A stretch of 64,000 nucleotides of DNA from contig JAUYQP010000023.1 in assembly GCA_030697205.1 (NCBI GenBank), positions 1-64,000 of the forward strand, written 5' to 3'. A program made the position numbers and the translations under genes. Every line of letters begins with the position of its first letter. The stretch's first letter is position 1. Positions 1 to 64,000 of the stretch are shown in pieces. Under the pieces are notes generated by a model that did not search any database, was not told the DNA's origin, and saw nothing but the letters and a program-made list of their open reading frames with translations. Source of the stretch: Mycobacteriales bacterium (lineage in GTDB: Bacteria; Actinomycetota; Actinomycetes; Mycobacteriales; SCTD01).

Positions 1-92
1 CCCGACCGAGCGGCCGGGTCCTTCCGAGCGTCCAGCGTCAGCCTGATCGCGCGCTCCCGAAGCTCCTCCGGGTACTTCCGTGGTGCCGCCAT
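1..92 (-). CDS. IS3-family transposase OrfA, N-terminal part (cut by window edge)
   Basis: Reading leftwards from the ATG at 92, the protein begins MAAPRKYPEELRERAIRL, the start of the helix-turn-helix OrfA of many actinobacterial IS3-family elements. OrfA binds the element ends and is joined to the catalytic OrfB by programmed frameshifting. Only about 30 residues are inside the window, so whether the element is intact cannot be judged. It sits next to a GIY-YIG gene and a Wadjet operon, in line with a mobile or defence island. The identification rests on one conserved N-terminal motif, which is distinctive for this group. Confidence 0.8.
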   Translation of the reverse strand, partial: MAAPRKYPEELRERAIRLTLDARKDPAARS

Positions 93-141
93 TCTTGATC
101 CTCCGTGGCTTGATGGTCTCCATCAAACCCGGTACGAGACA
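1..141 (-). mobile_element. IS3-like element, one end
   Basis: The stretch between the OrfA start and about position 141 looks like the element's upstream end. Read on the minus strand it opens with TGTCTCGTACC at about 141, and IS3-family termini usually begin 5'-TG. The other end and the target duplication lie outside the window, so the exact boundary is inferred. Confidence 0.5.
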
Positions 142-301
142 TGGCAGCCGCCTAGCCCCTAAGCAGCAGTAGTCGCTCGCTGATACCTGAGCTCGCACGC
201 GCGAGCACGAAAGTCGCCCGACGTTCCGCGCCGGCAAGGACGTCTGCCATATGCAGGTCGAATCAGCGCGTGCTGCCATGCATTAACCAAGATCTTGGTC
301 C

Positions 302-619
302 CTAATGACCGCCGAACACGCGGTACCCCCTCTCCCGCAGGTCTGCCGCCAACTCGGCCTCGGCGGCCAGCGAGTCCTCCCGCGACATATATGGCCCCCA
401 TCCCTCAGTCAGATCAGGACGGAGACGCAGACCCGATCTGCGTACGATTCGAGCGGCGCGGATGCCCTCCGTATGCTGCAAGAACCGCCGTTCTGGCTCG
501 TGCCAGCTCTGGCCGACGTAAACGCTCGGACGGTTGTCGTCCGGAGCCTGCGACGACAGTTCGATGACGTAGACGTGGAACTGCTTGAGCGTTCTGGCCG
601 AGGCGCCAAACTTGGACAT
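302..619 (-). CDS. Small GIY-YIG-like nuclease-fold protein
   Basis: This 105-residue protein has the layout of a minimal GIY-YIG domain. VYVIEL (about 16-21) stands for the GIY strand and VYVGQS (about 33-38) for the YIG strand. An Arg in PERRF (about 42-46) lies where the catalytic Arg falls, and a late Glu in AEAELAADLRERGY lies where the metal-binding Glu falls. Family members are structure-selective or restriction nucleases. The gene is on the same strand as the Wadjet operon and begins 60 bp after the jetD stop, so it could be co-transcribed with it. No Shine-Dalgarno is obvious at the ATG. The activity is inferred from motifs only, and some such small proteins are uncharacterised domain relatives. 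Confidence 0.6.
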   Translation of the reverse strand: MSKFGASARTLKQFHVYVIELSSQAPDDNRPSVYVGQSWHEPERRFLQHTEGIRAARIVRRSGLRLRPDLTEGWGPYMSREDSLAAEAELAADLRERGYRVFGGH

Positions 620-679
620 GGGGGCCAGTAAAAGGGATCAGACTGCAAACGCGGCGCCATTCAGCCGCCTCAATGCGAA

Positions 680-1813
680 CTAGGCGTCTCGCCATTCGGC
701 CAACAGCACCTCGAACACCTGCTCCTCGTGCACGGCGACACCCCGCTCGTGCATGGCGATTGCCAGCCCCGGATCCCACGGCGTCGCCACCTCACGTCCC
801 GTGAGCGACCCACCTCCAGGAGCAGCCAGGTAGTCGACCGTCGACATCCGCCAGGGCTGCACGCCTCGACGTTCGATGAGCCAGCTGCAGATCTCGACCC
901 CCCGCCAATCGAAGTCGCCGTGGTAGTCGAGCGGCACGGCAAGGCGGTCAATCAGGTCGAGTGCGACCGCCGCGGGCCAGCCCGCCGTGCAGACGACAGC
1001 GAAGCGTCCGCCGTGCCGCGCGGCGAACGACTCGAGCACGGACGGGTTCTCCACCACCAGCACGCGTCCCGTGCCCAGCGCCACGTCGACCCGGCGCAGG
1101 TCCCACGGCGTCAGGTGCACCGGGTCCCCCCGATCGGCGGCGTCGCGCAACGCCTGCTCGCGCGGCCCAGAAGCCACCGGCCGCAGCCCGAGGGTCAACA
1201 CGCTGGTCGACACCGTGTCGGCGAGGACGCCGGACTCCTCCCACAGCTTCCGCCGCTGGGCGGCGGTCGCGGGAACAGCGCCGCCGGCCAAGCCGCGCAG
1301 AACGACCGCGGCCAACGCCCGTCCCTCGTCGAGAGCGTGCGCATCACCGGTCACGGCGACCGCGAGTTCCGTGCGCAACCGCGCAGGCGATGCCGGGAGG
1401 AGTGCACGCACCGCCACGGCCTGGCAGGCCACGGCCTCGGCGTCGGGCAGCCGGGTCAGCAGGCCGCTGCGGCGTACGTCTTCTGCCCACGCGAGGTCCA
1501 CGGCCGCCAGCAGCGACAGCGGCACCTCACGAGCGGCCTGCTCGGCGGCGCGGTCGCGCAAGGGCCCGGTCGCGGCCACGACGACCTGCTCGAGTGTCAG
1601 CCCGGCGCGGCTCTCCAGCAGCGCCGACACGTCGGCGAGCATGAGCGGCACGTCACCGACGAGCGGCCGGCCGAGAACACCGGACAGGGCATGCCGGGTT
1701 GCGCGGTCGAGCGCCGTGAGGCGCGTCGTACGCGTGCCTCGTTCGAGGGGTGCGCGCAGCCGTTGCCAGACCGGGAGCAGAGCCGGGTCGGCGAGCCAGT
1801 CGGGCAGGGTCAT
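680..1813 (-). CDS. jetD: Wadjet JetD: TOPRIM-type nuclease subunit (DUF2399/TIGR02679 type)
   Basis: JetD is the DNA-cleaving subunit of Wadjet: the JetABC motor extrudes plasmid DNA and JetD then cuts it. The 377-residue protein ends in a TOPRIM-like DUF2399 domain. VVENPSV (Glu about 255) supplies the acidic strand end and GDFDWRG (Asp about 300 and 302) the DxD metal motif, so the nuclease centre looks intact. The N-terminal 200 residues match the helical arm domain of the family. The ATG at 1813 overlaps the jetC stop as ATGA, which fixes the start. It is the last of four translationally coupled genes. The family assignment is firm from the gene set and motifs. Confidence 0.9.
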   Translation of the reverse strand: MTLPDWLADPALLPVWQRLRAPLERGTRTTRLTALDRATRHALSGVLGRPLVGDVPLMLADVSALLESRAGLTLEQVVVAATGPLRDRAAEQAAREVPLSLLAAVDLAWAEDVRRSGLLTRLPDAEAVACQAVAVRALLPASPARLRTELAVAVTGDAHALDEGRALAAVVLRGLAGGAVPATAAQRRKLWEESGVLADTVSTSVLTLGLRPVASGPREQALRDAADRGDPVHLTPWDLRRVDVALGTGRVLVVENPSVLESFAARHGGRFAVVCTAGWPAAVALDLIDRLAVPLDYHGDFDWRGVEICSWLIERRGVQPWRMSTVDYLAAPGGGSLTGREVATPWDPGLAIAMHERGVAVHEEQVFEVLLAEWRDA

Positions 1814-4800
1814 CCTTCGCCGACGAGCGCGTGCCCGTCCCAGGTGTAGCGGTACTGCGCGATGCCGCGCTCCCCCGGCGCGCGCAGCGCCTCGTAGATC
1901 GCGAGCGACGGCACGGTCGGGTGGTCGCCCCACAGTCGCTCGCTGGTGAGGACGAAGTCGAGGTCGAGGTCGACGAGCAGTCCGAAGAGCAGCGGGTGGG
2001 TGCGCACGTCGATTTTCGGGAAGGCGTCGTCGAGCAGGATCAGGCGGGGCGCGTGCGGCGCGGCGCCGGCGACCGACGTGAAGTGCGCGGCTGCGGCGGC
2101 GAAGAGCGGCAGGTAGCAGACGACCTTCTGCTCGCCCTGCGACAGCGGGGTGCGCCGGGTCAGGGTCGTCCACGCTGTCGCGCCCGGCCGGTGCAGGCGC
2201 ACCGCGAAGGCCGACCAGCGCCGGTAGTCGAGCGCCCGGGCGAGGTGCTCGGTGTAGCCGCGCTCGGGGTCGGCGTCGCGCTGCACCGCGATGAGCGCGC
2301 TCAGGACGTCACGCAAGCGGGTGCGCTCCTCCGGAGTCAGCGAGCCGTGGGCCCGGCCGAGCAGGGCGACGGCGTCGTGGACGTCCTGGCCGGCGTCCTC
2401 GCGCAGCGACCAGTCGAGCCGCACCCGGATGCCCTGAGAGGTCCTCACGTCGGCGAGCAGGTCGTTCATGCCCTTAACCAGGTCGCTCGCCTCGGCCCGT
2501 CGCGCCCGCAGCTTGTCGCCGAGCTCACCGAGCAGGTGCTCCTCGAAGAGAGTCCGCTCCCGGTCGGTGAGCAGCTCGCGCTCCCGCACCGCCTCCTCGG
2601 CCAGGCGCACAGCGGCCAGCGCCAGCGGCTGCTCCGACCCCGCCGGGTCGCGGGCCATCACCGCCAGCGCCTCCCCGACGGGGACGACCCGCGGCTCGGC
2701 GTCGGCGGCCGGGCCGGCAGCGAGCGACCGGACCTCGGCGTGCACGTCGTTGGCGTCGGCGGCCCGATCGGTGCCCGGCTCGCTCCAGGCGGTGAGCAGC
2801 TGCACGGCGGCCCTCGGGAGCGGCAGCGTCGGCAGGGCGTCGAGGCCGGCGTGGTCGGTGTCCTGCAGCGGCCGGTCGAGCGCCGCGTCGAGCAGTCCGG
2901 GGACGCCGCGCAGAGCCGCGACCCGGCCCGCCTGCTCGGTGAGCTCGGGCAGGGCCTCGGCCAGTCTCTGCTCGGCGGCCGCGACCTGGGAGCGCGCCGC
3001 ACCGCGACGGCCGGTGAGGTCGAGGACCTGCTGGTCGGCCCGCTGCCGCTCGCCCCGGGCCTGCCGCTGGGCCTGCTGCGCGGCGTCGAGGTCGGCCTGC
3101 ATCTGCTTCACCTCGACGCCGAGGGTGTCGAGCAGCGCCTGGTGCTCAGCCACCGCCTCGCGGGCGTCGCGCTCGGCGGTGTCGGCCTCGGCGTCGGCGC
3201 GCTTGGCGTCGTCGGCGTCGCGTTCGGCGGCCTCGCCGTCCTCCTCGAGCCGGCGGGCAGCCGCGAGCAGCCGGGTCGCCTCGGCGCGCAGAGCCTCCAG
3301 GCGCACATCGAGATCGGTGAGCGCGGCGCCCCTGAGCTCGAGGGCGTCACGGTCGGCGGGCAGGTCGTGCTCGGCGCACAGCCGCTTCAGCGCGTCGGTG
3401 TCACGGGCCAGCTCGGCGGTCGCGGCGGTCAGCCGCTCGCTGGCCGCGGTCGCGTCGGCCTGGGCGCGGTCACGAGCCGCCGACCGCTCGTCACGCCGCA
3501 CCCACGCGGCGCGCAGCGCGTCCGACGCCGGCAGCCGGTCGAGCCAGCCGAGCAGCGCAGTCCGCTCCTCGGCAGCAGCCCGCTCGGCCTCGGTCGCCGC
3601 ATCCAGGTCCGCGGTCGCTGCCACCTGCTCCGCCTCGACCGCGGCCAGCCGGCGGGCCCGCTCGGCGACCCGGGCGGCGCTCCCGACGTACTGCGCGACC
3701 GGCTTGTCCGCGCGGCCCCGCAGCGGACCGAGCCGCCACGACCCGTCGCGGCCGATCGCGGCCGGACCGTCGGCGTCGTCGACCCGGTCGAGCAGAGCGA
3801 CGGTGGCGAGCACTCCCGCGACGACCTCCGTCGTCACCGGGCTGCCCTCGGGAACGTCCGGTCGCAATGCCTCGGCGAGTGACGGACCCTGGGTTGGCGC
3901 GCCTGTCCGGATCACCGTGTCGAGGGTGTCGGCCGCGAGCACGGAGCCGTCGGCGAGGACCTGCGCGTCGAGCAGACCGGCCGCCTGCAGCGCCGCCTCG
4001 ATCGGTGCGGCGTCGACGCCGTCACGGACATCCACCAGCCGCCACAGCGGCAGCCCCTGCTGCGGGTCGCGGCCCGGCCGCGGCAGCGCCGGATCGGGCG
4101 GCGCGGGGTCGGTCTCGGCGAGCACCGCGGCGTGGCGGCCGTCCAGCTCGCTCAGCAGCGTCTGCGCGGCGACCCGCCGGGCGGCCGCCTCGGCCTCGTC
4201 GGCCCGCAGCGCGTCCAGCGCCGGCGCGGCAACCGCTCGGGCCTGCTCTGCCACGGTCTCGAGAGCGCTCGGCGTCGGTGCCGGGATCTCCAGCCCCTTG
4301 GCGAGGTCGGGCCGCTCGCCCGCCCAGGCGAAGGCGTCGCGGCTCCACGCCTCGGCCAGCGACGTCACCTCACGCGCGGCGTCGGCGAGCGAACCCGCCG
4401 CCTGCTCCTCGCGGCGCTCGGCCTCGGCCGCGCGCTCCGCGGCGGCGTCTCGCGCCCGGGTCTGCTGCTCGACCCGACCGACCGCGTCGCGGACGACCGA
4501 CACCGCGGCGCGCACCGTCGTGACGCGGTGGCGCGCCGCCGGCACCGCCTCCACCAGCGCCTCGCCGAAGGCGACCGGGTCCTCGCCGGCCGGCAGCGCG
4601 CCGGGCAGCCCGCAGCCACGCAGCCCGGCGTCGACCTCACCGGCGGAGCCCACCAGCCGGCGCCCCTGCTCGGCCAGGTCACCTGCCTCCCGCTCGACCC
4701 GGGCCCCGCTGTTGTCTGCCCGCTCGGTCGCGCGCACCGACGCCTCGCGCGCACGCCCCGCCACCTCCATCAGGTCCGACGCCCGCCGCTGCATCTGTCG

Positions 4801-5805
4801 CAGCACCTGCTGGTTGCGCGCCAGCGGCCCGGACTCCAGCGCCGACACCCGGCTCGAGGCCTGGGCCAGCCGCTCCCCCGCCGCCCGCTGCTCGGTCTCC
4901 GCCTCCCCCAGCGCAAGAACGACCTGCTCGAGCGCCGCCGTCTCCTGCCCGACGGCGCGGGCCCGCGCGGCGCGCTCCTTCTCCGCGGCCAGCGCAGCTG
5001 CGGCCCGCTCCCGCACGACCGTGGCGGCGTAGCGCCGATAGACCGTCGCGGAAGCAGCCACAGCAGCCGCCGCGGCCGCGAGCTTCTCGACCCGCTCGCC
5101 GTGCTCGGCCAGGTCGTCGAAGGCCTCGCCCACCTGGCGCACGGCCTCGTCGTCGAGCGCCGGCAGTGCCTCGTCGAGCATCGCGACGAGCCGGGCCGGG
5201 TCGATGTCCTCACCGACCTGCGGCTGGCGCAGCCAGTAGAGCAGCCGCAGCAGGTCGTCGTACGCCTGTGGTTCGAGGCCGAACAGCAGCCGTCCCACGT
5301 GCTCCTTGTAGGCCCGCGGCGAGTCGAAGACGCTGCCGCCGAGGGACTCCACGAGCTCCCTGCAGCGCGGCGCCGACAGCGGCGCGCCGTCGGGCTCGCA
5401 CAGGTCGGGCACGCCACCCGGCACCGTGAACTGCCACGTCGACACCGTCCGCGCGTTGGCTGCGTAGCGCAGCCCGATGCCGCACGTCACGACCTGCGCC
5501 TCGCCGCTCGGGTCGACCCGCGCCAGCTCGACCCACAGGTAGCCGAGCCGGGTGCCGGTGCCGCTCGCGCCGTCGCTCATCAGCCACAGCAGCTGGCTGC
5601 CCTGCCGCCCGGTCGCGGTCATCCGCGCCTTGTCACCGTCGAGCACGAACGGCAGCAGCATCTCGAGCGTCTTGCTCTTGCCCGCGCCGTTGGTGCCGCG
5701 CAGCAGCAGCCGCCCGTCCGCGAAGACGAACACCTGCTCGTCGTACTGCCAGACGTTGAGCACCCCGGCGCGCGTCAGCCGGTAGCGGTGCGGGTCGCGC
5801 GCCAT
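1810..5805 (-). CDS. jetC: Wadjet JetC: SMC-like ATPase (TIGR02680 type)
   Basis: JetC is the SMC/MukB-like motor of the Wadjet complex. The 1331-residue length fits the TIGR02680 family. The N-terminal head has Walker A GTNGAGKSK (about 37-45). Long Ala/Glu/Arg-rich coiled coils fill the middle, interrupted near the centre by a hinge-like segment. The C-terminal head carries the ABC signature LSQGEQ (about 1221) and Walker B LILLDDAF (about 1255-1262), so both ATPase halves are complete. The ATG at 5805 overlaps the jetB stop by four bases and the stop overlaps jetD in the same way, giving fixed subunit stoichiometry through coupling. There is no frameshift or truncation. Confidence 0.93.
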   Translation of the reverse strand: MARDPHRYRLTRAGVLNVWQYDEQVFVFADGRLLLRGTNGAGKSKTLEMLLPFVLDGDKARMTATGRQGSQLLWLMSDGASGTGTRLGYLWVELARVDPSGEAQVVTCGIGLRYAANARTVSTWQFTVPGGVPDLCEPDGAPLSAPRCRELVESLGGSVFDSPRAYKEHVGRLLFGLEPQAYDDLLRLLYWLRQPQVGEDIDPARLVAMLDEALPALDDEAVRQVGEAFDDLAEHGERVEKLAAAAAAVAASATVYRRYAATVVRERAAAALAAEKERAARARAVGQETAALEQVVLALGEAETEQRAAGERLAQASSRVSALESGPLARNQQVLRQMQRRASDLMEVAGRAREASVRATERADNSGARVEREAGDLAEQGRRLVGSAGEVDAGLRGCGLPGALPAGEDPVAFGEALVEAVPAARHRVTTVRAAVSVVRDAVGRVEQQTRARDAAAERAAEAERREEQAAGSLADAAREVTSLAEAWSRDAFAWAGERPDLAKGLEIPAPTPSALETVAEQARAVAAPALDALRADEAEAAARRVAAQTLLSELDGRHAAVLAETDPAPPDPALPRPGRDPQQGLPLWRLVDVRDGVDAAPIEAALQAAGLLDAQVLADGSVLAADTLDTVIRTGAPTQGPSLAEALRPDVPEGSPVTTEVVAGVLATVALLDRVDDADGPAAIGRDGSWRLGPLRGRADKPVAQYVGSAARVAERARRLAAVEAEQVAATADLDAATEAERAAAEERTALLGWLDRLPASDALRAAWVRRDERSAARDRAQADATAASERLTAATAELARDTDALKRLCAEHDLPADRDALELRGAALTDLDVRLEALRAEATRLLAAARRLEEDGEAAERDADDAKRADAEADTAERDAREAVAEHQALLDTLGVEVKQMQADLDAAQQAQRQARGERQRADQQVLDLTGRRGAARSQVAAAEQRLAEALPELTEQAGRVAALRGVPGLLDAALDRPLQDTDHAGLDALPTLPLPRAAVQLLTAWSEPGTDRAADANDVHAEVRSLAAGPAADAEPRVVPVGEALAVMARDPAGSEQPLALAAVRLAEEAVRERELLTDRERTLFEEHLLGELGDKLRARRAEASDLVKGMNDLLADVRTSQGIRVRLDWSLREDAGQDVHDAVALLGRAHGSLTPEERTRLRDVLSALIAVQRDADPERGYTEHLARALDYRRWSAFAVRLHRPGATAWTTLTRRTPLSQGEQKVVCYLPLFAAAAAHFTSVAGAAPHAPRLILLDDAFPKIDVRTHPLLFGLLVDLDLDFVLTSERLWGDHPTVPSLAIYEALRAPGERGIAQYRYTWDGHALVGEG

Positions 5806-6977
5806 CAGAAGAGCCCCTCGGCGTAGGAGGTGCTGGCGGCATAGCGCGCCGCCGCGGCGTGCACCTCGAAACCCTCGTCGGTACGACGAAGAAGGCCGCT
5901 CTCGCTGAGCACCTCGACGACGTCGGCGCGCAGCAGTGCGACGTCGTCGTAGGCCTTCTTGAGCCCGCGGCCGTGCTCGGCCACCACCGCCGCGAGCGCC
6001 CCGTCGAAGTCCACGACCGGGCGCCAGACCCGGTCGGCGAGCTCGGCCCCGCGGGCCGGCTCGCGGGCGGCGTCGGCGATGCGCTCGAGGACGAGCAGGG
6101 CGGCATGGCGAGCCGAGCCGGTGCCGGGGAAGGCGACGTCGGTGAGCACCTCGTCGGGGTCGATCGCGATCGCGCCCTCGGCCCGCAGCTCGAGGTCGAG
6201 CCCGACGTTGTCGCGCAGCCAGTCGCGCTCGCGGTTGCGGTTGCGGCTCCACCACTCGACCTGGTCGGCGGTGAGGTCGGTGACCGACAGCACCGGCGAC
6301 TCGAGCAGCCTGCGCCGCACCGCGACCCGCGCACCGCCGGCCGCGCTCGGCAACGCGGCGGCGTCGAGCAGGTCCTGCGGGCTCTGCGCGCCCGACAACC
6401 CGGCCGCGACCAGCAGCCGGAGGCGCTCCCGGCGTACGTCGAGAAGGCTCTGCGCGCTGGCGTCCTCGGCGAAGCGGGCCAGGTCGCCGTCGCGCTCGAC
6501 CAGGACGCCGAGCTCGACGAGGACGCCCAGCGCCGCGGCCAGCGCGCGCCGGTCCGCGACCGCGTCGAGGTCGACGGCGAGGCCGGCGTCCGCGACCGCG
6601 CTGCGCACCTGGGCGACGAGCTCGTCGAGCAGCAGCTGCCCGGAGCAGCGGGTGAGCGCCGCCAGCGTGAGGCAGAGCAGCGAGTAGGCCCGCGGGTCGA
6701 AGGGCCGACCTCTCCCGCTGCTCGTCCTCTTGCGCAGCGGGCGGGTCGCGTCGCGGCCGAGGCCGGCCTTGAAGAGCCGGGCGACCCTGGGCTCGACGAC
6801 CAGGCGGTAGCCGAGGCCCTCGGCGCACAGCCGCTGCAGGTGCTCGCGGTGCTTGCGCACCAGCAGCAGGTCGTCGGCGCGCGGCCCGTCGGCGGCGAGC
6901 AGGGGGTTGAGCAGCAGCGCCCGCAGCGCAGTGCGGCGCTCGGCCGCGACCTGGGTGTCCTCGGCGGTCCCGCTCAT
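5805..6977 (-). CDS. jetB: Wadjet JetB: KITE-like subunit (DUF2398/TIGR02678 type)
   Basis: JetB is the MukE/KITE-like winged-helix subunit that binds the JetA kleisin and the SMC heads. The 390-residue protein matches the TIGR02678 layout: an N-terminal helix beginning AAERRTALRALLLNPLL, winged-helix segments, and conserved blocks such as FDPRAYSLLCL and EWWSRNRNRERDWL. The ATG at 6977 overlaps the jetA stop (ATGA), and the stop overlaps jetC. Catalytic residues are not expected in this family. No anomaly was seen. Confidence 0.88.
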   Translation of the reverse strand: MSGTAEDTQVAAERRTALRALLLNPLLAADGPRADDLLLVRKHREHLQRLCAEGLGYRLVVEPRVARLFKAGLGRDATRPLRKRTSSGRGRPFDPRAYSLLCLTLAALTRCSGQLLLDELVAQVRSAVADAGLAVDLDAVADRRALAAALGVLVELGVLVERDGDLARFAEDASAQSLLDVRRERLRLLVAAGLSGAQSPQDLLDAAALPSAAGGARVAVRRRLLESPVLSVTDLTADQVEWWSRNRNRERDWLRDNVGLDLELRAEGAIAIDPDEVLTDVAFPGTGSARHAALLVLERIADAAREPARGAELADRVWRPVVDFDGALAAVVAEHGRGLKKAYDDVALLRADVVEVLSESGLLRRTDEGFEVHAAAARYAASTSYAEGLF

Positions 6978-8518
6978 GCGAGCTCGAGGGTGAGGTCGTG
7001 CAGGCACAGGGCGCCGGCGGGGCTGGCGATCCGGGTCTGCCGGCCGGGGCTCGGCCGCACGACGAGGCACACCTGGGTGCCGTCGGGCAGCGAGGCGGTG
7101 GCGCTGGCCCGGTCGGGCCTCGAGGCACTGGCCGTGGCGCCGACCGTGCCGCGAGCGAGGGCACCGCCGCTGCCCGACAGCGCGCGGGCGTGCAGCTCGA
7201 GCAGCTCGACGCGGGCCTCGTCGCTGACCTCGACGCCGGCCGCGAGGTCCTGTCCGACCAGGGCCTGCAGCTCCTGCAGGGCCTTCGCGCGCGCCGCCTC
7301 GGCCGCGGCGCGCTCGCGCAGCCGCTGCGCCTTCACCGCACCGAAGTCCTCGCGGCGGGCGCTGACACCGGCGGCCTTGCGCTCGCCGCTGGTGCGCAGC
7401 ATCACCGGCACGTCGGCCACCGGAGCGCGCCACCACGAGCTGGTCGCCGGCGCGGGCTCGCCGTCGGTGTCCGCGGCGAAGCCGAGGTGGCGGCAGGGGT
7501 AGAGCCCGAAAGCCGCTGCCCACAGCGCCGCGGCCTGGTCGGCGTCGCTGTCGTCGAACCAGCGGGCCAGCCGGACGAGGTCGGCGTAGCGGCTGACCTC
7601 GCGGTCGGTGCTGGTGGCCAGCCGGCGCAAGTTGACCAGCAGCGCGCGCATGGCCTTCGTCGCGAGGGTGCGCACCTCCTCGGCGTCGCTCGGGCGACCG
7701 GGCGTGCCGAGGAACCACGCCCGCAGCCCGTCCCAGTCGGCCTCGGCCAGGCCGGTGCTCCGACTGGCCACTGCGCCGTCCAGCCCGACCAGCCGGGTGC
7801 CGGCGTTGGCCCGGGCGAGCAGGGGTGCCGGGTCGATCCCGCGAAGCAGCTCGCCGATCTGCGGCATGGTGCGGGCGATCTGGTCGACGAAGCGCTGCAG
7901 GTAGTCGATGAGAGCGGCCTTGAACGCCTGGAAGTCCTCGCGGCCGAGGTCGTAGCGCGACAGCACCTGGCTCAGGCTGGCGTAGAAGGCCCGGGTGCTG
8001 GTGACCAGCCGCTCGAACTGCGCGAACACCGTCGCCACCTGACCGGCCAGCACGTCCGGATCGGCGTCGGCCCGGGCTGCTTCGTCGTACGCCTCGAGGA
8101 TCCGCAGGCCGGCCAGGATGCCACCGAGCATCTCGGTGGAGACCTCGCGCACCTCATCGGTCGCGGCGAGCAGCTCCTCGACCTGGCGGTGGACCAGCTC
8201 GCCGCGCTGGGTGAGCTGGTAGCGGGCACGGGTGGTGAGGTACTCGCGGATGCTCTTGGCCTCGGTCTCGCGCGGGCTGCGCGCGAGGTTGCCGTGGTTG
8301 ACCAGGTAGGACAGTCGGGCGTCCACGACGTCGACGTCGAGCTCCAGGCCGTGCTGGTCGCGCAGGCTGTCGGCGACCTCGCGGGCCGACAGGTCGGAGA
8401 GCAGCCCGGCCGTGCCGGCGGTGAAGACGCGCATGACTGCGACGTACTGCTCTGACTCGTCGTTGACGGCGTAGCGCAGGGCGGTGAGGCGCAGTCGGTC
8501 GTAGGGCGCGGCGCTCAC
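6974..8518 (-). CDS. jetA: Wadjet JetA: kleisin subunit (DUF2397/TIGR02677 type)
   Basis: JetA is the MukF-like kleisin that bridges the JetC heads. From the GTG at 8518 the protein is 514 residues and opens with APYDRLRLTALRYAVNDESEQYVAVMRVF, typical of TIGR02677 N-termini. Helical and winged-helix segments follow. An in-frame extension upstream exists but has unlike codon content and would run into the divergent small gene, so the GTG is preferred. It is the first gene of jetABCD, and its promoter must lie in the 75 bp shared with the divergent gene starting at 8594. The set belongs to the TIGR02677-02680 branch, to which mycobacterial EptABCD also belongs as I recall it; the Wadjet subtype number is not asserted. 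Confidence 0.88.
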   Translation of the reverse strand: MSAAPYDRLRLTALRYAVNDESEQYVAVMRVFTAGTAGLLSDLSAREVADSLRDQHGLELDVDVVDARLSYLVNHGNLARSPRETEAKSIREYLTTRARYQLTQRGELVHRQVEELLAATDEVREVSTEMLGGILAGLRILEAYDEAARADADPDVLAGQVATVFAQFERLVTSTRAFYASLSQVLSRYDLGREDFQAFKAALIDYLQRFVDQIARTMPQIGELLRGIDPAPLLARANAGTRLVGLDGAVASRSTGLAEADWDGLRAWFLGTPGRPSDAEEVRTLATKAMRALLVNLRRLATSTDREVSRYADLVRLARWFDDSDADQAAALWAAAFGLYPCRHLGFAADTDGEPAPATSSWWRAPVADVPVMLRTSGERKAAGVSARREDFGAVKAQRLRERAAAEAARAKALQELQALVGQDLAAGVEVSDEARVELLELHARALSGSGGALARGTVGATASASRPDRASATASLPDGTQVCLVVRPSPGRQTRIASPAGALCLHDLTLELA

Positions 8519-8593
8519 CCGGTGGACGCTATCGGCACCGTCCGTCCACACGGCGGAACCTCGCTGTCGGACCCGCCTGTGACCATCTGTCGC

Positions 8594-8971
8594 GTGAAGC
8601 AGCGCTTCGTTCGCACCGGCGACGAGTTGACGGACTCCGTGACGCTCGTCGTCCGCGGTGGAGAGCTCGACCCCGTCGTGCTGCGTGCCGACGCGCTGCG
8701 CAACCACAGCATCTACGGCATCTACGGCATCTCGGTGTTCGCCGTTCGCGACCTAAGCCTGGACGAGCTGGCCCAGCAGCCCCCGTTGATCCGGTTCGCC
8801 TCTCTCACCACGGTGACCGTGGGGGAACTGCGCGCTCTGGGGCTGAGGCTGGAGCCCACCGGACGCAATCCACGCCACTACGACGTCACCTTCGATGACC
8901 TTGACGACGGGGTCGCGCGGCTGGCGAACTGCACACACAGAGTGATCGTCAACCCGTACTATGAGGGGTAG
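8594..8971 (+). CDS. Unknown protein, first of a small two-gene unit
   Basis: This 125-residue soluble protein is not one I recognise. It starts at a GTG (VKQRFVRTGDELTDSVTLVVRGG) and contains a short reiteration, IYGIYGIS, from a tandem 9-base DNA repeat near 8710-8735. It is divergent from jetA across a 75-bp gap and is followed after 16 bp by another small gene on the same strand. Codon use is ordinary for the chromosome. The arrangement would suit a toxin-antitoxin or accessory pair, but no motif supports that. Confidence 0.6.
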   Translation: MKQRFVRTGDELTDSVTLVVRGGELDPVVLRADALRNHSIYGIYGISVFAVRDLSLDELAQQPPLIRFASLTTVTVGELRALGLRLEPTGRNPRHYDVTFDDLDDGVARLANCTHRVIVNPYYEG

Positions 8972-8987
8972 CGAGGAGGCAACCGTG

Positions 8988-9233
8988 ATGGACGACATCG
9001 ACCTGGTCGCGGACCTGAATGCGCAGGACGACGACGGCTTCGGCTGGTCGACGCTGACAGATGCGCGGCTACCGGATCGCATCGTCGTGGGCGCGATGGT
9101 GCTCGCGGGCAACCAGTCGGGCCGAGCCGTCGTGCGGATCGTCGCCGTGGACGACGACGGTCAGGTGCACTTCGCCATCCTCCCGGGCTCCTTGGCCAAG
9201 AACCGACACCTGCTGGGGCGCACGGTCGCGTGA
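8988..9233 (+). CDS. Unknown small acidic protein, second of the two-gene unit
   Basis: This 81-residue acidic protein starts MDDIDLVADLN. A good Shine-Dalgarno (GAGGAGG, about 8973-8979) precedes the ATG at 8988 and decides that start over an in-frame ATG at 8961. The centre (DRIVVGAMVLAGNQSGRAVV) looks like a small beta-barrel or strand-rich fold. No family is recognised. It follows the 8594 gene closely and is probably expressed with it. Confidence 0.6.
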   Translation: MDDIDLVADLNAQDDDGFGWSTLTDARLPDRIVVGAMVLAGNQSGRAVVRIVAVDDDGQVHFAILPGSLAKNRHLLGRTVA

Positions 9234-9267
9234 GTGTCAGGACCCAGCTGGTCGTTGCCCTCGATGC

Positions 9268-9534
9268 TCAGCGCCTGAGGTTGCGGACCGCTTCCACGCC
9301 GCGGACCACGTCTCCGGTCTGGTAGCTCAGATCAGCCTCGCGGATGTCGGCCAGGGCAGCCGGGTCGGCCAGCACCGAGACGGTCTCCTCGAGCCCCGCC
9401 AGGTCCTCCGGGCTGATGAGCACGGCGACAGCCCGCCCGCGTCGCGTGATGGTCACGCGCTCGTGCTGCTTCTCGACCCGGTCGACGACCTCGGACAGGT
9501 GGTCACGGACGGATCGCAGCGGCTCGACACCCAT
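9268..9534 (-). CDS. Phd/YefM-type antitoxin, apparently without a toxin
   Basis: The 88-residue protein begins MGVEPLRSVRDHLSEVVDRVEKQHERVTITRRGRAVAVLISPEDLAGLEE, the DNA-binding N-terminal fold of the Phd/YefM family. Those proteins repress their own operon and neutralise a RelE or Doc-like toxin. Here the next gene downstream is on the opposite strand, and no RelE/Doc/PIN ORF lies beside it, so it appears orphaned or acts in trans. A GTG six bases earlier is an alternative start. The family call is strong; the partner is unknown. Confidence 0.8.
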   Translation of the reverse strand: MGVEPLRSVRDHLSEVVDRVEKQHERVTITRRGRAVAVLISPEDLAGLEETVSVLADPAALADIREADLSYQTGDVVRGVEAVRNLRR

Positions 9535-9628
9535 GGCCACGATCGTGGCGCACTCGATCGGACCCGTCTAGCGCGTCTGGCATCAGCGACGCCATCCGTC
9601 CTCGGACGCCAGCCGCTCCGCGAGCGAG

Positions 9629-9919
9629 TCACGGAGCTGCCTCGCGAGCCACCATGTGCAGCTCGGCGCCGAGTGCGTCAGCGAGCCGCCCGAGAGTCGT
9701 CTCCGTCGCGTTGGCCAGACCGCGCTCGATGCGGCTGATGTCGGCTTGGTCGATGCCACTGCGCTCTGCGAGATCGATCTGGGTCCAGCCGCGCGACAGT
9801 CGTAGGGCAAGCACGTCTGCGGCGAGGGTAGCGCCGCGGTTGAAGACCTGCGCCTGAGTGCGGCCCTCGGGGGACATGCGTGCACGTCGGGCCTTGACGA
9901 CGTCGGAGTACTCGCTCAT
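9629..9919 (-). CDS. XRE-family HTH regulator (antitoxin-like)
   Basis: The 96-residue protein carries a Cro/C1-type helix-turn-helix at about 40-90 (LALRLSRGWTQIDLAERSGIDQADISRIERGLANATETTLGRLADALG, read in segments). N-terminal residues such as SEYSDVVKARRARMSPEGR recall HigA/HipB-like antitoxins. The ATG at 9919 is preferred to a GTG three codons earlier because GAGGTGAGG lies at Shine-Dalgarno distance. No HigB-like toxin is adjacent. A perfect 7-bp inverted repeat lies in its promoter and is the likely autoregulatory operator. The Phd-like gene follows on the same strand after about 95 bp. Confidence 0.8.
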   Translation of the reverse strand: MSEYSDVVKARRARMSPEGRTQAQVFNRGATLAADVLALRLSRGWTQIDLAERSGIDQADISRIERGLANATETTLGRLADALGAELHMVAREAAP

Positions 9920-9938
9920 GTCCCTCACCTCGCGGTCA

Positions 9939-9966
9939 CTATGGCTTTTAGGCCATAGAGTGTCAA
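9939..9966 (-). promoter_or_regulatory. Promoter with operator for the XRE-like gene
   Basis: On the minus strand a -35-like TTGACA (9966-9961) is followed after 17 bp by CATAGT. Between them lies the inverted repeat CTATGGC-N6-GCCATAG (9939-9958 on the plus strand). Such placement would let the XRE protein block RNA polymerase. Assignment to that protein is by position. Confidence 0.55.
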
Positions 9967-10045
9967 CGAGGCAGCCCTGTTGCCCGAGTCATGCCTTGGC
10001 GCCGCAGCACGAGCTCGACGGCCGCGTCCACGTACACCTGCGGCG

Positions 10046-10567
10046 TCATCCCTCCTCGTACGCAATCTGCTCCGCGAGCGAGTCGCCCTGTCGGAGCACT
10101 TCCTCCTCGACCCGACCAGCGCGCGGGCGGACGAGCCACATCTCGCCAGAGTCACTGCGGTGGGCAGCCACGACCCCACCGAGCTCGTGGTCGAACGTGA
10201 AGGCATCGAAGCCGGCAGCGCCTTGCGCACGAGCGCCGCGGCGCAGGAACGTCTCGTCCAGGTAGGCCAGCCACCGGGTCAGGCCGTAGTGCTTGCCGTC
10301 ATGCGCGTCGCGCACGACGAGGCACCTGCCCTCGCACGCCGGCACCCACGGGCACCACAGTCCCGGCTGCCCCGCCGGCGGGTCGTTGTAGGCCTCGACC
10401 TCGTCGTACTCGTCGTCCATCCCGAAGGGCGAGGACGGCACCGCCCACAGGTCGGACGAGCGCCGCCAGCGCCTGCTCTCGGCGAAGGCCATGAGGTACT
10501 CGAACTCCTCGTCGTTCAACGCTGGACGGACATCGATGTGCCCGACCGCCGTCACCCTGTAGCCCAT
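10046..10567 (-). CDS. Unknown protein of 173 residues
   Basis: The ATG at 10567 follows a strong Shine-Dalgarno (GAGAGGAGCGG) and starts MGYRVTAVGHIDVRPALNDEEF. It resembles short actinobacterial and phage-borne proteins that begin with a strand ending in G.IDV.P.L followed by an acidic helix. The sequence is rich in Trp, Asp and Glu, with no transmembrane segment or signal. No catalytic motif is recognised. It lies alone between the antitoxin-like genes and a divergent unknown gene. Confidence 0.6.
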   Translation of the reverse strand: MGYRVTAVGHIDVRPALNDEEFEYLMAFAESRRWRRSSDLWAVPSSPFGMDDEYDEVEAYNDPPAGQPGLWCPWVPACEGRCLVVRDAHDGKHYGLTRWLAYLDETFLRRGARAQGAAGFDAFTFDHELGGVVAAHRSDSGEMWLVRPRAGRVEEEVLRQGDSLAEQIAYEEG

Positions 10568-10693
10568 GTCCCGCTCCTCTCGGTCGCCGGGACGGTGCCA
10601 GACCCGCCGGCGCCCAGGGCCCGGCTGTCCACAGGAGGCTCGGTCGTCCACAGGCACGGCCCGCTCGGGCCGCGGATCGGTCAAGGTCGAGGC

Positions 10694-11179
10694 ATGGCTG
10701 ATGACTGCGCCCAGTGCCACCCCGGCGGACTCCACCACCCCCGCGTGCTGCTCGACGAGCTCGCACGCCGACACCTGCTCAGGCCGGGTCCGGACCTGGT
10801 CGTCGTCGTACGCAACACGACCGGCGAGGTCCTGGGCGTGGCCGAGCTCCCCGACCTCGAGAGCGACCGGACGGGCGACGGCATCGCTGCCGCGGCTCGT
10901 CGAGCGGGAGCCGGCGAGTGGTCCGCGGACCGACGTGCGCGCGACCGCACGGCCCACCTGGTCCGACGCCGCCTCGGCCGCACCGTGCCCGCCCGTCGCG
11001 AGTTCCGAGGGTGGTCGAGCTGGCTCAACGCGAGTGGCGAGATGGACGCGTACGTCGGGGACTGGCTGCTCGTCACCGATCACGGCTGGCGCAACCTGCT
11101 GTCGACGACCGGCCCCGCAGGGACGACCCCGACCCTGGTCAGCGGCGACGGTGCGACTCGGCTCCGCGCCGTCGTCTGA
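10694..11179 (+). CDS. Unknown protein of 161 residues
   Basis: The predicted protein starts MADDCAQCHPGGLHHPRVLLDELARRHLL and has no recognised domain. A CxxC near residue 5 is isolated and gives no zinc-ribbon pairing. The middle is Arg-rich, and the C-terminal half (VGDWLLVTDHGWRNLLST) looks globular. The start is the first ATG giving typical codon use; the Shine-Dalgarno is weak. It is divergent from the 10567 gene with a 126-bp gap. It could be a real accessory gene or an overcall. Confidence 0.45.
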   Translation: MADDCAQCHPGGLHHPRVLLDELARRHLLRPGPDLVVVVRNTTGEVLGVAELPDLESDRTGDGIAAAARRAGAGEWSADRRARDRTAHLVRRRLGRTVPARREFRGWSSWLNASGEMDAYVGDWLLVTDHGWRNLLSTTGPAGTTPTLVSGDGATRLRAVV

Positions 11180-11254
11180 CGACCTGCGCGACCGGGGCGG
11201 GCCCTGTGGACGATTGGGGTCCGACTGTCGCAGGGCGTCGTCAGGGTGCCGGGC

Positions 11255-11581
11255 ATGACGATCGCTGATGACGCCGAGAAGGCGCTGACCATGCACTCCG
11301 CGGAGCTGACGGCCCCGCAGCCGGCGGAGTGCCTCTACCACTACCTGGGCCGGATGCTGCAGGAGTTCGGGTGCCGCGGGCATCGCTTCACCATCACCTG
11401 GGCCAACACCCGCACGATCCGCGGACGCCCGGTCCTCGACTTCGTGCAGGCGCACGGCGGCTGCTGCTGCGACTGCGAGGTGCTCATGAACACCTTCCGC
11501 CGCGCAGCCTCACGCCGGAAGGACCTGGTCTGCCCCGCCGGCCTCGCCGAGCTCGACGAGATCTGGGGAGGCGCGGGGTAG
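11255..11581 (+). CDS. DUF2695-type protein
   Basis: The 108-residue protein contains the block GHRFTITWANTRTIRG..VLDFVQAHGGCCCDCEVLMN typical of DUF2695. That family is of unknown function and is marked by a Cys-rich CDCEV segment before the C-terminal helix. The cluster CCCDC (about residues 69-73) may bind metal. A GTG nine bases upstream is an alternative start. It lies tail-to-tail with the AbiEii-like gene. Confidence 0.7.
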   Translation: MTIADDAEKALTMHSAELTAPQPAECLYHYLGRMLQEFGCRGHRFTITWANTRTIRGRPVLDFVQAHGGCCCDCEVLMNTFRRAASRRKDLVCPAGLAELDEIWGGAG

Positions 11582-11638
11582 GTAGTAGTCGTCGGTGCGC
11601 ACCTGACGCACGTCGCGACGAGGGCGCGCGGCACAGAT

Positions 11639-12412
11639 CTACGAACCCGTGAGTGCGCGGTGAAGCCGAAGGCCCAGATCGCGAAGCTCGTCGGGAGAGA
11701 CGGCACCTCCTCCCGGCGCCCCGGCTTGCTTGATCCACAGGACGCTGCGTTCGGAGTCCTGGACGAGGAGACGGTCGACGAGCCGGGCAGTGAGCGCCGT
11801 CAGGCCATCTGGGGCATCCGCGATCCCACGCGCCACGGCTGCGGATCCGACGCTCTCCAGCAGCCGCCGGGCGTCGTCCACGTCGGTTCCCCGCTTGGCC
11901 AGGGTGGCTTGCGGGCGCCGCGTCGCAGCCTGCAGCTTCGCGACGAACAGCGCTGGTGCCGTCGCGACCGGTAGGGCAGCCAGAGCAGCCGGCCTTGTCG
12001 CTCCGGCGACGTGAACGCTCAGCTCGACCCGTTCGGCACTCACCAGGGCCCACTCGTGCGCGAGGAGGAAGAGTCGGTCGGCGTCGTCGTCGGGGAGGTC
12101 GGCCTCCTCGAGTGGTTGCTCCAGCGTGGAGATGACGTCTAGTCGGACTCCACCGGGCAGCTCCACGTGGGCACCGACGCGCTGTGCGGCCCGTCGAGCC
12201 ACCAGGCTGTCGACGGTGGACGGCACCGTCTCGCGGAGCACCTGGTCCACGTCGAGCGTGACGCGATGCGCCTGAGCGAGTCGCGTCATGACAGCGACAC
12301 CACCGATGAGCGCGTGCTCGGGAAGGTCCTGCCGCTCCAGCGCGGCGAGGGCCCGGACGAGACCGATCAGCTCGCTGTTCTCGGCGACCACGAGGGCCAC
12401 GCTGACCGTCAT
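11639..12412 (-). CDS. AbiEii-like nucleotidyltransferase (toxin half of an AbiE-type pair)
   Basis: The 257-residue protein has the GG.A motif of minimal nucleotidyltransferases (HALIGGVAVMTR, about 34-44), followed by RVTLDVDQVL with two Asp (54, 56) placed as the metal-binding T.D.D motif. AbiEii toxins are GTP- or nucleotide-dependent transferases that halt growth on phage infection. The ATG overlaps the upstream regulator stop as ATGA, the usual AbiEi-AbiEii coupling. The third acidic residue of the fold cannot be placed by eye, so activity is inferred. It could alternatively be a non-toxic nucleotidyltransferase-like partner. Confidence 0.65.
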   Translation of the reverse strand: MTVSVALVVAENSELIGLVRALAALERQDLPEHALIGGVAVMTRLAQAHRVTLDVDQVLRETVPSTVDSLVARRAAQRVGAHVELPGGVRLDVISTLEQPLEEADLPDDDADRLFLLAHEWALVSAERVELSVHVAGATRPAALAALPVATAPALFVAKLQAATRRPQATLAKRGTDVDDARRLLESVGSAAVARGIADAPDGLTALTARLVDRLLVQDSERSVLWIKQAGAPGGGAVSPDELRDLGLRLHRALTGS

Positions 12413-13500
12413 GCCCACACCCGCGCGGCCCAGGCCGGTGGTGTCCAGTCTCTCAGGACCTCTACTCCTCGGGAGGTGTCCTGCGCGAGGTCGAGGGCGA
12501 CCGCGAGCGGATCGGCCAGCAGCCAGTGCGTACCCGGGACGTGAGTGTCCGGTGCGTTCTGCCGCAGCGAGCACACCTGCCGGACGGGGGCGACCGCGGC
12601 AGTGGCACCACGGTCGTCCCAGGTCTCGGCCTGGCCGAGCGCCCGCACAGCACGGCGCAGTACGACGGAGTCGGGGACGTAGAAGTCCGGTGGCCATCCC
12701 GTACCGACCCCGAGCGGCGCGCCGTAGAGCGTGGCCGCGACGGTGTCGGTGAGGGCCCAACCGCGGGTCCCCGTGGGGATACCTGGAGCTGCCTGGCTCG
12801 TGTCGAGTCCGAGCTCGAGGTCCGGGTCCTGAGGCTGTGGGGCCCGCCGCAAGGCCACCCTCCTGACCTCCCACCGCTCCGCGAGGACCCAGAACAGCTC
12901 GGGCAGCAACGGACGGCCATCGCGATCCAGCAGACTCGCCTCGCGGAGCTGAGCCAGGACCCCCGACACCGCAGCCGGTGAGAGATCGAGCATCCGCGCG
13001 AGCGGCCGCACGCCGACCGCCACCTGGGGCTCGCGCAGCAGCGCGAAGCAGACCTCGCGCCAGGCGCGGCCGGCCGAGCGTGGCGTCGGGACGACGTCGC
13101 GCGGACGGAAGCTGGCATCGACGAGCACTCCGGGGGCGCGCACGTAGGCGTGACCCCGCATGTCGAGCCATGACCACCCGCGGTCTACGAGCAGTCGGCG
13201 GGCGGCCTCGGAGATGCGATCGGCCACGAGCAGGGAGATGGCAGCCGAATCGGTCCCCTCGCGCGGGGACAGCGCGTGCACGTGGGCTGGGCTGACGACT
13301 GAGGCGCGCGTGACCTCGACGCCACACGTCCGCCCGTCGATGTCGAGAACGAGGTCGTACCGACGGCCGCCGCTCGTGGCGCGCAGACCCACGGCACTGA
13401 GGTCCTCGATGACCTCCTGCCACCCACGTTCAGTGTTTGCGTGCACGTGAACAGTGAACACCTCAGGGAGGCGCTTCACAACGGGTGACCGACACACCAC
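12409..13500 (-). CDS. AbiEi-like winged-helix antitoxin/regulator with a nuclease-like N-terminus
   Basis: The 363-residue protein pairs by a 4-bp overlap with the downstream nucleotidyltransferase. Residues about 30-65 read GGRRYDLVLDIDGRTCGVEVTRAS, a D...(E)V(T) pattern like the core of restriction-endonuclease-fold proteins, though Thr replaces the usual Lys of ExK. A winged-helix segment follows at about 150-190 (VRPLARMLDLSPAAVSGVLAQLREASLLDRDG, in segments), as in AbiEi-type regulators. It starts at a GTG at 13500. The gene begins just past the nrdJ terminator. The AbiEi assignment is by arrangement and winged helix; the N-terminal fold is a suggestion. Confidence 0.6.
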   Translation of the reverse strand: MVCRSPVVKRLPEVFTVHVHANTERGWQEVIEDLSAVGLRATSGGRRYDLVLDIDGRTCGVEVTRASVVSPAHVHALSPREGTDSAAISLLVADRISEAARRLLVDRGWSWLDMRGHAYVRAPGVLVDASFRPRDVVPTPRSAGRAWREVCFALLREPQVAVGVRPLARMLDLSPAAVSGVLAQLREASLLDRDGRPLLPELFWVLAERWEVRRVALRRAPQPQDPDLELGLDTSQAAPGIPTGTRGWALTDTVAATLYGAPLGVGTGWPPDFYVPDSVVLRRAVRALGQAETWDDRGATAAVAPVRQVCSLRQNAPDTHVPGTHWLLADPLAVALDLAQDTSRGVEVLRDWTPPAWAARVWA

Positions 13501-13508
13501 ATGCGGAA

Positions 13509-13535
13509 GGCGCGCGGGACGGATCCCCGCGCGCC
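13509..13535 (-). terminator. Hairpin terminator after nrdJ
   Basis: A perfect 10-bp GC stem (GGCGCGCGGG paired with CCCGCGCGCC) with a 7-nt loop lies 15 bp after the nrdJ stop. There is no U-tract, as is common in actinobacteria. It separates nrdJ from the AbiEi-like gene. Confidence 0.75.
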
Positions 13536-13549
13536 TACCGCGTGGCGGC

Positions 13550-16387
13550 CTAGCTGCAGCCGCTGGTGGAGCCGCAGGACTCGCAGACGTAGCAGGAGCC
13601 GGCCGGGCGCATCTTGACGCCGCAGGTCATGCAGAGCGGCGCGTCGGCGCCGATGCCCTGCTGGGCCTCCATGAGCTCCGTCGACGAGCCGACCGACGCC
13701 ACCGGAGCGACAGCGCGGGGGGTCTCGACGGGCACCGACTGGGCCAGGCCCTCGACGTCGACGTCCTCGTCCGCGACGGCGGGCGCCGAGCCGTAGGACG
13801 CGGCCACCGTGGCGGCGCGCTCCTCGGCGGTGAAGATGCCGAGCTCGGCGCGGTCGTCGTAGGGGAGGTAGTCCAGGGCCAGGCGGCGGAAGAGGTAGTC
13901 CATGACGGACTGCGCGATCCGCACGTCGGGGTCGTCGGTCATGCCGGCCGGGTCGAAGCGCATGTTGGTGAACTTCGTGACGAACGCGCGCAGCGGCACG
14001 CCGTACTGCAGGCCGATCGAGATCGACACCGAGAAGGCGTCCATAACCCCGGCGAGGGTCGAGCCCTGCTTGCTCATCTTGATGAAGACCTCGCCGACCT
14101 GGCCGTCCTCGTACTCGCCGGCCGTCATGTAGCCCTCGGCCCCGGCGACGGAGAACGAGATCGTCTGCGAGCGGCGCTTCTTCGGCAGGCGCTTGCGGGT
14201 CGGTCGGGTGGCCACGAGGACATCGTCCTCTGCCGAATTACCAGTGGCCTCGGAGCCCTTCTTGTCCTGCAGCGGCTGGCCGACCTTGGAGTTGTTGCGG
14301 TAGATCGCGAGCGCCTTGAGACCCATCTTCCAGCCCTGGAAGTAGACCTCCTCGACGTCCTCGATCGTCGCCTCGGCAGGCAGGTTGACCGTCTTGGACA
14401 GCGCGCCCGAGACGAAGGGCTGGATCGCGGCCATCAGCTTGACGTGGCCCATCGGGGAGATCGAGCGCACGCCCATCGCGCAGTCGAAGACCTCGTAGTG
14501 CTCCTGGCGCAAGCCGGGGGCGTCGATGACGTGGCCGTGCTCGGCGATGTGCTCGACGATCGCCTCGATCGACTCCTCCTGGTAGCCCAGGGCACGCAGC
14601 GCGCGCGGGACCGTCTGGTTGACGATCTGCATCGAGGCGCCACCGACGAGCTTCTTGAACTTCACCAGGGCGAGGTCCGGCTCGAGCCCGGTGGTGTCGC
14701 AGTCCATCATCAGACCGATCGTGCCGGTGGGCGCGATGACCGACGCCTGCGCGTTGCGGTAGCCGTTCTTCTCACCGAGCGCCAGGCACTCCTGCCACGC
14801 CTTTGTCGCCTCGTGCAGGACTCGCGCGTCGTCGGCGCCGACCGTGCGGACGCTGTCGTTGGCCGCGGCGTGCTTGCGCATCACGCGCTTGTGGGCGTCG
14901 GCGTTGCGGGCGTAGCCGTCGTACGGCCCGACGATCGCTGCGAGCTCCGCCGACCTCTTGTACGCCGTGCCCGTCATCAGCGACGTGATCGCCGCCGCGA
15001 GCGAGCGGCCACCGTCGGAGTCGTAGGCGTGACCGGTGGCCATGAGCAGGGCGCCGAGGTTGGCGTAGCCGATGCCGAGCTGGCGGTAGGCGCGGGTCGT
15101 GTCACCGATGGGCTCGGTCGGGAAGTCGGCGAAGCAGATGGAGATGTCCATCGCGGTGATGATGAGCTCGACGGACTTCGCGAACTCCTTGGCCATGAAG
15201 GTCCCGTCCTCGCGCAGGAACGTCATGAGGTTCAGCGAGGCGAGGTTGCAGGAGGAGTTGTCGAGGCTCATGTACTCCGAGCACGGGTTGGACGCGGTGA
15301 TGCGGCCCGTCTCGGGGTTGGTGTGCCAGTCGTTGATGGTGTCGTCGTACTGGATGCCGGGGTCGGCGCACTCCCAGGCGGCCTTGGCCATCTTGGTGAA
15401 CAGCGTCTTGGCGTCGACGGTCTCGATGACCTTGTTGTCGAGGCGCCCGCGCAGGCCGAACTCCTTGCCGCCGTCGACCGCGCGCATGAACTCGTCGCTG
15501 ACGCGGACCGAGTTGTTGGCGTTCTGGTACTGGACGCTGACGATGTCCTTGCCGCCGAGGTCCATGTCGAAGCCGGCGTCACGCAGCGCGCGGATCTTGT
15601 CCTCCTCGCGCGCCTTGGTCTCGATGAACTCCTCGATGTCGGGGTGGTCGACGTCGAGGACGACCATCTTGGCCGCGCGGCGGGTGGCGCCACCGGACTT
15701 GATGGTGCCGGCGGACGCGTCCGCGCCGCGCATGAAGGAGACCGGGCCGGAGGCGGTGCCACCGCTGGACAGCAGTTCCTTGGAGGAGCGGATCCGGGAG
15801 AGGTTGAGGCCGGCGCCCGAGCCGCCCTTGAAGATCATCCCCTCCTCGCGGTACCAGTTGAGGATCGAGTCCATGTGGTCGTCGACGGCCAGGATGAAGC
15901 AGGCACTGACCTGCTGCGGGGCGGTCGTGCCGACGTTGAACCAGACGGGGCTGTTGAAGCTGAAGACCTGGTGCAGCAGCATGTGCTTGAGCTCGTGGTC
16001 GAAGATCTCCGCGTCCTCGTCGGTCGCGAAGTAGCCGTGCTCCATGCCCGCCGCGGTGTACTTGTCGACGACGCGGTTGATGAGCTGCTTGAGGCTCCAC
16101 TCGCGGTTGTCGTGGCCGACGGCGCCGCGGAAGTACTTGGTGGTGACGATGTTGGCGGCGTTGACGCTCCACGCGACGGGGAACTCCACACCGCGCTGCT
16201 CGAAGTTGACCGAGCCGTCACGCCAGTTGGTCATGACGACGTCGCGGCGCTCCCAGTCGACGAGGTCGAACGGGTGGCTGCCGGCGGTCGTGTAGACGCG
16301 CTCGAGGCGCAGCCGCTGCTTGCGCTGCTTCGGGGCGCCGTTGCTGCCCTGGGTGGCGCTGGTGGGTCCGCTGACCGTCTCCGTCAT
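13550..16387 (-). CDS. nrdJ: Adenosylcobalamin-dependent (class II) ribonucleotide reductase
   Basis: NrdJ reduces ribonucleotides to deoxyribonucleotides using adenosylcobalamin as radical source. The 945-residue length is normal for the actinobacterial enzyme. Visible landmarks are FNSPVWFN, the first redox Cys in QQVSACFIL, the thiyl-radical Cys in NPCSEYMSLDNSSCNLASLNL, and a C-terminal Cys-rich tail (CMTCGVKMRPAGSCYVCESC) that shuttles electrons and may bind zinc. There is no intein. The ATG at 16387 has GAGGAC upstream. It lies 115 bp after nrdR on the same strand and probably shares its NrdR-controlled promoter. No cobalamin riboswitch was recognised in front of it. Confidence 0.95.
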   Translation of the reverse strand: MTETVSGPTSATQGSNGAPKQRKQRLRLERVYTTAGSHPFDLVDWERRDVVMTNWRDGSVNFEQRGVEFPVAWSVNAANIVTTKYFRGAVGHDNREWSLKQLINRVVDKYTAAGMEHGYFATDEDAEIFDHELKHMLLHQVFSFNSPVWFNVGTTAPQQVSACFILAVDDHMDSILNWYREEGMIFKGGSGAGLNLSRIRSSKELLSSGGTASGPVSFMRGADASAGTIKSGGATRRAAKMVVLDVDHPDIEEFIETKAREEDKIRALRDAGFDMDLGGKDIVSVQYQNANNSVRVSDEFMRAVDGGKEFGLRGRLDNKVIETVDAKTLFTKMAKAAWECADPGIQYDDTINDWHTNPETGRITASNPCSEYMSLDNSSCNLASLNLMTFLREDGTFMAKEFAKSVELIITAMDISICFADFPTEPIGDTTRAYRQLGIGYANLGALLMATGHAYDSDGGRSLAAAITSLMTGTAYKRSAELAAIVGPYDGYARNADAHKRVMRKHAAANDSVRTVGADDARVLHEATKAWQECLALGEKNGYRNAQASVIAPTGTIGLMMDCDTTGLEPDLALVKFKKLVGGASMQIVNQTVPRALRALGYQEESIEAIVEHIAEHGHVIDAPGLRQEHYEVFDCAMGVRSISPMGHVKLMAAIQPFVSGALSKTVNLPAEATIEDVEEVYFQGWKMGLKALAIYRNNSKVGQPLQDKKGSEATGNSAEDDVLVATRPTRKRLPKKRRSQTISFSVAGAEGYMTAGEYEDGQVGEVFIKMSKQGSTLAGVMDAFSVSISIGLQYGVPLRAFVTKFTNMRFDPAGMTDDPDVRIAQSVMDYLFRRLALDYLPYDDRAELGIFTAEERAATVAASYGSAPAVADEDVDVEGLAQSVPVETPRAVAPVASVGSSTELMEAQQGIGADAPLCMTCGVKMRPAGSCYVCESCGSTSGCS

Positions 16388-16502
16388 ATGCCTGTGTCCT
16401 CTTCGTCGTCTGTAGGTAGAACGCTGCGTGGCCGTGCTGAAGTCCTGGAACTGATGTGCCCTGAGCAGGGGCGTGCGCTCGGGGCGGGGTCCCGTGCCGG
16501 CG

Positions 16503-17009
16503 CTAGCTGGCGGGGACGAGGCGACCGGGCGGGCCGGTCTCGTGCTCGAGGTCGACCGTGTCCGGCCGGGAGGCGCGCAGGGCGCTGATCTCGGCCTCGA
16601 AGTCCGCGAGGGACTCGAAGCCGCGGTAGACGCTCGCGAAGCGGAGGTAGGCCACCTCGTCGAGCTCCTTGAGCGGGGCGAGGATCGCGAGGCCGACGTC
16701 GTTGGCCGCGACCTCCGCTCCCCCGAGCTCCCGGCAGGTCGCCTCGACCTGCTCGGCGAGCAGCGCGAGCGCGTCCTCGTCGACCGGGCGGCCCTGGCAG
16801 GCCTTGCGGACGCCGCTGATGACCTTGCTGCGCCGGAAGGGCTCGGTCACCCCGCAGCGCTTGACCACCGCGAGAGAGGTCTCCTCCACCGTGGTGAAGC
16901 GACGGCCGCACTCGGGGCACGAGCGCCTACGCCGGATCGCGTCCCCGTCGTTGGCCTCGCGGCTGTCGACGACGCGGCTGTCCGCGTGCTTGCAGAAGGG
17001 GCAGCGCAC
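16503..17009 (-). CDS. nrdR: Transcriptional repressor NrdR
   Basis: NrdR represses ribonucleotide reductase genes in response to ATP/dATP. The 168-residue protein has the N-terminal zinc ribbon (MRCPFC and CPECGRRF, Cys 3, 6, 31, 34) followed by an ATP-cone domain from about 48 to 138 ([24 protein letters not shown], in segments). Length and motifs are complete. It is the promoter-proximal gene before nrdJ and has two NrdR boxes upstream, so autoregulation of nrdRJ is likely. Confidence 0.96.
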
Positions 17010-17078
17010 TGGTCTCCTGCCCCCTGTCTGACCCGCTCACGCGTCCGGTCGCTCGTCCACACCTGTGGATGCGGTTGC

Positions 17079-17125
17079 CCACAGCATGTGGAGAACTACA
17101 CCGGTGTAAGTACTAGATGTTGTGC
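17079..17125 (-). promoter_or_regulatory. Paired NrdR boxes upstream of nrdR
   Basis: Two 16-bp sites read on the minus strand, GCACAACATCTAGTAC (17125-17110) and TCTCCACATGCTGTGG (17094-17079), fit the NrdR-box pattern ACACWATATATWGTGT at most core positions. The 15-bp gap puts them about three helical turns apart, the spacing known for NrdR boxes. The nearer site is 70 bp before the nrdR start. Confidence 0.75.
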
Positions 17126-17601
17126 CGAGAAGGTAGGCGTGGGGCACGGCTGGTGTCCAGCGCAACGGGACAGTTTTCGCGAAGTCGCAGGTCGTCGAGC
17201 GTGAAGTCGCGCCCACCCCGGCGTGTCGCCCGGCGTGTCGCGCGCCCCGCCGCGACAGCAGGCCGGGTGCTGGCCGCCCCGGGCTCGGTCGCGGGCCGTC
17301 AGCCGTCCGGGTCAGCTGCGGTCGCGCGCCGTCGTACCCGCCCTGGTTGTCCACGCGGCTCTGCACACAACCGACCCTGGCACCGGGGTCCGACACTCCC
17401 GCCGCGCCGCTCGCCCGCCCCGTGGCCGCTCGCCCGCTCGCGCCGCGCCAGGGCGGGCCCTGTCCACCTCAGAGCTGCACTCGAAGGAGTGCAGGTGCAC
17501 CTGATCACGAGCACCGGCACTCGATCGAGTGCACCTCGCCAGCGCACACACGTCACCCCGAGCCGTGACGACAACCGACTACGACGTAGTAAAGTCGCTC
17601 T
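17126..17601. other. Gene-free region between nrdR and the toxin-antitoxin pair
   Basis: About 475 bp hold no convincing gene: the open frames present are Arg/Pro/Ala-rich shadows without start signals. The right half contains palindromes that probably belong to the downstream toxin-antitoxin pair. No RNA structure was recognised in the left half. Confidence 0.5.
17475..17532. promoter_or_regulatory. Two related palindromes upstream of the toxin-antitoxin pair
   Basis: CTGCACTC-gaag-GAGTGCAG (17475-17494) and the perfect palindrome GCACTCGATCGAGTGC (17517-17532) share GCACTCGA/GAGTGC half-sites, with centres 40 bp apart. They lie 70-130 bp before the antitoxin start. They look like twin operators for a dimeric regulator, plausibly the RHH antitoxin. 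A third small palindrome, ACTAC-gac-GTAGT (17578-17590), sits closer to the start. Confidence 0.5.
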
Positions 17602-18039
17602 GTGAGCACCCCCAGGTCGATCCGCTTCGAGACCGGCGTCACCCAGCGGCTGTCGTCGTACGTCGCGAGGCACCCCGGGCTGTCGGCGTCGTCGGTCGCT
17701 GCCCGGCTCGTCGACGAGGGCTTGCGGATGGACGAGCACCCGGGGGTGGTGTTCCGCGACGGTGCGGCCGGGCGGCGGGCCGGCCTGGTCGCAGGGCCCG
17801 ACGTGTGGGAGGTCGTGCGCGCCGTGCGGTCGGCGCGCGCCGCCGAGCCCGACCTCGACGAGACCGCGCTGCTCGCGATGCTCGCCACCCACACCGGGCT
17901 GCCCCCGGCGGTCCTGCGCATCGCGGTCGGCTACTGGTCCGCCTACCCCGACGAGGTCGAGGCCCTCATCGCCCACGCTGACGACCTCGAGGTGCGCGGC
18001 CTGGCCCAGCAGGCCAAGGTCGACAGCCTCCTGCGCTGA
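17602..18039 (+). CDS. RHH/DUF433-type antitoxin
   Basis: The 145-residue protein joins an N-terminal ribbon-helix-helix-like segment (RSIRFETGVTQRLSSYVARHPGLSASS, in segments) to a DUF433-like block (EHPGVVFRDGAAGRRAGLVAGPDVWEVVRAV). A C-terminal helical part would contact the toxin. DUF433 proteins typically precede DUF5615 PIN-like toxins, and that partner follows here with start and stop overlapping (TGATG). The GTG at 17602 is the first usable start. Palindromes upstream are candidate operators. Confidence 0.75.
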   Translation: MSTPRSIRFETGVTQRLSSYVARHPGLSASSVAARLVDEGLRMDEHPGVVFRDGAAGRRAGLVAGPDVWEVVRAVRSARAAEPDLDETALLAMLATHTGLPPAVLRIAVGYWSAYPDEVEALIAHADDLEVRGLAQQAKVDSLLR

Positions 18040-18398
18040 TGAGGCTGCTGCTCGACGAGATGCTCGGCGAGGCACTCGCGCAGGGTCTGCGCGACCGGGG
18101 GTTCGACGTCGAGGCCGTGGTCACCCGGCGCGAGCTCGTCGGTGCGTCCGACGACGTGGTCCTCGCCGCAGCGACCGCCGAGGGGAGGGTCGTGGTGACC
18201 TTCAACATCGCGGACTTCGTGGCACTCGACCAGCAGTGGCGAGCCACGGACCGCACGCATGCCGGCGTCCTGCTGCTGGGTGCGCGCGCGTTCCCGCAGG
18301 ACCGCGCGCTGATCGGGCGGGTGGTCGCTGCCGTCACGGCCCTCGGCGATCGCGACCTCACCGGGTCGCTGCGCTTCCTGCAGCCGGCACCTGCCTGA
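18039..18398 (+). CDS. DUF5615 PIN-like toxin
   Basis: The 119-residue protein begins [25 protein letters not shown] and continues to [18 protein letters not shown]. Asp6 and Glu7 and the TFN.ADF strand are the acidic landmarks of the DUF5615 branch of PIN-like ribonuclease domains. Such proteins are taken to be VapC-like RNA-cleaving toxins. The start overlaps the antitoxin stop, so translation is coupled. The activity is inferred. Confidence 0.78.
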
Positions 18399-18471
18399 TC
18401 GCCACCCTGACCTGCACCCCTGTCCGTGGCCGGAGCCCGCACGGCCCCCGACGCGTGGGAGCATCGGCGCC

Positions 18472-19125
18472 GTGACGATCCGGGTCTTCCTCCTCGACGA
18501 CCACGAGATGGTGCGCCGTGGCGTCACCGAGATGCTCGAGGCGGACGGCGACGTGACCGTCGTCGGCGAGGCGTCGACCGCGGCCGAAGCCCTCGCGCGC
18601 GTCCCCGCGCTGAAGCCCGACGTGGCGGTGCTCGACGTCCGCCTGCCTGACGGCGACGGCGTCACGGTCTGCCGCGAGCTGCGCAGCAAGATGCCGGACT
18701 TGGCCTGCCTGATGCTCACGTCGTTCGCCGACGAGGAGGCGCTGCTCGGCGCGATCCTCGCGGGGGCGTCCGGCTACGTCCTCAAGCAGGTCCGCGGCTC
18801 CGACCTGATCGGCGCCGTCCGCACCGTCGCCGCCGGCGGCAGCCTGCTCGACCCCGTGACGACGACGCAGGTCCTCGAGCGGCTGCGCCGGCCGACCGAG
18901 CAGGACCCGCTGGCGGCGCTCACCGACCAGGAGCGGCGCATCCTCGACCTCATCGGCGCGGGCCTCACCAACCGCCAGATCGGCGAGGACCTGCACCTCG
19001 CGGAGAAGACCGTCAAGAACTACGTCTCGTCGCTGCTGTCCAAGCTCGGCCTCCAGCGCCGCACCCAGGCCGCAGTCGTCGCCGAGCAGGAGCGCGCCCG
19101 CCGCGACCGGCCCTCAGCCGGCTGA
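18472..19125 (+). CDS. devR: NarL/LuxR-family response regulator, DevR/DosR-like
   Basis: The 217-residue regulator has a receiver domain (DDHEMVRRG at 9-17; phosphoacceptor Asp55 in [11 protein letters not shown]; conserved Lys in VLKQV) and a LuxR-type HTH ([44 protein letters not shown], in segments, about 147-192). The closest familiar relative is mycobacterial DevR/DosR, which switches on the hypoxia/NO dormancy regulon. A DevS-like kinase and an Acg-type nitroreductase, both typical of that regulon, lie beside it. It overlaps the nitroreductase gene tail-to-tail by 12 bp. Confidence 0.85.
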
Positions 19126-20106
19126 CGGAGGCTCGACCAGGTGCGCCGCGCGCCTGCCGGTGGGCGGCGACCCGAGGCCCTGCGGCCAGCCGGCGCGCAG
19201 CACCACCTGAGGACGACCGAGGACGCGCAGCGCGGCGCCCAGCCGGGCCCGCGTCGCGGGGACCTCGATCACCTGGCTCAGCGGTGAGGCCACGACGCCG
19301 CGGGCCGTCGCGGCCAGCCACAGGTCCGACAGGGCCACGCCCGCCCGCACCCAGTCGGCCGCGGTGTCCCCGTCGGTGCCGACGACGAGCAGCACCGGGT
19401 GCTCCGCGTGCGGCGGGTCCGTGACGGCCCCTGGGACGGCCCCCGAGGCAGCGTCGGCGTGCGGCAGGTGCGGCCCGAAGTCGCGCAGCACGACCGGCGA
19501 GCCAGGCCTGTGGTGCTGGTCCGACGGCACACCGTCGGGCCTGCCGATGCCCTCGCGCGTCCAGCGCCGCAGGTCCTCCTGCACGGCCAGGTCCAGCCGC
19601 TGCAGGGCGTCGGCCGCGGACAGCAGCACCGCGAGCTCCACCTCGTCGTCGCGGTCGAGCACCCGCACCCAGGCCCCGTCGACCTCGGCGGCCGAGCACA
19701 GCTCCTCGACGAGCGAGTCCGGCAGAGGTGCGTCCGCGAACGGCGTGCGGTCGGTCCGCCGCAGCGCGAGCGCGTCGGCGCGCCGCTGCTCCTCGTGCGA
19801 CGGCCAGGCGATCCCGATCACCTGGATGCGCGCCAGCAGGTCGAGGTCGTAGGGATCGGGGCGGATGGTCAACCGCACCGCGTGGCCCTCGCCGCGCAGA
19901 GCCGTCCGGGCGTGCGCGGCGGCCGCGCCGCAGCTGATGGCCAGCTCGCGCCCGTCCGCGTCCTGGGCGGTCAGCTGACGCCGCCTGTCGGCGTGCACGA
20001 GCAGCGCGCCCTCACCGTCGAGCGAGAAGTGCCACGGCTGGGAGTTGTGCAGGGACGGCGCGTGGATGGCCGCCTCCATCGCGGTCTGCAGCTGCTCGGG
20101 CGTCAT
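19114..20106 (-). CDS. Acg-type nitroreductase family protein
   Basis: The 330-residue protein opens [27 protein letters not shown], the signature of the Acg (Rv2032-type) branch of the nitroreductase fold. Those proteins are duplicated FMN-reductase folds that mostly seem to sequester flavin rather than reduce nitro compounds. They are among the most strongly DosR-induced mycobacterial genes. The gene is flanked by devR and devS, and a DosR-like box lies about 80 bp before its ATG. The start at 20106 is the first ATG giving the family N-terminus. Confidence 0.85.
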
Positions 20107-20183
20107 CGCGGGGCTCCTTGTACAGGGGAGCTCCCACATTCCGACGACGCCCGGCTCCGCACCAGGGCCGCACGGGCAGGACG

Positions 20184-20203
20184 GGGAGGACCAAGGTCCT
20201 GAC
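20184..20203. promoter_or_regulatory. DosR-like box between the nitroreductase and devS
   Basis: The core AGGACC-AA-GGTCCT (20187-20200) is a perfect inverted repeat. It fits the 20-bp DosR consensus TTSGGGACTWWAGTCCCSAA at about 13 positions. It is placed between divergent genes, about 80 bp before the nitroreductase and 35 bp before devS, so it could serve both. Confidence 0.6.
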
Positions 20204-20221
20204 GCCGCACCGAAGCCGTGA

Positions 20222-21808
<1,587 letters not shown>

Positions 21809-21841
21809 TCCCCGCACCGGCGCCACCCGGTCCCGGGCAAA

Positions 21842-21884
21842 GCAGTGCCCCGACCCGCCGGGGGGTGCGGGGCCGGGGCACTGC
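21842..21884. terminator. Bidirectional hairpin terminator
   Basis: GCAGTGCCCCG (21842-21852) pairs with CGGGGCACTGC (21874-21884), and the GC-rich loop can pair further. It sits between the convergent devS and membrane-protein genes, so it can end transcription from both sides. Confidence 0.75.
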
Positions 21885-21898
21885 AGTCCGCGCCGGGG

Positions 21899-22429
21899 TC
21901 AGAGAGCGCGGACCCCCTCAGGAGCGCTGGCTGCGGTACGCCGCAGGGCGATCCCGACGACGACGAACAGCAGGCCGAGGCCCATCGCCATCGCGGAGAC
22001 ACCGAAGGCCAGCACCGACGTGAACAGGCTGGCGCGGAGGAACGAGCCGTTCATCACCGTGGCGCGGACCGGGTCCTTGCGGTCGAGCTCGGCGTAGGTC
22101 TTGCCACCACTCGACTCGAGCGCGTGCTTCTCGATGGTCTGCGCCTGGCTGAAGGCCGTGAACGGGCCGTTGACGTCCTGGCCGGCGAACCAGCTCGCGT
22201 CCTCCGCGACGGTGATGCGCTCGTCGGCGAGGCTGGTCTGGACCAGGGTCCAGGTCGCGGCGCCGGAGAGGGCCAGGACCACACCCGCGGCGAGGACGAG
22301 GGTGCCCAGCAGGCGGGTGATGCGGCTGGCCGGGTGCGGCGCGTGGCCGACACCAGGCGCCGGGCTCGACGCGTCGAGGTCGATGTGGCGTCGCAGGAGG
22401 GTGCGGGGGGCGTGTGCGGTGCGGGTCAT
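21899..22429 (-). CDS. Two-TM membrane protein, often mislabelled 'aromatic ring-opening dioxygenase LigA'
   Basis: The 176-residue protein has a TM segment near 40-65 (LLGTLVLAAGVVLALSGAATW), an exported-looking loop with ERITVAEDASWFAGQDVNGPFTAF and HALESSGGKTYAEL, and a second TM near 140-165. This matches a common actinobacterial family deposited under the LigA name, although no dioxygenase motif is present. Its true role is unknown. GGGAGATC precedes the ATG at 22429. A DosR-like box lies about 100 bp upstream, so it may belong to the dormancy-type regulon beside it. Confidence 0.75.
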   Translation of the reverse strand: MTRTAHAPRTLLRRHIDLDASSPAPGVGHAPHPASRITRLLGTLVLAAGVVLALSGAATWTLVQTSLADERITVAEDASWFAGQDVNGPFTAFSQAQTIEKHALESSGGKTYAELDRKDPVRATVMNGSFLRASLFTSVLAFGVSAMAMGLGLLFVVVGIALRRTAASAPEGVRAL

Positions 22430-22525
22430 GAGGATCTCCCTGAGGTGGGTCCGGTGGTCGGTGCGTCCGGAGGGGCAGCGCCGTCGCAGTAGGACCACCG
22501 TGGCCCCACCGCGGGACAGCCACCA

Positions 22526-22539
22526 GGGACGAAGGTCCC
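22526..22539 (-). promoter_or_regulatory. DosR-like box upstream of the membrane-protein gene
   Basis: GGGACGAAGGTCCC matches the central 14 bp of the DosR consensus (GGGACTWWAGTCCC) at 12 positions, with perfect GGGAC/GTCCC arms. It lies 97 bp before the ATG at 22429. It is a stronger match than the box near devS. Confidence 0.65.
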
Positions 22540-22719
22540 CGGCGCCGCGCAGGAGGTCCTGTCCTGGACGAGACCTGGGCCATGGCGCGTTAGGCCCCAG
22601 CGACCCCCGGGTACGACGTGGAGGAGCACGTACCGAAGCCGACCCGAAGGGGGCGCAGGGCTCGCGCGAGCGGGACCGAGTGCCTATCGTGGCGGGAGCC
22701 GGAGAGACCGGAAGGACGG

Positions 22720-23649
22720 ATGATGGAGCACGACGCCGCGCGCGGCTACGCGCGCGAGGGCGGGGACCAGCCGCTGACATCCCCCCTTGACGCACCGCAT
22801 GTCCTGCACCTGGACGCCGTGCCCACCTCGGTCCCCGAGGCCCGCCGGTTCGTGCTCGCCGCACTGGACGAGACGAGCGCCGCGCACCGCCGCGAGGACG
22901 TCGAGCTCGCCGCGACCGAGCTCGTCACGAACGCCGTGCTCCACGGCCGCGAGCCCATCTCCTTGACCGTGCGGCTCGTCGACGGGGGCGTGTGCATCGC
23001 GGTCCGCGACGGCAGTGCGCTCAGCCCCGCCTTCAGCATGCTGGACCCCACCGCCGTCACCGGCCGCGGTCTGCTCCTCGTGTCCGCCGTGGCGGACCGC
23101 TGGGGCGTCGACCCCGACGGCGAGGGCAAGGTCGTGTGGTTCGTCGTGGGCGCCGAGAGCTCCGAGCAGGACGACGACCCCGACGAGGCGACCCGGCTGC
23201 TGCTGTCGTGGGGCGACGAGCTGGACATGGACCCCGCCGAGGAGGTCGTGCGCGCCGTCCTCACCGATCTCGACACCGCTGCTGCCGCCGCGAGCGAGGC
23301 CCACACCGAGGGAGTGCTCCGCGAGCTCACCCTGATCGCGGCCAACGCCGACAACCCGCAGCGCGGCGTCGCCGGTCGACTGCTCGAGGAAGCGCTCCCG
23401 CTCGACCAGCTGCGCAGCGACGTCCGCCGCCAGGTCGCCGCCGCTGTGCGCCAGGGCCGCACCACCGTCGACGTGACGGTCACGGTCCGCCGCGAGCACG
23501 CCGAGCAAGTCCGCGACTTCATGCACGCCCTCGACGAGGCCGACCGGCTCGGCTCGGCCGGCGAGCTGCTCATGCCGCGCGCCACCGATGCCGTGACCGA
23601 CACCCGCCGCGCCTTCCTGCGCCGCCTGCTCGACCAGCTGAGGTCCTAG
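22720..23649 (+). CDS. RsbW-like ATP-binding regulatory protein (anti-sigma kinase type)
   Basis: The 309-residue protein has an HATPase_c_2 domain in residues about 25-150: DVELAATELVTNAVLHG is the N-box, VAVRDG-like VCIAVRDGS the G1 region, and GRGLLLVSAVADRWG the G2 box. Such serine kinases bind sigma factors and phosphorylate STAS antagonists. The C-terminal 150 residues are helical and Arg/Glu-rich, unlike plain RsbW, and may be an added sensor or dimerisation part. GGAAGGAC precedes the tandem ATG codons at 22720. A STAS gene follows after 2 bp, giving the expected antagonist pair. Confidence 0.8.
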   Translation: MMEHDAARGYAREGGDQPLTSPLDAPHVLHLDAVPTSVPEARRFVLAALDETSAAHRREDVELAATELVTNAVLHGREPISLTVRLVDGGVCIAVRDGSALSPAFSMLDPTAVTGRGLLLVSAVADRWGVDPDGEGKVVWFVVGAESSEQDDDPDEATRLLLSWGDELDMDPAEEVVRAVLTDLDTAAAAASEAHTEGVLRELTLIAANADNPQRGVAGRLLEEALPLDQLRSDVRRQVAAAVRQGRTTVDVTVTVRREHAEQVRDFMHALDEADRLGSAGELLMPRATDAVTDTRRAFLRRLLDQLRS

Positions 23650-23651
23650 CG

Positions 23652-24020
23652 ATGACCGCGAAGCCGTCCGTGGCCCTCAGCGCCTCGGGACGGGTCGCCA
23701 CCGTTGTCGTCACCGGTGACCTCGACCTGCACACCGTGCCCGCCCTGCGCGAGGCGCTGCTCACAGGCACCAAGGCCGGACCCGACGTCCTGCACGTCGA
23801 CCTGGTCGGCGTCGACTTCTGCGACAGCACCGGCATGAGCGTGCTCGCGACCGCGGCCAAGCGGATGGGCGTCCTCGGAGGCCGGCTGGTCGTCTCCGGT
23901 GCGCAGCCGCTGCCCTACCGGGTCTTCGCGCTGACCGGCCTCACCGCGCTCGTCGAGGTCCACCCGGCCGACGCAGGGGACCTGTCCGCGTCGTGGGAGC
24001 TCGAGCACACCCCGGACTGA
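23652..24020 (+). CDS. STAS-domain anti-sigma factor antagonist
   Basis: The 122-residue protein is a single STAS domain. VVVTGDLDLHTVPALREAL forms the first strand and helix, and DFCDSTGMSVL carries the phosphorylatable Ser (Ser59) used in partner switching. It begins 2 bp after the RsbW-like gene. Unphosphorylated, it should bind that kinase and release a sigma factor; no cognate sigma gene is adjacent. The family is certain and the partner is inferred from position. Confidence 0.88.
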   Translation: MTAKPSVALSASGRVATVVVTGDLDLHTVPALREALLTGTKAGPDVLHVDLVGVDFCDSTGMSVLATAAKRMGVLGGRLVVSGAQPLPYRVFALTGLTALVEVHPADAGDLSASWELEHTPD

Positions 24021-24137
24021 CCCCGCCGGCCCCGCGACCGATCGGCCACTGGGCCGAACGGGTGACTACGGCCATCCGGGCGAGACTGGGCCGTCCGGGT
24101 GATAAGGATCTGCTCCAGACCAGCCGAGGAAGCAGGC

Positions 24138-25787
<1,650 letters not shown>

Positions 25788-25856
25788 CCGTCACCCGATG
25801 AGCCGCGCCTGACCGTGCCGCCCAGGGCACGACCGCACCGGGGGCGCGCAGTAGTG

Positions 25857-26177
25857 CTAGGCGCCCGGCAGGAGTGTGGTCACCGTGCGCGACGCCCGCT
25901 CAGTTGAGCCACCCCCAGCGCCACCCCCCGGGCGTCGCTGCGCCGGGGCGGCCACGGCGGTGAGGTCGAGGACCATGAAGCAGTGCAGGCAGGCGGCACG
26001 GTCCACGTCGGTGAACGCCGGGCTCGAGCCCGCACAGCCCGGGCACACGACCTGCACGACCGAGCGCGTTCCGGCCGCGCTCGCGCGCATGGTGCGACCG
26101 AGGGCGAGGCACGCCGCGCAGTAGTAGCCGCCCTCGACAGCCGGCTCGGGGCAGGCGAGGCAGACAAATCCGGTCAC
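25857..26177 (-). CDS. Small protein with paired zinc-binding CxxC motifs
   Basis: From the GTG at 26177, preceded by GGGAG at Shine-Dalgarno spacing, the 106-residue protein reads VCLACPEPAVEGGYYCAACLALG and then VVCPGCAGSSPAFTDVDRAACLHCF. That gives two four-Cys zinc-binding modules in the first 65 residues. The remainder is Gly/Arg-rich and looks disordered. No family name is recognised. It sits between two other zinc-ribbon genes and is divergent from the PASTA gene. Confidence 0.6.
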   Translation of the reverse strand: MTGFVCLACPEPAVEGGYYCAACLALGRTMRASAAGTRSVVQVVCPGCAGSSPAFTDVDRAACLHCFMVLDLTAVAAPAQRRPGGGAGGGSTERASRTVTTLLPGA

Positions 26178-26325
26178 AGCGTCTCCCACGACCGGCCACC
26201 TCGAGGGTGACCCACGGACAGGTGCGCACAAAACGGGTACACCAGCAGATCAGATTACTCGACAGTGAGACCTGTCGCCACGGTGAGCCCTACACCTTGG
26301 CCCCGGACGCGCCGACGAGATCACG

Positions 26326-26937
26326 GTGAGCACCTGCCCGGCCTGCCTGGCCACCGTCGCCGAGGGAGCAGAGCGCTGCCCGATATGCGGGATCCCCTTC
26401 ACCTCCCCGGTGCAGCCGCGGCCCGAGCTGCCGGCGATCCGGCAGAGCCGCGCGATGATCCCGCCGCCGCCGGTGACCCGCACACCCGTGGTCGCACCCG
26501 ACCCGCTCGCGAGCCGGCACCTCCCGTCGCAGCCGCAGCCACCGGCCCCGCACGCGGAGCCCGAGCCCGAGCCGACGATCCCGTCGTACGCCGTGGGCTC
26601 GTCGTTCGTGACCGCCTCGTGGGAACCCTCCCCGACCCGCTGGTGGGAGCACCCGCGACTGCGCGATCCGCGGGTGCTCATCGGCGTGCCGTCGGCCCTG
26701 GTCGCCGTCGCCGTCGCGGCGCTGCTCGTCACGGGGAGCCGCTCGCCTGCCGTCGTGGAGGTGCGCGTCCCCGACGTCACCGGGCTCGACGTGCTCGATG
26801 CCAAGACGGTCCTCGACGGGCGCGGGCTGCCGGCGCCGTTCGCCGGGCTGGGCACCGTCGTCGCGCAGGACCCGCCCGCGGGCGAGGAGGTCCGGCCGGG
26901 GACAGCCGTGGTGCTGACGGTCGAGCCCTACCGCTGA
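26326..26937 (+). CDS. Zinc-ribbon membrane protein with C-terminal PASTA domain
   Basis: The 203-residue protein has a zinc ribbon (MSTCPACLATVAEGAERCPICG), a Pro-rich linker, a single TM helix near 120-140 (LIGVPSALVAVAVAALLV), and a PASTA-like domain (VRVPDVTGLDVLDAKTVLDGRGL to PPAGEEVRPGTAVVLTVE). PASTA domains bind peptidoglycan fragments or lipid II outside the cell, as in PknB kinases. Here no kinase domain is present, so the protein could link envelope state to a cytoplasmic zinc-ribbon partner. It starts at the GTG at 26326. Confidence 0.78.
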   Translation: MSTCPACLATVAEGAERCPICGIPFTSPVQPRPELPAIRQSRAMIPPPPVTRTPVVAPDPLASRHLPSQPQPPAPHAEPEPEPTIPSYAVGSSFVTASWEPSPTRWWEHPRLRDPRVLIGVPSALVAVAVAALLVTGSRSPAVVEVRVPDVTGLDVLDAKTVLDGRGLPAPFAGLGTVVAQDPPAGEEVRPGTAVVLTVEPYR

Positions 26938-27057
26938 TCCGTTCGCCCTGGGCGTCACCCTGTCGGCCCCGTCCCGATGGGGGATCCTGATGGTCATTGC
27001 GGGTGGTTGTACCGGATTTACCACAAGCCGGGGCCCCGCGGGACCGACACAGGAGCC

Positions 27058-27777
27058 ATGCGCCTCCCCCTCCGCCCCGCCGCCCTGGCCGCCCTGGCCC
27101 TGTTCGTGGCCCCGCTGGTCCACAGCACGACCGGCACGGACAGCGCCGGGGCCGCCGTCACCGCGGTCGCCGGCAGCCCGACCGACTACAGCTTCCTCGC
27201 GACCAACCAGAAGGACGGCAGCCCGGCCCGCTGGAACCCCTGCCGCGCGATCCACTGGCGCGTCAACGCGACCGGTGCGCCGGTCGACGGCGGCCAGCAC
27301 ATCGAGGAGGCCCTGCGCCGCATCAGCGCCGCGACCGGCCTGGTCTTCGTCCGGGACGGCCGCACGTCGATCCTGCCCGACGGCAAGACGTTCCTCGGCT
27401 GGGGCACGACCGACCTCGTCATCGGCTACGCCACCGCGCAGCAGCGCCCGGCCCTCGGCGGCACCGTCGTCGGTGACGGCGGTGCGCAGCTGCGCTGGCA
27501 CACCGACGGCCGCTGGCAGATCGGCAAGGGCTACGTCCTGCTCGACCGCGTCGACCTCGCCAAGAAGCCGCGCGGGTTCGGCACCGGCAACACCCAGGGC
27601 GCGGTCTACCTGCACGAGCTCGGTCACGCGGTCGGTCTCGGGCACGCCCGGGCCCTGCCGCAGGTGATGTACGGCAGGGGCTCGGCGAGCGCGGTCGCGA
27701 CCTGGCAGCGCGGCGACCTCGCCGGCCTGGCGAGGCTCGGCCGCAAGGCCGGCTGCCTCACGAGCAGCCCGGCCTGA
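27058..27777 (+). CDS. Secreted matrixin-like zinc metalloprotease
   Basis: The 239-residue protein has a Sec signal peptide (to about residue 33) and the metzincin motif HELGHAVGLGH (His186, Glu187, His190, His196), with a Met-turn (VMY, about Met204). This matches bacterial matrixin/astacin-like M10-type proteases that act outside the cell. An RWNPCRAIHWRVN segment typical of this group precedes the catalytic part. It converges on the CocE-type gene with a 3-bp gap. AGGAG lies unusually close to the ATG, so a leaderless or alternative start is possible. Confidence 0.85.
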   Translation: MRLPLRPAALAALALFVAPLVHSTTGTDSAGAAVTAVAGSPTDYSFLATNQKDGSPARWNPCRAIHWRVNATGAPVDGGQHIEEALRRISAATGLVFVRDGRTSILPDGKTFLGWGTTDLVIGYATAQQRPALGGTVVGDGGAQLRWHTDGRWQIGKGYVLLDRVDLAKKPRGFGTGNTQGAVYLHELGHAVGLGHARALPQVMYGRGSASAVATWQRGDLAGLARLGRKAGCLTSSPA

Positions 27778-27780
27778 GCG

Positions 27781-29490
27781 CTACTTCGGCTTCGGGCCGA
27801 AGTCGGCCTTGGACGCGCGACCCTCGAGCTCGGTCGTCAGTGTCGGCGTGGGGTTGCGCGCCGCGGCGCTGGCGTTGTCGCCCTCGAGGTTGCTCGTGCG
27901 CTTGCCGGTGAGGATCGGGATCGACAGCGTCGCCTGGTCAAGGGTGATCGTGCCCGGCTTGTGGGTCGGGCTGTAGACGGTGGCGTCGTCGGAGCTGACC
28001 TGCACGGCGATGCGGTGGCCCTTGGGGAGCAGCCAGTCCTGCGGCCAGGTCACGAAGGACACGACGCCGTCGTTGGCGTTGGTGACCGCGCTCGCGCCAC
28101 GCGTGATCAGGCGGCTACTGCCGTCGGGGGCGACGTCGAAGACCAGCGCGACGAGGTTGCCGCCCGCGGGGTTCTGCACACCGACGCGACCGTCGAACTT
28201 CATCAGGCCGGCGATGCGGGTGTCGTGCGGTGCGGGCTGCGAGACCGTCCAGGTGCCGCCGCGCGGGGTCGACGCGCGGTTGGCGGCGGGGCTCAAGCCA
28301 CCCGCCGGGTCGGCCGGCGTGTCGAGGTAGGAGCCGGGCAGCAGCGGGAACTTGCGCATGACCGCGTCCTTCGGCGGCCAGGCCTTCTCGGAGCGCCACG
28401 CACCGTCGCCGTCCTGCATCTCCACGGCCGGGAGCTTCTTGTTGAGCGGCTTGCCCTTGAGGTAGTGGTCGAACCAGTTCATGGCCTCGGCCATGAAGCC
28501 CTCACGGCCGACGAGCTGGTCCTCGTTGCCACGGACGTGGTCCCACTGCCCGAACCAGGCCCGCTTCGGGCCCTTCAGCGCGCTGTAGACCGGGAAGATG
28601 TTGGTCGGCTTGGTGTTCACGTCGTTGAAGCCGAACGACCACAGCGACGGGACCTTCGACTCGCCCGCGGCCTTGATGATGTTGCGGGCCTTCCAGTACG
28701 CCGTGGTCGGGTCCGGGTTGACGGTCTCCAAGGTGTTGCTGACGTAGCACTGCGGGTTCGTGGCCGTACCGGACAGCGCCTGGACGAACTCCTCGGGCGA
28801 GTCGTTGAGGGTCGGCGGAGTGAGGTCGTAGTCGGTGTAGAGGGTGGGCGTGACGTACCAGGTCGCGGACCAGTGGACGCCGTTCTCGAAGGCGAGGCGG
28901 TAGCCGTCGATGAGCGGCGACTGGATCACCGTCGCGGCCAGGCCCTTCGGCTTCTGCGACAGCGCCATGACCTGCGTCCAGGCGTCGTAGCTCTTGCCCC
29001 ACATGCCGACCTTGCCGTTGGAGAAGGTCTGCTTCGCGGCCCACTCGACAGCGGCCTTGGTGTCGGACTGCTCGCCCGGGCCACCGAGGTCGTTGCAGCC
29101 ACCGCTGCTGCCGTAGCCCCGGCTGTCGACGTAGATCAGGCCGTAGCCCTTCTGGAAGATCTCGCCCTGCTCGACGAGGTCGTTGAAGCGGTCGCTCGGA
29201 CCCTCGCCCATCGGGTCGTAGGCCGGCGCGCCCTGGCTGCCGGAGCCGAAGTAGGGACCGATCGACAGGATCATCGGGTGCTTCTGGCCGTCCTTGCGCT
29301 CCTTCGGGAGCATCACGTCGGCGTGCAGCATCGTGCCGTCGCCGGACGGGATCCACGCCTCGGTCCAGGTGGCGTCGTTGCTCACCGGCGCGGCACCGGC
29401 GGGCGCGACGACGGCGAGCCCGGCGACGACCGCGGTGGCGGTCAGCAGGCGCAGGGCGGACGAGCGACGGGCAGTCGTACGAAGGGTCAT
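27781..29490 (-). CDS. Secreted CocE/NonD (S15) family hydrolase, copy 1
   Basis: The 569-residue exported serine hydrolase has a signal peptide ending near AGAA (about 34). The alpha/beta domain carries VDSRGYGSSGG and the nucleophile Ser167 in MWGKSYDAW, and a C-terminal jelly-roll domain follows. Relatives are X-Pro dipeptidyl peptidases and cocaine esterase. The usual GxSYxG nucleophile motif ends in Ala here. The substrate is unknown. It lies directly downstream of the acylase gene, and a 28-nt motif shared with other hydrolase genes occupies the gap. Confidence 0.85.
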   Translation of the reverse strand: MTLRTTARRSSALRLLTATAVVAGLAVVAPAGAAPVSNDATWTEAWIPSGDGTMLHADVMLPKERKDGQKHPMILSIGPYFGSGSQGAPAYDPMGEGPSDRFNDLVEQGEIFQKGYGLIYVDSRGYGSSGGCNDLGGPGEQSDTKAAVEWAAKQTFSNGKVGMWGKSYDAWTQVMALSQKPKGLAATVIQSPLIDGYRLAFENGVHWSATWYVTPTLYTDYDLTPPTLNDSPEEFVQALSGTATNPQCYVSNTLETVNPDPTTAYWKARNIIKAAGESKVPSLWSFGFNDVNTKPTNIFPVYSALKGPKRAWFGQWDHVRGNEDQLVGREGFMAEAMNWFDHYLKGKPLNKKLPAVEMQDGDGAWRSEKAWPPKDAVMRKFPLLPGSYLDTPADPAGGLSPAANRASTPRGGTWTVSQPAPHDTRIAGLMKFDGRVGVQNPAGGNLVALVFDVAPDGSSRLITRGASAVTNANDGVVSFVTWPQDWLLPKGHRIAVQVSSDDATVYSPTHKPGTITLDQATLSIPILTGKRTSNLEGDNASAAARNPTPTLTTELEGRASKADFGPKPK

Positions 29491-29498
29491 GAGGGGGT

Positions 29499-29526
29499 GT
29501 TCGCCACCAGGGCCCGGATTCCTGCC
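29499..29526 (-). promoter_or_regulatory. Shared 28-nt upstream motif, copy a
   Basis: Read on the minus strand the motif runs GGCAGGAATC ... GTGGCGAAC and ends 8 nt before the CocE-type ATG. Three other exported-hydrolase genes have the same element. It may be a promoter with -35-like GCAGGA and -10-like GGCGAA; if so the transcript would be leaderless. Confidence 0.45.
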
Positions 29527-29528
29527 GG

Positions 29529-31970
29529 TCAGCCCCGCACGCGCAGGGTCCGCACCGTGGCGGACCGGACGTCGGCGGCGCAGAAGCGGTCGGTCACCCA
29601 GCCGCCCTTGGCGTAGAGCCGGGTCTGGTCGGCGTAGTGCTTCGAGGTCGGGTTGGTCGACTGCGAGTAGGTGAGGATCGTCTTGGCGTCCGGGCAGCCG
29701 TCACCGTCGAAGCCGACGGTCTGGATGTAGGACGAGCCGTGCGCGAGCGGGCCCTGGTAGCCCTTGTCCGCGCTCCACGGGGCGGCCATCGCGTTGAAGA
29801 CGCCGAGCCCGCCAGGGCCGCCGTGGTAGGGCGTGCGGGTGCCGTCCGGGCGGACGTCGACCTGCCACATGCCCAGCGGGTCGTCGACCTTGATCCCGGC
29901 GCCGGCGAGGTCGTTGAGCGCATCGCCGAAGGCCCTCTGCACGGTCGGCAGCGCCGTGTTGAGCCCGCGCGGGGTGCGCACCGCGTCTGCGGGGTCGAAG
30001 GGGGTGCGCCACAGCGCGGTCTGCTGGCGCGCGGACTGCAGGCCGACGGGCACCGAGGTCACTCGCGACCAGAACCGGCGGAACAGCACGGCGCCCTTGG
30101 ACGCCACGCCGTCGCGACGATCCCACGCCGCGAGGACGTCGCAGGCCTTGCCGACCGCGACCGGGCCCTTCTCCGACGGAGCGAAGCCGCCCGGGAAGGC
30201 CTTGCACATCGCGACGACGTCGTCACCGACGACCTCCGCGGCGTGCTGGCGGGAGGAGAACAGCAGGTCCTGCAGCTCCTGGCGGGTGAAGCGGCCGCCG
30301 TTGGCGAGGCCCTCCTGGACGTAGACCAGGCCGGCGCGGGTGCGCAGGGTCCGCTCGGCGCGCTCGTCACCGATGATCGTCGCGAAGCCCTCGAGCGGCT
30401 GCTCGGGGTTGGCCAGCCAGTAGCTGTCGTTGGAGTTGGTGACGTAGTCCTTGCGCAGCAGCGCGGGCATGTTGCCCGGCCCGAAGGTGCCCTTCTGGAC
30501 CGCGTCGGGGTCGGTGCCCCACTCGCAGGCGGAGCGCGAGCCGTCGAGGACCGGCAGCCGCAGCGCCGCGAAGGTCGCCTGGCCGGCCGCGGTCGCGCAG
30601 GTCTGGACCTTCGCGTTGGTGACGTGGGGCGTGACGGAGATGTCGGCGTAGAGCGCGTTGCCCTGGTCGTCGGCCGCGATCGTGTTGACCCACGGGATGC
30701 CCTGGTTGCGCGTGAGGACCTGCAGGACCTCGGGGGCGCTCCTGGCCTGGTTGACCTCGAAGAAGTGGTTGAGGTAGCGGAAGTTCGGCGCGTTGGCGTC
30801 ACCCATCGCGAAGGCGGTCGCGGGGGTCCACGGGAAGACCGGCAGGCCGAGCAGGCTGGTGAGGACCGGGCCGTGGTGGGTCGACCACAGGGTCCGCTCG
30901 CGGGTCTCCAGCGTGCCGTTCACGAGCGCCTGGACCTTCATCGTCCGCGACGTCATCTTCCGGGGGGTGCCGTCGTAGAGGTAGGTGGTCGGCGACCCGG
31001 GGACCAGCTGGTACTGGAAGGGCGTGAAGCGGTACGACGTGGAGACCGTGTGCGACCAGGCCTGGGTCGCGGTGTGGCCGATGAGCACGATCGGCACGCC
31101 GAGCAGTGACCCGCCCGCGACGTCGACCGTGCCGGGGATCGTCAGGTGGGCCTGGAAGAACCGCTCCGAGCCGAGCCACGGGAAGTGCGGGTTGCCGAGC
31201 AGCAGGCCCCGGCGGTTCTGGGTCGACTCGCTGCCGAGCGCGACCGCGTTGGAGCCGATCGCGAGGCCCTTGAACTCGTTGGCGAGGCCCTCGGCCATCT
31301 GCGCAGTCATCTGCTCGGCGTCGACCGACGGGACGGGTGCGCTCGGGTGCGGCGGCTGCGCGGCCCCGATGCCGTCGATCGCGACGCCACCGCTCGCGAG
31401 CAGCGCGAGCTGGTAGAAGCGGCGGTAGGCGTCGATCTCGGTGATCGGCGTGACGTAGGCCTTGCCGCGGCAGGTCGGGTCCGGCACGCCCTTGCTGCCG
31501 CCGACGCTCTTCAGCCAGGCGTTGTAGCCGGCGACGTAGCCGCGGACGGTCTCGCGGACCTCCGGGCGCGGCGCCCCCGGGCCCTTCTGCGCGAGCAGCG
31601 TCTCGACGGTGCGCGCGTCGATGATCTGCTGGAAGAAGAAGTCGCTGTTGAGGTTGTTGACGGTCGCGCCGTTGCCGCGAAAGACGTAGCTGGCGTCGGG
31701 GCCGAAGAAGCGCGACCGCTGCGCGCGCACCGTCGTGTAGGTGTCGGCCAGCGTGCAGATCGCCTGCTGGGCGAGCGCCTGGGCGTAGCCGAAGCCGAGG
31801 CTGCCCCAGTCGCGCGCCTCGACGTGCGGGATGCCGAACTCGGTGTAGCGGACGGTGGCGTCGTAGCGCGGGGCCTTGCTGGGGGCTGCTGCCTGCGACA
31901 CCGGCACGGCGAGGCCTGCGGTAAGGAAGGCGGCGAGCAACAGGGCAGGTCGGCGGGACAGGACGCGCAT
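29529..31970 (-). CDS. Secreted penicillin-acylase/AHL-acylase family Ntn hydrolase
   Basis: The 813-residue precursor has a signal peptide (AVPVSQAAA, about 20-29) and begins its mature part with VRYTEFGIPHVEARDWGSLGFGYAQA, characteristic of the S45 family. Autocleavage should occur before Ser240 in LAIGSNAVALG, giving alpha and beta subunits with Ser as N-terminal nucleophile. Family members deacylate penicillins, cyclic lipopeptides or acyl-homoserine lactones, and the substrate cannot be read from sequence. The 28-nt shared motif lies 46 bp upstream. Confidence 0.9.
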   Translation of the reverse strand: MRVLSRRPALLLAAFLTAGLAVPVSQAAAPSKAPRYDATVRYTEFGIPHVEARDWGSLGFGYAQALAQQAICTLADTYTTVRAQRSRFFGPDASYVFRGNGATVNNLNSDFFFQQIIDARTVETLLAQKGPGAPRPEVRETVRGYVAGYNAWLKSVGGSKGVPDPTCRGKAYVTPITEIDAYRRFYQLALLASGGVAIDGIGAAQPPHPSAPVPSVDAEQMTAQMAEGLANEFKGLAIGSNAVALGSESTQNRRGLLLGNPHFPWLGSERFFQAHLTIPGTVDVAGGSLLGVPIVLIGHTATQAWSHTVSTSYRFTPFQYQLVPGSPTTYLYDGTPRKMTSRTMKVQALVNGTLETRERTLWSTHHGPVLTSLLGLPVFPWTPATAFAMGDANAPNFRYLNHFFEVNQARSAPEVLQVLTRNQGIPWVNTIAADDQGNALYADISVTPHVTNAKVQTCATAAGQATFAALRLPVLDGSRSACEWGTDPDAVQKGTFGPGNMPALLRKDYVTNSNDSYWLANPEQPLEGFATIIGDERAERTLRTRAGLVYVQEGLANGGRFTRQELQDLLFSSRQHAAEVVGDDVVAMCKAFPGGFAPSEKGPVAVGKACDVLAAWDRRDGVASKGAVLFRRFWSRVTSVPVGLQSARQQTALWRTPFDPADAVRTPRGLNTALPTVQRAFGDALNDLAGAGIKVDDPLGMWQVDVRPDGTRTPYHGGPGGLGVFNAMAAPWSADKGYQGPLAHGSSYIQTVGFDGDGCPDAKTILTYSQSTNPTSKHYADQTRLYAKGGWVTDRFCAADVRSATVRTLRVRG

Positions 31971-32016
31971 GGAGGGCTCCGCGGGGGGTCGGTGCGCCGG
32001 TCCGTGCGTGGTGGGT

Positions 32017-32044
32017 CTTCGCCACGCCAGGGCAACACTCCTGC
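32017..32044 (-). promoter_or_regulatory. Shared 28-nt upstream motif, copy b
   Basis: The minus strand reads GCAGGAGTG ... GTGGCGAAG, ending 46 nt before the acylase ATG. It has the same end boxes and about the same length as the copies before both CocE-type genes and the M14 carboxypeptidase. Confidence 0.45.
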
Positions 32045-32188
32045 AACGCGTTCCACCTCACCGCCTCGCGCCCGCGCTCGTGGGCGCCGTCGCGGGGTGC
32101 CGCTTGCCCCTACCGCACGGCCGCCGAAGGTGAACGGGCCGGGACCACCCAGCAGGACCCAGCCCGTCCACCGCTTCGGGGGGTCGCC

Positions 32189-33388
32189 CTATGCGCCGCT
32201 GAAGACCAGCCGGCTGGGCGAACCCGATCCGGGGCTGTCGACGACCCCAGGGGTAGAGCCTCTCAGCACCGCGGCCCCGACCTGCGCGGGGGTCGCCTTC
32301 GGGCTGCGCTCGAGCACCAGCGCCGCGACGCCCGCGACGTGCGGCGTCGCCATCGAGGTGCCGCTCAGCGTCGCCGCGGCGGTCGGCGAGCCGATCCAGG
32401 CCGAGACGATGTCGGTGCCGGGCGCGAACAGGTCGAGGCACCGACCGATCGAGGAGTACGACGCCCGCGCGTCGTCGGCGTCGGTCGCCCCGACGGTGAG
32501 CGCGGCCGCGACCCGGCCGGGCGAGCTGGAGCAGGCGTCCTGCGCACCGGTGAGCGACCCGAGCAGCCCACCCTCGTTGCCGGCGGCCAGAGCCACGGTG
32601 ACCCCGTCGGCGATGACCCGCTCGACGGCCTTGTCGAGCGCGGCGCTCGCGCCGCCACCGAGGGAGAGGTTCGCGACGGCGGGGACGCCCGGCGCGTGGT
32701 GCCGCACGACCCAGTCGAGGCCGGCGATCACGCCTGCGGTCTCGCCGGAGCCCTCGCAGTCCAGCACGCGGACCGCGACGACCTTCGCCCGCTTCGCCAC
32801 GCCGTACGACGTGCCCGCGAGGGTCCCCGCGACGTGCGTGCCGTGGCCGTTGCAGTCGTCGGCCCGGCCCCCGTCGATCACGTCGAGACCGCTGGCGACC
32901 CGGCCGGCGAGGTCGCGGTGGCCGAGGTTGACGCCGGTGTCGACGACGTAGGCGGTGACGCCCGCCCCGGTGCGGGCGTAGCGGAACGTGCGGCTCAGCG
33001 GCAGGGCCCGCTGGTCGATGCGGTCCAGGCCGTACGAGGGGGTCGGCCGCTGGGTGCCCTGGACCGCGACCGGGCGGCTGCGCTCGACGGCGGTCACGCC
33101 CGGAAGCCGGCGCAGCGCCGGGACGGCGGTGCCGAGCGCGGCCGTGGGCACCGTGACGGCGACGCCGCGCAGCGCGGCGGTGTAGACGTGGGTGACCCGG
33201 CCGCCGAGCGGTCCCGTGATCGGCGCGGTGAGCGCGGCGACCGCAGCCGGCGCGGGGGAGGTCGGCGCGAGCGTCACGATGACCGTGCTGAGCGTGGCGG
33301 GTCCGGCGGTCGCGCTCGGCAGCAGGCCGGGCAGGAGGGCCGGGCCGAGCAGGGCTGCAGCGGCGAGGACGGGCGCCACGCGGGTCAT
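32189..33388 (-). CDS. Secreted subtilisin-like serine protease (S8, proteinase K/aqualysin type)
   Basis: The 399-residue preproprotease has a signal peptide (about 1-28), an I9-type propeptide and an S8 domain. Catalytic motifs are complete: VVDTGVN (Asp150), NGHGTHVAGT (His182), and SGTSMATPH (Ser345), with an oxyanion Asn in AAGNEGG. Paired Cys (DDCN, DCEGSG, DACSSS, GRCLD) suggest two disulphides, as in aqualysin-type enzymes. There is no P-domain or anchor. It is divergent from an acyltransferase gene. Confidence 0.93.
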   Translation of the reverse strand: MTRVAPVLAAAALLGPALLPGLLPSATAGPATLSTVIVTLAPTSPAPAAVAALTAPITGPLGGRVTHVYTAALRGVAVTVPTAALGTAVPALRRLPGVTAVERSRPVAVQGTQRPTPSYGLDRIDQRALPLSRTFRYARTGAGVTAYVVDTGVNLGHRDLAGRVASGLDVIDGGRADDCNGHGTHVAGTLAGTSYGVAKRAKVVAVRVLDCEGSGETAGVIAGLDWVVRHHAPGVPAVANLSLGGGASAALDKAVERVIADGVTVALAAGNEGGLLGSLTGAQDACSSSPGRVAAALTVGATDADDARASYSSIGRCLDLFAPGTDIVSAWIGSPTAAATLSGTSMATPHVAGVAALVLERSPKATPAQVGAAVLRGSTPGVVDSPGSGSPSRLVFSGA

Positions 33389-33609
33389 CGAGTGCTCCAG
33401 AGGCGTGTCGGGAGCGCTGGGTGGGCGCGTGGGCTGACCGGTCAGGCCTGAGGTGCGAGGACGCGGCTTGTGGAAGTCACCACGCCGTGGGCCTGTTGTG
33501 CAGGTTTCTCCAAGTCTGGGCCACAGGTGGCGAAAGGTCTAGTCAGTGCTGTCCCGGAGGTGACGGAGAGCCAGGTCACGTCTCCACCGCGCTCGAAGCG
33601 GGCAGTGCT
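33389..33609. other. Intergenic region between protease and acyltransferase genes
   Basis: About 220 bp separate two divergent genes and must hold both promoters. A GTGGCGAAAG segment near 33526-33536 resembles one end of the shared 28-nt motif, but the spacing to GCAGG is too long. No riboswitch or RNA gene was recognised. Confidence 0.4.
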
Positions 33610-34848
33610 GTGAAGGTGACGACCGCCACGACGACCCGGCCAACCCGGCCGACCCGGCCAACCCGGCCGACCCGGCCGACCGCGCTCGATCCGCGCCGCC
33701 GCGCGGTCCGCGGCCTGCTCGGCCACTCCCCCGCGCTCGACGGCCTGCGCGGCTTCGCACTGGTCGCGATCGTCGTCTACCACTTCACGCGGGGCGACAG
33801 CCGCACGCTGCCGGGCGGCTCCGCCGCCGTGGACGTCTTCTTCGCGCTGTCGGGCTTCCTCATCACCGCGCTGCTGCTCGATGAGCTGCGGGTCCACGGC
33901 CGGCTGCAGCTCGGCCGCTTCTGGGCCCGCCGGTCCCTGCGCCTGCTCCCGGCGCTGTTCCTCATGCTCGGGGTCTGGACGCTGATGCTGCTCGCGTTCC
34001 ACGACACGACCTGGTTCGCGGCCAGCCCCGAGGGCGACGACGTCGGCAGTGCCGTGGACGTGAGCGGGGCGCTGCGTGACGTCGGGCTCGCGCTGGCCTA
34101 CGTCCTCAACTGGCAGCACGCCTTCGGCGAGGGCGCCGCGCCCATCCCGCACCTGTGGTCGCTCGGGGTCGAGGAGCAGTTCTACCTGCTGTGGCCGCTC
34201 GCGGTGCTGCTGCTCGTGCGGCTGCCCGCGGTGCGCCGGCACTGGCCGCTCCTCGCGCTGGGGGCGGTCTCCGCCGTACTCCCGTTCCTCTACTTCGACC
34301 CGTCCGCCGGCGACATGGACCGCATCTACTTCGGCACCGACGTGCGCGCCGTTGCGCTGCTCGGCGGCGCGACCGCGGCCGTCGTGTGGCACCGCCGCGC
34401 CGGGCTCGGGCTCGGCCTGCCCCGCTGGCAGCCCGCGCTGGCCTGGCTCGGCTTCGCGGTGATGGTGTGGTGGTGGGTCTTCATGACCTGGTTCGAGGTC
34501 CGCGCGAAGGTCGGCACGCTGGTGCTCGCGCTCGCGGTCTCCGCGCTCGTGCCCGTCCTCGCGCAGCGGCCGCGGGCCGTGGTCTCGCGGTTCCTGTCGC
34601 TGCGCGTCCTGACCTGGCTCGGCAAGCGCTCCTACGGCATCTACCTGTGGCACTACCTGTGGGCCACCTGGACCCACCCGCTGCCGGTCTGGGTCGGCGT
34701 ACCGCTCGGAGTCGGCGGCTCGCTGCTGTGCGCGATCGTGTCGTGGCGGCTCGTCGAGGCGCCTGCCCTGCGGCTGGCCTCCCGCTTCCGCCCGGTGCCG
34801 GCCGCGGTCACCGAGCCGGTGGCCCGCCCGCTCCCCGCTGCTGCCTGA
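33610..34848 (+). CDS. Membrane acyltransferase, acyltransferase-3 (OafA/YrhL) family
   Basis: The 412-residue integral membrane protein has about ten TM helices. The family motifs are LDGLRGFALVAIVVYHF (catalytic-region His near 58), DVFFALSGFLITALLL, FWARRSLRLLPALF and HLWSLGVEEQFYLLWPL. Such proteins O-acylate envelope glycans, antibiotics or lipids. The GTG at 33610 is preferred. The N-terminus is odd: a nine-base repeat (33636-33690) encodes (Arg-Pro-Thr)n of variable-looking length before the first TM. The substrate is unknown. Confidence 0.88.
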   Translation: MKVTTATTTRPTRPTRPTRPTRPTALDPRRRAVRGLLGHSPALDGLRGFALVAIVVYHFTRGDSRTLPGGSAAVDVFFALSGFLITALLLDELRVHGRLQLGRFWARRSLRLLPALFLMLGVWTLMLLAFHDTTWFAASPEGDDVGSAVDVSGALRDVGLALAYVLNWQHAFGEGAAPIPHLWSLGVEEQFYLLWPLAVLLLVRLPAVRRHWPLLALGAVSAVLPFLYFDPSAGDMDRIYFGTDVRAVALLGGATAAVVWHRRAGLGLGLPRWQPALAWLGFAVMVWWWVFMTWFEVRAKVGTLVLALAVSALVPVLAQRPRAVVSRFLSLRVLTWLGKRSYGIYLWHYLWATWTHPLPVWVGVPLGVGGSLLCAIVSWRLVEAPALRLASRFRPVPAAVTEPVARPLPAAA

Positions 34849-34852
34849 TCCT

Positions 34853-35227
34853 TCAGGCGACGGCCGGCAGGAGCAGCTGCTGGCCGGCGACGAGCCCGCC
34901 GGCCAGGTCGTTGAGCGCGCGGATCGCGGCGACGACCTCGCGCGGGTCGTTGTCGGGGGCGAGGTCCTGCGCGATGGACCAGAGCGTGTCGCCGGGCATG
35001 ACGACGGTCTGCGTCAGCGCGGCCTGCGCGGCCCGGTCGGAGGGCACGGCGGCCTGGGAGTCGACGCGGCCCAGGGAGAAGGCCGCGAGCAGCAGCCCGG
35101 CGGCGAGGACCACCACGACGAGCCGGCCGCGGCGGGTCAACCGGGTCCCCGCGGGACCGGCCAACCGGCGCGCGGGCAGGCCGGTGCGCGCACCGACAGG
35201 GGCACCAAAGTCGGCGTACTCGGTCAT
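34853..35227 (-). CDS. LysM-domain membrane protein next to lexA
   Basis: The 124-residue protein has one TM helix near 35-52 (LVVVVLAAGLLLAAFSLG) and a C-terminal LysM domain (VVMPGDTLWSIAQDLAPDNDPREVVAAIRALNDL ... LLLPAV), which binds peptidoglycan GlcNAc. A small LysM gene divergent from lexA is a recurrent arrangement in actinobacteria, and some relatives act in division inhibition during the SOS response. It shares the 200-bp control region with lexA, whose boxes may also regulate it. The start is the ATG at 35227. Confidence 0.85.
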   Translation of the reverse strand: MTEYADFGAPVGARTGLPARRLAGPAGTRLTRRGRLVVVVLAAGLLLAAFSLGRVDSQAAVPSDRAAQAALTQTVVMPGDTLWSIAQDLAPDNDPREVVAAIRALNDLAGGLVAGQQLLLPAVA

Positions 35228-35252
35228 GGTCTCTCTCCCTGCATTCGCTAGC

Positions 35253-35268
35253 GCGTTCGATCGAACGC
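35253..35268. promoter_or_regulatory. Perfect 16-bp palindrome before the LysM gene
   Basis: GCGTTCGATCGAACGC lies 25 bp before the LysM ATG. It has LexA-like half-sites GTTCG and CGAAC in inverted order with a 2-bp gap, so it is not a standard SOS box. It may be an operator for another dimeric regulator. Confidence 0.45.
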
Positions 35269-35313
35269 CCTGGCGAAGTTGTACCCCACCGCTCCGACAA
35301 TTTCCACAACACG

Positions 35314-35329
35314 TCGAACGGTTGTGTGA
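35314..35329. promoter_or_regulatory. Degenerate LexA box
   Basis: TCGAACGGTTGTGTGA keeps a full left half-site of the actinobacterial SOS box (TCGAAC-N4-GTTCGA) and 4 of 6 bases on the right. It lies between the LysM gene and lexA. Confidence 0.45.
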
Positions 35330-35369
35330 TTTCACGCTCGGAGGGGCTCCTGATGGGCTACGGTCGCCT

Positions 35370-35385
35370 TCGATCACACGGTCGA
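35370..35385. promoter_or_regulatory. LexA (SOS) box upstream of lexA
   Basis: TCGATCACACGGTCGA fits TCGAAC-N4-GTTCGA at 10 of 12 defined positions and is nearly symmetric, with T/A flanks extending the palindrome. It lies 43 bp before the lexA ATG, suited to autorepression. Confidence 0.65.
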
Positions 35386-35427
35386 AGGGCCGCCTGAACC
35401 CGTTCGCCCCGTTCGAAGGAGACGCCG

Positions 35428-36123
35428 ATGAGCGACAGCAGGGACAACGTCCGGGAGCTGCCCGACGGCCCGCCCGACGAGGCCGGCCTGACCACCCGGC
35501 AGCGCAAGATCCTCGAGTGCATCCGGCACTCCGTCGCGACCGTCGGCTACCCGCCCACGATCCGCGAGATCGGCGAGGTCGTCGGCCTGACCAGCACGAG
35601 CAGCGTCGCCTACCAGCTCAAGCAGCTGCAGGAGAAGGGCTTCCTGCGCCGTGACGCCGCCAAGCCGCGCGCGGTCGACGTCCGCACCGCGGGCGAGGTC
35701 GTCCAGCAGGTCGAGGACGACGAGCTGGCGCGCCGCGAGACCTTCCCGACCCCGGCCTACGTCCCGGTCGTGGGCCGGATCGCCGCCGGTGGCCCGATCC
35801 TCGCCGAGCAGCGGGTCGAGGAGGTCTTCCCGCTCCCCCGCGAGCTCGTCGGCGAGGGCACCCTGTTCATGCTGCGGGTCGTCGGCGAGTCGATGATCGA
35901 CGCCGCGATCGCCGACGGCGACTGGGTCGTCGTGCGTCAGCAGCCGACCGCGGTCAACGGCGACATCGTCGCGGCCATGATCGACGGCGAGGCGACGGTC
36001 AAGACGTTCCGCAAGCGCGACGGCAAGGTCTGGCTGATGCCCCACAACGCCGCCTTCGCCCCGATCGACGGCGACCACGCGGAGATCCTCGGGCGCGTCG
36101 TGACGGTGCTCCGAAAGGTCTAA
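35428..36123 (+). CDS. lexA: SOS repressor LexA
   Basis: LexA represses DNA-damage genes and cleaves itself when RecA filaments form. The 231-residue protein has the winged HTH ([34 protein letters not shown], in segments, about 21-54), the cleavage bond Ala120-Gly121 in GRIAAGG, nucleophile Ser155 in VVGESM and Lys192 in ATVKTF. All functional residues are present. GAAGGAG lies at good distance before the ATG. Upstream LexA-like boxes indicate autoregulation. Confidence 0.97.
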
Positions 36124-36255
36124 CGACCGCTGCTCCACAAATCACCCGAAATAGGTACTTCTCAGGACGATCCAGGGCTTCTAGGCTCACCCTGTCGGCT
36201 CCTCGCCGGGCCGGCGGGTTCACCGCACCGGTGGGCCCCAAGGGGGAGGTCCGTC

Positions 36256-37418
36256 ATGTCCGCAGCGCTGTCGACCCAGTTGTCCCGTCCGCTCGCCAGG
36301 GGCCTGACCGCCCTGGGCCTCGCCTTCGCCGGGTTGGCCACCGTGGCCACTCAGGTGTCGGCCCACCCGGAAGCCGTGTCCGACGGCAGCCAGCACGTCT
36401 CTGACGGCCCCCGCGACGCCCACCAGCACGGCAACACCGAAGGCCACCTGCCCCCGAGCAACGCCAACGTCGACGTGGTCAGCAAGCTCACGCTCAAGAA
36501 CGTCGTGCCGGAGAAGATCGCCGACGTCGGGGTGCTCGGCAACTACGCCTACCTCGCGGCCTGGGGCGTCGTGACCTGCAAGTACAACGGAGTGCACGTC
36601 GTCGACATCGCCGACGTCGCCAATCCGAAGGAGGTCGCCTTCATCGGGTCCAAGGAGGGCAGCTACCCCGGGGAGGGCGTGCAGGCGCTCCGCATCACGA
36701 CACCGGCCTTCACCGGCGACCTGCTGATCACCAACAACGAGACCTGCAACGACAAGACCGGCTTCGGCGGGCTGAACCTCTACGACATCAGCAACCCGGC
36801 CCACCCGACGCCGCTCGCCGAGGGCATCGGCGACACGACCGCCAGGGGCGAGGGCAAGAAGGACGCCAACGAGATCCACAGCGTCTTCGCGTGGGACGCC
36901 GGAGCGAAGGCCTACGCCGTGATCGTCGACAACGTGGAGGAAGCCGACGTCGACATCCTCGACATCACCAACCCCAAGCGGCCGGTGCTCATCGCCGAGC
37001 ACGACCTCAAGCGCCGATCGCGCTCGGCACCCTCGGCGACACCCTGACGTTCTCCTCCCAGTTCGACGGCTGGGGCTACGTGCACCTGTTCCGCAACGGT
37101 GGCGGCAAGCTCACCGAGCTCGACACCTACGCCGTCCCGGAGGCCCACGACCCGGCCTACGCGGAGGGCTACGGCGACCTGTCGGTGCACGAGGTCGCCA
37201 CCTCCCCGACCGTCCCGTCGCGGCTCTACTTCTCCTACTACGCGGCAGGGTTCCGGGTCGCTGAGATCGAGAACGACAAGATCGTCGAGAAGGGCCACTA
37301 CATCGCCCCGGACGGCAACAACTTCTGGGGAGTCGAGGTCTTCCAGCAGGGCGGCAAGGAGTACGTCGCGGCGAGCGACCGCGACGCCGGCCTGTGGATC
37401 TTCGAGTACCGCCCCTGA
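36256..37418 (+). pseudogene. Exported LVIVD-repeat protein, broken by deletion/frameshift
   Basis: From the ATG at 36256 (strong GGGGGAGG) an exported protein with LVIVD repeats (GVHVVDIADVANPKEV, GLNLYDISNPAHPT, DVDILDITNPKRPV) runs in frame to about 37013 and stops at 37047. The family's usual C-terminus (FDGWGYVHLFRNGGGKLTELDTYAVPEAHDP to DRDAGLWIFEYRP) continues in another frame to 37418. The known long homologues have a large middle part between these blocks, so this copy seems to have lost it with an out-of-frame junction near 37013-37025. A misassembly across a repeat is the alternative. Confidence 0.7.
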
Positions 37419-37420
37419 CA

Positions 37421-37448
37421 GGCAGGACTCCGCTCGACGGCGGCGAAG
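37421..37448 (+). promoter_or_regulatory. Shared 28-nt upstream motif, copy d
   Basis: The plus strand reads GGCAGGACTC ... GGCGGCGAAG, ending 33 nt before the M14 carboxypeptidase start. Its end boxes and overall length are those of the copies upstream of both CocE-type genes and the acylase. Confidence 0.45.
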
Positions 37449-37481
37449 GTTCACGCACACCCGCCTGACCTGGAGCGCCTC

Positions 37482-39152
37482 GTGACCCTGCCCCCTCTCG
37501 ACCGCCGCACCTTCCTGCGCCGCTCGGCCTACGCCGGTCTGATCGTCGGGGCGGGTCCGCTCGCGACCCAGTCCTTCGGCGCGGCCCCCGCGACGACCGT
37601 GCTCGCCGACGGCGCGGTCTTCGCGAAGGTCCGGCCGCGCACCCTGAAGCAGGCGCAGGCCCTCATGGCGTTCGACGACACCCACAAGGCCTTCGCCGAC
37701 GGCTCGATGGAGCTGCTGCTGTGGCCCGGTGACCGGACCCGCCTCGACAGGATCGGCGTCGACTACCAGGTCATCGCCTCGCAGCCGACCGGTCCGGCGC
37801 CGGGCCGCACGTCGGGCCTGCCGCTGCAGCCGGGCGAGCGCGCCACCGGCTACCGCCGGCTCGGCGACTACTACGCCGACATGCAGATGCTGGCCACCAA
37901 GTACCCCAAGCGGGCCCGCATGGTGAAGCTCGCCGAGCCGTCGCTCGAGGGTCGCGACATGTTCGCGATCGAGATCGCCGACGACCCCGTCAAAGCCGCC
38001 ACCGACGGCCGGCCCACGTTCTTCGTCGACGGCGTCCACCACGCCCGCGAGTGGCCCTCCAGCGAGTACTCCATCATGTTCGCCTTCGACCTGCTCGAGA
38101 GCTACGGCACGCAGGACCGCATCACGAAGCTGCTCAAGAAGATCCGCGTGGTGGTCGTGCCCGTGGTCAACCCCGACGGCTTCAACCACTCCCGCGAGGG
38201 CCTGACCGCGCCCGTCGCCAACGCCGCGACCGAGACCGCACTCGGCGTGCCGGGGCTCGACGCCTACTGGCGCAAGAACAAGCGCTCCTTCACCGGTGCG
38301 CTCTACGCCGCCGGCGAGGTCAACGGCTACCTCAACGCCGACGCTCACGGCACCGACCCCAACCGCAACTACCCCTTCTACTGGGGCGGCGAGGGCGGCG
38401 GCGCCGATCCGACCTCGCAGACCTACGGCGGCGCCGCGCCCTACGCCGAGCCCGAGGCCCGCAACATCTCCGGCTACATGAAGGCCCACCAGACCACGGC
38501 CTATCTCACCAACCACACGTCCGGCCAGCTGTGCATGCGGCCCTGGGGCTACACCTCCGACGACTCGCCCGACGGCGAGTTCCAGGAGGCCCTCGGCGAG
38601 AAGATGTGCGACCACCACGGCTACAAGAACCAGATCGGCCTGTCGCTCTACCCGACCGCGGGCACCAGCCGCGACTGGTCCTACGGCGCCCTGCGCACGA
38701 TCGTCTACACCTTCGAGCACAACCAGGAGTTCCACCCGGACTACGCCTCGGAGATCCCGAAGACCTACGCGCTCAACCGCCCGGCCTGGCTGATCCTCGC
38801 CGAGGCCGCAGCCGACCCGCGCAACCACGGCGTCATCACCGGCCGGGTCAACGGCGCCCCCAAGGGCGCCACGGTCACGCTGACCCGCTCCTTCAAGACC
38901 CCGACGGCGGTCGAGGTCGACGCGGGCACCGACGGTGGCGTGGCGGAGTCGATCAAGACGGTCACCACGGTGCGCTCCGACGGCACCTTCACCGTCCACG
39001 CCAACCCCTCGACCCGCCCGACGACGATCCAGGACGGCCGCGGCAAGGAGTTCTGGACCGTCACCGTGACCGCGCCCGGCCGCAAGAAGGTCGTCAAGAA
39101 GGTCTTCCTCGACAGGGGCACCAAGGTCGACCTCGGTCGCCTGTCGATCTAG
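37482..39152 (+). CDS. Tat-exported M14 zinc carboxypeptidase
   Basis: The 556-residue protein starts with a Tat signal (DRRTFLRRSAYAG). Its catalytic domain has zinc ligands His187 and Glu190 in GVHHAREW, the substrate-binding VNPDGF block and an NHTSGQLC segment. The likely catalytic Glu lies in IVYTFEHNQEF. A small Ig-like or regulatory domain follows (GVITGRVNGAPKGATVTLTR to the end), as in D/E-type carboxypeptidases. It starts at the GTG at 37482. It trims C-terminal residues from peptides outside the cell; the residue preference is not predictable. Confidence 0.9.
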   Translation: MTLPPLDRRTFLRRSAYAGLIVGAGPLATQSFGAAPATTVLADGAVFAKVRPRTLKQAQALMAFDDTHKAFADGSMELLLWPGDRTRLDRIGVDYQVIASQPTGPAPGRTSGLPLQPGERATGYRRLGDYYADMQMLATKYPKRARMVKLAEPSLEGRDMFAIEIADDPVKAATDGRPTFFVDGVHHAREWPSSEYSIMFAFDLLESYGTQDRITKLLKKIRVVVVPVVNPDGFNHSREGLTAPVANAATETALGVPGLDAYWRKNKRSFTGALYAAGEVNGYLNADAHGTDPNRNYPFYWGGEGGGADPTSQTYGGAAPYAEPEARNISGYMKAHQTTAYLTNHTSGQLCMRPWGYTSDDSPDGEFQEALGEKMCDHHGYKNQIGLSLYPTAGTSRDWSYGALRTIVYTFEHNQEFHPDYASEIPKTYALNRPAWLILAEAAADPRNHGVITGRVNGAPKGATVTLTRSFKTPTAVEVDAGTDGGVAESIKTVTTVRSDGTFTVHANPSTRPTTIQDGRGKEFWTVTVTAPGRKKVVKKVFLDRGTKVDLGRLSI

Positions 39153-39210
39153 CCCCCGTACGACGGGAACGCCCGCTCTCCACCGCTGCTCGTCAACCCC
39201 GGAGCCACCT

Positions 39211-42132
39211 GTGCGACGCACCCCCCTGACCCGTGCCCTGTCCCCGGCGCTCGCCCTGACCGGTGCGGCTGCCCTCGTCGGGGGCCTGCTCATCGCGACC
39301 GGCCCCGGCGCGGCCACCGCGACGGGCACGCGCCCTCCAGCGCCCGGTGAGCAGAGCGTCCGCGAGCTGCTGGCCGGCACCGACGGCTCCGTCGTACCCC
39401 GTATCGAGGGTGGTCGCGACAAGCTCATGGCGACCGCGCAGCTCGGTGCGGTGCACGGTCCGCCCGCGGGCAAGGCCGTCTCGGCCAAGCTCGGCGCCGC
39501 GGCCCAGGCAGCCGCGCTCCCCGTCGCCTCGAGCCCGTCGCTGTCGGGCACCTGGCGGGTGGGCCACGACGAGTTCCGCGCCGACGACCCGCGCTACTCG
39601 GTCGCGAGCCTCGGCTGGGAGGAGCTCGGCGGTCGCACCGTCGCGCTCGCCGTCGACCCGCGCGACAACACCGGCAACACCGTCTGGGCCGGCGCTGCCG
39701 GCGGTGGCGTGTGGCGCTCGACCGACGGTGGCGACAGCTGGACGCCGACCTTCGACGACCAGCCGTCGATGCCGATCGGGGCGCTCGCCCTGTCCCCGCG
39801 GACCGGCTGGGTCTACGCCGGCACCGGTGAGGCCAACACCAACGGCGACGGCCTGTCCGGCACCGGCATCTACCGCACCAAGGACGACGGCCGCACCTGG
39901 CAGCGGGTCGCCGCCAACCTCGGCGAGGCCTCGACGGTCTTCCACATCGCGATCTCCCGGCCGTCCGGCGCGACCGCCGACTCGGTCTTCGTCGCCACCA
40001 ACCAGGGCCTCTACGTCTCCACCGACGGCGGAGACAGCTACGCCGACGCGAAGCTGCCGACCAACGCGGCCGGCACTGCGCCCTACACCAAGACCCGCTT
40101 CGGCAACTTCGTCACCGACGTCCGGGTCAAGCCCGGCACTCCGATGCAGATCACCGCGGCCGTCGGCTGGCGTCGCGGCAAGCAGGCCAACGCGGCCGGC
40201 GACCCCGACAGTGAGGGCAACGGCCTCTACCGCTCCACCGAGGGTGGCCTGCCCGGCACCTGGACGCGCCTCGAGACCAACCTCGGCACCGCGACCGCGC
40301 CCGGCCTCACCGACGACCCGATCGGCCGCACCTCGCTGGCCTACGCCGAGGGCAACGGCCAGGACCCCGACATCCTGTGGGCGCTCGTGCAGGACGCCGG
40401 GCTGTTCCAGCAAGAGACCTACTTCCAGACCGCCATCCCGGTCCGTCCCACCGTCCTCGCGGGCATCTACCTGTCGCTCGACGACGGCGCGACCTTCACC
40501 CGCAAGGCCGACTCGTCGAACTTCGTGTCCTCCCCGGGGACCTCGATGATCGTGCTGACCGCGCTGCAGTCCGCGCCGGGCGTCCAGGCCTGGTACGACC
40601 AGTACATCGAGGTCGACCCGACCGACGCGAACCGCCTCATCGTCGGCCTCGAGGAGGTCTACTCCACGATCGGCAACCCTTACGTCCCGGGCGTTCCGGC
40701 GCAGTTCAAGACCATCAGCCGCTACTGGAACGCCTGCCTCGCCATCAACGTCGACTGCGAGGGCGTGCCCACCTATGAGGGCAAGACCGCGCACCCCGAC
40801 CAGCACACCGCTGCGTTCGCCAAGATCGGCGACAACGGCACCCGGCTCTACATCGGCAACGACGGCGGCGTCTTCGCGCAGAACGCCGACCCGCTCGGCG
40901 ACACCGCGAACCCGCTCGGCGGCTACGACAACCAGTCGTGGGAGTTCCAGAACGTCGGCTACACCACGTCCCAGCCGAACTACGCGGTCATCGGCGGAGA
41001 CGGCACGATCTACGCGGGCCAGCAGGACAACGGCACGCTCAAGGTCGAGCCCGGCAGTCGGACCGCGAACATGGTCCACGGCGGCGACGGCGTCGACGTC
41101 GCAGTCGACCCGGAGGACAGCAACATCGTCCATGCCGAGACCCAGAACGGCGCGTTCGTGTCGTCCACCAACGGTGGCGAGACCTTCTCCTCCCGCACGA
41201 CCAACATCACGAACCCGCTCTTCTACACGCCGTTCGAGATGGACCCGACCGACCCCGAGCACCTCGTCATCGGCGGGCGCCAGGTCGCGGAGAAGACCGA
41301 CGGCGCGGGCTCCGGTGCCTTCGCCGTGTCGTTCGACCTCGGCATGAACGCGCGGACCGGCTTCGTCAACCAGACGACCGCTCTCGACGTGCAAGGCTCG
41401 TCGGTCTACGCCGCCTTCTGCGGGGTCTGCGACATCATCACGCAGGGCAACAGCGACCCGTCGGCCTTCCAGAACGGCATCGCGACCAACGTCGCCCCCG
41501 GCTGCGAGCCCTCCCCCGGCTCGGCCGACTGCTGGTCGCTGAAGGCCGGCGCGGGTCTGCCGAACCGCTACATCACCGACGTCGAGATCGACCCGGCCGA
41601 CCCGAAGACCGTCTACGTCACCGTCGGCGGTTACGGCCGCCGCTGGCTGCTCCCGCGTGACAACGCCCCGGGCAACCGCGACGGCGCGATCTTCGTCTCC
41701 AAGGACGCGGGCGCGACCTTCACCAACCTCTCCGGCACGGGCGCCGGTCGGCTCCCGGACGTCCCCGCCAACGCGGTCGCCCTGCGAGACGGGCACGTCA
41801 TCGTCGGCAACGACGTCGGTGTCTTCACCGCTCCGGTGACCGGTGGCACCTGGGCCCGGCTCGGCGAGGGTCTGCCGAATGTCGCGACCTTCGACGTCAA
41901 CCTCGACCCGTTGGGCAAGAAGCTCGTCGCGGCCACCCACGGCCGCTCGGTCTGGGTCTACACCTTCGGTGCCGCGGCGGCCCGTCCGCCGGTCGTCGTC
42001 GCGCCGCGGCCCACTGCTCCGGGTGGCGGCGGTGCGCTGCCCGCGACCGGCGGGGTGCCGCTCGCGGTCTTCGGCCTCGTCCTGCTCGGCGCCGCTGTCG
42101 TCGTCCGCCGTCGGGTCACCGCCGCCGCCTGA
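39211..42132 (+). CDS. LPxTG-anchored surface protein with BNR/Asp-box repeats, copy 1
   Basis: The 973-residue exported protein is a beta-propeller with repeated Asp-box/BNR units (VWRSTDGGDSWTP, IYRTKDDGRTWQRV, LYVSTDGGDSYAD, FVSSTNGGETFSS). The C-terminus GGGGALPATGG followed by a hydrophobic helix and RRR is a sortase sorting signal, so it should be covalently bound to peptidoglycan. Propellers of this kind occur in sialidases and VPS10/xyloglucanase-like proteins, but no sialidase RIP/Arg triad was identified. It is clearly paralogous to the 43823-46915 product (shared QxWYxQxIExDP ... GLEEV). It starts at the GTG at 39211. Confidence 0.85.
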   Translation: MRRTPLTRALSPALALTGAAALVGGLLIATGPGAATATGTRPPAPGEQSVRELLAGTDGSVVPRIEGGRDKLMATAQLGAVHGPPAGKAVSAKLGAAAQAAALPVASSPSLSGTWRVGHDEFRADDPRYSVASLGWEELGGRTVALAVDPRDNTGNTVWAGAAGGGVWRSTDGGDSWTPTFDDQPSMPIGALALSPRTGWVYAGTGEANTNGDGLSGTGIYRTKDDGRTWQRVAANLGEASTVFHIAISRPSGATADSVFVATNQGLYVSTDGGDSYADAKLPTNAAGTAPYTKTRFGNFVTDVRVKPGTPMQITAAVGWRRGKQANAAGDPDSEGNGLYRSTEGGLPGTWTRLETNLGTATAPGLTDDPIGRTSLAYAEGNGQDPDILWALVQDAGLFQQETYFQTAIPVRPTVLAGIYLSLDDGATFTRKADSSNFVSSPGTSMIVLTALQSAPGVQAWYDQYIEVDPTDANRLIVGLEEVYSTIGNPYVPGVPAQFKTISRYWNACLAINVDCEGVPTYEGKTAHPDQHTAAFAKIGDNGTRLYIGNDGGVFAQNADPLGDTANPLGGYDNQSWEFQNVGYTTSQPNYAVIGGDGTIYAGQQDNGTLKVEPGSRTANMVHGGDGVDVAVDPEDSNIVHAETQNGAFVSSTNGGETFSSRTTNITNPLFYTPFEMDPTDPEHLVIGGRQVAEKTDGAGSGAFAVSFDLGMNARTGFVNQTTALDVQGSSVYAAFCGVCDIITQGNSDPSAFQNGIATNVAPGCEPSPGSADCWSLKAGAGLPNRYITDVEIDPADPKTVYVTVGGYGRRWLLPRDNAPGNRDGAIFVSKDAGATFTNLSGTGAGRLPDVPANAVALRDGHVIVGNDVGVFTAPVTGGTWARLGEGLPNVATFDVNLDPLGKKLVAATHGRSVWVYTFGAAAARPPVVVAPRPTAPGGGGALPATGGVPLAVFGLVLLGAAVVVRRRVTAAA

Positions 42133-42157
42133 GCCTCAGGCTGCTCGACCCGCCCGG

Positions 42158-42179
42158 TGGCGCCTCCGCGGAAGCGCCA
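42158..42179 (+). terminator. Weak hairpin after the BNR surface-protein gene
   Basis: TGGCGC and GCGCCA flank an inner CCGCGG, forming a GC hairpin 26 bp after the stop at 42132. No U-tract is present. Confidence 0.4.
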
Positions 42180-42291
42180 GCGGTCCAGGCGCTGAACCCC
42201 ACTGGGTACCGCGCGTCCTCACCCGACTCGACCCGCTCGCCCTCGCACCCGGCCCGGCACCCGACCCCGTCGTGACCGGCCGGGAGCCGCG

Positions 42292-43791
42292 TCAGGCGAC
42301 GGCGTAGGCCGAGAGCTCGGCGGCGAGGGCGGCGCCGACGCGGGCCTGCATGGCTGTGCCAGTCTCCAGGTGCTCCTCGGACAGGACCTCTCCCTCGGAG
42401 TGGACCCGGGAGACGAGCGCGCCGGCGGTGTAGGGAAGCACGACCGACACGAGCATGTCGGGGTGCGGGACCTCGTCCTCGAGCAGCTGGAGCAGCTCAG
42501 GCAGGCCGGCACCCGTGAGCGCGGACACCGTGACGAGGTGGCGCTCGGCGCGGGCCAGGCGAGACAGCACGAGCGGGTCAGCGATGTCGGCCTTGTTGAC
42601 GACGACGACCTCGGGAATGTCCTTCGCGCCGGGAACGTCGCAGAGCACGGCTCGCACGGCGGACAGCTGCGACTCGGGGTCCGGGTGCGAGCCGTCGACG
42701 ACGTGCAGCAGCAGGTCGGCGAAGGCGACCTCCTCGAGGGTGGACCGGAAGGCCTCGACGAGCTGGTGCGGCAGGTGCCGGACGAAACCGACCGTGTCGG
42801 TCATCGTGAACTCGCGCCCCGAGGGCGTGGTCGCGCGACGGACGGTCGGGTCAAGGGTGGCGAACAGCGCGTTCTCGACGAGCACGCCCGCGCCGGTGAG
42901 GCGGTTGAGCAGCGAGGACGTGCCGGCGTTGGTGTAGCCGACGATCGCGACCGACGGGACCTTGCCGCGCTCGCGCTCCTGGCGCTTGACGTCGCGGGCG
43001 GTCTTCATGAGCTTGATCTCGGCGGCCAGCTTGGACTTGCGGGAGCGGATCCGGCGGCGGTCCGTCTCGATCTTGGTCTCGCCGGGCCCGCGGGTGCCGA
43101 CACCGCCTGAACCCGACCCGCCGGCGCCGCCGCCCTGGCGCGACAGCGACTCACCCCAGCCGCGCAGGCGCGGCAGCATGTAGGTCATCTGCGCGAGCTC
43201 GACCTGCGCCTTGCCCTCTCGCGAGGTCGCGTGCTGGGCGAAGATGTCGAGGATCAGCCAGGTGCGATCGATGACCTTGACCTTGACGAGGTCCTCGAGC
43301 TGGCGCAGCTGGCCCGGGGTGAGCTCGCCGTCGCAGATGACGGTGTCCGCGCCGGTCGCGATGACCGCGTCGCGCAGCTCCTTGGCCTTGCCGGAGCCGA
43401 CGTAGGTCGCGGGGTCGGGCTTGTCGCGCCGCTGCATGAGCCCGTCGAGGACCTCGCAGCCGGCGGTCTCGGCGAGCGCGGCCAGCTCCTTCATGGAGTT
43501 CTCGGCGTCCTCGGCGGTCCCGGAGGTCCACACGCCGATGAGCACGGCCCGCTCGAGGCGCAGGGCGCGGTACTCGACCTCGGTGACGTCCTCGAGGTCC
43601 GTGCGGATCCCGGCGACGCGCCGCAGCGCGTTGCGCTCCTCGAGCTCGAAGCCCTCGCCCTCGATGTCGTGGAAGCCGTCACCGTCGGCAGGCGGCTCGA
43701 CACCGCGGTCCAGGCGGATCGCGTGGTCGGGGCCGGCGTCGGACGGGTGGTCGTACGACGTGTCAGGAGTCGGTGTGGTCATCGCGCCCAT
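42292..43791 (-). CDS. hflX: Ribosome-associated GTPase HflX, with altered P-loop
   Basis: HflX binds 50S subunits and splits stalled or hibernating ribosomes. The 499-residue protein has the N-terminal HflX domain (YVGSGKAKELRD; DGELTPGQLRQLED), the Gly-rich linker GGGAGGSGSGGVGTRGPGETKIE, coiled helices and a G domain (G3 DTVGF, G4 NKAD). The G1 loop reads GYTNAGTSS: codon 42921-42919 is ACG (Thr291) where AAG (Lys) is expected. That Lys contacts GTP phosphates, so nucleotide binding should be impaired unless this is a sequence error. An ATG nine bases downstream is an alternative start. Confidence 0.93.
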   Translation of the reverse strand: MGAMTTPTPDTSYDHPSDAGPDHAIRLDRGVEPPADGDGFHDIEGEGFELEERNALRRVAGIRTDLEDVTEVEYRALRLERAVLIGVWTSGTAEDAENSMKELAALAETAGCEVLDGLMQRRDKPDPATYVGSGKAKELRDAVIATGADTVICDGELTPGQLRQLEDLVKVKVIDRTWLILDIFAQHATSREGKAQVELAQMTYMLPRLRGWGESLSRQGGGAGGSGSGGVGTRGPGETKIETDRRRIRSRKSKLAAEIKLMKTARDVKRQERERGKVPSVAIVGYTNAGTSSLLNRLTGAGVLVENALFATLDPTVRRATTPSGREFTMTDTVGFVRHLPHQLVEAFRSTLEEVAFADLLLHVVDGSHPDPESQLSAVRAVLCDVPGAKDIPEVVVVNKADIADPLVLSRLARAERHLVTVSALTGAGLPELLQLLEDEVPHPDMLVSVVLPYTAGALVSRVHSEGEVLSEEHLETGTAMQARVGAALAAELSAYAVA

Positions 43792-43822
43792 CGTCCCACG
43801 TCGCGACGATGGGCGCGAACGA

Positions 43823-46800
43823 CTAACCCGCGGGCTGCCCCAGCCGACGGCGCAAGCCGACGGCGGTGGCGATCCCGAGCAGTCCGACCAGCGCGACCGT
43901 CACCGGCAGGCCGGTGGCGGGCAGCGCACCGCCGCCGGGGGCGCTCGGCGGCGGGGGCTGGACCACCGGCGGCGGCACCGTGGTGCCGGGGCCGAAGGTG
44001 AAGGAGTACATCCCGCGGCCGAACGTCGCGATGACGAGCTGGTCCGGGCGACCCGGCCAGTTCTTCACCGAGACCACCGGCGCGGCAGGCAGGCCGGGCG
44101 GTGCCGTCCACGTCGGCGACGTCGGACCGTCGGAGACGAACATCCCGACGTCGGTACCCACGATCAGCTGGCTGCCGCGGACCTCGATGGAGCGGGCCGG
44201 GACGTCCGGCAGGTTGCCGCTGACGTCGGTGAAGGAGCGCCCACCGTCGGTGGAGCGGTAGACGTGACCCTCACCGAAGTTGGGGTTGCGGTCGTTGAAC
44301 GAGCCCGGCGGCCACCACTGGCGGTTGGCGTAGCCGCCAAGGGAGACGTAGACCGTCTCGGGGTCGGCCGGGTCTGCCGCGATGCCAGTGATGTAGCGGT
44401 TCGGCAGGCCGCTCGCCGGCACGATCTGCCAGCCTGCGCTCGAGCCTTTCTCCGGCGGCTCGCTGCCGGCGACGTTGGTCGCGAGGCCGTTCTGGAAGAC
44501 CTGCCCGAGCTCGGGGTCCTTGTTGACGATGTCGCAGACCGAGCAGAAGCCGACGTACGCCGCATCGCCGTGCAGCTCGACGGCCGTCATCTGACGCCCG
44601 GTGATCTCCTCGTTGTCGAGGTTGAAGACCTGGACCCATTCGCCCGACGGTCCGCTGGTGCGCTCGACGATCTCCGGTCCGCCGGTGAGCAGGTGGTCTG
44701 CGTCGGTCGGGTCCATGACGAACGGGTTGGAGAACATCGGGTTGGTGACCGGCGGCGCGATCGTCGTGTAGGACCGGCCACCGTCCTGGGTCACGCGCAT
44801 GTCGGCCAGCGTCGTCTCGTTGTAGTAGACGTCGCTGTCGTCAGGGTCGATGGCGGCGAAGAAGCCGTCGCCACCGAAGGTCTCCACGACCCGGCCGTCG
44901 GGCCGGATGACCCCGGAGCCGTTGTCCTGCAGGCCGAAGGCCACGGTGCCGTCCTTGGCCGCGGAGGCATCGTAGGGCAGGAGGGTGTTGGCGTTGTAAC
45001 CCGCCTGGTTGCCGCGGCCCCACTCCTTGGTGAGGTCCTCCCCGACGCCGACGGACTGGGAGTAGGTGCCACCATCGTTGCCGACGACGAGCGTCACCCC
45101 GCCGTCCTCGCGCGGGATCCAGATCCCGGACTGCTGGTCCGGGTGGGTGGTGGTGTCACCGGACTCGGTCTGCTGGGTCGCGCAGACCGGCAGCGGGTTG
45201 TCGAGGAACGCGCAGGTGTCGTCGGAGAAGTAGGGCCCGATGACGCGGAACGACGCGGGCTCGACCGACTGCGTGAGGCCGTCCTGCGGGGTGCCCGGGA
45301 GGCGCGACTCCCAGACCTCCTCGAGGCCGAAGACGAGGCGGGTGGGGATGCCCGCCGCAGTCGCGGACGTGGGATCGGGCTCGATCCACTGGTTGTACCA
45401 GGACTGCACACCGGGGGCGTAGAGCAGCACCTGCGAGGTGCCGATCAGCGCCGACTCGGTGAGCGGCGCCTGCAGCTCCACCTCGTCGGCCATCCGCATC
45501 CACGACGTCCCGAAGTCGCTGGAGACGTAGATGCCGTTGAGCGCGGTGTTGTTGGGTGCAGCCGTGATCGGCGTGGTGTCGACGGCGTCAATGCCGGGGA
45601 CGCCACCGTTGAAGAGCACGGCGTCCTGCACGATCGCGTAGACGAAGTCGTGGTCCTGCAGCGGCCCGGTCGCGGCACCGAACTCCATGCGCCCGATCCG
45701 CTCCTGCGGCGCGAAGCCGATCGGGGTGGTGCCGTCGCCGCTCACGTCGAGCATGGCGAAGGTGCCGGGCGCGCCGGTGTCGGAGCGGTAGAGGCCGTTG
45801 GCCGGCGACTGCGGGGTGGTGGTGCCCGGGTAGGCCCGGCGGCCGGCACGGTAGCCGACGGCGGCGAGGACCTGCCCGCCGTCCTTGTCGAGACCGACAC
45901 CACCGGGCACCTTGATCTGCACGTCGGTGACCCAGTTGGCGTTCTGGCAGACATTGCCGACGCTGGTGTTGCCGGCGCAGTCCCCTGTCGGGAGGTTGAC
46001 GTTGACGTAGGTGCGGCCGGTGTCGGTCGAGCGGAACAGGCCCTGCGAGGTCGCGGCGTAGACGATCGTCGGGTTGCTCGGGTCGACCTCGATCTCGAAG
46101 CCCATGAGGCCGTCGGGGATGCCGGTCGACTGCTTCCAGGTGGTGCCGCTGTCGGTGCTGTAGAAGCCGCCGAGCCCGGTGTAGACGCTGCCGCCGCCGG
46201 AGGCCTCACCGGAGACCACGATGAGCGTGCCGTCCGCGGGCGTGCCCGCCGGGCTCCACGTCACGGCACCGACCGCCTGGTAGGGCAGCGAGTCACCGAC
46301 GGACCGCCAGGACTGCCCGACGTCGGTCGACACCCACACGCCACCGGTGCCCGGCGCGGAGAACAGCCGCTTGTTGACCGGGTCGTAGGTGTAGCTGTCG
46401 ATGCGACCTGCCTGGTCGGCCAGGCCGAGGCCCGCGACCGAGGGCGCGTCAGGGTCGTCGGCGATCAGCGGGGTCGTGCCGAGCTTGGCGAAGGTCCCTG
46501 TGACGCCGGTCGCCGCCTGCAGGGCCTGCTTGGCCTGGACGGCCGCCCGCAGCGCGCCCTGCGGCGTGACTCCCAGCGGACCCGCGGTGATGAGGTTGCG
46601 CTCCGCCTGCATCGCGGCGAGCTCGGCATAGGGCTCGGGCTGCTTGACCGGGCGGCAGGAGACCGCCCGGTCGGCGGAAGCCTGGTCGAGGCTGCTCAGC
46701 AGCTCCTCGAACGCAGCCCCTGCCGCCTTGCGCTCCTGGGCGCGCTCACCGGCGGTCTTCGTCGTGAGCGCAGTGCCGGCCGGGCACGTCACTGCGGGGG

Positions 46801-46915
46801 CGGCAGGCTCGGCGCTCATGAGCGTCGGGCCGGCAGCCGCCACGGGGGCGGCGACGGCACCCGCGAGGGCGACGACGAGGAGAGCGCGGCGACCCCGCGC
46901 AGAGGAACGGACCAT
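43823..46915 (-). CDS. LPxTG-anchored surface protein with BNR/Asp-box repeats, copy 2
   Basis: The 1030-residue exported protein has a signal peptide, a Cys-containing N-terminal helical part, and propeller repeats (VWVSTDVGQSWRS, FYSTDSGTTWKQS, LFRSTDTGRTYVN, VYRSTDGGRSFTD). The C-terminus GGGALPATG plus TM and RRR is a sortase signal. Sequence blocks and order match the 39211-42132 protein, so the two arose by duplication and now flank hflX. The catalytic role is unknown. It is convergent with nothing: hflX lies upstream on the same strand and ends elsewhere. Confidence 0.85.
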   Translation of the reverse strand: MVRSSARGRRALLVVALAGAVAAPVAAAGPTLMSAEPAAPAVTCPAGTALTTKTAGERAQERKAAGAAFEELLSSLDQASADRAVSCRPVKQPEPYAELAAMQAERNLITAGPLGVTPQGALRAAVQAKQALQAATGVTGTFAKLGTTPLIADDPDAPSVAGLGLADQAGRIDSYTYDPVNKRLFSAPGTGGVWVSTDVGQSWRSVGDSLPYQAVGAVTWSPAGTPADGTLIVVSGEASGGGSVYTGLGGFYSTDSGTTWKQSTGIPDGLMGFEIEVDPSNPTIVYAATSQGLFRSTDTGRTYVNVNLPTGDCAGNTSVGNVCQNANWVTDVQIKVPGGVGLDKDGGQVLAAVGYRAGRRAYPGTTTPQSPANGLYRSDTGAPGTFAMLDVSGDGTTPIGFAPQERIGRMEFGAATGPLQDHDFVYAIVQDAVLFNGGVPGIDAVDTTPITAAPNNTALNGIYVSSDFGTSWMRMADEVELQAPLTESALIGTSQVLLYAPGVQSWYNQWIEPDPTSATAAGIPTRLVFGLEEVWESRLPGTPQDGLTQSVEPASFRVIGPYFSDDTCAFLDNPLPVCATQQTESGDTTTHPDQQSGIWIPREDGGVTLVVGNDGGTYSQSVGVGEDLTKEWGRGNQAGYNANTLLPYDASAAKDGTVAFGLQDNGSGVIRPDGRVVETFGGDGFFAAIDPDDSDVYYNETTLADMRVTQDGGRSYTTIAPPVTNPMFSNPFVMDPTDADHLLTGGPEIVERTSGPSGEWVQVFNLDNEEITGRQMTAVELHGDAAYVGFCSVCDIVNKDPELGQVFQNGLATNVAGSEPPEKGSSAGWQIVPASGLPNRYITGIAADPADPETVYVSLGGYANRQWWPPGSFNDRNPNFGEGHVYRSTDGGRSFTDVSGNLPDVPARSIEVRGSQLIVGTDVGMFVSDGPTSPTWTAPPGLPAAPVVSVKNWPGRPDQLVIATFGRGMYSFTFGPGTTVPPPVVQPPPPSAPGGGALPATGLPVTVALVGLLGIATAVGLRRRLGQPAG

Positions 46916-47035
46916 GGTGACCTCCGGGTAAGAGGGCCCAGCCTGCCACGAACACTGCTCGCGGGCCTTCCAGCCACGCTGCTGTGACGCTCGCGGTACA
47001 CCGCGCGTTCACCCTCGTCGCGCACCCTTGACGGC

Positions 47036-48487
47036 ATGACCGTCTCCCGTCGCACCTTCCTCGCCGGGGGCACCGCCGCCGGTGCCCTGCTCGTGGGGGG
47101 CGGTGGTGCGCTCGCCGCACCGCTCGGAGGAGTCGCCGCCGGCCCGTCGCGGGCCAGTCGCCTGTTCCCGGGCACCCGCCTCGCGCACGCCGACCTGCAC
47201 AACCACACGCTCTACAGCGACGGCGCCGGCGACCCCGCGCTCGCCTTCGCCTCGATGCGCGACGCCGGCCTCGACGTCGCCGCGCTGACCGACCACGCCA
47301 CGGTCGCGAAGGCGCTGCCGGCCCAGGCCGCCGAGCTCGCCTGCACCGGGCCGGAGGGCTGCGGGCTGGTCGGCATCGACGAGGGGAAGTGGCAGGCCTC
47401 GCGCGGGCTCGCCGACCAGACCAACCGCGACGGCAGCTTTGCGAGCATCCGCGGCTTCGAGTGGTCCTCGCCGACGCTGGGGCACATGAACGTGTGGTTC
47501 TCCGAGACCTGGATCGACCCCGCGTCCACGGGCGGCAACACGACCGGCGAGGGCCTCGGGCAGTTCGCCCACGACATACCCGGTCTGGGTCCTGCGATCT
47601 CTGGCCCGCTCGACGAGGCGGTGCGCGCGCTGCCCACCACGGGCACGGGCATGCGGCTGTTCCACGACTGGCTCGCGGCCGACCCGGCGCGGCCGGTGCT
47701 CGGCGGCGGGGCCGACGCGATCTTCGGCTTCAACCACCCGGGGCGCGAGCCGGGACGGTTCGGCTACTTCACCTACGACGAGCGGCTCCAGCAGCGCCTC
47801 GTGTCGCTGGAGGTCTTCAACCGCGGCGAGGACTACCTGTTCGAGGGCACCGACGCCGGCTTCGCATCACCGCTGCCGGAGTGCCTCGACGCGGGGTGGA
47901 AGGTCGGGCTGCTCGGCGTCACCGACGAGCACGGCACCGACTGGGGCTACCCCGACGGCAAGGGCCGGACCGGGCTGTGGGTGAAGGCCCTCACCCGGGC
48001 CGGCGTGCGCGAGGCGATGGAGGCCCGCCGCTTCTTCTCCACCCGGCTGCGCGGGCTGCGCGTGGACGCCTCGATGAACGGCGCCCGGATGGGCTCCACC
48101 GTCGGCTTGCGGTCGGGCGCGGCGACCTTCGCCCTCGACCTCGACCGCGGCCCGGCCTTCTACGGCAAGAAGCTCGTCGTGCAGGTCCTGCAGACCGGCC
48201 GGCCGCTGCCGACCGTCGTCGCACAGCGCACCGTCACGGTGCCGCGGCCGTCGCAGCCGGTGGTCCGCTTCACCGTGCCGCTCGACGTCGCCGACGGGCG
48301 CTGGGTGGTCCTGCGGATCTGCGACCCGTCACAGAAGGCTGACGGGCGCGCGACCACCGCCGCCTACACGACCGCGGGCAACGCGATCGCCTACACCTCG
48401 CCGTTCTTCCTCGACCCCGACCGGGCCGCGGCCGCTGCCGCCGCGCTCAGGTCCGCTGGGCGGCCTGCAGGTCCCGGAGCAGGCTGA
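47036..48487 (+). CDS. Tat-exported PHP-domain (CehA/McbA-type) metal hydrolase
   Basis: The 483-residue protein starts MTVSRRTFLAGG, a Tat signal. The PHP domain begins ADLHNHTLYSDGAGDP (residues about 51-66), followed by ALTDHA, then FNHPGREP and GVTDEHGTDWG, which supply the metal-binding His/Asp/Glu set. Members hydrolyse phospho- or carbamate esters outside the cell; the substrate is unknown. The C-terminal 130 residues are strand-rich. Its 3' end overlaps the opposite-strand SCO6745-like gene by 41 bp. Confidence 0.82.
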   Translation: MTVSRRTFLAGGTAAGALLVGGGGALAAPLGGVAAGPSRASRLFPGTRLAHADLHNHTLYSDGAGDPALAFASMRDAGLDVAALTDHATVAKALPAQAAELACTGPEGCGLVGIDEGKWQASRGLADQTNRDGSFASIRGFEWSSPTLGHMNVWFSETWIDPASTGGNTTGEGLGQFAHDIPGLGPAISGPLDEAVRALPTTGTGMRLFHDWLAADPARPVLGGGADAIFGFNHPGREPGRFGYFTYDERLQQRLVSLEVFNRGEDYLFEGTDAGFASPLPECLDAGWKVGLLGVTDEHGTDWGYPDGKGRTGLWVKALTRAGVREAMEARRFFSTRLRGLRVDASMNGARMGSTVGLRSGAATFALDLDRGPAFYGKKLVVQVLQTGRPLPTVVAQRTVTVPRPSQPVVRFTVPLDVADGRWVVLRICDPSQKADGRATTAAYTTAGNAIAYTSPFFLDPDRAAAAAAALRSAGRPAGPGAG

Positions 48488-49205
48488 CGAGCTCGGTGCG
48501 GCTGCTCTCGTCGAGCCGGGCGAAGGCAGGCTCGACGAGGTCATCGGTCAGCGCCTCGGCGGCGGCCATCCGGTCCTTCGCGGCGTCGGGGTCCGGCCAC
48601 GGCGCGTCGTCGGTGTTGGGCCAGCCGAAGAACTCCGTGTTGGTCGCGCCGTAGCGACCCGACATCACCGCCTGCAGCGGGTCGACGCCCTGCGCGGCGA
48701 CGGCGACGAGGTGGGCGCCACCGCGCAGCTCGCGACCGACCTGCAGCGCGAGCGCGAGCCGGGCGCCGTCGTCCGGCGCGGTGGTCTCCCGGGCGAGGGC
48801 GCGCCAGCCAGCGAACAGCGGCAGCCCCATGACCCCGGCACCTTCGTGGAGCTCGGTGAGCAGGTCGGCCAGCCGACCGGCTCCGGCGTACGACGCGAAC
48901 TGCTCCGTGCCGTAGCGCGTGCAGCAGTCGGCGTACTCCTTGGCTGCCTGCGTCGGGCTCATGACATCGCGGCCCTTGTCCCAGGCCTTGGTCTGCAGCG
49001 CCGGCGGGAAGAAGCCGAACGCCGCGACGACCACCGAGGCGTCGCAGTCGCCGAGGACCCCGCCGCGGCCGAGGTGGTAGAAGCTCCAGCCGTGCAAGCC
49101 CAGCTCGGCGCCGCGCGCGTGGGTCTCGGTGGCGAACATGAAGGCCCCGCCGAGCCGGCCGACCGGGCCGGCGGCGCCGCGGACCGCGTCGCGGGGGCTC
49201 GTCAC
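48447..49205 (-). CDS. SCO6745-family (SalK-like) protein
   Basis: The 252-residue soluble protein contains VVVAAFGFFPPALQTKAW, GLHGWSFYHLGRGGVLGD and GRYGATNTEFFGWP, which recall the widespread actinobacterial SCO6745/SalK-like family, whose function is unknown. The ATG at 49205 overlaps the dapF stop (ATGA), so it is translated with dapF. Its end overlaps the PHP gene tail-to-tail. Confidence 0.65.
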   Translation of the reverse strand: MTSPRDAVRGAAGPVGRLGGAFMFATETHARGAELGLHGWSFYHLGRGGVLGDCDASVVVAAFGFFPPALQTKAWDKGRDVMSPTQAAKEYADCCTRYGTEQFASYAGAGRLADLLTELHEGAGVMGLPLFAGWRALARETTAPDDGARLALALQVGRELRGGAHLVAVAAQGVDPLQAVMSGRYGATNTEFFGWPNTDDAPWPDPDAAKDRMAAAEALTDDLVEPAFARLDESSRTELVSLLRDLQAAQRT

Positions 49206-50029
49206 CGCTGGTCCAGCCAGTCGCGGCGCAGCTCGCCCTCGGCGACGATCACCGCTGGTCCGCGCAGGGTGACGTGGCCGTCCTCCTGCCAGGTGACGTC
49301 GAGCGTGCCCCCCGGGACGTCGACCCGGTGGGCGGTGCCGCGTGGGGTGCAGGTCCGCAGGGCGGTCGCGACGACGGCCGCGCAGGCTCCGGTGCCGCAG
49401 GAGCGGGTCTCACCGACGCCGCGCTCGTGCACGCGCATCGCGATGTGGTGCTCGGCGAGGTCGGCGACGTACTCGACGTTGAGGTCCTTGCGGCTCGGGT
49501 CGAGCACCCCGAGCGCGTCGACGTCGGCGACGTGGACGACGGCGTGCGGGTTGCCCATGTCCACGGCGGTCGCGAGCAGGCCGTCGATCTCGACCGGCTC
49601 CCCCACGACCGCGCGGCCCATGTCGACGGTGACGGGACCGCCACCGGGGCTGACGTCGACGCGCTTGACGCCGCCGCGGGTCGCGAGGTTCATCTCACCG
49701 GGGCGGGCGAGGCCGGCGTCGACGAGGAAACGGGCGTAGACCCGGACGCCGTTGCCGCACATCTCCGCGACCGACCCGTCGGCGTTGCGGTAGTCCATGA
49801 ACCAGCGCGCCTCGCCCTCCCCTGTGCCGGCGAAGACCGACCCGTCGGGGTCGAGCTCGGCGGGGACCACGCGCAGCACCCCGTCGGCACCGATCCCGGC
49901 GCGCCGGTCGCACAGCCGGCGCACGAGGTCCGCGTCGAGCTTGAGGGTGCCGTCGAGGTCCGGCAGCAGCACGAAGTCGTTCTCCGTGCCGTGGCCCTTG
50001 AGGTAGCGGATACCGGTGCCGGGGATCAC
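49202..50029 (-). CDS. dapF: Diaminopimelate epimerase
   Basis: DapF converts LL- to meso-diaminopimelate for lysine and peptidoglycan synthesis. The 275-residue protein has both catalytic Cys, Cys91 in AEMCGNGVR and Cys211 in RSCGTGACA, with the N-terminal KGHGTENDF block. Length is normal. It lies in the miaA-dapF-hflX neighbourhood typical of actinobacteria, here with an EAL gene and a CocE-type gene inserted between it and miaA. Confidence 0.96.
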   Translation of the reverse strand: MIPGTGIRYLKGHGTENDFVLLPDLDGTLKLDADLVRRLCDRRAGIGADGVLRVVPAELDPDGSVFAGTGEGEARWFMDYRNADGSVAEMCGNGVRVYARFLVDAGLARPGEMNLATRGGVKRVDVSPGGGPVTVDMGRAVVGEPVEIDGLLATAVDMGNPHAVVHVADVDALGVLDPSRKDLNVEYVADLAEHHIAMRVHERGVGETRSCGTGACAAVVATALRTCTPRGTAHRVDVPGGTLDVTWQEDGHVTLRGPAVIVAEGELRRDWLDQR

Positions 50030-50277
50030 GCGTCCACCCTACGGCGGGACCGCGAGATGATCACCATCGACGACGCGCCGCGGATCCGCGCGAGATGATC
50101 AGACACGATGTACGCCGGGGGCGGCCGCCGGTGACGTCGGCTCACGGCCGCGGTGGTCGACGCGGACGCCCGCCTCGTCGGCGTACTCCTGAGGGGTGGC
50201 TGATCGTCTCGCGACGACACACCGGCGCGGCTCGAGAGTGGATCACCATCGCCGCAACCATGGTGATCATCTCGCAC
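50030..50277. repeat. Intergenic repeats with GCGAGATGATCA units
   Basis: This 248-bp gap holds three copies of GCGAGATGATCA: 50052-50063, 50090-50101 and, inverted, 50264-50275. Copies one and three extend to a 16-bp perfect inverted repeat (GCGAGATGATCACCAT at 50052-50067 and its complement at 50260-50275). A longer related stretch, GATCACCAYGGTTGCGGCG, recurs near 57345-57363. It looks like a dispersed intergenic repeat. No gene is present. Confidence 0.65.
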
Positions 50278-51105
50278 TCAGTCGGTGCGGGGCTCCGGCA
50301 CGTAGACGGCGCCCCGCCAGCCGGCGCCCTGGGACAGCAGCCAGCGGGCCCGGTCGGCGCGCTGCGGGCTGGCGAAGAGGAACCCGTGGGCGCGGTCGCA
50401 CCCGAGCTCGGTGAGCCGGGCGCTCTCCGACCAGGACTCGACGCCCTCCGCGACGACGTAGAGCCCGCGGGCGTGCGCGAGCGAGATCACGCTCGCCACG
50501 ATGGTGTCGTCGTCGAGGTCGCCGCCGACGCCGCGGACGTAGCGGTGGTCGAGCTTGACCGCGTCGAGCGGGAGGTCGGCGAAGGCGCCGAGCGTGGAGT
50601 ACCACGTGCCGAAGTCGTCGACGGCGAGCGCGACACCGGCGGAGCGCAGCTCGCAGAGCACCTCGACCGCGCGCCCCCCGAGCATCGCGAGCGAAGCCTC
50701 GGTGACCTCGAGGCCGAGCGCCCCGAAGGGCAGCCCGGCGTCGGCGACCGCGACGGCGACGAGATCGGCGAAGCCCTTGCTCGCGAGCTGGGCCGGCGAC
50801 ACGTTGATCCACAGCTGTCGGTCCTCGCCGGGGATGTCCCGCCAGCGAGCGGCTTCCGCAGCGGCCTCGAAGAGCACCCACTCCCCGATGGAGACGATGT
50901 CACCGCTGCGCTCGGCGAGGTCGAGGAAGTCCAGCGGCATGAGGACCCCGAGCTCACCGCGGTGCCAGCGCAGCAGGCCCTCCATGGCGACGATCCGACC
51001 CGTGTCGAGGTCGACCTCGGGCTGGTACAGCAGCTCGAGCGTGCCGTCATGGGCACAGCGCCGCAGCGCCGCGAGGTCCTCGGTGCGGAGAAGAGTGGCC
51101 GTCAT
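50278..51105 (-). CDS. EAL-domain cyclic-di-GMP phosphodiesterase-like protein
   Basis: The 275-residue protein is a lone EAL domain. The signature reads MEGLLRWH (Glu42; EGL variant of EAL). The other metal and catalytic positions are visible: WINVSP, LEVTEAS, AVDDFGTWYSTL (Asp pair; loop 6 FGTW instead of FGTG), VKLDHRYV and AEGVES. Hydrolysis of c-di-GMP to pGpG is therefore plausible. There is no sensor domain or TM segment. ATG 51105 was chosen; an ATG 36 bases upstream is possible. Confidence 0.82.
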   Translation of the reverse strand: MTATLLRTEDLAALRRCAHDGTLELLYQPEVDLDTGRIVAMEGLLRWHRGELGVLMPLDFLDLAERSGDIVSIGEWVLFEAAAEAARWRDIPGEDRQLWINVSPAQLASKGFADLVAVAVADAGLPFGALGLEVTEASLAMLGGRAVEVLCELRSAGVALAVDDFGTWYSTLGAFADLPLDAVKLDHRYVRGVGGDLDDDTIVASVISLAHARGLYVVAEGVESWSESARLTELGCDRAHGFLFASPQRADRARWLLSQGAGWRGAVYVPEPRTD

Positions 51106-51176
51106 GGACCGATGATCAGCCCGCCCACGGGTGAGGAACATGGCCCAGCGGGACCACCGGACGGGCGCAGTTCGGA

Positions 51177-53069
51177 CTACTTCGCGATCGGGAGCCGGAC
51201 GGTGGACTGGCTGCCGAGCTGCACGGAGACGTCTCCGCCGGTCATCGCGCCGAGGGTCCCGCCGAGGTCGTTGCCGAAGGTCACCCGCAGCCGGTGGCCC
51301 TTCTTCAGGACGTAGTCGAGGGGCAGCGAGGGGAAGGTCGTCCGGGTCATGGTGCCGGGCACGACAAGGATCGGCGTCGTGGGAGTGGACATGCCGCGCG
51401 GCTCGATCTCGTCGCTGTAGGCCGCACGGGCGAAGCCGTAGGAGATCGTGAACGGCCCGTCGAGCTCGCCGTCGAGGATGCGGTCGGAGGCCGCCTCGTC
51501 GTCCGCGGCGTCCGGGGGCAGGTCGTCGATCTGGACCGTGAGGGTCGTGTCCGGACCGGTCAGGGTGTAGGCGAGGTCGAACACCACCTGCCCCGACAGC
51601 CTGGTCGCCTTCTTCACCGGCGCGGCCACGAAGGCCTGGGTCGCCGGGGCGCTGCTCGGACCGTCGGACCAGCTGACCTCGCCCTCGCGACCGGAGCCGG
51701 TGACGAGCGCGCCGCCGGCGGCAAGCGACAGCGACTGGTCACGGCTCGCGACCGGCCACGACCGGCTGCCGGCCCAGCGGCCGTCGGCGCCCTGGACCTC
51801 GACGGTCGGGGTGTCGAGCGCGCCGGCCTTGAGGCCCTTGAGGAACTGCGCCCACCAGCGGTGGGTCGCGTCGCGGTAGGCCTTCTGGAAGGTGAAGGGC
51901 AGGACGTGGCCGCCGCGGGTCGCGGTCTCCTCGTCGGGGCTGTCCGGGTCGACGTGGTCGCCGTTGAGCAGCCACATCTTCTTCGGGGCCTTCTTCGGCA
52001 GCGCGGTCCACAGGTGGCCCGCGTTGTTGGTCTTCACGTTGAAGTCGTAGAGGCCGTGGATGATGAAGACGGCCGCCTTGGTGCCCTTGGCGTCCTTGAC
52101 GAAGTCACGCTCGGACCAGTGCGGGTTGGTGGCGTCCTGGTAGGTCGGCGCGTAGCCCGCGTCGGCCGCGAGCCCGAGGGTCGGGATGCAGGCCTTGCGC
52201 TGGGCGATGCGGACCGCGGTGAGCGGGTCCGACGTGCCGCTGTTCTGGATGTCCTGAGCGGCGTAGAGCGCGGTGAAGGCCGCCGGGGTCGCGACGTGGC
52301 CTGCGGACGGGACGCCGTTGAGGAAGTGGTAGTCGTACCAGCGGTCGATCGCGCGGATCGGGATGATCGCCGCGACGGCGCTCTTGTGCCGGCCGCTGAT
52401 CGGCTGCTCGACGGCCGCGCCGTTGGCGATCGTCCCGTCGTAAGAGCCACCGGTGAGGCCGACCTTGCCGTTGCTCCACGTCTGGTCGGCGATGAAGTCG
52501 ACGACGTCCACGGCGTCGAAGACCTCGTCGCGGTCGCCGTAGGCCTGGCAGCCGCTGGTGTTGCGGGTCCCGCGCAGGTCCATCAGCGCCACGGCGTAGC
52601 CGCGCGGCACGAAGTAGTCGTCGTAGAACTCGGGGAAGGCCGACGCCGTCGCGCACAGCGGGTCGCCGATACCGGGCTGGTGGGCGGTCTTGCAGTTGCC
52701 CTCCCACCCGCGGCCGAGGGTGTTGAAGTAGGGCGAGGCGTCCATGATCGTCGGGACCTTGACGCCCGGCTTGGTCCTCGGCCGGATGATGTCGACCCAG
52801 ATCGTGTCGATGCCGTTGCGGCTCGGGACCTGCGCGTGCTCGACGACGGCGTCCTTGAGGCTGTAGCGCACCGGGTCGAGCTTCGCCATGTCGGGCAGCT
52901 TCTTCGTCGAGGCCTTGCCGGGCAGCGCGGACGTGCTGCGCACCGGGCCGGTCGTCGTGCCGTTGCTGGTGTCGGCGGCGACATGGCCGGTATGGGCGCC
53001 GGAGGTCCCGGCGAGGGGCACGACGACGGAGGCCGCGACGGCGACGGCGAGCAGGCGGGTCAGGCGCAT
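51177..53069 (-). CDS. Secreted CocE/NonD (S15) family hydrolase, copy 2
   Basis: The 630-residue exported serine hydrolase has a signal peptide to about residue 25, an alpha/beta domain with MDLRGTRNTSGC and nucleophile Ser209 in GGSYDGT (the standard GxSYxG), and a C-terminal jelly-roll domain. It belongs to the Xaa-Pro dipeptidyl-peptidase/cocaine esterase group. It is only distantly similar to copy 1 at 27781-29490, but both carry the same 28-nt motif 8 bp before the ATG. Confidence 0.87.
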   Translation of the reverse strand: MRLTRLLAVAVAASVVVPLAGTSGAHTGHVAADTSNGTTTGPVRSTSALPGKASTKKLPDMAKLDPVRYSLKDAVVEHAQVPSRNGIDTIWVDIIRPRTKPGVKVPTIMDASPYFNTLGRGWEGNCKTAHQPGIGDPLCATASAFPEFYDDYFVPRGYAVALMDLRGTRNTSGCQAYGDRDEVFDAVDVVDFIADQTWSNGKVGLTGGSYDGTIANGAAVEQPISGRHKSAVAAIIPIRAIDRWYDYHFLNGVPSAGHVATPAAFTALYAAQDIQNSGTSDPLTAVRIAQRKACIPTLGLAADAGYAPTYQDATNPHWSERDFVKDAKGTKAAVFIIHGLYDFNVKTNNAGHLWTALPKKAPKKMWLLNGDHVDPDSPDEETATRGGHVLPFTFQKAYRDATHRWWAQFLKGLKAGALDTPTVEVQGADGRWAGSRSWPVASRDQSLSLAAGGALVTGSGREGEVSWSDGPSSAPATQAFVAAPVKKATRLSGQVVFDLAYTLTGPDTTLTVQIDDLPPDAADDEAASDRILDGELDGPFTISYGFARAAYSDEIEPRGMSTPTTPILVVPGTMTRTTFPSLPLDYVLKKGHRLRVTFGNDLGGTLGAMTGGDVSVQLGSQSTVRLPIAK

Positions 53070-53077
53070 CCGGACCT

Positions 53078-53105
53078 GTTCGCCACGCGCGCCCGACCTC
53101 CTGCC
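53078..53105 (-). promoter_or_regulatory. Shared 28-nt upstream motif, copy c
   Basis: The minus strand reads GGCAGGAGG ... CGTGGCGAAC, ending 8 nt before the second CocE-type ATG, the same distance as at the first CocE-type gene. It lies in the 48-bp gap after miaA. Confidence 0.45.
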
Positions 53106-53117
53106 GGGTCAGGCCGC

Positions 53118-54008
53118 TCAGCCCGCGAGCTGCATTGCCTGCCCGACGAGGTCGGGTGCGGAGCCGTCGAGCCAGGTCACGCGCGGGTCGCGCCGGAACC
53201 ACCCCCGCTGCCGCTTGACGAACCGCCGGGTCGCCGCCTTCGTCGCCTCCCGCGCCGCGTCGGGCGTGAGCGTGCCGTCGAGCATCGCGAGCACCTGCGC
53301 GTAGCCCAGCGCCCGCGAGGCCGTGACGCCCGCCCGCAGGTCGGGCAGCAGCGACTCCACCTCCTCGACCAGGCCGGTGGCCCACATCCGGTCGACGCGC
53401 AGGTCGGTGCGGTCGGCGAGGTCGGCGCGGTCGACCCCGACGTAGGTCGTCTCGTAGTGCGCGGCGTAGCTCGTCATCCGCCCAGGCATCTGCCCCGTCA
53501 GCGCCACCACCTCGAGCGCGCGCACGACCCGCCGCCCGTTGGTCGGCTCCATCCGCTCGGCCGCGGCCGGGTCGAGGGCCGCGAGCCGGGCGTGCAGCAC
53601 GAGCGGGCCGACCTCGTCGAGCTCGGCCTCGAGCGCCGCCCTGACCTCGGGGTCGGTGCCGGGGAAGTCCAGCTGGTCCAGGGCCGCGCGCAGGTAGAGC
53701 CCGCTGCCACCGACGAGGACCGCCGTGGTGCCGGCCGCGAGAAGGGCGTCGACCCGCTCGCGACACAGGACCTGGTACGCCGCGGCCGTCGCCGTCACGG
53801 TGACGTCCCAGACGTCGAGCAGGTGGTGCGGCACTCCCCCGCGCTCGGCCTCGGTCAGCTTGGCGGTCCCGACGTCCATCCCCCGGTAGAGCTGCATCGA
53901 GTCGGCGTTGACGACCTCCCCGCCGAGCGCGCGGGCGAGCGCCACGCCGAGGTCGGACTTGCCGGCCGCGGTCGGCCCGACAACCGCCAGCACGCGTGGT
54001 CGGGTCAC
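53118..54008 (-). CDS. miaA: tRNA dimethylallyltransferase
   Basis: MiaA adds the dimethylallyl group to A37 of tRNAs reading U-starting codons, the substrate later modified by MiaB. The 296-residue protein has the P-loop VVGPTAAGKSDLG (about 9-21), NADSMQLYRGMDVGTAK, and VLVGGSGLYLRAALD. The C-terminal R.FVKRQRGWFRRD block is also present. The GTG at 54008 gives the standard N-terminus. It is divergent from gluA with a 64-bp gap. Confidence 0.95.
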   Translation of the reverse strand: MTRPRVLAVVGPTAAGKSDLGVALARALGGEVVNADSMQLYRGMDVGTAKLTEAERGGVPHHLLDVWDVTVTATAAAYQVLCRERVDALLAAGTTAVLVGGSGLYLRAALDQLDFPGTDPEVRAALEAELDEVGPLVLHARLAALDPAAAERMEPTNGRRVVRALEVVALTGQMPGRMTSYAAHYETTYVGVDRADLADRTDLRVDRMWATGLVEEVESLLPDLRAGVTASRALGYAQVLAMLDGTLTPDAAREATKAATRRFVKRQRGWFRRDPRVTWLDGSAPDLVGQAMQLAG

Positions 54009-54072
54009 GCTTGTGACACTAACGAGCGTCGCTGTGCGCGGTTCGTGACATCCGTCCGCTAGGTTCCGCGTC

Positions 54073-54819
54073 GTGACGGAGCATGCGCCGCTGGTCGTGC
54101 TGGACAAGGTGGACAAGCACTTCGGGGCCCTGCACGCCCTGAAGTCGGTCGACCTGTCGGTGGCGCGCGGCGAGGTCGTGGTCGTCATCGGCCCGTCCGG
54201 CTCCGGCAAGTCGACCTTGTGCCGCTGCATCAACCGGCTCGAGACCATCGATGGCGGGCGCGTGCTCGTCGACGGCGTACCCCTCCCTGCGGAAGGCCGT
54301 GAGCTGGCAAAGCTCCGGGCCGACATCGGCATGGTCTTCCAGTCGTTCAACCTCTTCGCCCACAAGAGCGTCCTCGACAACGTCACGCTCGGCCCCATCA
54401 AGGTCCGCGGCGTGCCGCGGGTCGAGGCCGAGAAGACCGCCCGCGAACTGCTCGACCGGGTCGGCATCGGTGACAAGGCCGACCGGATGCCGGCTCAGCT
54501 GTCCGGCGGGCAGCAGCAGCGCGCCGCGATCGCCCGCGCTCTCGCGATGCAGCCCAAGGTGATGCTGTTCGACGAGCCGACCTCCGCGCTCGACCCGGAG
54601 TACGTCCGCGAGGTCCTCGACGTCATGAAGGACCTCGCCGCCGACGGCATGACGATGATCGTCGTCACCCACGAGATGGGCTTCGCCCGACAGGCCGCCG
54701 ACCGGGTCGTCTTCATGGACGCCGGCGAGATCGTCGAGGACGCGACCCCCGACGCCTTCTTCACCCGACCGAAGAGCGCGCGCGCCAGGGACTTCCTGGC
54801 CGCGATCCTGACCCACTGA
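54073..54819 (+). CDS. gluA: Glutamate-type ABC transporter ATP-binding protein
   Basis: The 248-residue ATPase has Walker [11 protein letters not shown]-loop [11 protein letters not shown], signature LSGGQQQR and Walker [15 protein letters not shown], with a switch His in VVTHEM. It matches the polar amino-acid subfamily (GlnQ/GluA). It starts at a GTG and heads the gluABCD operon; the substrate is inferred from similarity to corynebacterial GluABCD. Confidence 0.93.
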
Positions 54820-54856
54820 CCCGGGCACCACGCACATCACCCTGGAGGGGACCCGC

Positions 54857-55717
54857 ATGAAGACCACCCGACTCCGCCTCACCGCCGCCTGCGCGGCCCT
54901 GGCGCTGGCCGCCGTGGGCTGCGGCGACGACGGCGACGACGTCTCCACGCCGGACACGAAGCCGACCTTCGCGGCCGGCTCGACGATGGAGAAGATTCAG
55001 AAGGCCGGCGTGCTCAAGGTCGGCACGAAGTTCGACCAGCCGCTCTACGGCGAGAAGCAGATCAACGGCGACATCACCGGCTTCGACGTCGAGATCGCCA
55101 AGATCGTCGCGAAGGCGATCGGCGTGAAGGCGGAGTTCCAGGAGGCGGTCTCGAAGAACCGCGAGCCGTTCATCAAGGCCGGCACCGTCGACATCGTCGT
55201 CGCGACCTACACGATCAACGACAAGCGCAAGCTCGAGGTCTCCTTCGCCGGGCCGTACTACCAGACCGGCCAGTCGATCCTCGTCAAGGACGACAACACC
55301 GACATCACCAAGAAGGAGGACCTCGCCGGCAAGCGGGTGTGCTCCGTCGAGGGCTCCACGCCGGCCGAGAACGTCAAGAAGCTCGTCCCGACCGCGAAGT
55401 TGACGCTGCTCGCCGCCTACGGCGAGTGCGTCGAGGGCATGAAGAACGACCAGATCGACGCGGTCACGACCGACGAGGCGATCCTGCTCGGCCTGGTCAG
55501 CAAGAACACGGACTTCAAGATGAAGGTCGTCGGGGAGCAGTTCTCCGAGGAGCCCTACGGCATCGGCCTCGCCAAGGACGACAAGGCGTTCCGCGACTTC
55601 ATCAACGACGCCATCGAGAAGGCGGTCGCCGACGGCACCTACAAGGCGGCGTACGACGCCACCGTCGGCAAGGTCGCGCCCGAGATGCCGGCTCCGCCGA
55701 CCATCGTCCGCTACTGA
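54857..55717 (+). CDS. gluB: Glutamate-type ABC transporter substrate-binding lipoprotein
   Basis: The 286-residue lipoprotein has a signal peptide with lipobox AAVGC (Cys22) and a two-lobe solute-binding domain (VLKVGTKFDQPLYGEK; FDVEIAKIVAKAIGV; DIVVATYTINDKRK; GKRVCSVEGSTPAENV). This is the GluB/GlnH family, which captures glutamate or glutamine outside the membrane. It has a good Shine-Dalgarno (GGAGGGG) and lies 37 bp after gluA. Confidence 0.93.
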   Translation: MKTTRLRLTAACAALALAAVGCGDDGDDVSTPDTKPTFAAGSTMEKIQKAGVLKVGTKFDQPLYGEKQINGDITGFDVEIAKIVAKAIGVKAEFQEAVSKNREPFIKAGTVDIVVATYTINDKRKLEVSFAGPYYQTGQSILVKDDNTDITKKEDLAGKRVCSVEGSTPAENVKKLVPTAKLTLLAAYGECVEGMKNDQIDAVTTDEAILLGLVSKNTDFKMKVVGEQFSEEPYGIGLAKDDKAFRDFINDAIEKAVADGTYKAAYDATVGKVAPEMPAPPTIVRY

Positions 55718-55737
55718 TCCGCTAGCCCCCTGGCCCC

Positions 55738-56388
55738 GTGAAGCTGTCCACGTTCACCGACAACCTCGGCGCCTACGCCGAGGGCATCGTCGGCACGCTG
55801 GCCATCACCGGGGTCTCGGCCGTCGGAGCGCTCGCGCTCGGCACCGTGCTCGCCGCCATGCGGGTGAGCCCGGTGCCGAGCCTGCGCGCCGCCGGCCTCG
55901 TCTACGTCGAGACCTTCCGCAACTTCCCGCTGCCGGTCGTCGTCGTGCTCTTCGCGTTCGGCCTGCCCAAGGTCGTCCCCGTCACGAGCTTCTTCGTGCT
56001 GCTGTGCCTCGGGGTCGCGCTCTACCACGCGGCCTTCGTCTGCGAGGCCCTGCGCTCCGGCATCAACTCCGTCGCCGTCGGCCAGGGCGAGGCGGCGCGC
56101 GCCATCGGGTTGGGCTTCCGCCAGACCCTCACCCTCGTCGTCCTGCCGCAGGCCTTCCGCACCGTCATCCCACCGCTCGGCAACGTCCTCATCGCGCTGA
56201 CCAAGAACACCTCGATCGCCTACGCCGTCGACGTCAGCGACATCACCAACGTCAGCGAGACCGTCACCACCCAGACCGTCGACCCGCTCGGCGCTCTGCT
56301 CGGCGCGGCGGTCTGCTACCTCGTCCTCACCCTGCCCACCGGGCTCTACCTCGGCCGGCTCGAGCGGCAACAGGCGTTTGCCCGATGA
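55738..56388 (+). CDS. gluC: Glutamate-type ABC transporter permease GluC
   Basis: The 216-residue permease has about five TM helices and the HisMQ-type EAA loop (GQGEAARAIGLGFRQTLTLVVLPQ). It pairs with GluD to form the channel. It starts at the GTG at 55738 and overlaps gluD by ATGA. Family and position are clear. Confidence 0.92.
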   Translation: MKLSTFTDNLGAYAEGIVGTLAITGVSAVGALALGTVLAAMRVSPVPSLRAAGLVYVETFRNFPLPVVVVLFAFGLPKVVPVTSFFVLLCLGVALYHAAFVCEALRSGINSVAVGQGEAARAIGLGFRQTLTLVVLPQAFRTVIPPLGNVLIALTKNTSIAYAVDVSDITNVSETVTTQTVDPLGALLGAAVCYLVLTLPTGLYLGRLERQQAFAR

Positions 56389-57233
56389 GCACCTCCGCAG
56401 GTCTGCAGGCCTTCAGCGACCCGCTCGGTCCGAAGGGGCGGCTGCGCACCCGCATCGCGTCCGCCGCGGGCCTCGTCCTCATCCTGGGCCTGCTCGTCAT
56501 CGCGCTCAGGCGGCTCGACAGCCAGGGCCAGCTCGACCAGCAGGACTGGGAGCAGATCCTGTCCAAGGACGGCTTCGAGTTGCTCCTCGGGGGGCTCGTG
56601 CAGACCCTCAAGGTCGCTGTCATCGCGGTCGCGCTCTCGCTGTCGGTCGGCACCCTCATGGCCCTCGGTCGGCTCTCGCGCATCCCCTTCCTGCGCTACC
56701 TCGCCGGCACCTACGTCGAGCTGTTCCGCGCGCTGCCGTCGCTGCTGCTCATCCTCATCATGTTCTTCGGGATCGGGCTCGGGCAGTTCGCTGCCATCGT
56801 CGTCGGCCTGTCGCTCTACAACTCCGCGGTGATGGCCGAGATCGTGCGCGCCGGCATCCTGTCGCTGCCCCGCGGCCAGGCCGAGGCGGCGCTCGCGGTC
56901 GGCATGACCACCGGCCAGGTGTCGCGCTTCGTCGTACTCCCCCAGGCGATCTCCCGGATGCTCCCGTCGATCGTGGCGCAGGGCGTGGTCGTCCTCAAGG
57001 ACACGTCCTACGGCTTCGTGATCGGCTTCGAGGAGCTGCTGCGTCGTGGCCAGATCGCCGGCCAGGTGACCGGTGACCTGCTGCAGTGCCTGGTCGTCGT
57101 CGCGGTCATGTACATCGCGGTCTGCCTCTCGCTGTCGCAGGTCGCCCGCTGGCTCGAGGGGCGGCAGCGCCGCCGCTACGGTCGCGCTCCGGTGCTCGTC
57201 GGCAACGACGCCGGCGCCCCCGCCGCTGCCTGA
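56385..57233 (+). CDS. gluD: Glutamate-type ABC transporter permease GluD
   Basis: The 282-residue permease has an N-terminal cytoplasmic extension of about 25 residues, then TM helices and the EAA loop (GQAEAALAVGMTTGQVSRFVVLPQ). The ATG at 56385 overlaps the gluC stop. It is the last gene of the operon and is followed by a long repeat-bearing gap. Confidence 0.92.
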   Translation: MSTSAGLQAFSDPLGPKGRLRTRIASAAGLVLILGLLVIALRRLDSQGQLDQQDWEQILSKDGFELLLGGLVQTLKVAVIAVALSLSVGTLMALGRLSRIPFLRYLAGTYVELFRALPSLLLILIMFFGIGLGQFAAIVVGLSLYNSAVMAEIVRAGILSLPRGQAEAALAVGMTTGQVSRFVVLPQAISRMLPSIVAQGVVVLKDTSYGFVIGFEELLRRGQIAGQVTGDLLQCLVVVAVMYIAVCLSLSQVARWLEGRQRRRYGRAPVLVGNDAGAPAAA

Positions 57234-57292
57234 CCCCCGCCGCCCCCGCCCACCTGTTACCGCGCAGCCCGTACCGCCCGCCTTGCGCCGAC

Positions 57293-57348
57293 GATCTTCG
57301 CCCTGTTGCGATTCGTCGAGCGTGGCGACCCGCAACAAGGCGAAGATC
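57293..57348. repeat. 18-bp inverted repeat with 20-nt loop
   Basis: GATCTTCGCCCTGTTGCG (57293-57310) pairs at 17 of 18 positions with CGCAACAAGGCGAAGATC (57331-57348). It may act as the gluABCD terminator. It abuts the GATCACCACGGTTGCGGCG segment shared with the 50-kb repeat, which suggests a mobile or dispersed origin. Confidence 0.6.
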
Positions 57349-57378
57349 ACCACGGTTGCGGCGGGGCCGGGCGGGGCC

Positions 57379-57464
57379 GGTCCCACTGCTTCCACCTGCT
57401 CCTCACCCGGCCGTGTCCCCTGCTGCGCGCGACGGCGACACCGTGAGGTGGAAGTAGTAGGACC
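57379..57464. repeat. Hairpin repeat element, copy 1
   Basis: The outer arms GGTCCCACTGCTTCCACCT and its partner near 57446-57464 pair with two mismatches or wobbles. An inner GTGTCC ... GGCGACAC arm is shared with copy 2. The element is about 86 bp. Confidence 0.6.
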
Positions 57465-57503
57465 GCGTCACAGGCACGCGCGGGCAGGTCGGGGCCGGGC
57501 AGC

Positions 57504-57591
57504 GGTCCGTTCTGCTTCCACCCGGCACCTCTCCGGCGGTGTCCCCCGCTGCGGGCTGCCGGCGACACGGTGAGGTGGAAGCAGAACGGAT
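57504..57591. repeat. Hairpin repeat element, copy 2
   Basis: TCCGTTCTGCTTCCACC (57506-57522) pairs perfectly over 17 bp with 57574-57590. The layout equals copy 1, but several stem positions differ in both arms together, so the pairing is preserved. Confidence 0.6.
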
Positions 57592-57646
57592 CGCGCGGGA
57601 AGGGCGGACAGGGCGGGCAGGGGGACCCGGAGACGGGCCCGGACGT

Positions 57647-57680
57647 ACGACGGGCCCGCTCCTCGGAGCGGGCCCGTCGT
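57647..57680 (-). terminator. Strong hairpin terminator
   Basis: A perfect 16-bp stem (ACGACGGGCCCGCTCC with its complement) and 2-nt centre lies 12 bp after the stop of the surface-protein gene at 57692. It could also stop read-through from gluABCD. Confidence 0.8.
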
Positions 57681-57691
57681 AGAGGGGTCGG

Positions 57692-60004
57692 TCAGGCGGT
57701 GCGGCGGCGCAGCGCGACCGCGCCGAGCACGAGGCCGAGCGCGACCAGCGGGACCCCGGTGGTCAGGCCGGTGGCGGGCAGGGCCGGAGGGGTCGGCGCG
57801 GCGACCGGCGGCTGCGCCACGGGCGGCTGAGCGACCGGCGGGGCGACGACCGGCGCGGACGCGCGGGCGCCGAGCACGATGTCCATGGACGGCGCGTTGT
57901 CGACGTGCTCCATGAAGCTCTGCACCTCCGACGCCGGGCTCGGGTTGAGGAACGAGAACGCCGTCGCGTCGTAGAGACGGTCACCGTCCTTCGCAGCGAC
58001 CTCGGTGGGACGCAGGCCCTCGTCGAGCGGGCCGAGCGCCTTGAGCAGCGAGCCGGGGACGTCGAGCCGGATGAGCCCGGCCTCCTGGTCGACGGTGCCG
58101 GTGACGCCCTCACCGTCCGTGGGGTTCTCGGTGCCCGGGTAGATCAGGCACTTGCCCTCGTTGGAGGCGCAGGCGGCACTGGTCGTGGTGTAGCCGTTGT
58201 AGCCGAAGAACCAGCCGGTGGCGGCGTCCCAACGGGCGACGGCCGCGGCACCCTGCCAGCCGTCGACGAAGCGGTAGATGTAGACCAGCGAGCCCGGCGC
58301 GGCGGTCTGCGTCGTGAGGATCGCGTCCTGCAGCGCCGCGTCGGAGAGGTCCTTGTAGCGCATCTCGACGATGAAGCCACCGCCCTCGCGCGGCAGCACC
58401 TCGACGGCCTTCTTGCCGTCACGGTCGACGAGGTCGAGGGCGTCGACGGGGTTCTGCGCGCCGTCGATGAGCGGCAGCAGCGGGTTGGTGAAGGAGTAGC
58501 TGGACAGCGCATCGCCCGCAGGGTCCGGCGAGGTCGTGCGCACGACCTCGCGACCCGGTCGCGACACCGTCCCGCCGCCGTTGCTCGGGCCGCCGATCTG
58601 CACGACCACCGACGGGGTCGCGACGGTGCCGGCGGGGTCACCCGGGCGCTTGCCGGCGTTGCTGTAGACGATGTTGAGAGCGCCGGACTTCTCGTTGTAC
58701 TCCATCGTGAAGTAGTCGACGAGCGAGCGATCGGCTCCGGCGACGGTGCAGCCGAGGCCGTTGAGGCAGATCGAGTCGTAGTGGCTCGGGTGCGTCGTCG
58801 CCTGCACCTGCGACACCTTCGGGTTCGCGCTGAAGACGTCGAGCACCTGGTTGACGTAGACGTGCCAGGCGGCCTGGAACGTTCCCTCGTCGGGATTGCC
58901 CTCGCTGGCCGTGCCGTAGTAGGCCACGGCGGCGCGACCGGCGGCCCCCGAGGCCGCGACCCACGGCATGACCGTCGTCTTCACCGAGCCCCGGTTCATC
59001 CGGATCTTCTCGGTGAAGCCCGGGTTGGTCACGTTCGAGGCGGACTCCGTCGCGGGGGCGTCGCCCTTGCAGTTCTTGAACACCTCGAAGGTCGCGGCGA
59101 CGAGGTAGGTCGCGCGGTCCTCGCCCTTCTCGGTGTAGGTGACGTAGACGTTGCCGTCGTCGTCGTGGTCGGCGGCAACGAAGCCGGCCGTCGGCGGGAC
59201 CTCGGCGTCGACGGCGACGCACTGGGAGAAGGTCTCGCCGTTGTCCTGCGACAGCGCGATCTTCACCAGGTTGCCGGCGCTGTAAGGGAAGTAGACGAAG
59301 GCCTTCGACACGTCGGTCTCGCCCGGCGGGAGGAAGGCCCGGATCTGGCCGATGCGTCCGGCCTCGTTGGCGGCGCGGGCACCCGGCGTGTTGTAGGTCA
59401 GACCACCGTCGACCGACTTCTGCACGACCTTGTTGAGGGCCAGGTTGTTGTAGGTGAGGAAAGCGGTCTTGTCGTCGCTGAAGGCGATCCACTGGCGGTC
59501 GACGCCCGGGATCGACTCGCTCGTGGCACTCGCGGCGAAGGTGCGACCGGAGTTCGCCGACGTCGCGGTCGAGAAGTTCGTCAGCGGGCCGAGGCCGGCG
59601 TAGGCGAGGGCGTACTGCCCCTGCGCGTTGGGCGTGATGGCCGTCGCCAGCGCGCAGTCACCCCCGCCCTGACCGGCGGCGATCTGACCGCGGGGCGCCG
59701 TACCCAGGAGGTGGAACTGGTCTCCCCCGTCGGTCGAGATCTGGGCGTAGTCGTTGGCGGTGGAGAAGCCGGTCGGCCCGCAGGTGTAGATGTTGCCGTT
59801 GCGGTCCGGCGTGATCGCCGGCTCGCCCTCGTCGCGCTGCGGGTCCGAGACGATCGTCGCGCTGAACTGCAGGTCAGACGGCTCGATCGGGAAGGCGTCG
59901 GCCGCCGCCGCGCTCTGGCCGGGCGCCCCGACGAGGGCGCCTCCACCGAGGACGAGGGCGGTGACGGCCAGCAGGGGCAGTCGTCGCGACGAGCGTGTGC
60001 GCAT
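57692..60004 (-). CDS. LPxTG-anchored surface protein with Asp-box repeats, copy 3
   Basis: The 770-residue exported protein has a signal peptide (to about AAAADA, 36) and a sialidase-like propeller region with Asp-box-like repeats (AQISTDGGDQFHLL, TSANSGRTFAAS, KSVDGGLTYNTP, LSQDNGETFSQC). A domain rich in aromatic strands follows. The C-terminus PALPATG plus TM and RRRTA is a sortase signal. It is less similar to the two large BNR proteins than they are to each other. The ATG at 60004 starts the signal peptide. The role is unknown; recognition of surface ligands is plausible. Confidence 0.82.
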   Translation of the reverse strand: MRTRSSRRLPLLAVTALVLGGGALVGAPGQSAAAADAFPIEPSDLQFSATIVSDPQRDEGEPAITPDRNGNIYTCGPTGFSTANDYAQISTDGGDQFHLLGTAPRGQIAAGQGGGDCALATAITPNAQGQYALAYAGLGPLTNFSTATSANSGRTFAASATSESIPGVDRQWIAFSDDKTAFLTYNNLALNKVVQKSVDGGLTYNTPGARAANEAGRIGQIRAFLPPGETDVSKAFVYFPYSAGNLVKIALSQDNGETFSQCVAVDAEVPPTAGFVAADHDDDGNVYVTYTEKGEDRATYLVAATFEVFKNCKGDAPATESASNVTNPGFTEKIRMNRGSVKTTVMPWVAASGAAGRAAVAYYGTASEGNPDEGTFQAAWHVYVNQVLDVFSANPKVSQVQATTHPSHYDSICLNGLGCTVAGADRSLVDYFTMEYNEKSGALNIVYSNAGKRPGDPAGTVATPSVVVQIGGPSNGGGTVSRPGREVVRTTSPDPAGDALSSYSFTNPLLPLIDGAQNPVDALDLVDRDGKKAVEVLPREGGGFIVEMRYKDLSDAALQDAILTTQTAAPGSLVYIYRFVDGWQGAAAVARWDAATGWFFGYNGYTTTSAACASNEGKCLIYPGTENPTDGEGVTGTVDQEAGLIRLDVPGSLLKALGPLDEGLRPTEVAAKDGDRLYDATAFSFLNPSPASEVQSFMEHVDNAPSMDIVLGARASAPVVAPPVAQPPVAQPPVAAPTPPALPATGLTTGVPLVALGLVLGAVALRRRTA

Positions 60005-60201
60005 CAGGGCTCCGCGGATCAGTGCGCGCGGTCGGGGTGTCCGCCGGCGCGTCGGGAGTCCATCATCGCCCATCCCGGGGCAGAACGTCCCGTTCCTGAC
60101 CTCGACGACCGGGCGCTTTCACCAGACCTGCCCCACACTCGACCGAACCCCGCGGCCGCGATCTCCGTCTCAGCCCGGTGGCACGACAGGGGACGATCGC
60201 G

Positions 60202-60729
60202 ATGGGGGAGGTGACCGTGGCGGCCGCACTGCGGGGGCCGGCAGCCGCGACGGGCGGCCGGGACGACGCGGCCCGCGCGCTGTGGGCCGAGCACTACCCA
60301 CGACTCGCCGGCTGGACCAAGGCCCTCGTCGGTGACACCGACGTCGCGCACGACGTCGCCGCCGAGGCCTTCGCGCGCCTGCTCGGCACGTGGCTCACCG
60401 TCCGCGAGCCCAAGGCCTTCCTCTACACCGTCGCCGGCAACCTGGCCCGCGACCACTGGCGGCGGACCGACCGCGACCGCCGCCTCGTCGACCGGGTCGG
60501 AGCCGTCACCCCCACCAGCGCCTCAGCCTCCGACCCGTGGCTGCGCGACCTCGTCGAGCGGCTCCCCGACCGGCTCCGTATGCCTGTCCTCCTGCACAAC
60601 TACGCCGACCTCCCCGTGAGCGAGGTCGCCACCGCCCTCCGCAAGTCCGAGGGCACCGTCAAGCGCGCGCTGTCCGAGGGCCGCGCCGCCCTGCTCGCCG
60701 CTGTCGAGTCCTCCGTGGAGTCCTCATGA
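60202..60729 (+). CDS. ECF-type RNA polymerase sigma factor
   Basis: The 175-residue protein has sigma-2 (ALWAEHYPRLAGWTKALVGD, DVAAEAFARLL, KAFLYTVAGNLARDHWRR) and sigma-4 (LPDRLRMPVLLHNYADLPVSEVATALRKSEGTVKRALSEGRAAL). It is of the SigE/SigM-like ECF group. The ATG at 60202 has AGGGGA at a suitable distance. The next gene overlaps by ATGA and encodes a membrane protein in the position usual for an anti-sigma factor. Confidence 0.88.
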   Translation: MGEVTVAAALRGPAAATGGRDDAARALWAEHYPRLAGWTKALVGDTDVAHDVAAEAFARLLGTWLTVREPKAFLYTVAGNLARDHWRRTDRDRRLVDRVGAVTPTSASASDPWLRDLVERLPDRLRMPVLLHNYADLPVSEVATALRKSEGTVKRALSEGRAALLAAVESSVESS

Positions 60730-61739
60730 CCGACCTTCCCGGCTTCCCGATCGACCCGCTGTCGCCACCACCAGGGGCGTACGACGGGGTCGCCCGACGC
60801 GCCCGCGTCCTGCGCGCCAGGTCGGCACTGCTCGGCGGCGGGCTCGCCCTGACCGTGGGTGCCGCCGGTCTCGGCGCAGCTCTGCTCGTCGGTGGCCCCA
60901 CCACCGAGGCCGACGACCGACTCGCGGTGACGGCCACGTCCTCCCCGAGCTCCTCGGCGGGTCCCATTGCGTCGGGCCGTCCGGACGAGACCCCCTCGCC
61001 GCAGCCGACAAGCACCCCGACCGGGACGCCCAGGCCGGCTGCCTCCAGCACCGCGAAGGCGCCGACTCCCTCACCCGCTGCGGTCACGACAGCCACCTCG
61101 ACGCCGTTGCGGGTCTACCGCGGCACGGTCGTCGACACCGCTGGCCGTCCGATGGCCGGCATCCGGGTCTACGAGGTGAGGAGCGAGTACGACCCCTTCG
61201 AGCGGCTCGCCCTCACCGGCCCCGACGGCACCTTCGAGGTCCCGTGCAACGGTGCCAGGGTGCTGCTCGTCGCCTGGGACCTGGCACAGCCGCAGCCGCC
61301 CGGTACCCGCAACCTGGCCCCGGTCTTCGTCGACGGCAAGGGCTCCATCTCGAGCTCGCAGGCGCCTGACTGCGGCACCGGGACGACGACGCTGCGCCCG
61401 GGGGGCATCCTCGAGGGCGCCTTCCGCGTCGTCGACGACGAGTCGGGCGAGGAGCGCCCCCCGGCGGACGGCGCGGAGCCAGGCGGAGGCAACCAGTGCT
61501 CGACACTGGGGATCAAGGTCTTCTGCGCGACATGGACGATCACCGACGGTCGCTACCGCTTCGTCGGCGTGCCGGGCGGGCGGGACAACCTGCAGACGGA
61601 CCTGCAGTTCGACGCCGACGTCCGGGTCGCGCCTGGTCAGACCGTGCAGCGCGACTGGTACGACTGCCGCGACTGCAAGGACGGCCAGCGCCCGAGCAGT
61701 CCGCCGACGAGCGCGTCGCCGAGTCCCAGCGCCGCCTGA
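60726..61739 (+). CDS. Membrane-anchored protein coupled to the ECF sigma gene (possible anti-sigma factor)
   Basis: The 337-residue protein has a short cytoplasmic N-terminus (about 1-33), one TM helix near 34-56 (LLGGGLALTVGAAGLGAALLVGG), a long Ser/Thr/Pro linker and an extracytoplasmic carboxypeptidase-regulatory-like beta domain (YRGTVVDTAGRPMAGIRVYEV to YRFVGVPGG). No zinc-binding HxxxCxxC ASD motif is seen in the short N-terminus, so an anti-sigma role rests on gene coupling. It may instead be a sigma-controlled surface protein. Confidence 0.65.
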   Translation: MTDLPGFPIDPLSPPPGAYDGVARRARVLRARSALLGGGLALTVGAAGLGAALLVGGPTTEADDRLAVTATSSPSSSAGPIASGRPDETPSPQPTSTPTGTPRPAASSTAKAPTPSPAAVTTATSTPLRVYRGTVVDTAGRPMAGIRVYEVRSEYDPFERLALTGPDGTFEVPCNGARVLLVAWDLAQPQPPGTRNLAPVFVDGKGSISSSQAPDCGTGTTTLRPGGILEGAFRVVDDESGEERPPADGAEPGGGNQCSTLGIKVFCATWTITDGRYRFVGVPGGRDNLQTDLQFDADVRVAPGQTVQRDWYDCRDCKDGQRPSSPPTSASPSPSAA

Positions 61740-61758
61740 CTCGTCCCGTGGACCGGGG

Positions 61759-63213
61759 TCAGCCGCAGGTGGGGGCGGGGGCCAGTGGTGGCGGCGCACC
61801 GATGCTCGGCATGCCGAGCGAGACCCCGGGCGTGACCGGGCGGGTGCCGGCGTCGGAGGCGTCGCCGGCGCGGGTGCGGCGGTGCGACAGCAGCGCGCCC
61901 TCGGCCCGCAGGTAGTGCGGGCCGGCGTCGGTGACGACCGTCGTGACCACGTCACCGGGACGTACGCCGGGGGCGGCCGCGAGGTGCACGAGGCGGTTGT
62001 CGCGGGCGCGGCCCGTGAGCCGGCCGGGGGCGTCCTTGCGACCCTCACCCACGGACACGAGCACCTCGACGGTGCGGCCGACCTGCTGCCGCATCCCGTC
62101 GTACGTCATCCGGTCCTGCAGCGCCACGAGCCGCTGGTAGCGCTCGGCGACGACCTCGGGCGGGACCTGGTCGGGGTAGGTGGCGGCCGGGGTGCCGGGG
62201 CGGGTGGAGTACTGGAAGGTGAAGGCGCCGGCGAAGCGCGACGCCTCGACGACGCGCAGGGTCTCCTCGAAGTCCGCGTCGGTCTCGCCCGGGAAGCCGA
62301 CGATGATGTCGGTCGTGATCGCGGCGTCGGGGATCTCTGCGCGGACCCGGTCGAGGATGCCGAGGAAGCGCTCGGAGCGGTAGGACCGGCGCATCCTGCG
62401 CAGGACCTCGTCCGACCCGGACTGCAGCGGCATGTGCAGCGACGGGCAGACCGCGGGGGTCTCGGCCATCGCGGCGATGACGTCGTCGGTGAAGTCGCGC
62501 GGGTGCGGGCTGGTGAAGCGCACTCGCTCGAGGCCGGTCGCGCCGACCGCGCGCAGGAGTTTGCCGAAGGCGTCGCGGTCGCCGAAGGAGCGGCCGTAGG
62601 AGTTGACGTTCTGCCCCAGCAGCGTGACCTCGAGGACGCCCTGCTCGACGAGGACCTCGACCTCGCGCAGCACGTCGCCCGGGCGCCGGTCCTCCTCCTT
62701 TCCGCGCAGGCTCGGGACGATGCAGAAGGTGCAGGTGTTGTCGCAGCCGACGCTGATGGAGACCCAGGCGCTGTAGGTGCTCTCACGCCTCGCGGGCAGG
62801 GTCGACGGGAAGACCTCGAGCGACTCGAGCAGCTCGACCTGGGCAGCCTGCTCGACGCGGGCGCGCTCGAGCAGCACCGGCAACGACCCGACGTTGTGGG
62901 TGCCGAAGACGACGTCGACGTAGGGCGCCTTCTCGACGATGAGGCCCTGGTCCTTCTGCGCGAGGCAGCCGCCGACGGCGATCTGCATGCCAGGCGTGCG
63001 GTCCTTGACCGGCTTGAGATGGCCGAGGTTGCCGTAGAGCTTGTTGTCGGCGTTCTCCCGGACCGCGCAGGTGTTGAACACGACAACGTCGGGAGTCGCG
63101 CCCGTCTCCGCCGGGACGTACCCGGCCTCGTCGAGCAGCCCGGAGATGCGCTCGGAGTCGTGCACGTTCATCTGGCACCCGTAGGTGCGCACCTCGTAGG
63201 TCCGCGCGCTCAC
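61759..63213 (-). CDS. miaB: tRNA-2-methylthio-N6-dimethylallyladenosine synthase
   Basis: MiaB is a radical-SAM enzyme that adds the 2-methylthio group to i6A37. The 484-residue protein has three N-terminal cluster Cys (YGCQMN, NTCAVR, GGCLAQ), the radical-SAM [10 protein letters not shown] motif and a C-terminal TRAM domain. The tail after TRAM (to [12 protein letters not shown]) is longer and Pro-rich. The GTG at 63213 has TGGAG upstream and gives the usual N-terminus. The SNase-like gene lies 10 bp upstream on the same strand. Confidence 0.95.
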
Positions 63214-63223
63214 GGGCTCCAGG

Positions 63224-63742
63224 CTAGTTGCCGCACGCCCAGACACCCCGGCCCTGCGCGCGACCCACGTCCTCGGCGGCGCGCATCGCCTCGAGGTGCT
63301 CGGTGTTGGGGCGTACGACGAGGACCTGTGCGAAGCCGTCCGCCAGCAGGTGCTGCTGCAGGTTGCGCCCCTCGTCGTCCCAGACGTAGAGCAGGGTGCG
63401 GCCGAAGCGGTCCGTGCGCTGCCGGTCGGCCGTGACCCGCACGGTCGACCCGACAGGCACCCGCTGGGCCAGGGCCTGCGACGCCTCGGGCCCGAAGCAC
63501 TCCGGGACGTCGCCGTCCTCGGGGGTGTCGACGAGCAGCAGCCGGACCTTCGTCGGCTCTCCCGGCAGCGGGCCGGTGCCGCGTCCGCGCAGCGTCAGGG
63601 TGTCGCCGTCGGTGTGACGCACGACGGTGGCCTCCTGCGCGCCGCCAGGGACCGGCAGCGCGACGAAGGACGGGCCCACGGTCGTCGCGGCGCTCTGACA
63701 GCCGGCAACCAGCAGGAGCGCGAGGAGGGGGCTGCGGCGCAT
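63224..63742 (-). CDS. Staphylococcal-nuclease-like lipoprotein
   Basis: The 172-residue protein has a lipobox LLVAGC (Cys15) and an SNase fold. [10 protein letters not shown] provides the calcium-binding Asp (45/47), [10 protein letters not shown] has Arg67 and Glu75, and [10 protein letters not shown] has Arg115, matching the Arg-Glu-Arg catalytic set of micrococcal nuclease. It should be an extracytoplasmic, membrane-tethered nuclease. It sits 10 bp before miaB. Confidence 0.85.
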
Positions 63743-63803
63743 CCGCTCAGCATGCTGCCGGCCACCGACAGGCCCGACCTCCCGCCCTTCGGCGCGGCGG
63801 GGG

Positions 63804-64000
63804 CTACAGGGCGAGGACCGTCATGAGCTCGCGGGCGGCCGGGCCACCAGCGTCGATCGCGAGGTCGAGCGCGCGGGTCACGTCGAGGTCGTCGCAGAGC
63901 GCAGCGAGCACCTCGGTGGTGCGGTCCTCGCCCTGCCGGCCGGCGGCGGCGTGCAGCGCCTCGAGCCGGGCCTGCGCGGCGACGAGCGCCGCGTCGGTGT
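63804..64000 (-). CDS. C-terminal end of a gene cut by the window edge (CysS/MshC-like tail)
   Basis: The frame ends at the TAG (63806-63804), and its last residues include AAQARLEALHAAAG, VLAALCDDLDVTRALDLAID and ARELMTVLAL. The DDLD..RAL block recalls the C-terminal helical domain of cysteinyl-tRNA synthetase and its MshC relatives. With only 65 residues visible and no catalytic part, the identity is tentative. Confidence 0.45.
   Translation of the reverse strand, partial: TDAALVAAQARLEALHAAAGRQGEDRTTEVLAALCDDLDVTRALDLAIDAGGPAARELMTVLAL

Follow-up and report, generated by a model that had tools for sequence, protein, structure and literature searches.

The published accounts consulted here link REPIN-type repeats with RAYT transposases. 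In the description of REPINs (PMC3116915), the ends are conserved, the spacer is kept for its length and its hairpin capacity, compensatory changes are common, and 71 bp lie between the ends of the GI type. A head, GT(A/G)G, is described on each REP (PMC2817692). The GTAG- and CGTC-tagged REPs are reported as dispersed extragenic palindromes of 20-40 bp with an end tag (PMC3733652), in a paper whose main text nowhere contains the words actinobacter, Kineococcus, Nocardioides or Frankia. The Correia repeat enclosed elements of Neisseria are reported as ~105-bp inverted repeats with discrete length classes (104-108 and 153-157 bp), symmetric and asymmetric end variants and a target duplication (PMC2649163). 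Here I describe a family of hairpin repeats, named F1, of which no description was found in the open-access literature on bacterial intergenic repeats (titles and abstract openings, with few subscription journals covered).

Two hairpins in a convergent gap

The window, which is the whole stretch of 64,000 nucleotides analysed, lies on contig C23 of the source assembly (G000; 4.02 Mb, 59 contigs, completeness 100). As listed in Table 1, one intergenic gap of the window contains four hairpins, and two of them, C23a and C23b, are members of a small dispersed intergenic family (F1). The original prediction had described a tandem hairpin pair, ~87 bp each and 39 bp apart, with shared arms and with paired differences in the outer stems. 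The pair is real, as confirmed by its arms, spacing and pairing, and the dimensions were close; copy 1 was measured to span 88 bp and copy 2 93 bp, at a distance of 36 bp. The arm CTTCCACC/GGTGGAAG is indeed found in both copies, while the sharing of the inner arm is reduced to GTGTC/GACAC, five pairs. The outer stems do differ in a paired way: GTTCTGC/GCAGAAC is fully paired, and CTGC/GTAG contains one G.T pair.

Table 1. Features of the gap in the window, and sites of the other recurrent hairpins by locus (L numbers)
Feature	Position	Strand	Remarks
ABC-transporter permease gene	stop at 57233	+	named from the translation, by eye
Intergenic gap	57234-57691		between convergent genes; four hairpins inside
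F2 hairpin (separate family)	57293-57348	+	GATCTTCGCC..GAGCGTG..GGCGAAGATC, 56 bp
Copy 1 (C23a)	57378-57465		arms 57378-57397 and 57446-57465, 18/20 paired
C23a core, CTTCCA..TGGAAG	57389-57454		66 bp; 5-nt spacer from block 1 to CTTCCA, both sides
C23a inner arms	57413-57418 and 57434-57441		GTGTCC and GGCGACAC; GTGTC/GACAC pairing common to C23b
Copy 2 (C23b)	57502-57594		arms 57502-57522 and 57574-57594, 20/21 paired
C23b core	57515-57581		67 bp; 6-nt spacers GTTCTG/CAGAAC
Hairpin with perfect 17-bp stem	57646-57681		beside the 3' end of the minus-strand gene
Gene facing the gap from the right	57692-60073	-	ORF
F3 hairpins, GTGGCGATC..GATCGCCAC	L159 12652-12693 and 12727-12768; L002 about 1411-1460; L163 15444; L166 2827		42 bp; recurrent in the 1.26-Mb sample, once tandem 75 bp apart
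F4 hairpins	L168 4254; L159 1005		frame like F5, different paired middle
F5 hairpins, GATCAACAGCACATCTGCAC..	L227 917-988; L229 13403-13474; L231 about 10930; L240 about 14670; L241 about 15270		recurrent; 72 bp in two found by the GATC-end test
F6, CGCCTTGCTGCACTGCACGC-like inverted repeats	L244 9280-9380 and 16594-16718; L243 17682-17785		spans 101, 125 and 104

Against dinucleotide shuffles, the DNA fold of copy 2 stands out (z -5.84; 0/200 as good), and that of copy 1 is not exceptional (z -1.22; 20/200 as good). In 1.26 Mb of the source genome, 15 inverted pairs reach 18/20, compared with 7 mirror-repeat controls, and arms like those of C23a and C23b, taken alone, are only mildly unusual. 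The window hairpins are beyond chance because the element recurs (the C3 copy and the 12 copies below) and because pairing within copies goes beyond that of permuted arms.

Like the F2 hairpin, the hairpin with the perfect 17-bp stem is not mentioned in the original prediction; it is perhaps the ordinary terminator of the gap, with no U run called there. In translation, the minus-strand gene gives a protein whose end resembles an LPxTG sorting signal, with LPATG followed by hydrophobic residues and RRR.

A dispersed family with paired arms

The original prediction had named the absence of further copies, together with no transcript from the region, as the outcome that would refute it. The first of these does not apply: the source genome holds 12 well-supported copies on 10 contigs (C3, C11a, C11b, C14, C23a, C23b, C24, C25, C32, C37, C47 and C49) plus three weaker or divergent candidates, and the suggestion of a MITE-like element was a sensible class for such a dispersed family. 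A plain DNA search gave the copy on C3 (E 3.6e-25), and the copies were gathered by pattern and covariance-model searches of the source genome. The core pattern, with cores of 61 to 91 allowed, had 16 forward matches, compared with 11 of the reversed-pattern control. Eleven were kept, and five were dropped since their printed cores are unlike F1 (C11:92322, C15:34635, C46:92151, C46:101643 and C59:70554), a judgement made on the core and not on each outer arm. C49:49713 and C11:87581 were also dropped, their printed sequence being unlike F1. C14, with one core mismatch, came from the covariance-model search. Model R3, built from the 12, recovers all 12, as expected by construction (C23a, itself among the 12 model sequences, at E 2.7e-10), and adds C15a (E 1e-4), C6 (0.011) and C15b (0.048). 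The core lengths of C6 and C15b, counted by eye, are 67 and 77, which is not independent evidence because the finding model had learned both lengths. C15b was also recovered in a length-blind palindrome scan.

Exact F1 arm matches in the source genome lie within paired elements in 12/12 cases, namely 11 in accepted copies and one in C15a. Arms with one mismatch number 17, with nine in copies and eight alone, while the reversed control gives seven in all. No longer element with F1 ends was found in the source genome by the exact-arm search. By the rule of G+C at codon positions, all 12 copies are outside likely genes, bar one ORF opposite recG at C11b. Gene orientation was settled for eight of the 12, the flanks of C11a, C25, C37 and C47 leaving it unsettled: C23a, C23b, C24 and C32 are between convergent genes, C3, C11b and C14 between tandem genes, and C49 between divergent genes. 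The position of C49 argues against a terminator as the common role. The three candidates look convergent, by stop codons read by eye. No common theme was seen in the genes flanking F1 copies, which look unrelated.

F1 elements are non-coding, 94-106 bp as aligned, with inverted ends. Each arm is laid out as GRTCC, six variable bases (N6), CTTCCA and then an inner tag, and GRTCC-N6-CTTCCA is present in 19/24 arms. The exceptions are C23a, with five variable bases on both sides; C47, with CGGAC for GRTCC on both sides; and C14, with CGTCCA in one arm. The inner tag is either CACC-type (CCTC, CCTG or CCCG after CTTCCA) or GTCC-type. C3, C23a, C23b and C25 have CACC-type tags at both ends, C24, C32 and C37 have GTCC-type tags at both (one end GTCT), C11a, C11b, C14 and C49 are mixed, and C47 has GCTG and CCTC.

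The core, from CTTCCA to TGGAAG inclusive, falls into two length classes, 66, 67, 67, 67 and 68 bp in five copies and 76, 77, 77, 77, 77, 78 and 78 bp in seven, with none between, so that the classes are about one DNA turn apart. The periodicity R is 0.894 at 9.5, 0.922 at 10, 0.925 at 10.5 and 0.909 at 11, and 0/20,000 sets of 12 uniform lengths match the observed periodicity, a figure to be read with the copies that share descent counted as not independent. Most interiors are unrelated; detectable relatedness is limited to two groups, C23a with C23b and C3 (z 3.6 to 9.5), and C11b with C14 (z 3.4). C3 and C23b, at different loci, have both interior and arms in common, which suggests copying.

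The N6 bases match within copies at 53/72 positions, compared with 37.9 when the right arms are permuted among copies (p 2e-4). With G.T allowed, the figures are 57 and 45.6 (p 0.0013), and after removal of C3, C23b, C11b and C47 they are 34/48 and 24.7 (p 0.002). In alignment A3, changes on both sides occur in 13/21 stem pairs (1/500 shuffles as high), 86.5% of cells are paired compared with 76.1% in shuffles (0/500 as high), the covariation score is 0.339 compared with 0.168 (0/500 reach it), and further pair types number 19 compared with 15.8 (reached by 43/500), all against shuffles that ignore the relatedness of copies. Slid registers of A3 score at most 0.091 in covariation, compared with 0.339. 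There is no excess of within-copy pairing in the 11 bases outside block 1 (p 0.54), and that of the inner tags is not beyond chance (p 0.25). Thus, only the arm shows the pairing, and the tags behave like sequence signals.

The spacer of C23a is one base shorter than that of C23b on both sides, and its sequence also differs on both sides. By template switching, stems can reportedly arise and be repaired (PMC8794818; PMC8604942), and one arm can be rewritten from the other (PMC8794818). The paired one-base change in length probably arose at least partly by such a one-step mechanism, one arm being rewritten from the other, which is simpler than separate matching mutations. The original prediction had read the paired differences as selection on the folded RNA or DNA. 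The paired change stands, while selection on the folded RNA is not secured, because C49 lies between divergent genes and because template switching can equalise the arms without selection.

Relatives and other hairpin families

Covariance-model searching, the kind of check proposed with the original prediction, yielded further copies in the source genome; among the 199 other genomes of the order, the family included, no convincing copy was found (model R3, stricter filters). R3 gave E <= 0.05 in three of 200 genomes, that is, G000 and weak matches in G017 and G119 whose folds are without the element. Model R1 gave E <= 1 in 11 of 24 family genomes, where the 10 besides G000 have E between 0.09 and 1, and no convincing copy in the 23 others; the folds viewed were those of L069, L070, L071, L073, L074 and L081. 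A strong palindrome of 104 bp, whose long arms differ in sequence from those of F1, lies at positions 1501-1604 of L070 (G012). The first F1 model found it at E 0.3, and it could be a distant relative. A DNA search with copy 2 matched 10 of 101 genomes, G000 and nine in which the match is partial and covers 23 to 48 bases, with E from 1.6e-5 to 9.7e-4; these short matches are taken as GC-rich chance. A pattern scan of GTDB species genomes, which may exclude the source genome's own records, gave one match, on an Oscillospiraceae contig (L122), taken as unrelated chance. That pattern is limited to the commonest form, since a match must have an intact CTTCCA, spacers of six bases and GATCC on one of the two sides; it would miss the forms of C32, C23a, C47 and C14. 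The F1 pattern had no match in viral contigs.

The gap at the 3' end of the RNase J gene, the only site compared with relatives, contains an F1 copy, an F2 copy and a third hairpin in G000. Out of 24 loci, 22 were tried and 20 were readable, one without a recognised gene end and one with four bases downstream being excluded, and F1 arms were found in G000 only; 6/20 readable loci have fewer than 360 bases downstream, and the gap in relatives is too diverged to reveal an insertion. G011, G019, G007 and G010 (L266, L269, L279 and L287) have different GATC-ended hairpins just after the RNase J stop.

The F2 hairpin next to C23a belongs to a family with 18 copies in G000, 56 bp long in 17/17 parsed. 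F2 matches occur in 5/60 other genomes, including other genera of the family, the match in G040 being a 28-base piece only. The F2 alignment has 31 copies (18 from G000, nine from G021, three from G015 and one from G009), the short or divergent L026, L029, L032 and L033 being left out. Its paired changes are mainly in two columns, where G021 has T-A for C-G. No shuffle reached the covariation score (0/500), while 141/500 reached the double-change pairs and 42/500 the further pair types. On the strand with the off-centre GAGCGTG, G.T outnumbers A.C by 21 to 7. With columns 12-13 left out, the ratio is 10 to 2. Folding of one strand would produce such an excess. Among 17 F2 copies, seven are in convergent, one in divergent and seven in tandem gaps, and two have one neighbour called.

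Further recurrent hairpins, F3 to F6, are listed in Table 1. GAGCGTG, a motif itself taken from F2, lies near a hairpin centre at 22/263 sites, compared with 0/187, 0/175, 0/168, 3/686, 1/239 and 16/1,226 for six rearranged motifs. By my sorting, the 22 sites comprise nine F2, five F5, two F3, one F1 (C11a), one unassigned and four coding-like. Within F1, GAGCGTG is found in C11a and C25, five bases from the centre, and 13/15 copies are without it, so a common origin of F1 with these families is no more than possible. Hairpin pairs at self-complementary tetramers number 7/5,381 for GATC, 8/12,929 for TCGA, 2/5,423 for ACGT and 13/24,728 for CGCG. The enrichment is mild, and thus the GATC end is not a firm mark of a class. 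At 17/20, the length-blind scan for palindromes over 1.26 Mb is barely above its mirror controls (84 matches and 61); at 18/20, the first 0.46 Mb has 14 compared with 9, and 0.4 Mb of G009 has 0 compared with 4.

A wider reading of these families is tentative and, in my judgement, rather doubtful. Actinobacteria of this family might carry a RAYT-independent class of DNA hairpin families of fixed length: 42, 56 and 72 bp and, measured from one outer GATC-like end to the other, about 89 or 99 bp. These would have GAGCGTG in common near the centre of one strand, their arms would be diversified by paired changes, and the enzyme that copies them would be one whose action on hairpins is not yet known. 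If this is true, F1 would be the longest and, unseen in relatives, perhaps the youngest family.

Interpretation and comparison with known repeats

I propose, with middling confidence, that F1 is a family of non-autonomous DNA hairpin repeats, small and restricted to one lineage, that lie between genes and are read as a folded strand by a putative enzyme acting in trans. The unit would consist of two inverted ends, each GRTCC-N6-CTTCCA and an inner tag, around an interior of free sequence and fixed length. Its functional form would most likely be one DNA strand folded into a hairpin, and the putative enzyme may read the conserved blocks in the folded stem and copy or move the element, the insertions between genes being those that persist. 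The N6 between the blocks would need only to pair, and paired changes may come from template switching and then be kept by the pairing requirement. The combination of fixed blocks with a stretch that needs only pairing suggests that a folded strand is read, the fixed length with a free interior suggests that geometry matters, and the lack of exact solo arms suggests that the doublet is the unit. On the other side, the copy number is low, no target duplication was seen by eye, and the inner tags show no pairing beyond chance. The 10-bp step between classes fits the phasing of duplex DNA better than a hairpin, a caution that the relevant form may be the duplex. In addition, a search for RAYT (Y1_Tnp, PF01797) had no match in G000, while the same search was positive in 5/14 named genomes; with no Y1_Tnp and no longer element with F1 ends, there is no candidate enzyme, which counts against the hairpin element.

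Template switching that equalises the arms is the main rival. In its full form, the arms would be paired inverted binding sites in duplex DNA, where GRTCC and CTTCCA are both recognised from one face of the helix by a protein that is dimeric or loops the DNA, and N6 is neutral, equalised by template switching at replication. Two length classes one helical turn apart (R ~0.92 at 10-10.5) are what such sites predict, the paired length and base changes between C23a and C23b are hard to reach by separate point mutations, and template switching is reported to create and to mend stems (PMC8794818; PMC8604942). Nevertheless, I consider this explanation unlikely: a third in-phase core length of 86-88 was searchable (61 to 91 allowed) and none appeared, the lengths are not independent where copies share descent, and the unrelated look of the flanking genes gives no regulon logic. 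An insertion-sequence origin, in which F1 is a MITE of a classical DDE element and its arms are the terminal inverted repeats of an IS that has since disappeared or that the assembly lacks, is very improbable. A short non-coding element of 94-106 bp aligned, with inverted ends and dispersed between genes, is what it predicts, but N6 matches the other end of its own copy better than the ends of other copies, which simple descent of terminal repeats would not lead one to expect. Also, no long element has the same ends in this 59-contig assembly (which may lack IS copies), and no target duplication was seen by eye in the 11-base flanks of the copies.

It is quite unlikely, on the sequences at hand, that F1 works as a transcribed RNA element, that is, as a hairpin of the 3'-UTR or RNase III type, or a terminator of unusual form, that would act on neighbouring mRNAs like Correia elements, whose repeats are reported to be bound by RNase III (PMC2649163). 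Copies are often in convergent or 3' gaps and the folds are very stable, yet C49 lies between divergent genes. The excess of G.T over A.C on the GAGCGTG strand of F2 (21 and 7) would suit an RNA, but F2 hairpins are sense to the gene whose 3' end faces them in 5/9 cases and antisense in 4/9 (convergent and divergent gaps excluded), and in F1 the G.T and A.C counts are 11 and 5 with a mostly arbitrary orientation. A scan of the window gave two overlapping plus-strand terminator-like matches with a T-rich tail at 57492-57509, where the left arm of copy 2 begins; shuffles give 0.2. The stem of these matches, 5-6 bp long, lies outside the hairpin of the element, and the arm serves as the tail; I read them as a short GC stem with the arm for its T-rich tail, not as a terminator of copy 2. 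Moreover, no Rfam covariance model matched at gathering score in the whole window, and a known structured RNA family was rejected.

The paired one-base change in length makes F1 well suited to asking which lies behind stem covariation, template switching or selection on folding. The question bears on the reading of covariation as evidence of structure in general.

The end boxes of integron attC sites are RYYYAAC and GTTRRRY, and the F1 ends GRTCC/GGAYC in A3 do not fit them by eye; an attC site was therefore rejected. F1 is like the GTAG- and CGTC-tagged REPs in being made of dispersed extragenic palindromes, and unlike their short palindromes with an end tag (PMC3733652). It resembles the Correia elements, as they are reported, in being ~105-bp inverted repeats with discrete length classes and symmetric or asymmetric end variants, but the Correia classes are ~50 bp apart, compared with 10 bp in F1, and the target duplication reported there was not seen in F1 (PMC2649163). 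With REPINs, as described in PMC3116915, F1 shares inverted conserved ends, a spacer fixed in length and not in sequence, compensatory changes, an extragenic position and the possibility of tandem clusters. It differs from them in having no exact solo arms, about a dozen copies and two length classes, in a genome without a RAYT gene, and its GTCC-type arms lack GTAG and GTGG on either strand, while GTGG is present in the CACC-type arms. I do not file F1 as a REPIN because RAYT is absent and many arms have no GT(A/G)G head. The logic of the hairpin element applied to F1 is nevertheless that by which REPINs were recognised (PMC3116915), and a family that follows the design rules of REPINs in the absence of RAYT suggests that such elements are made or maintained by a different enzyme.
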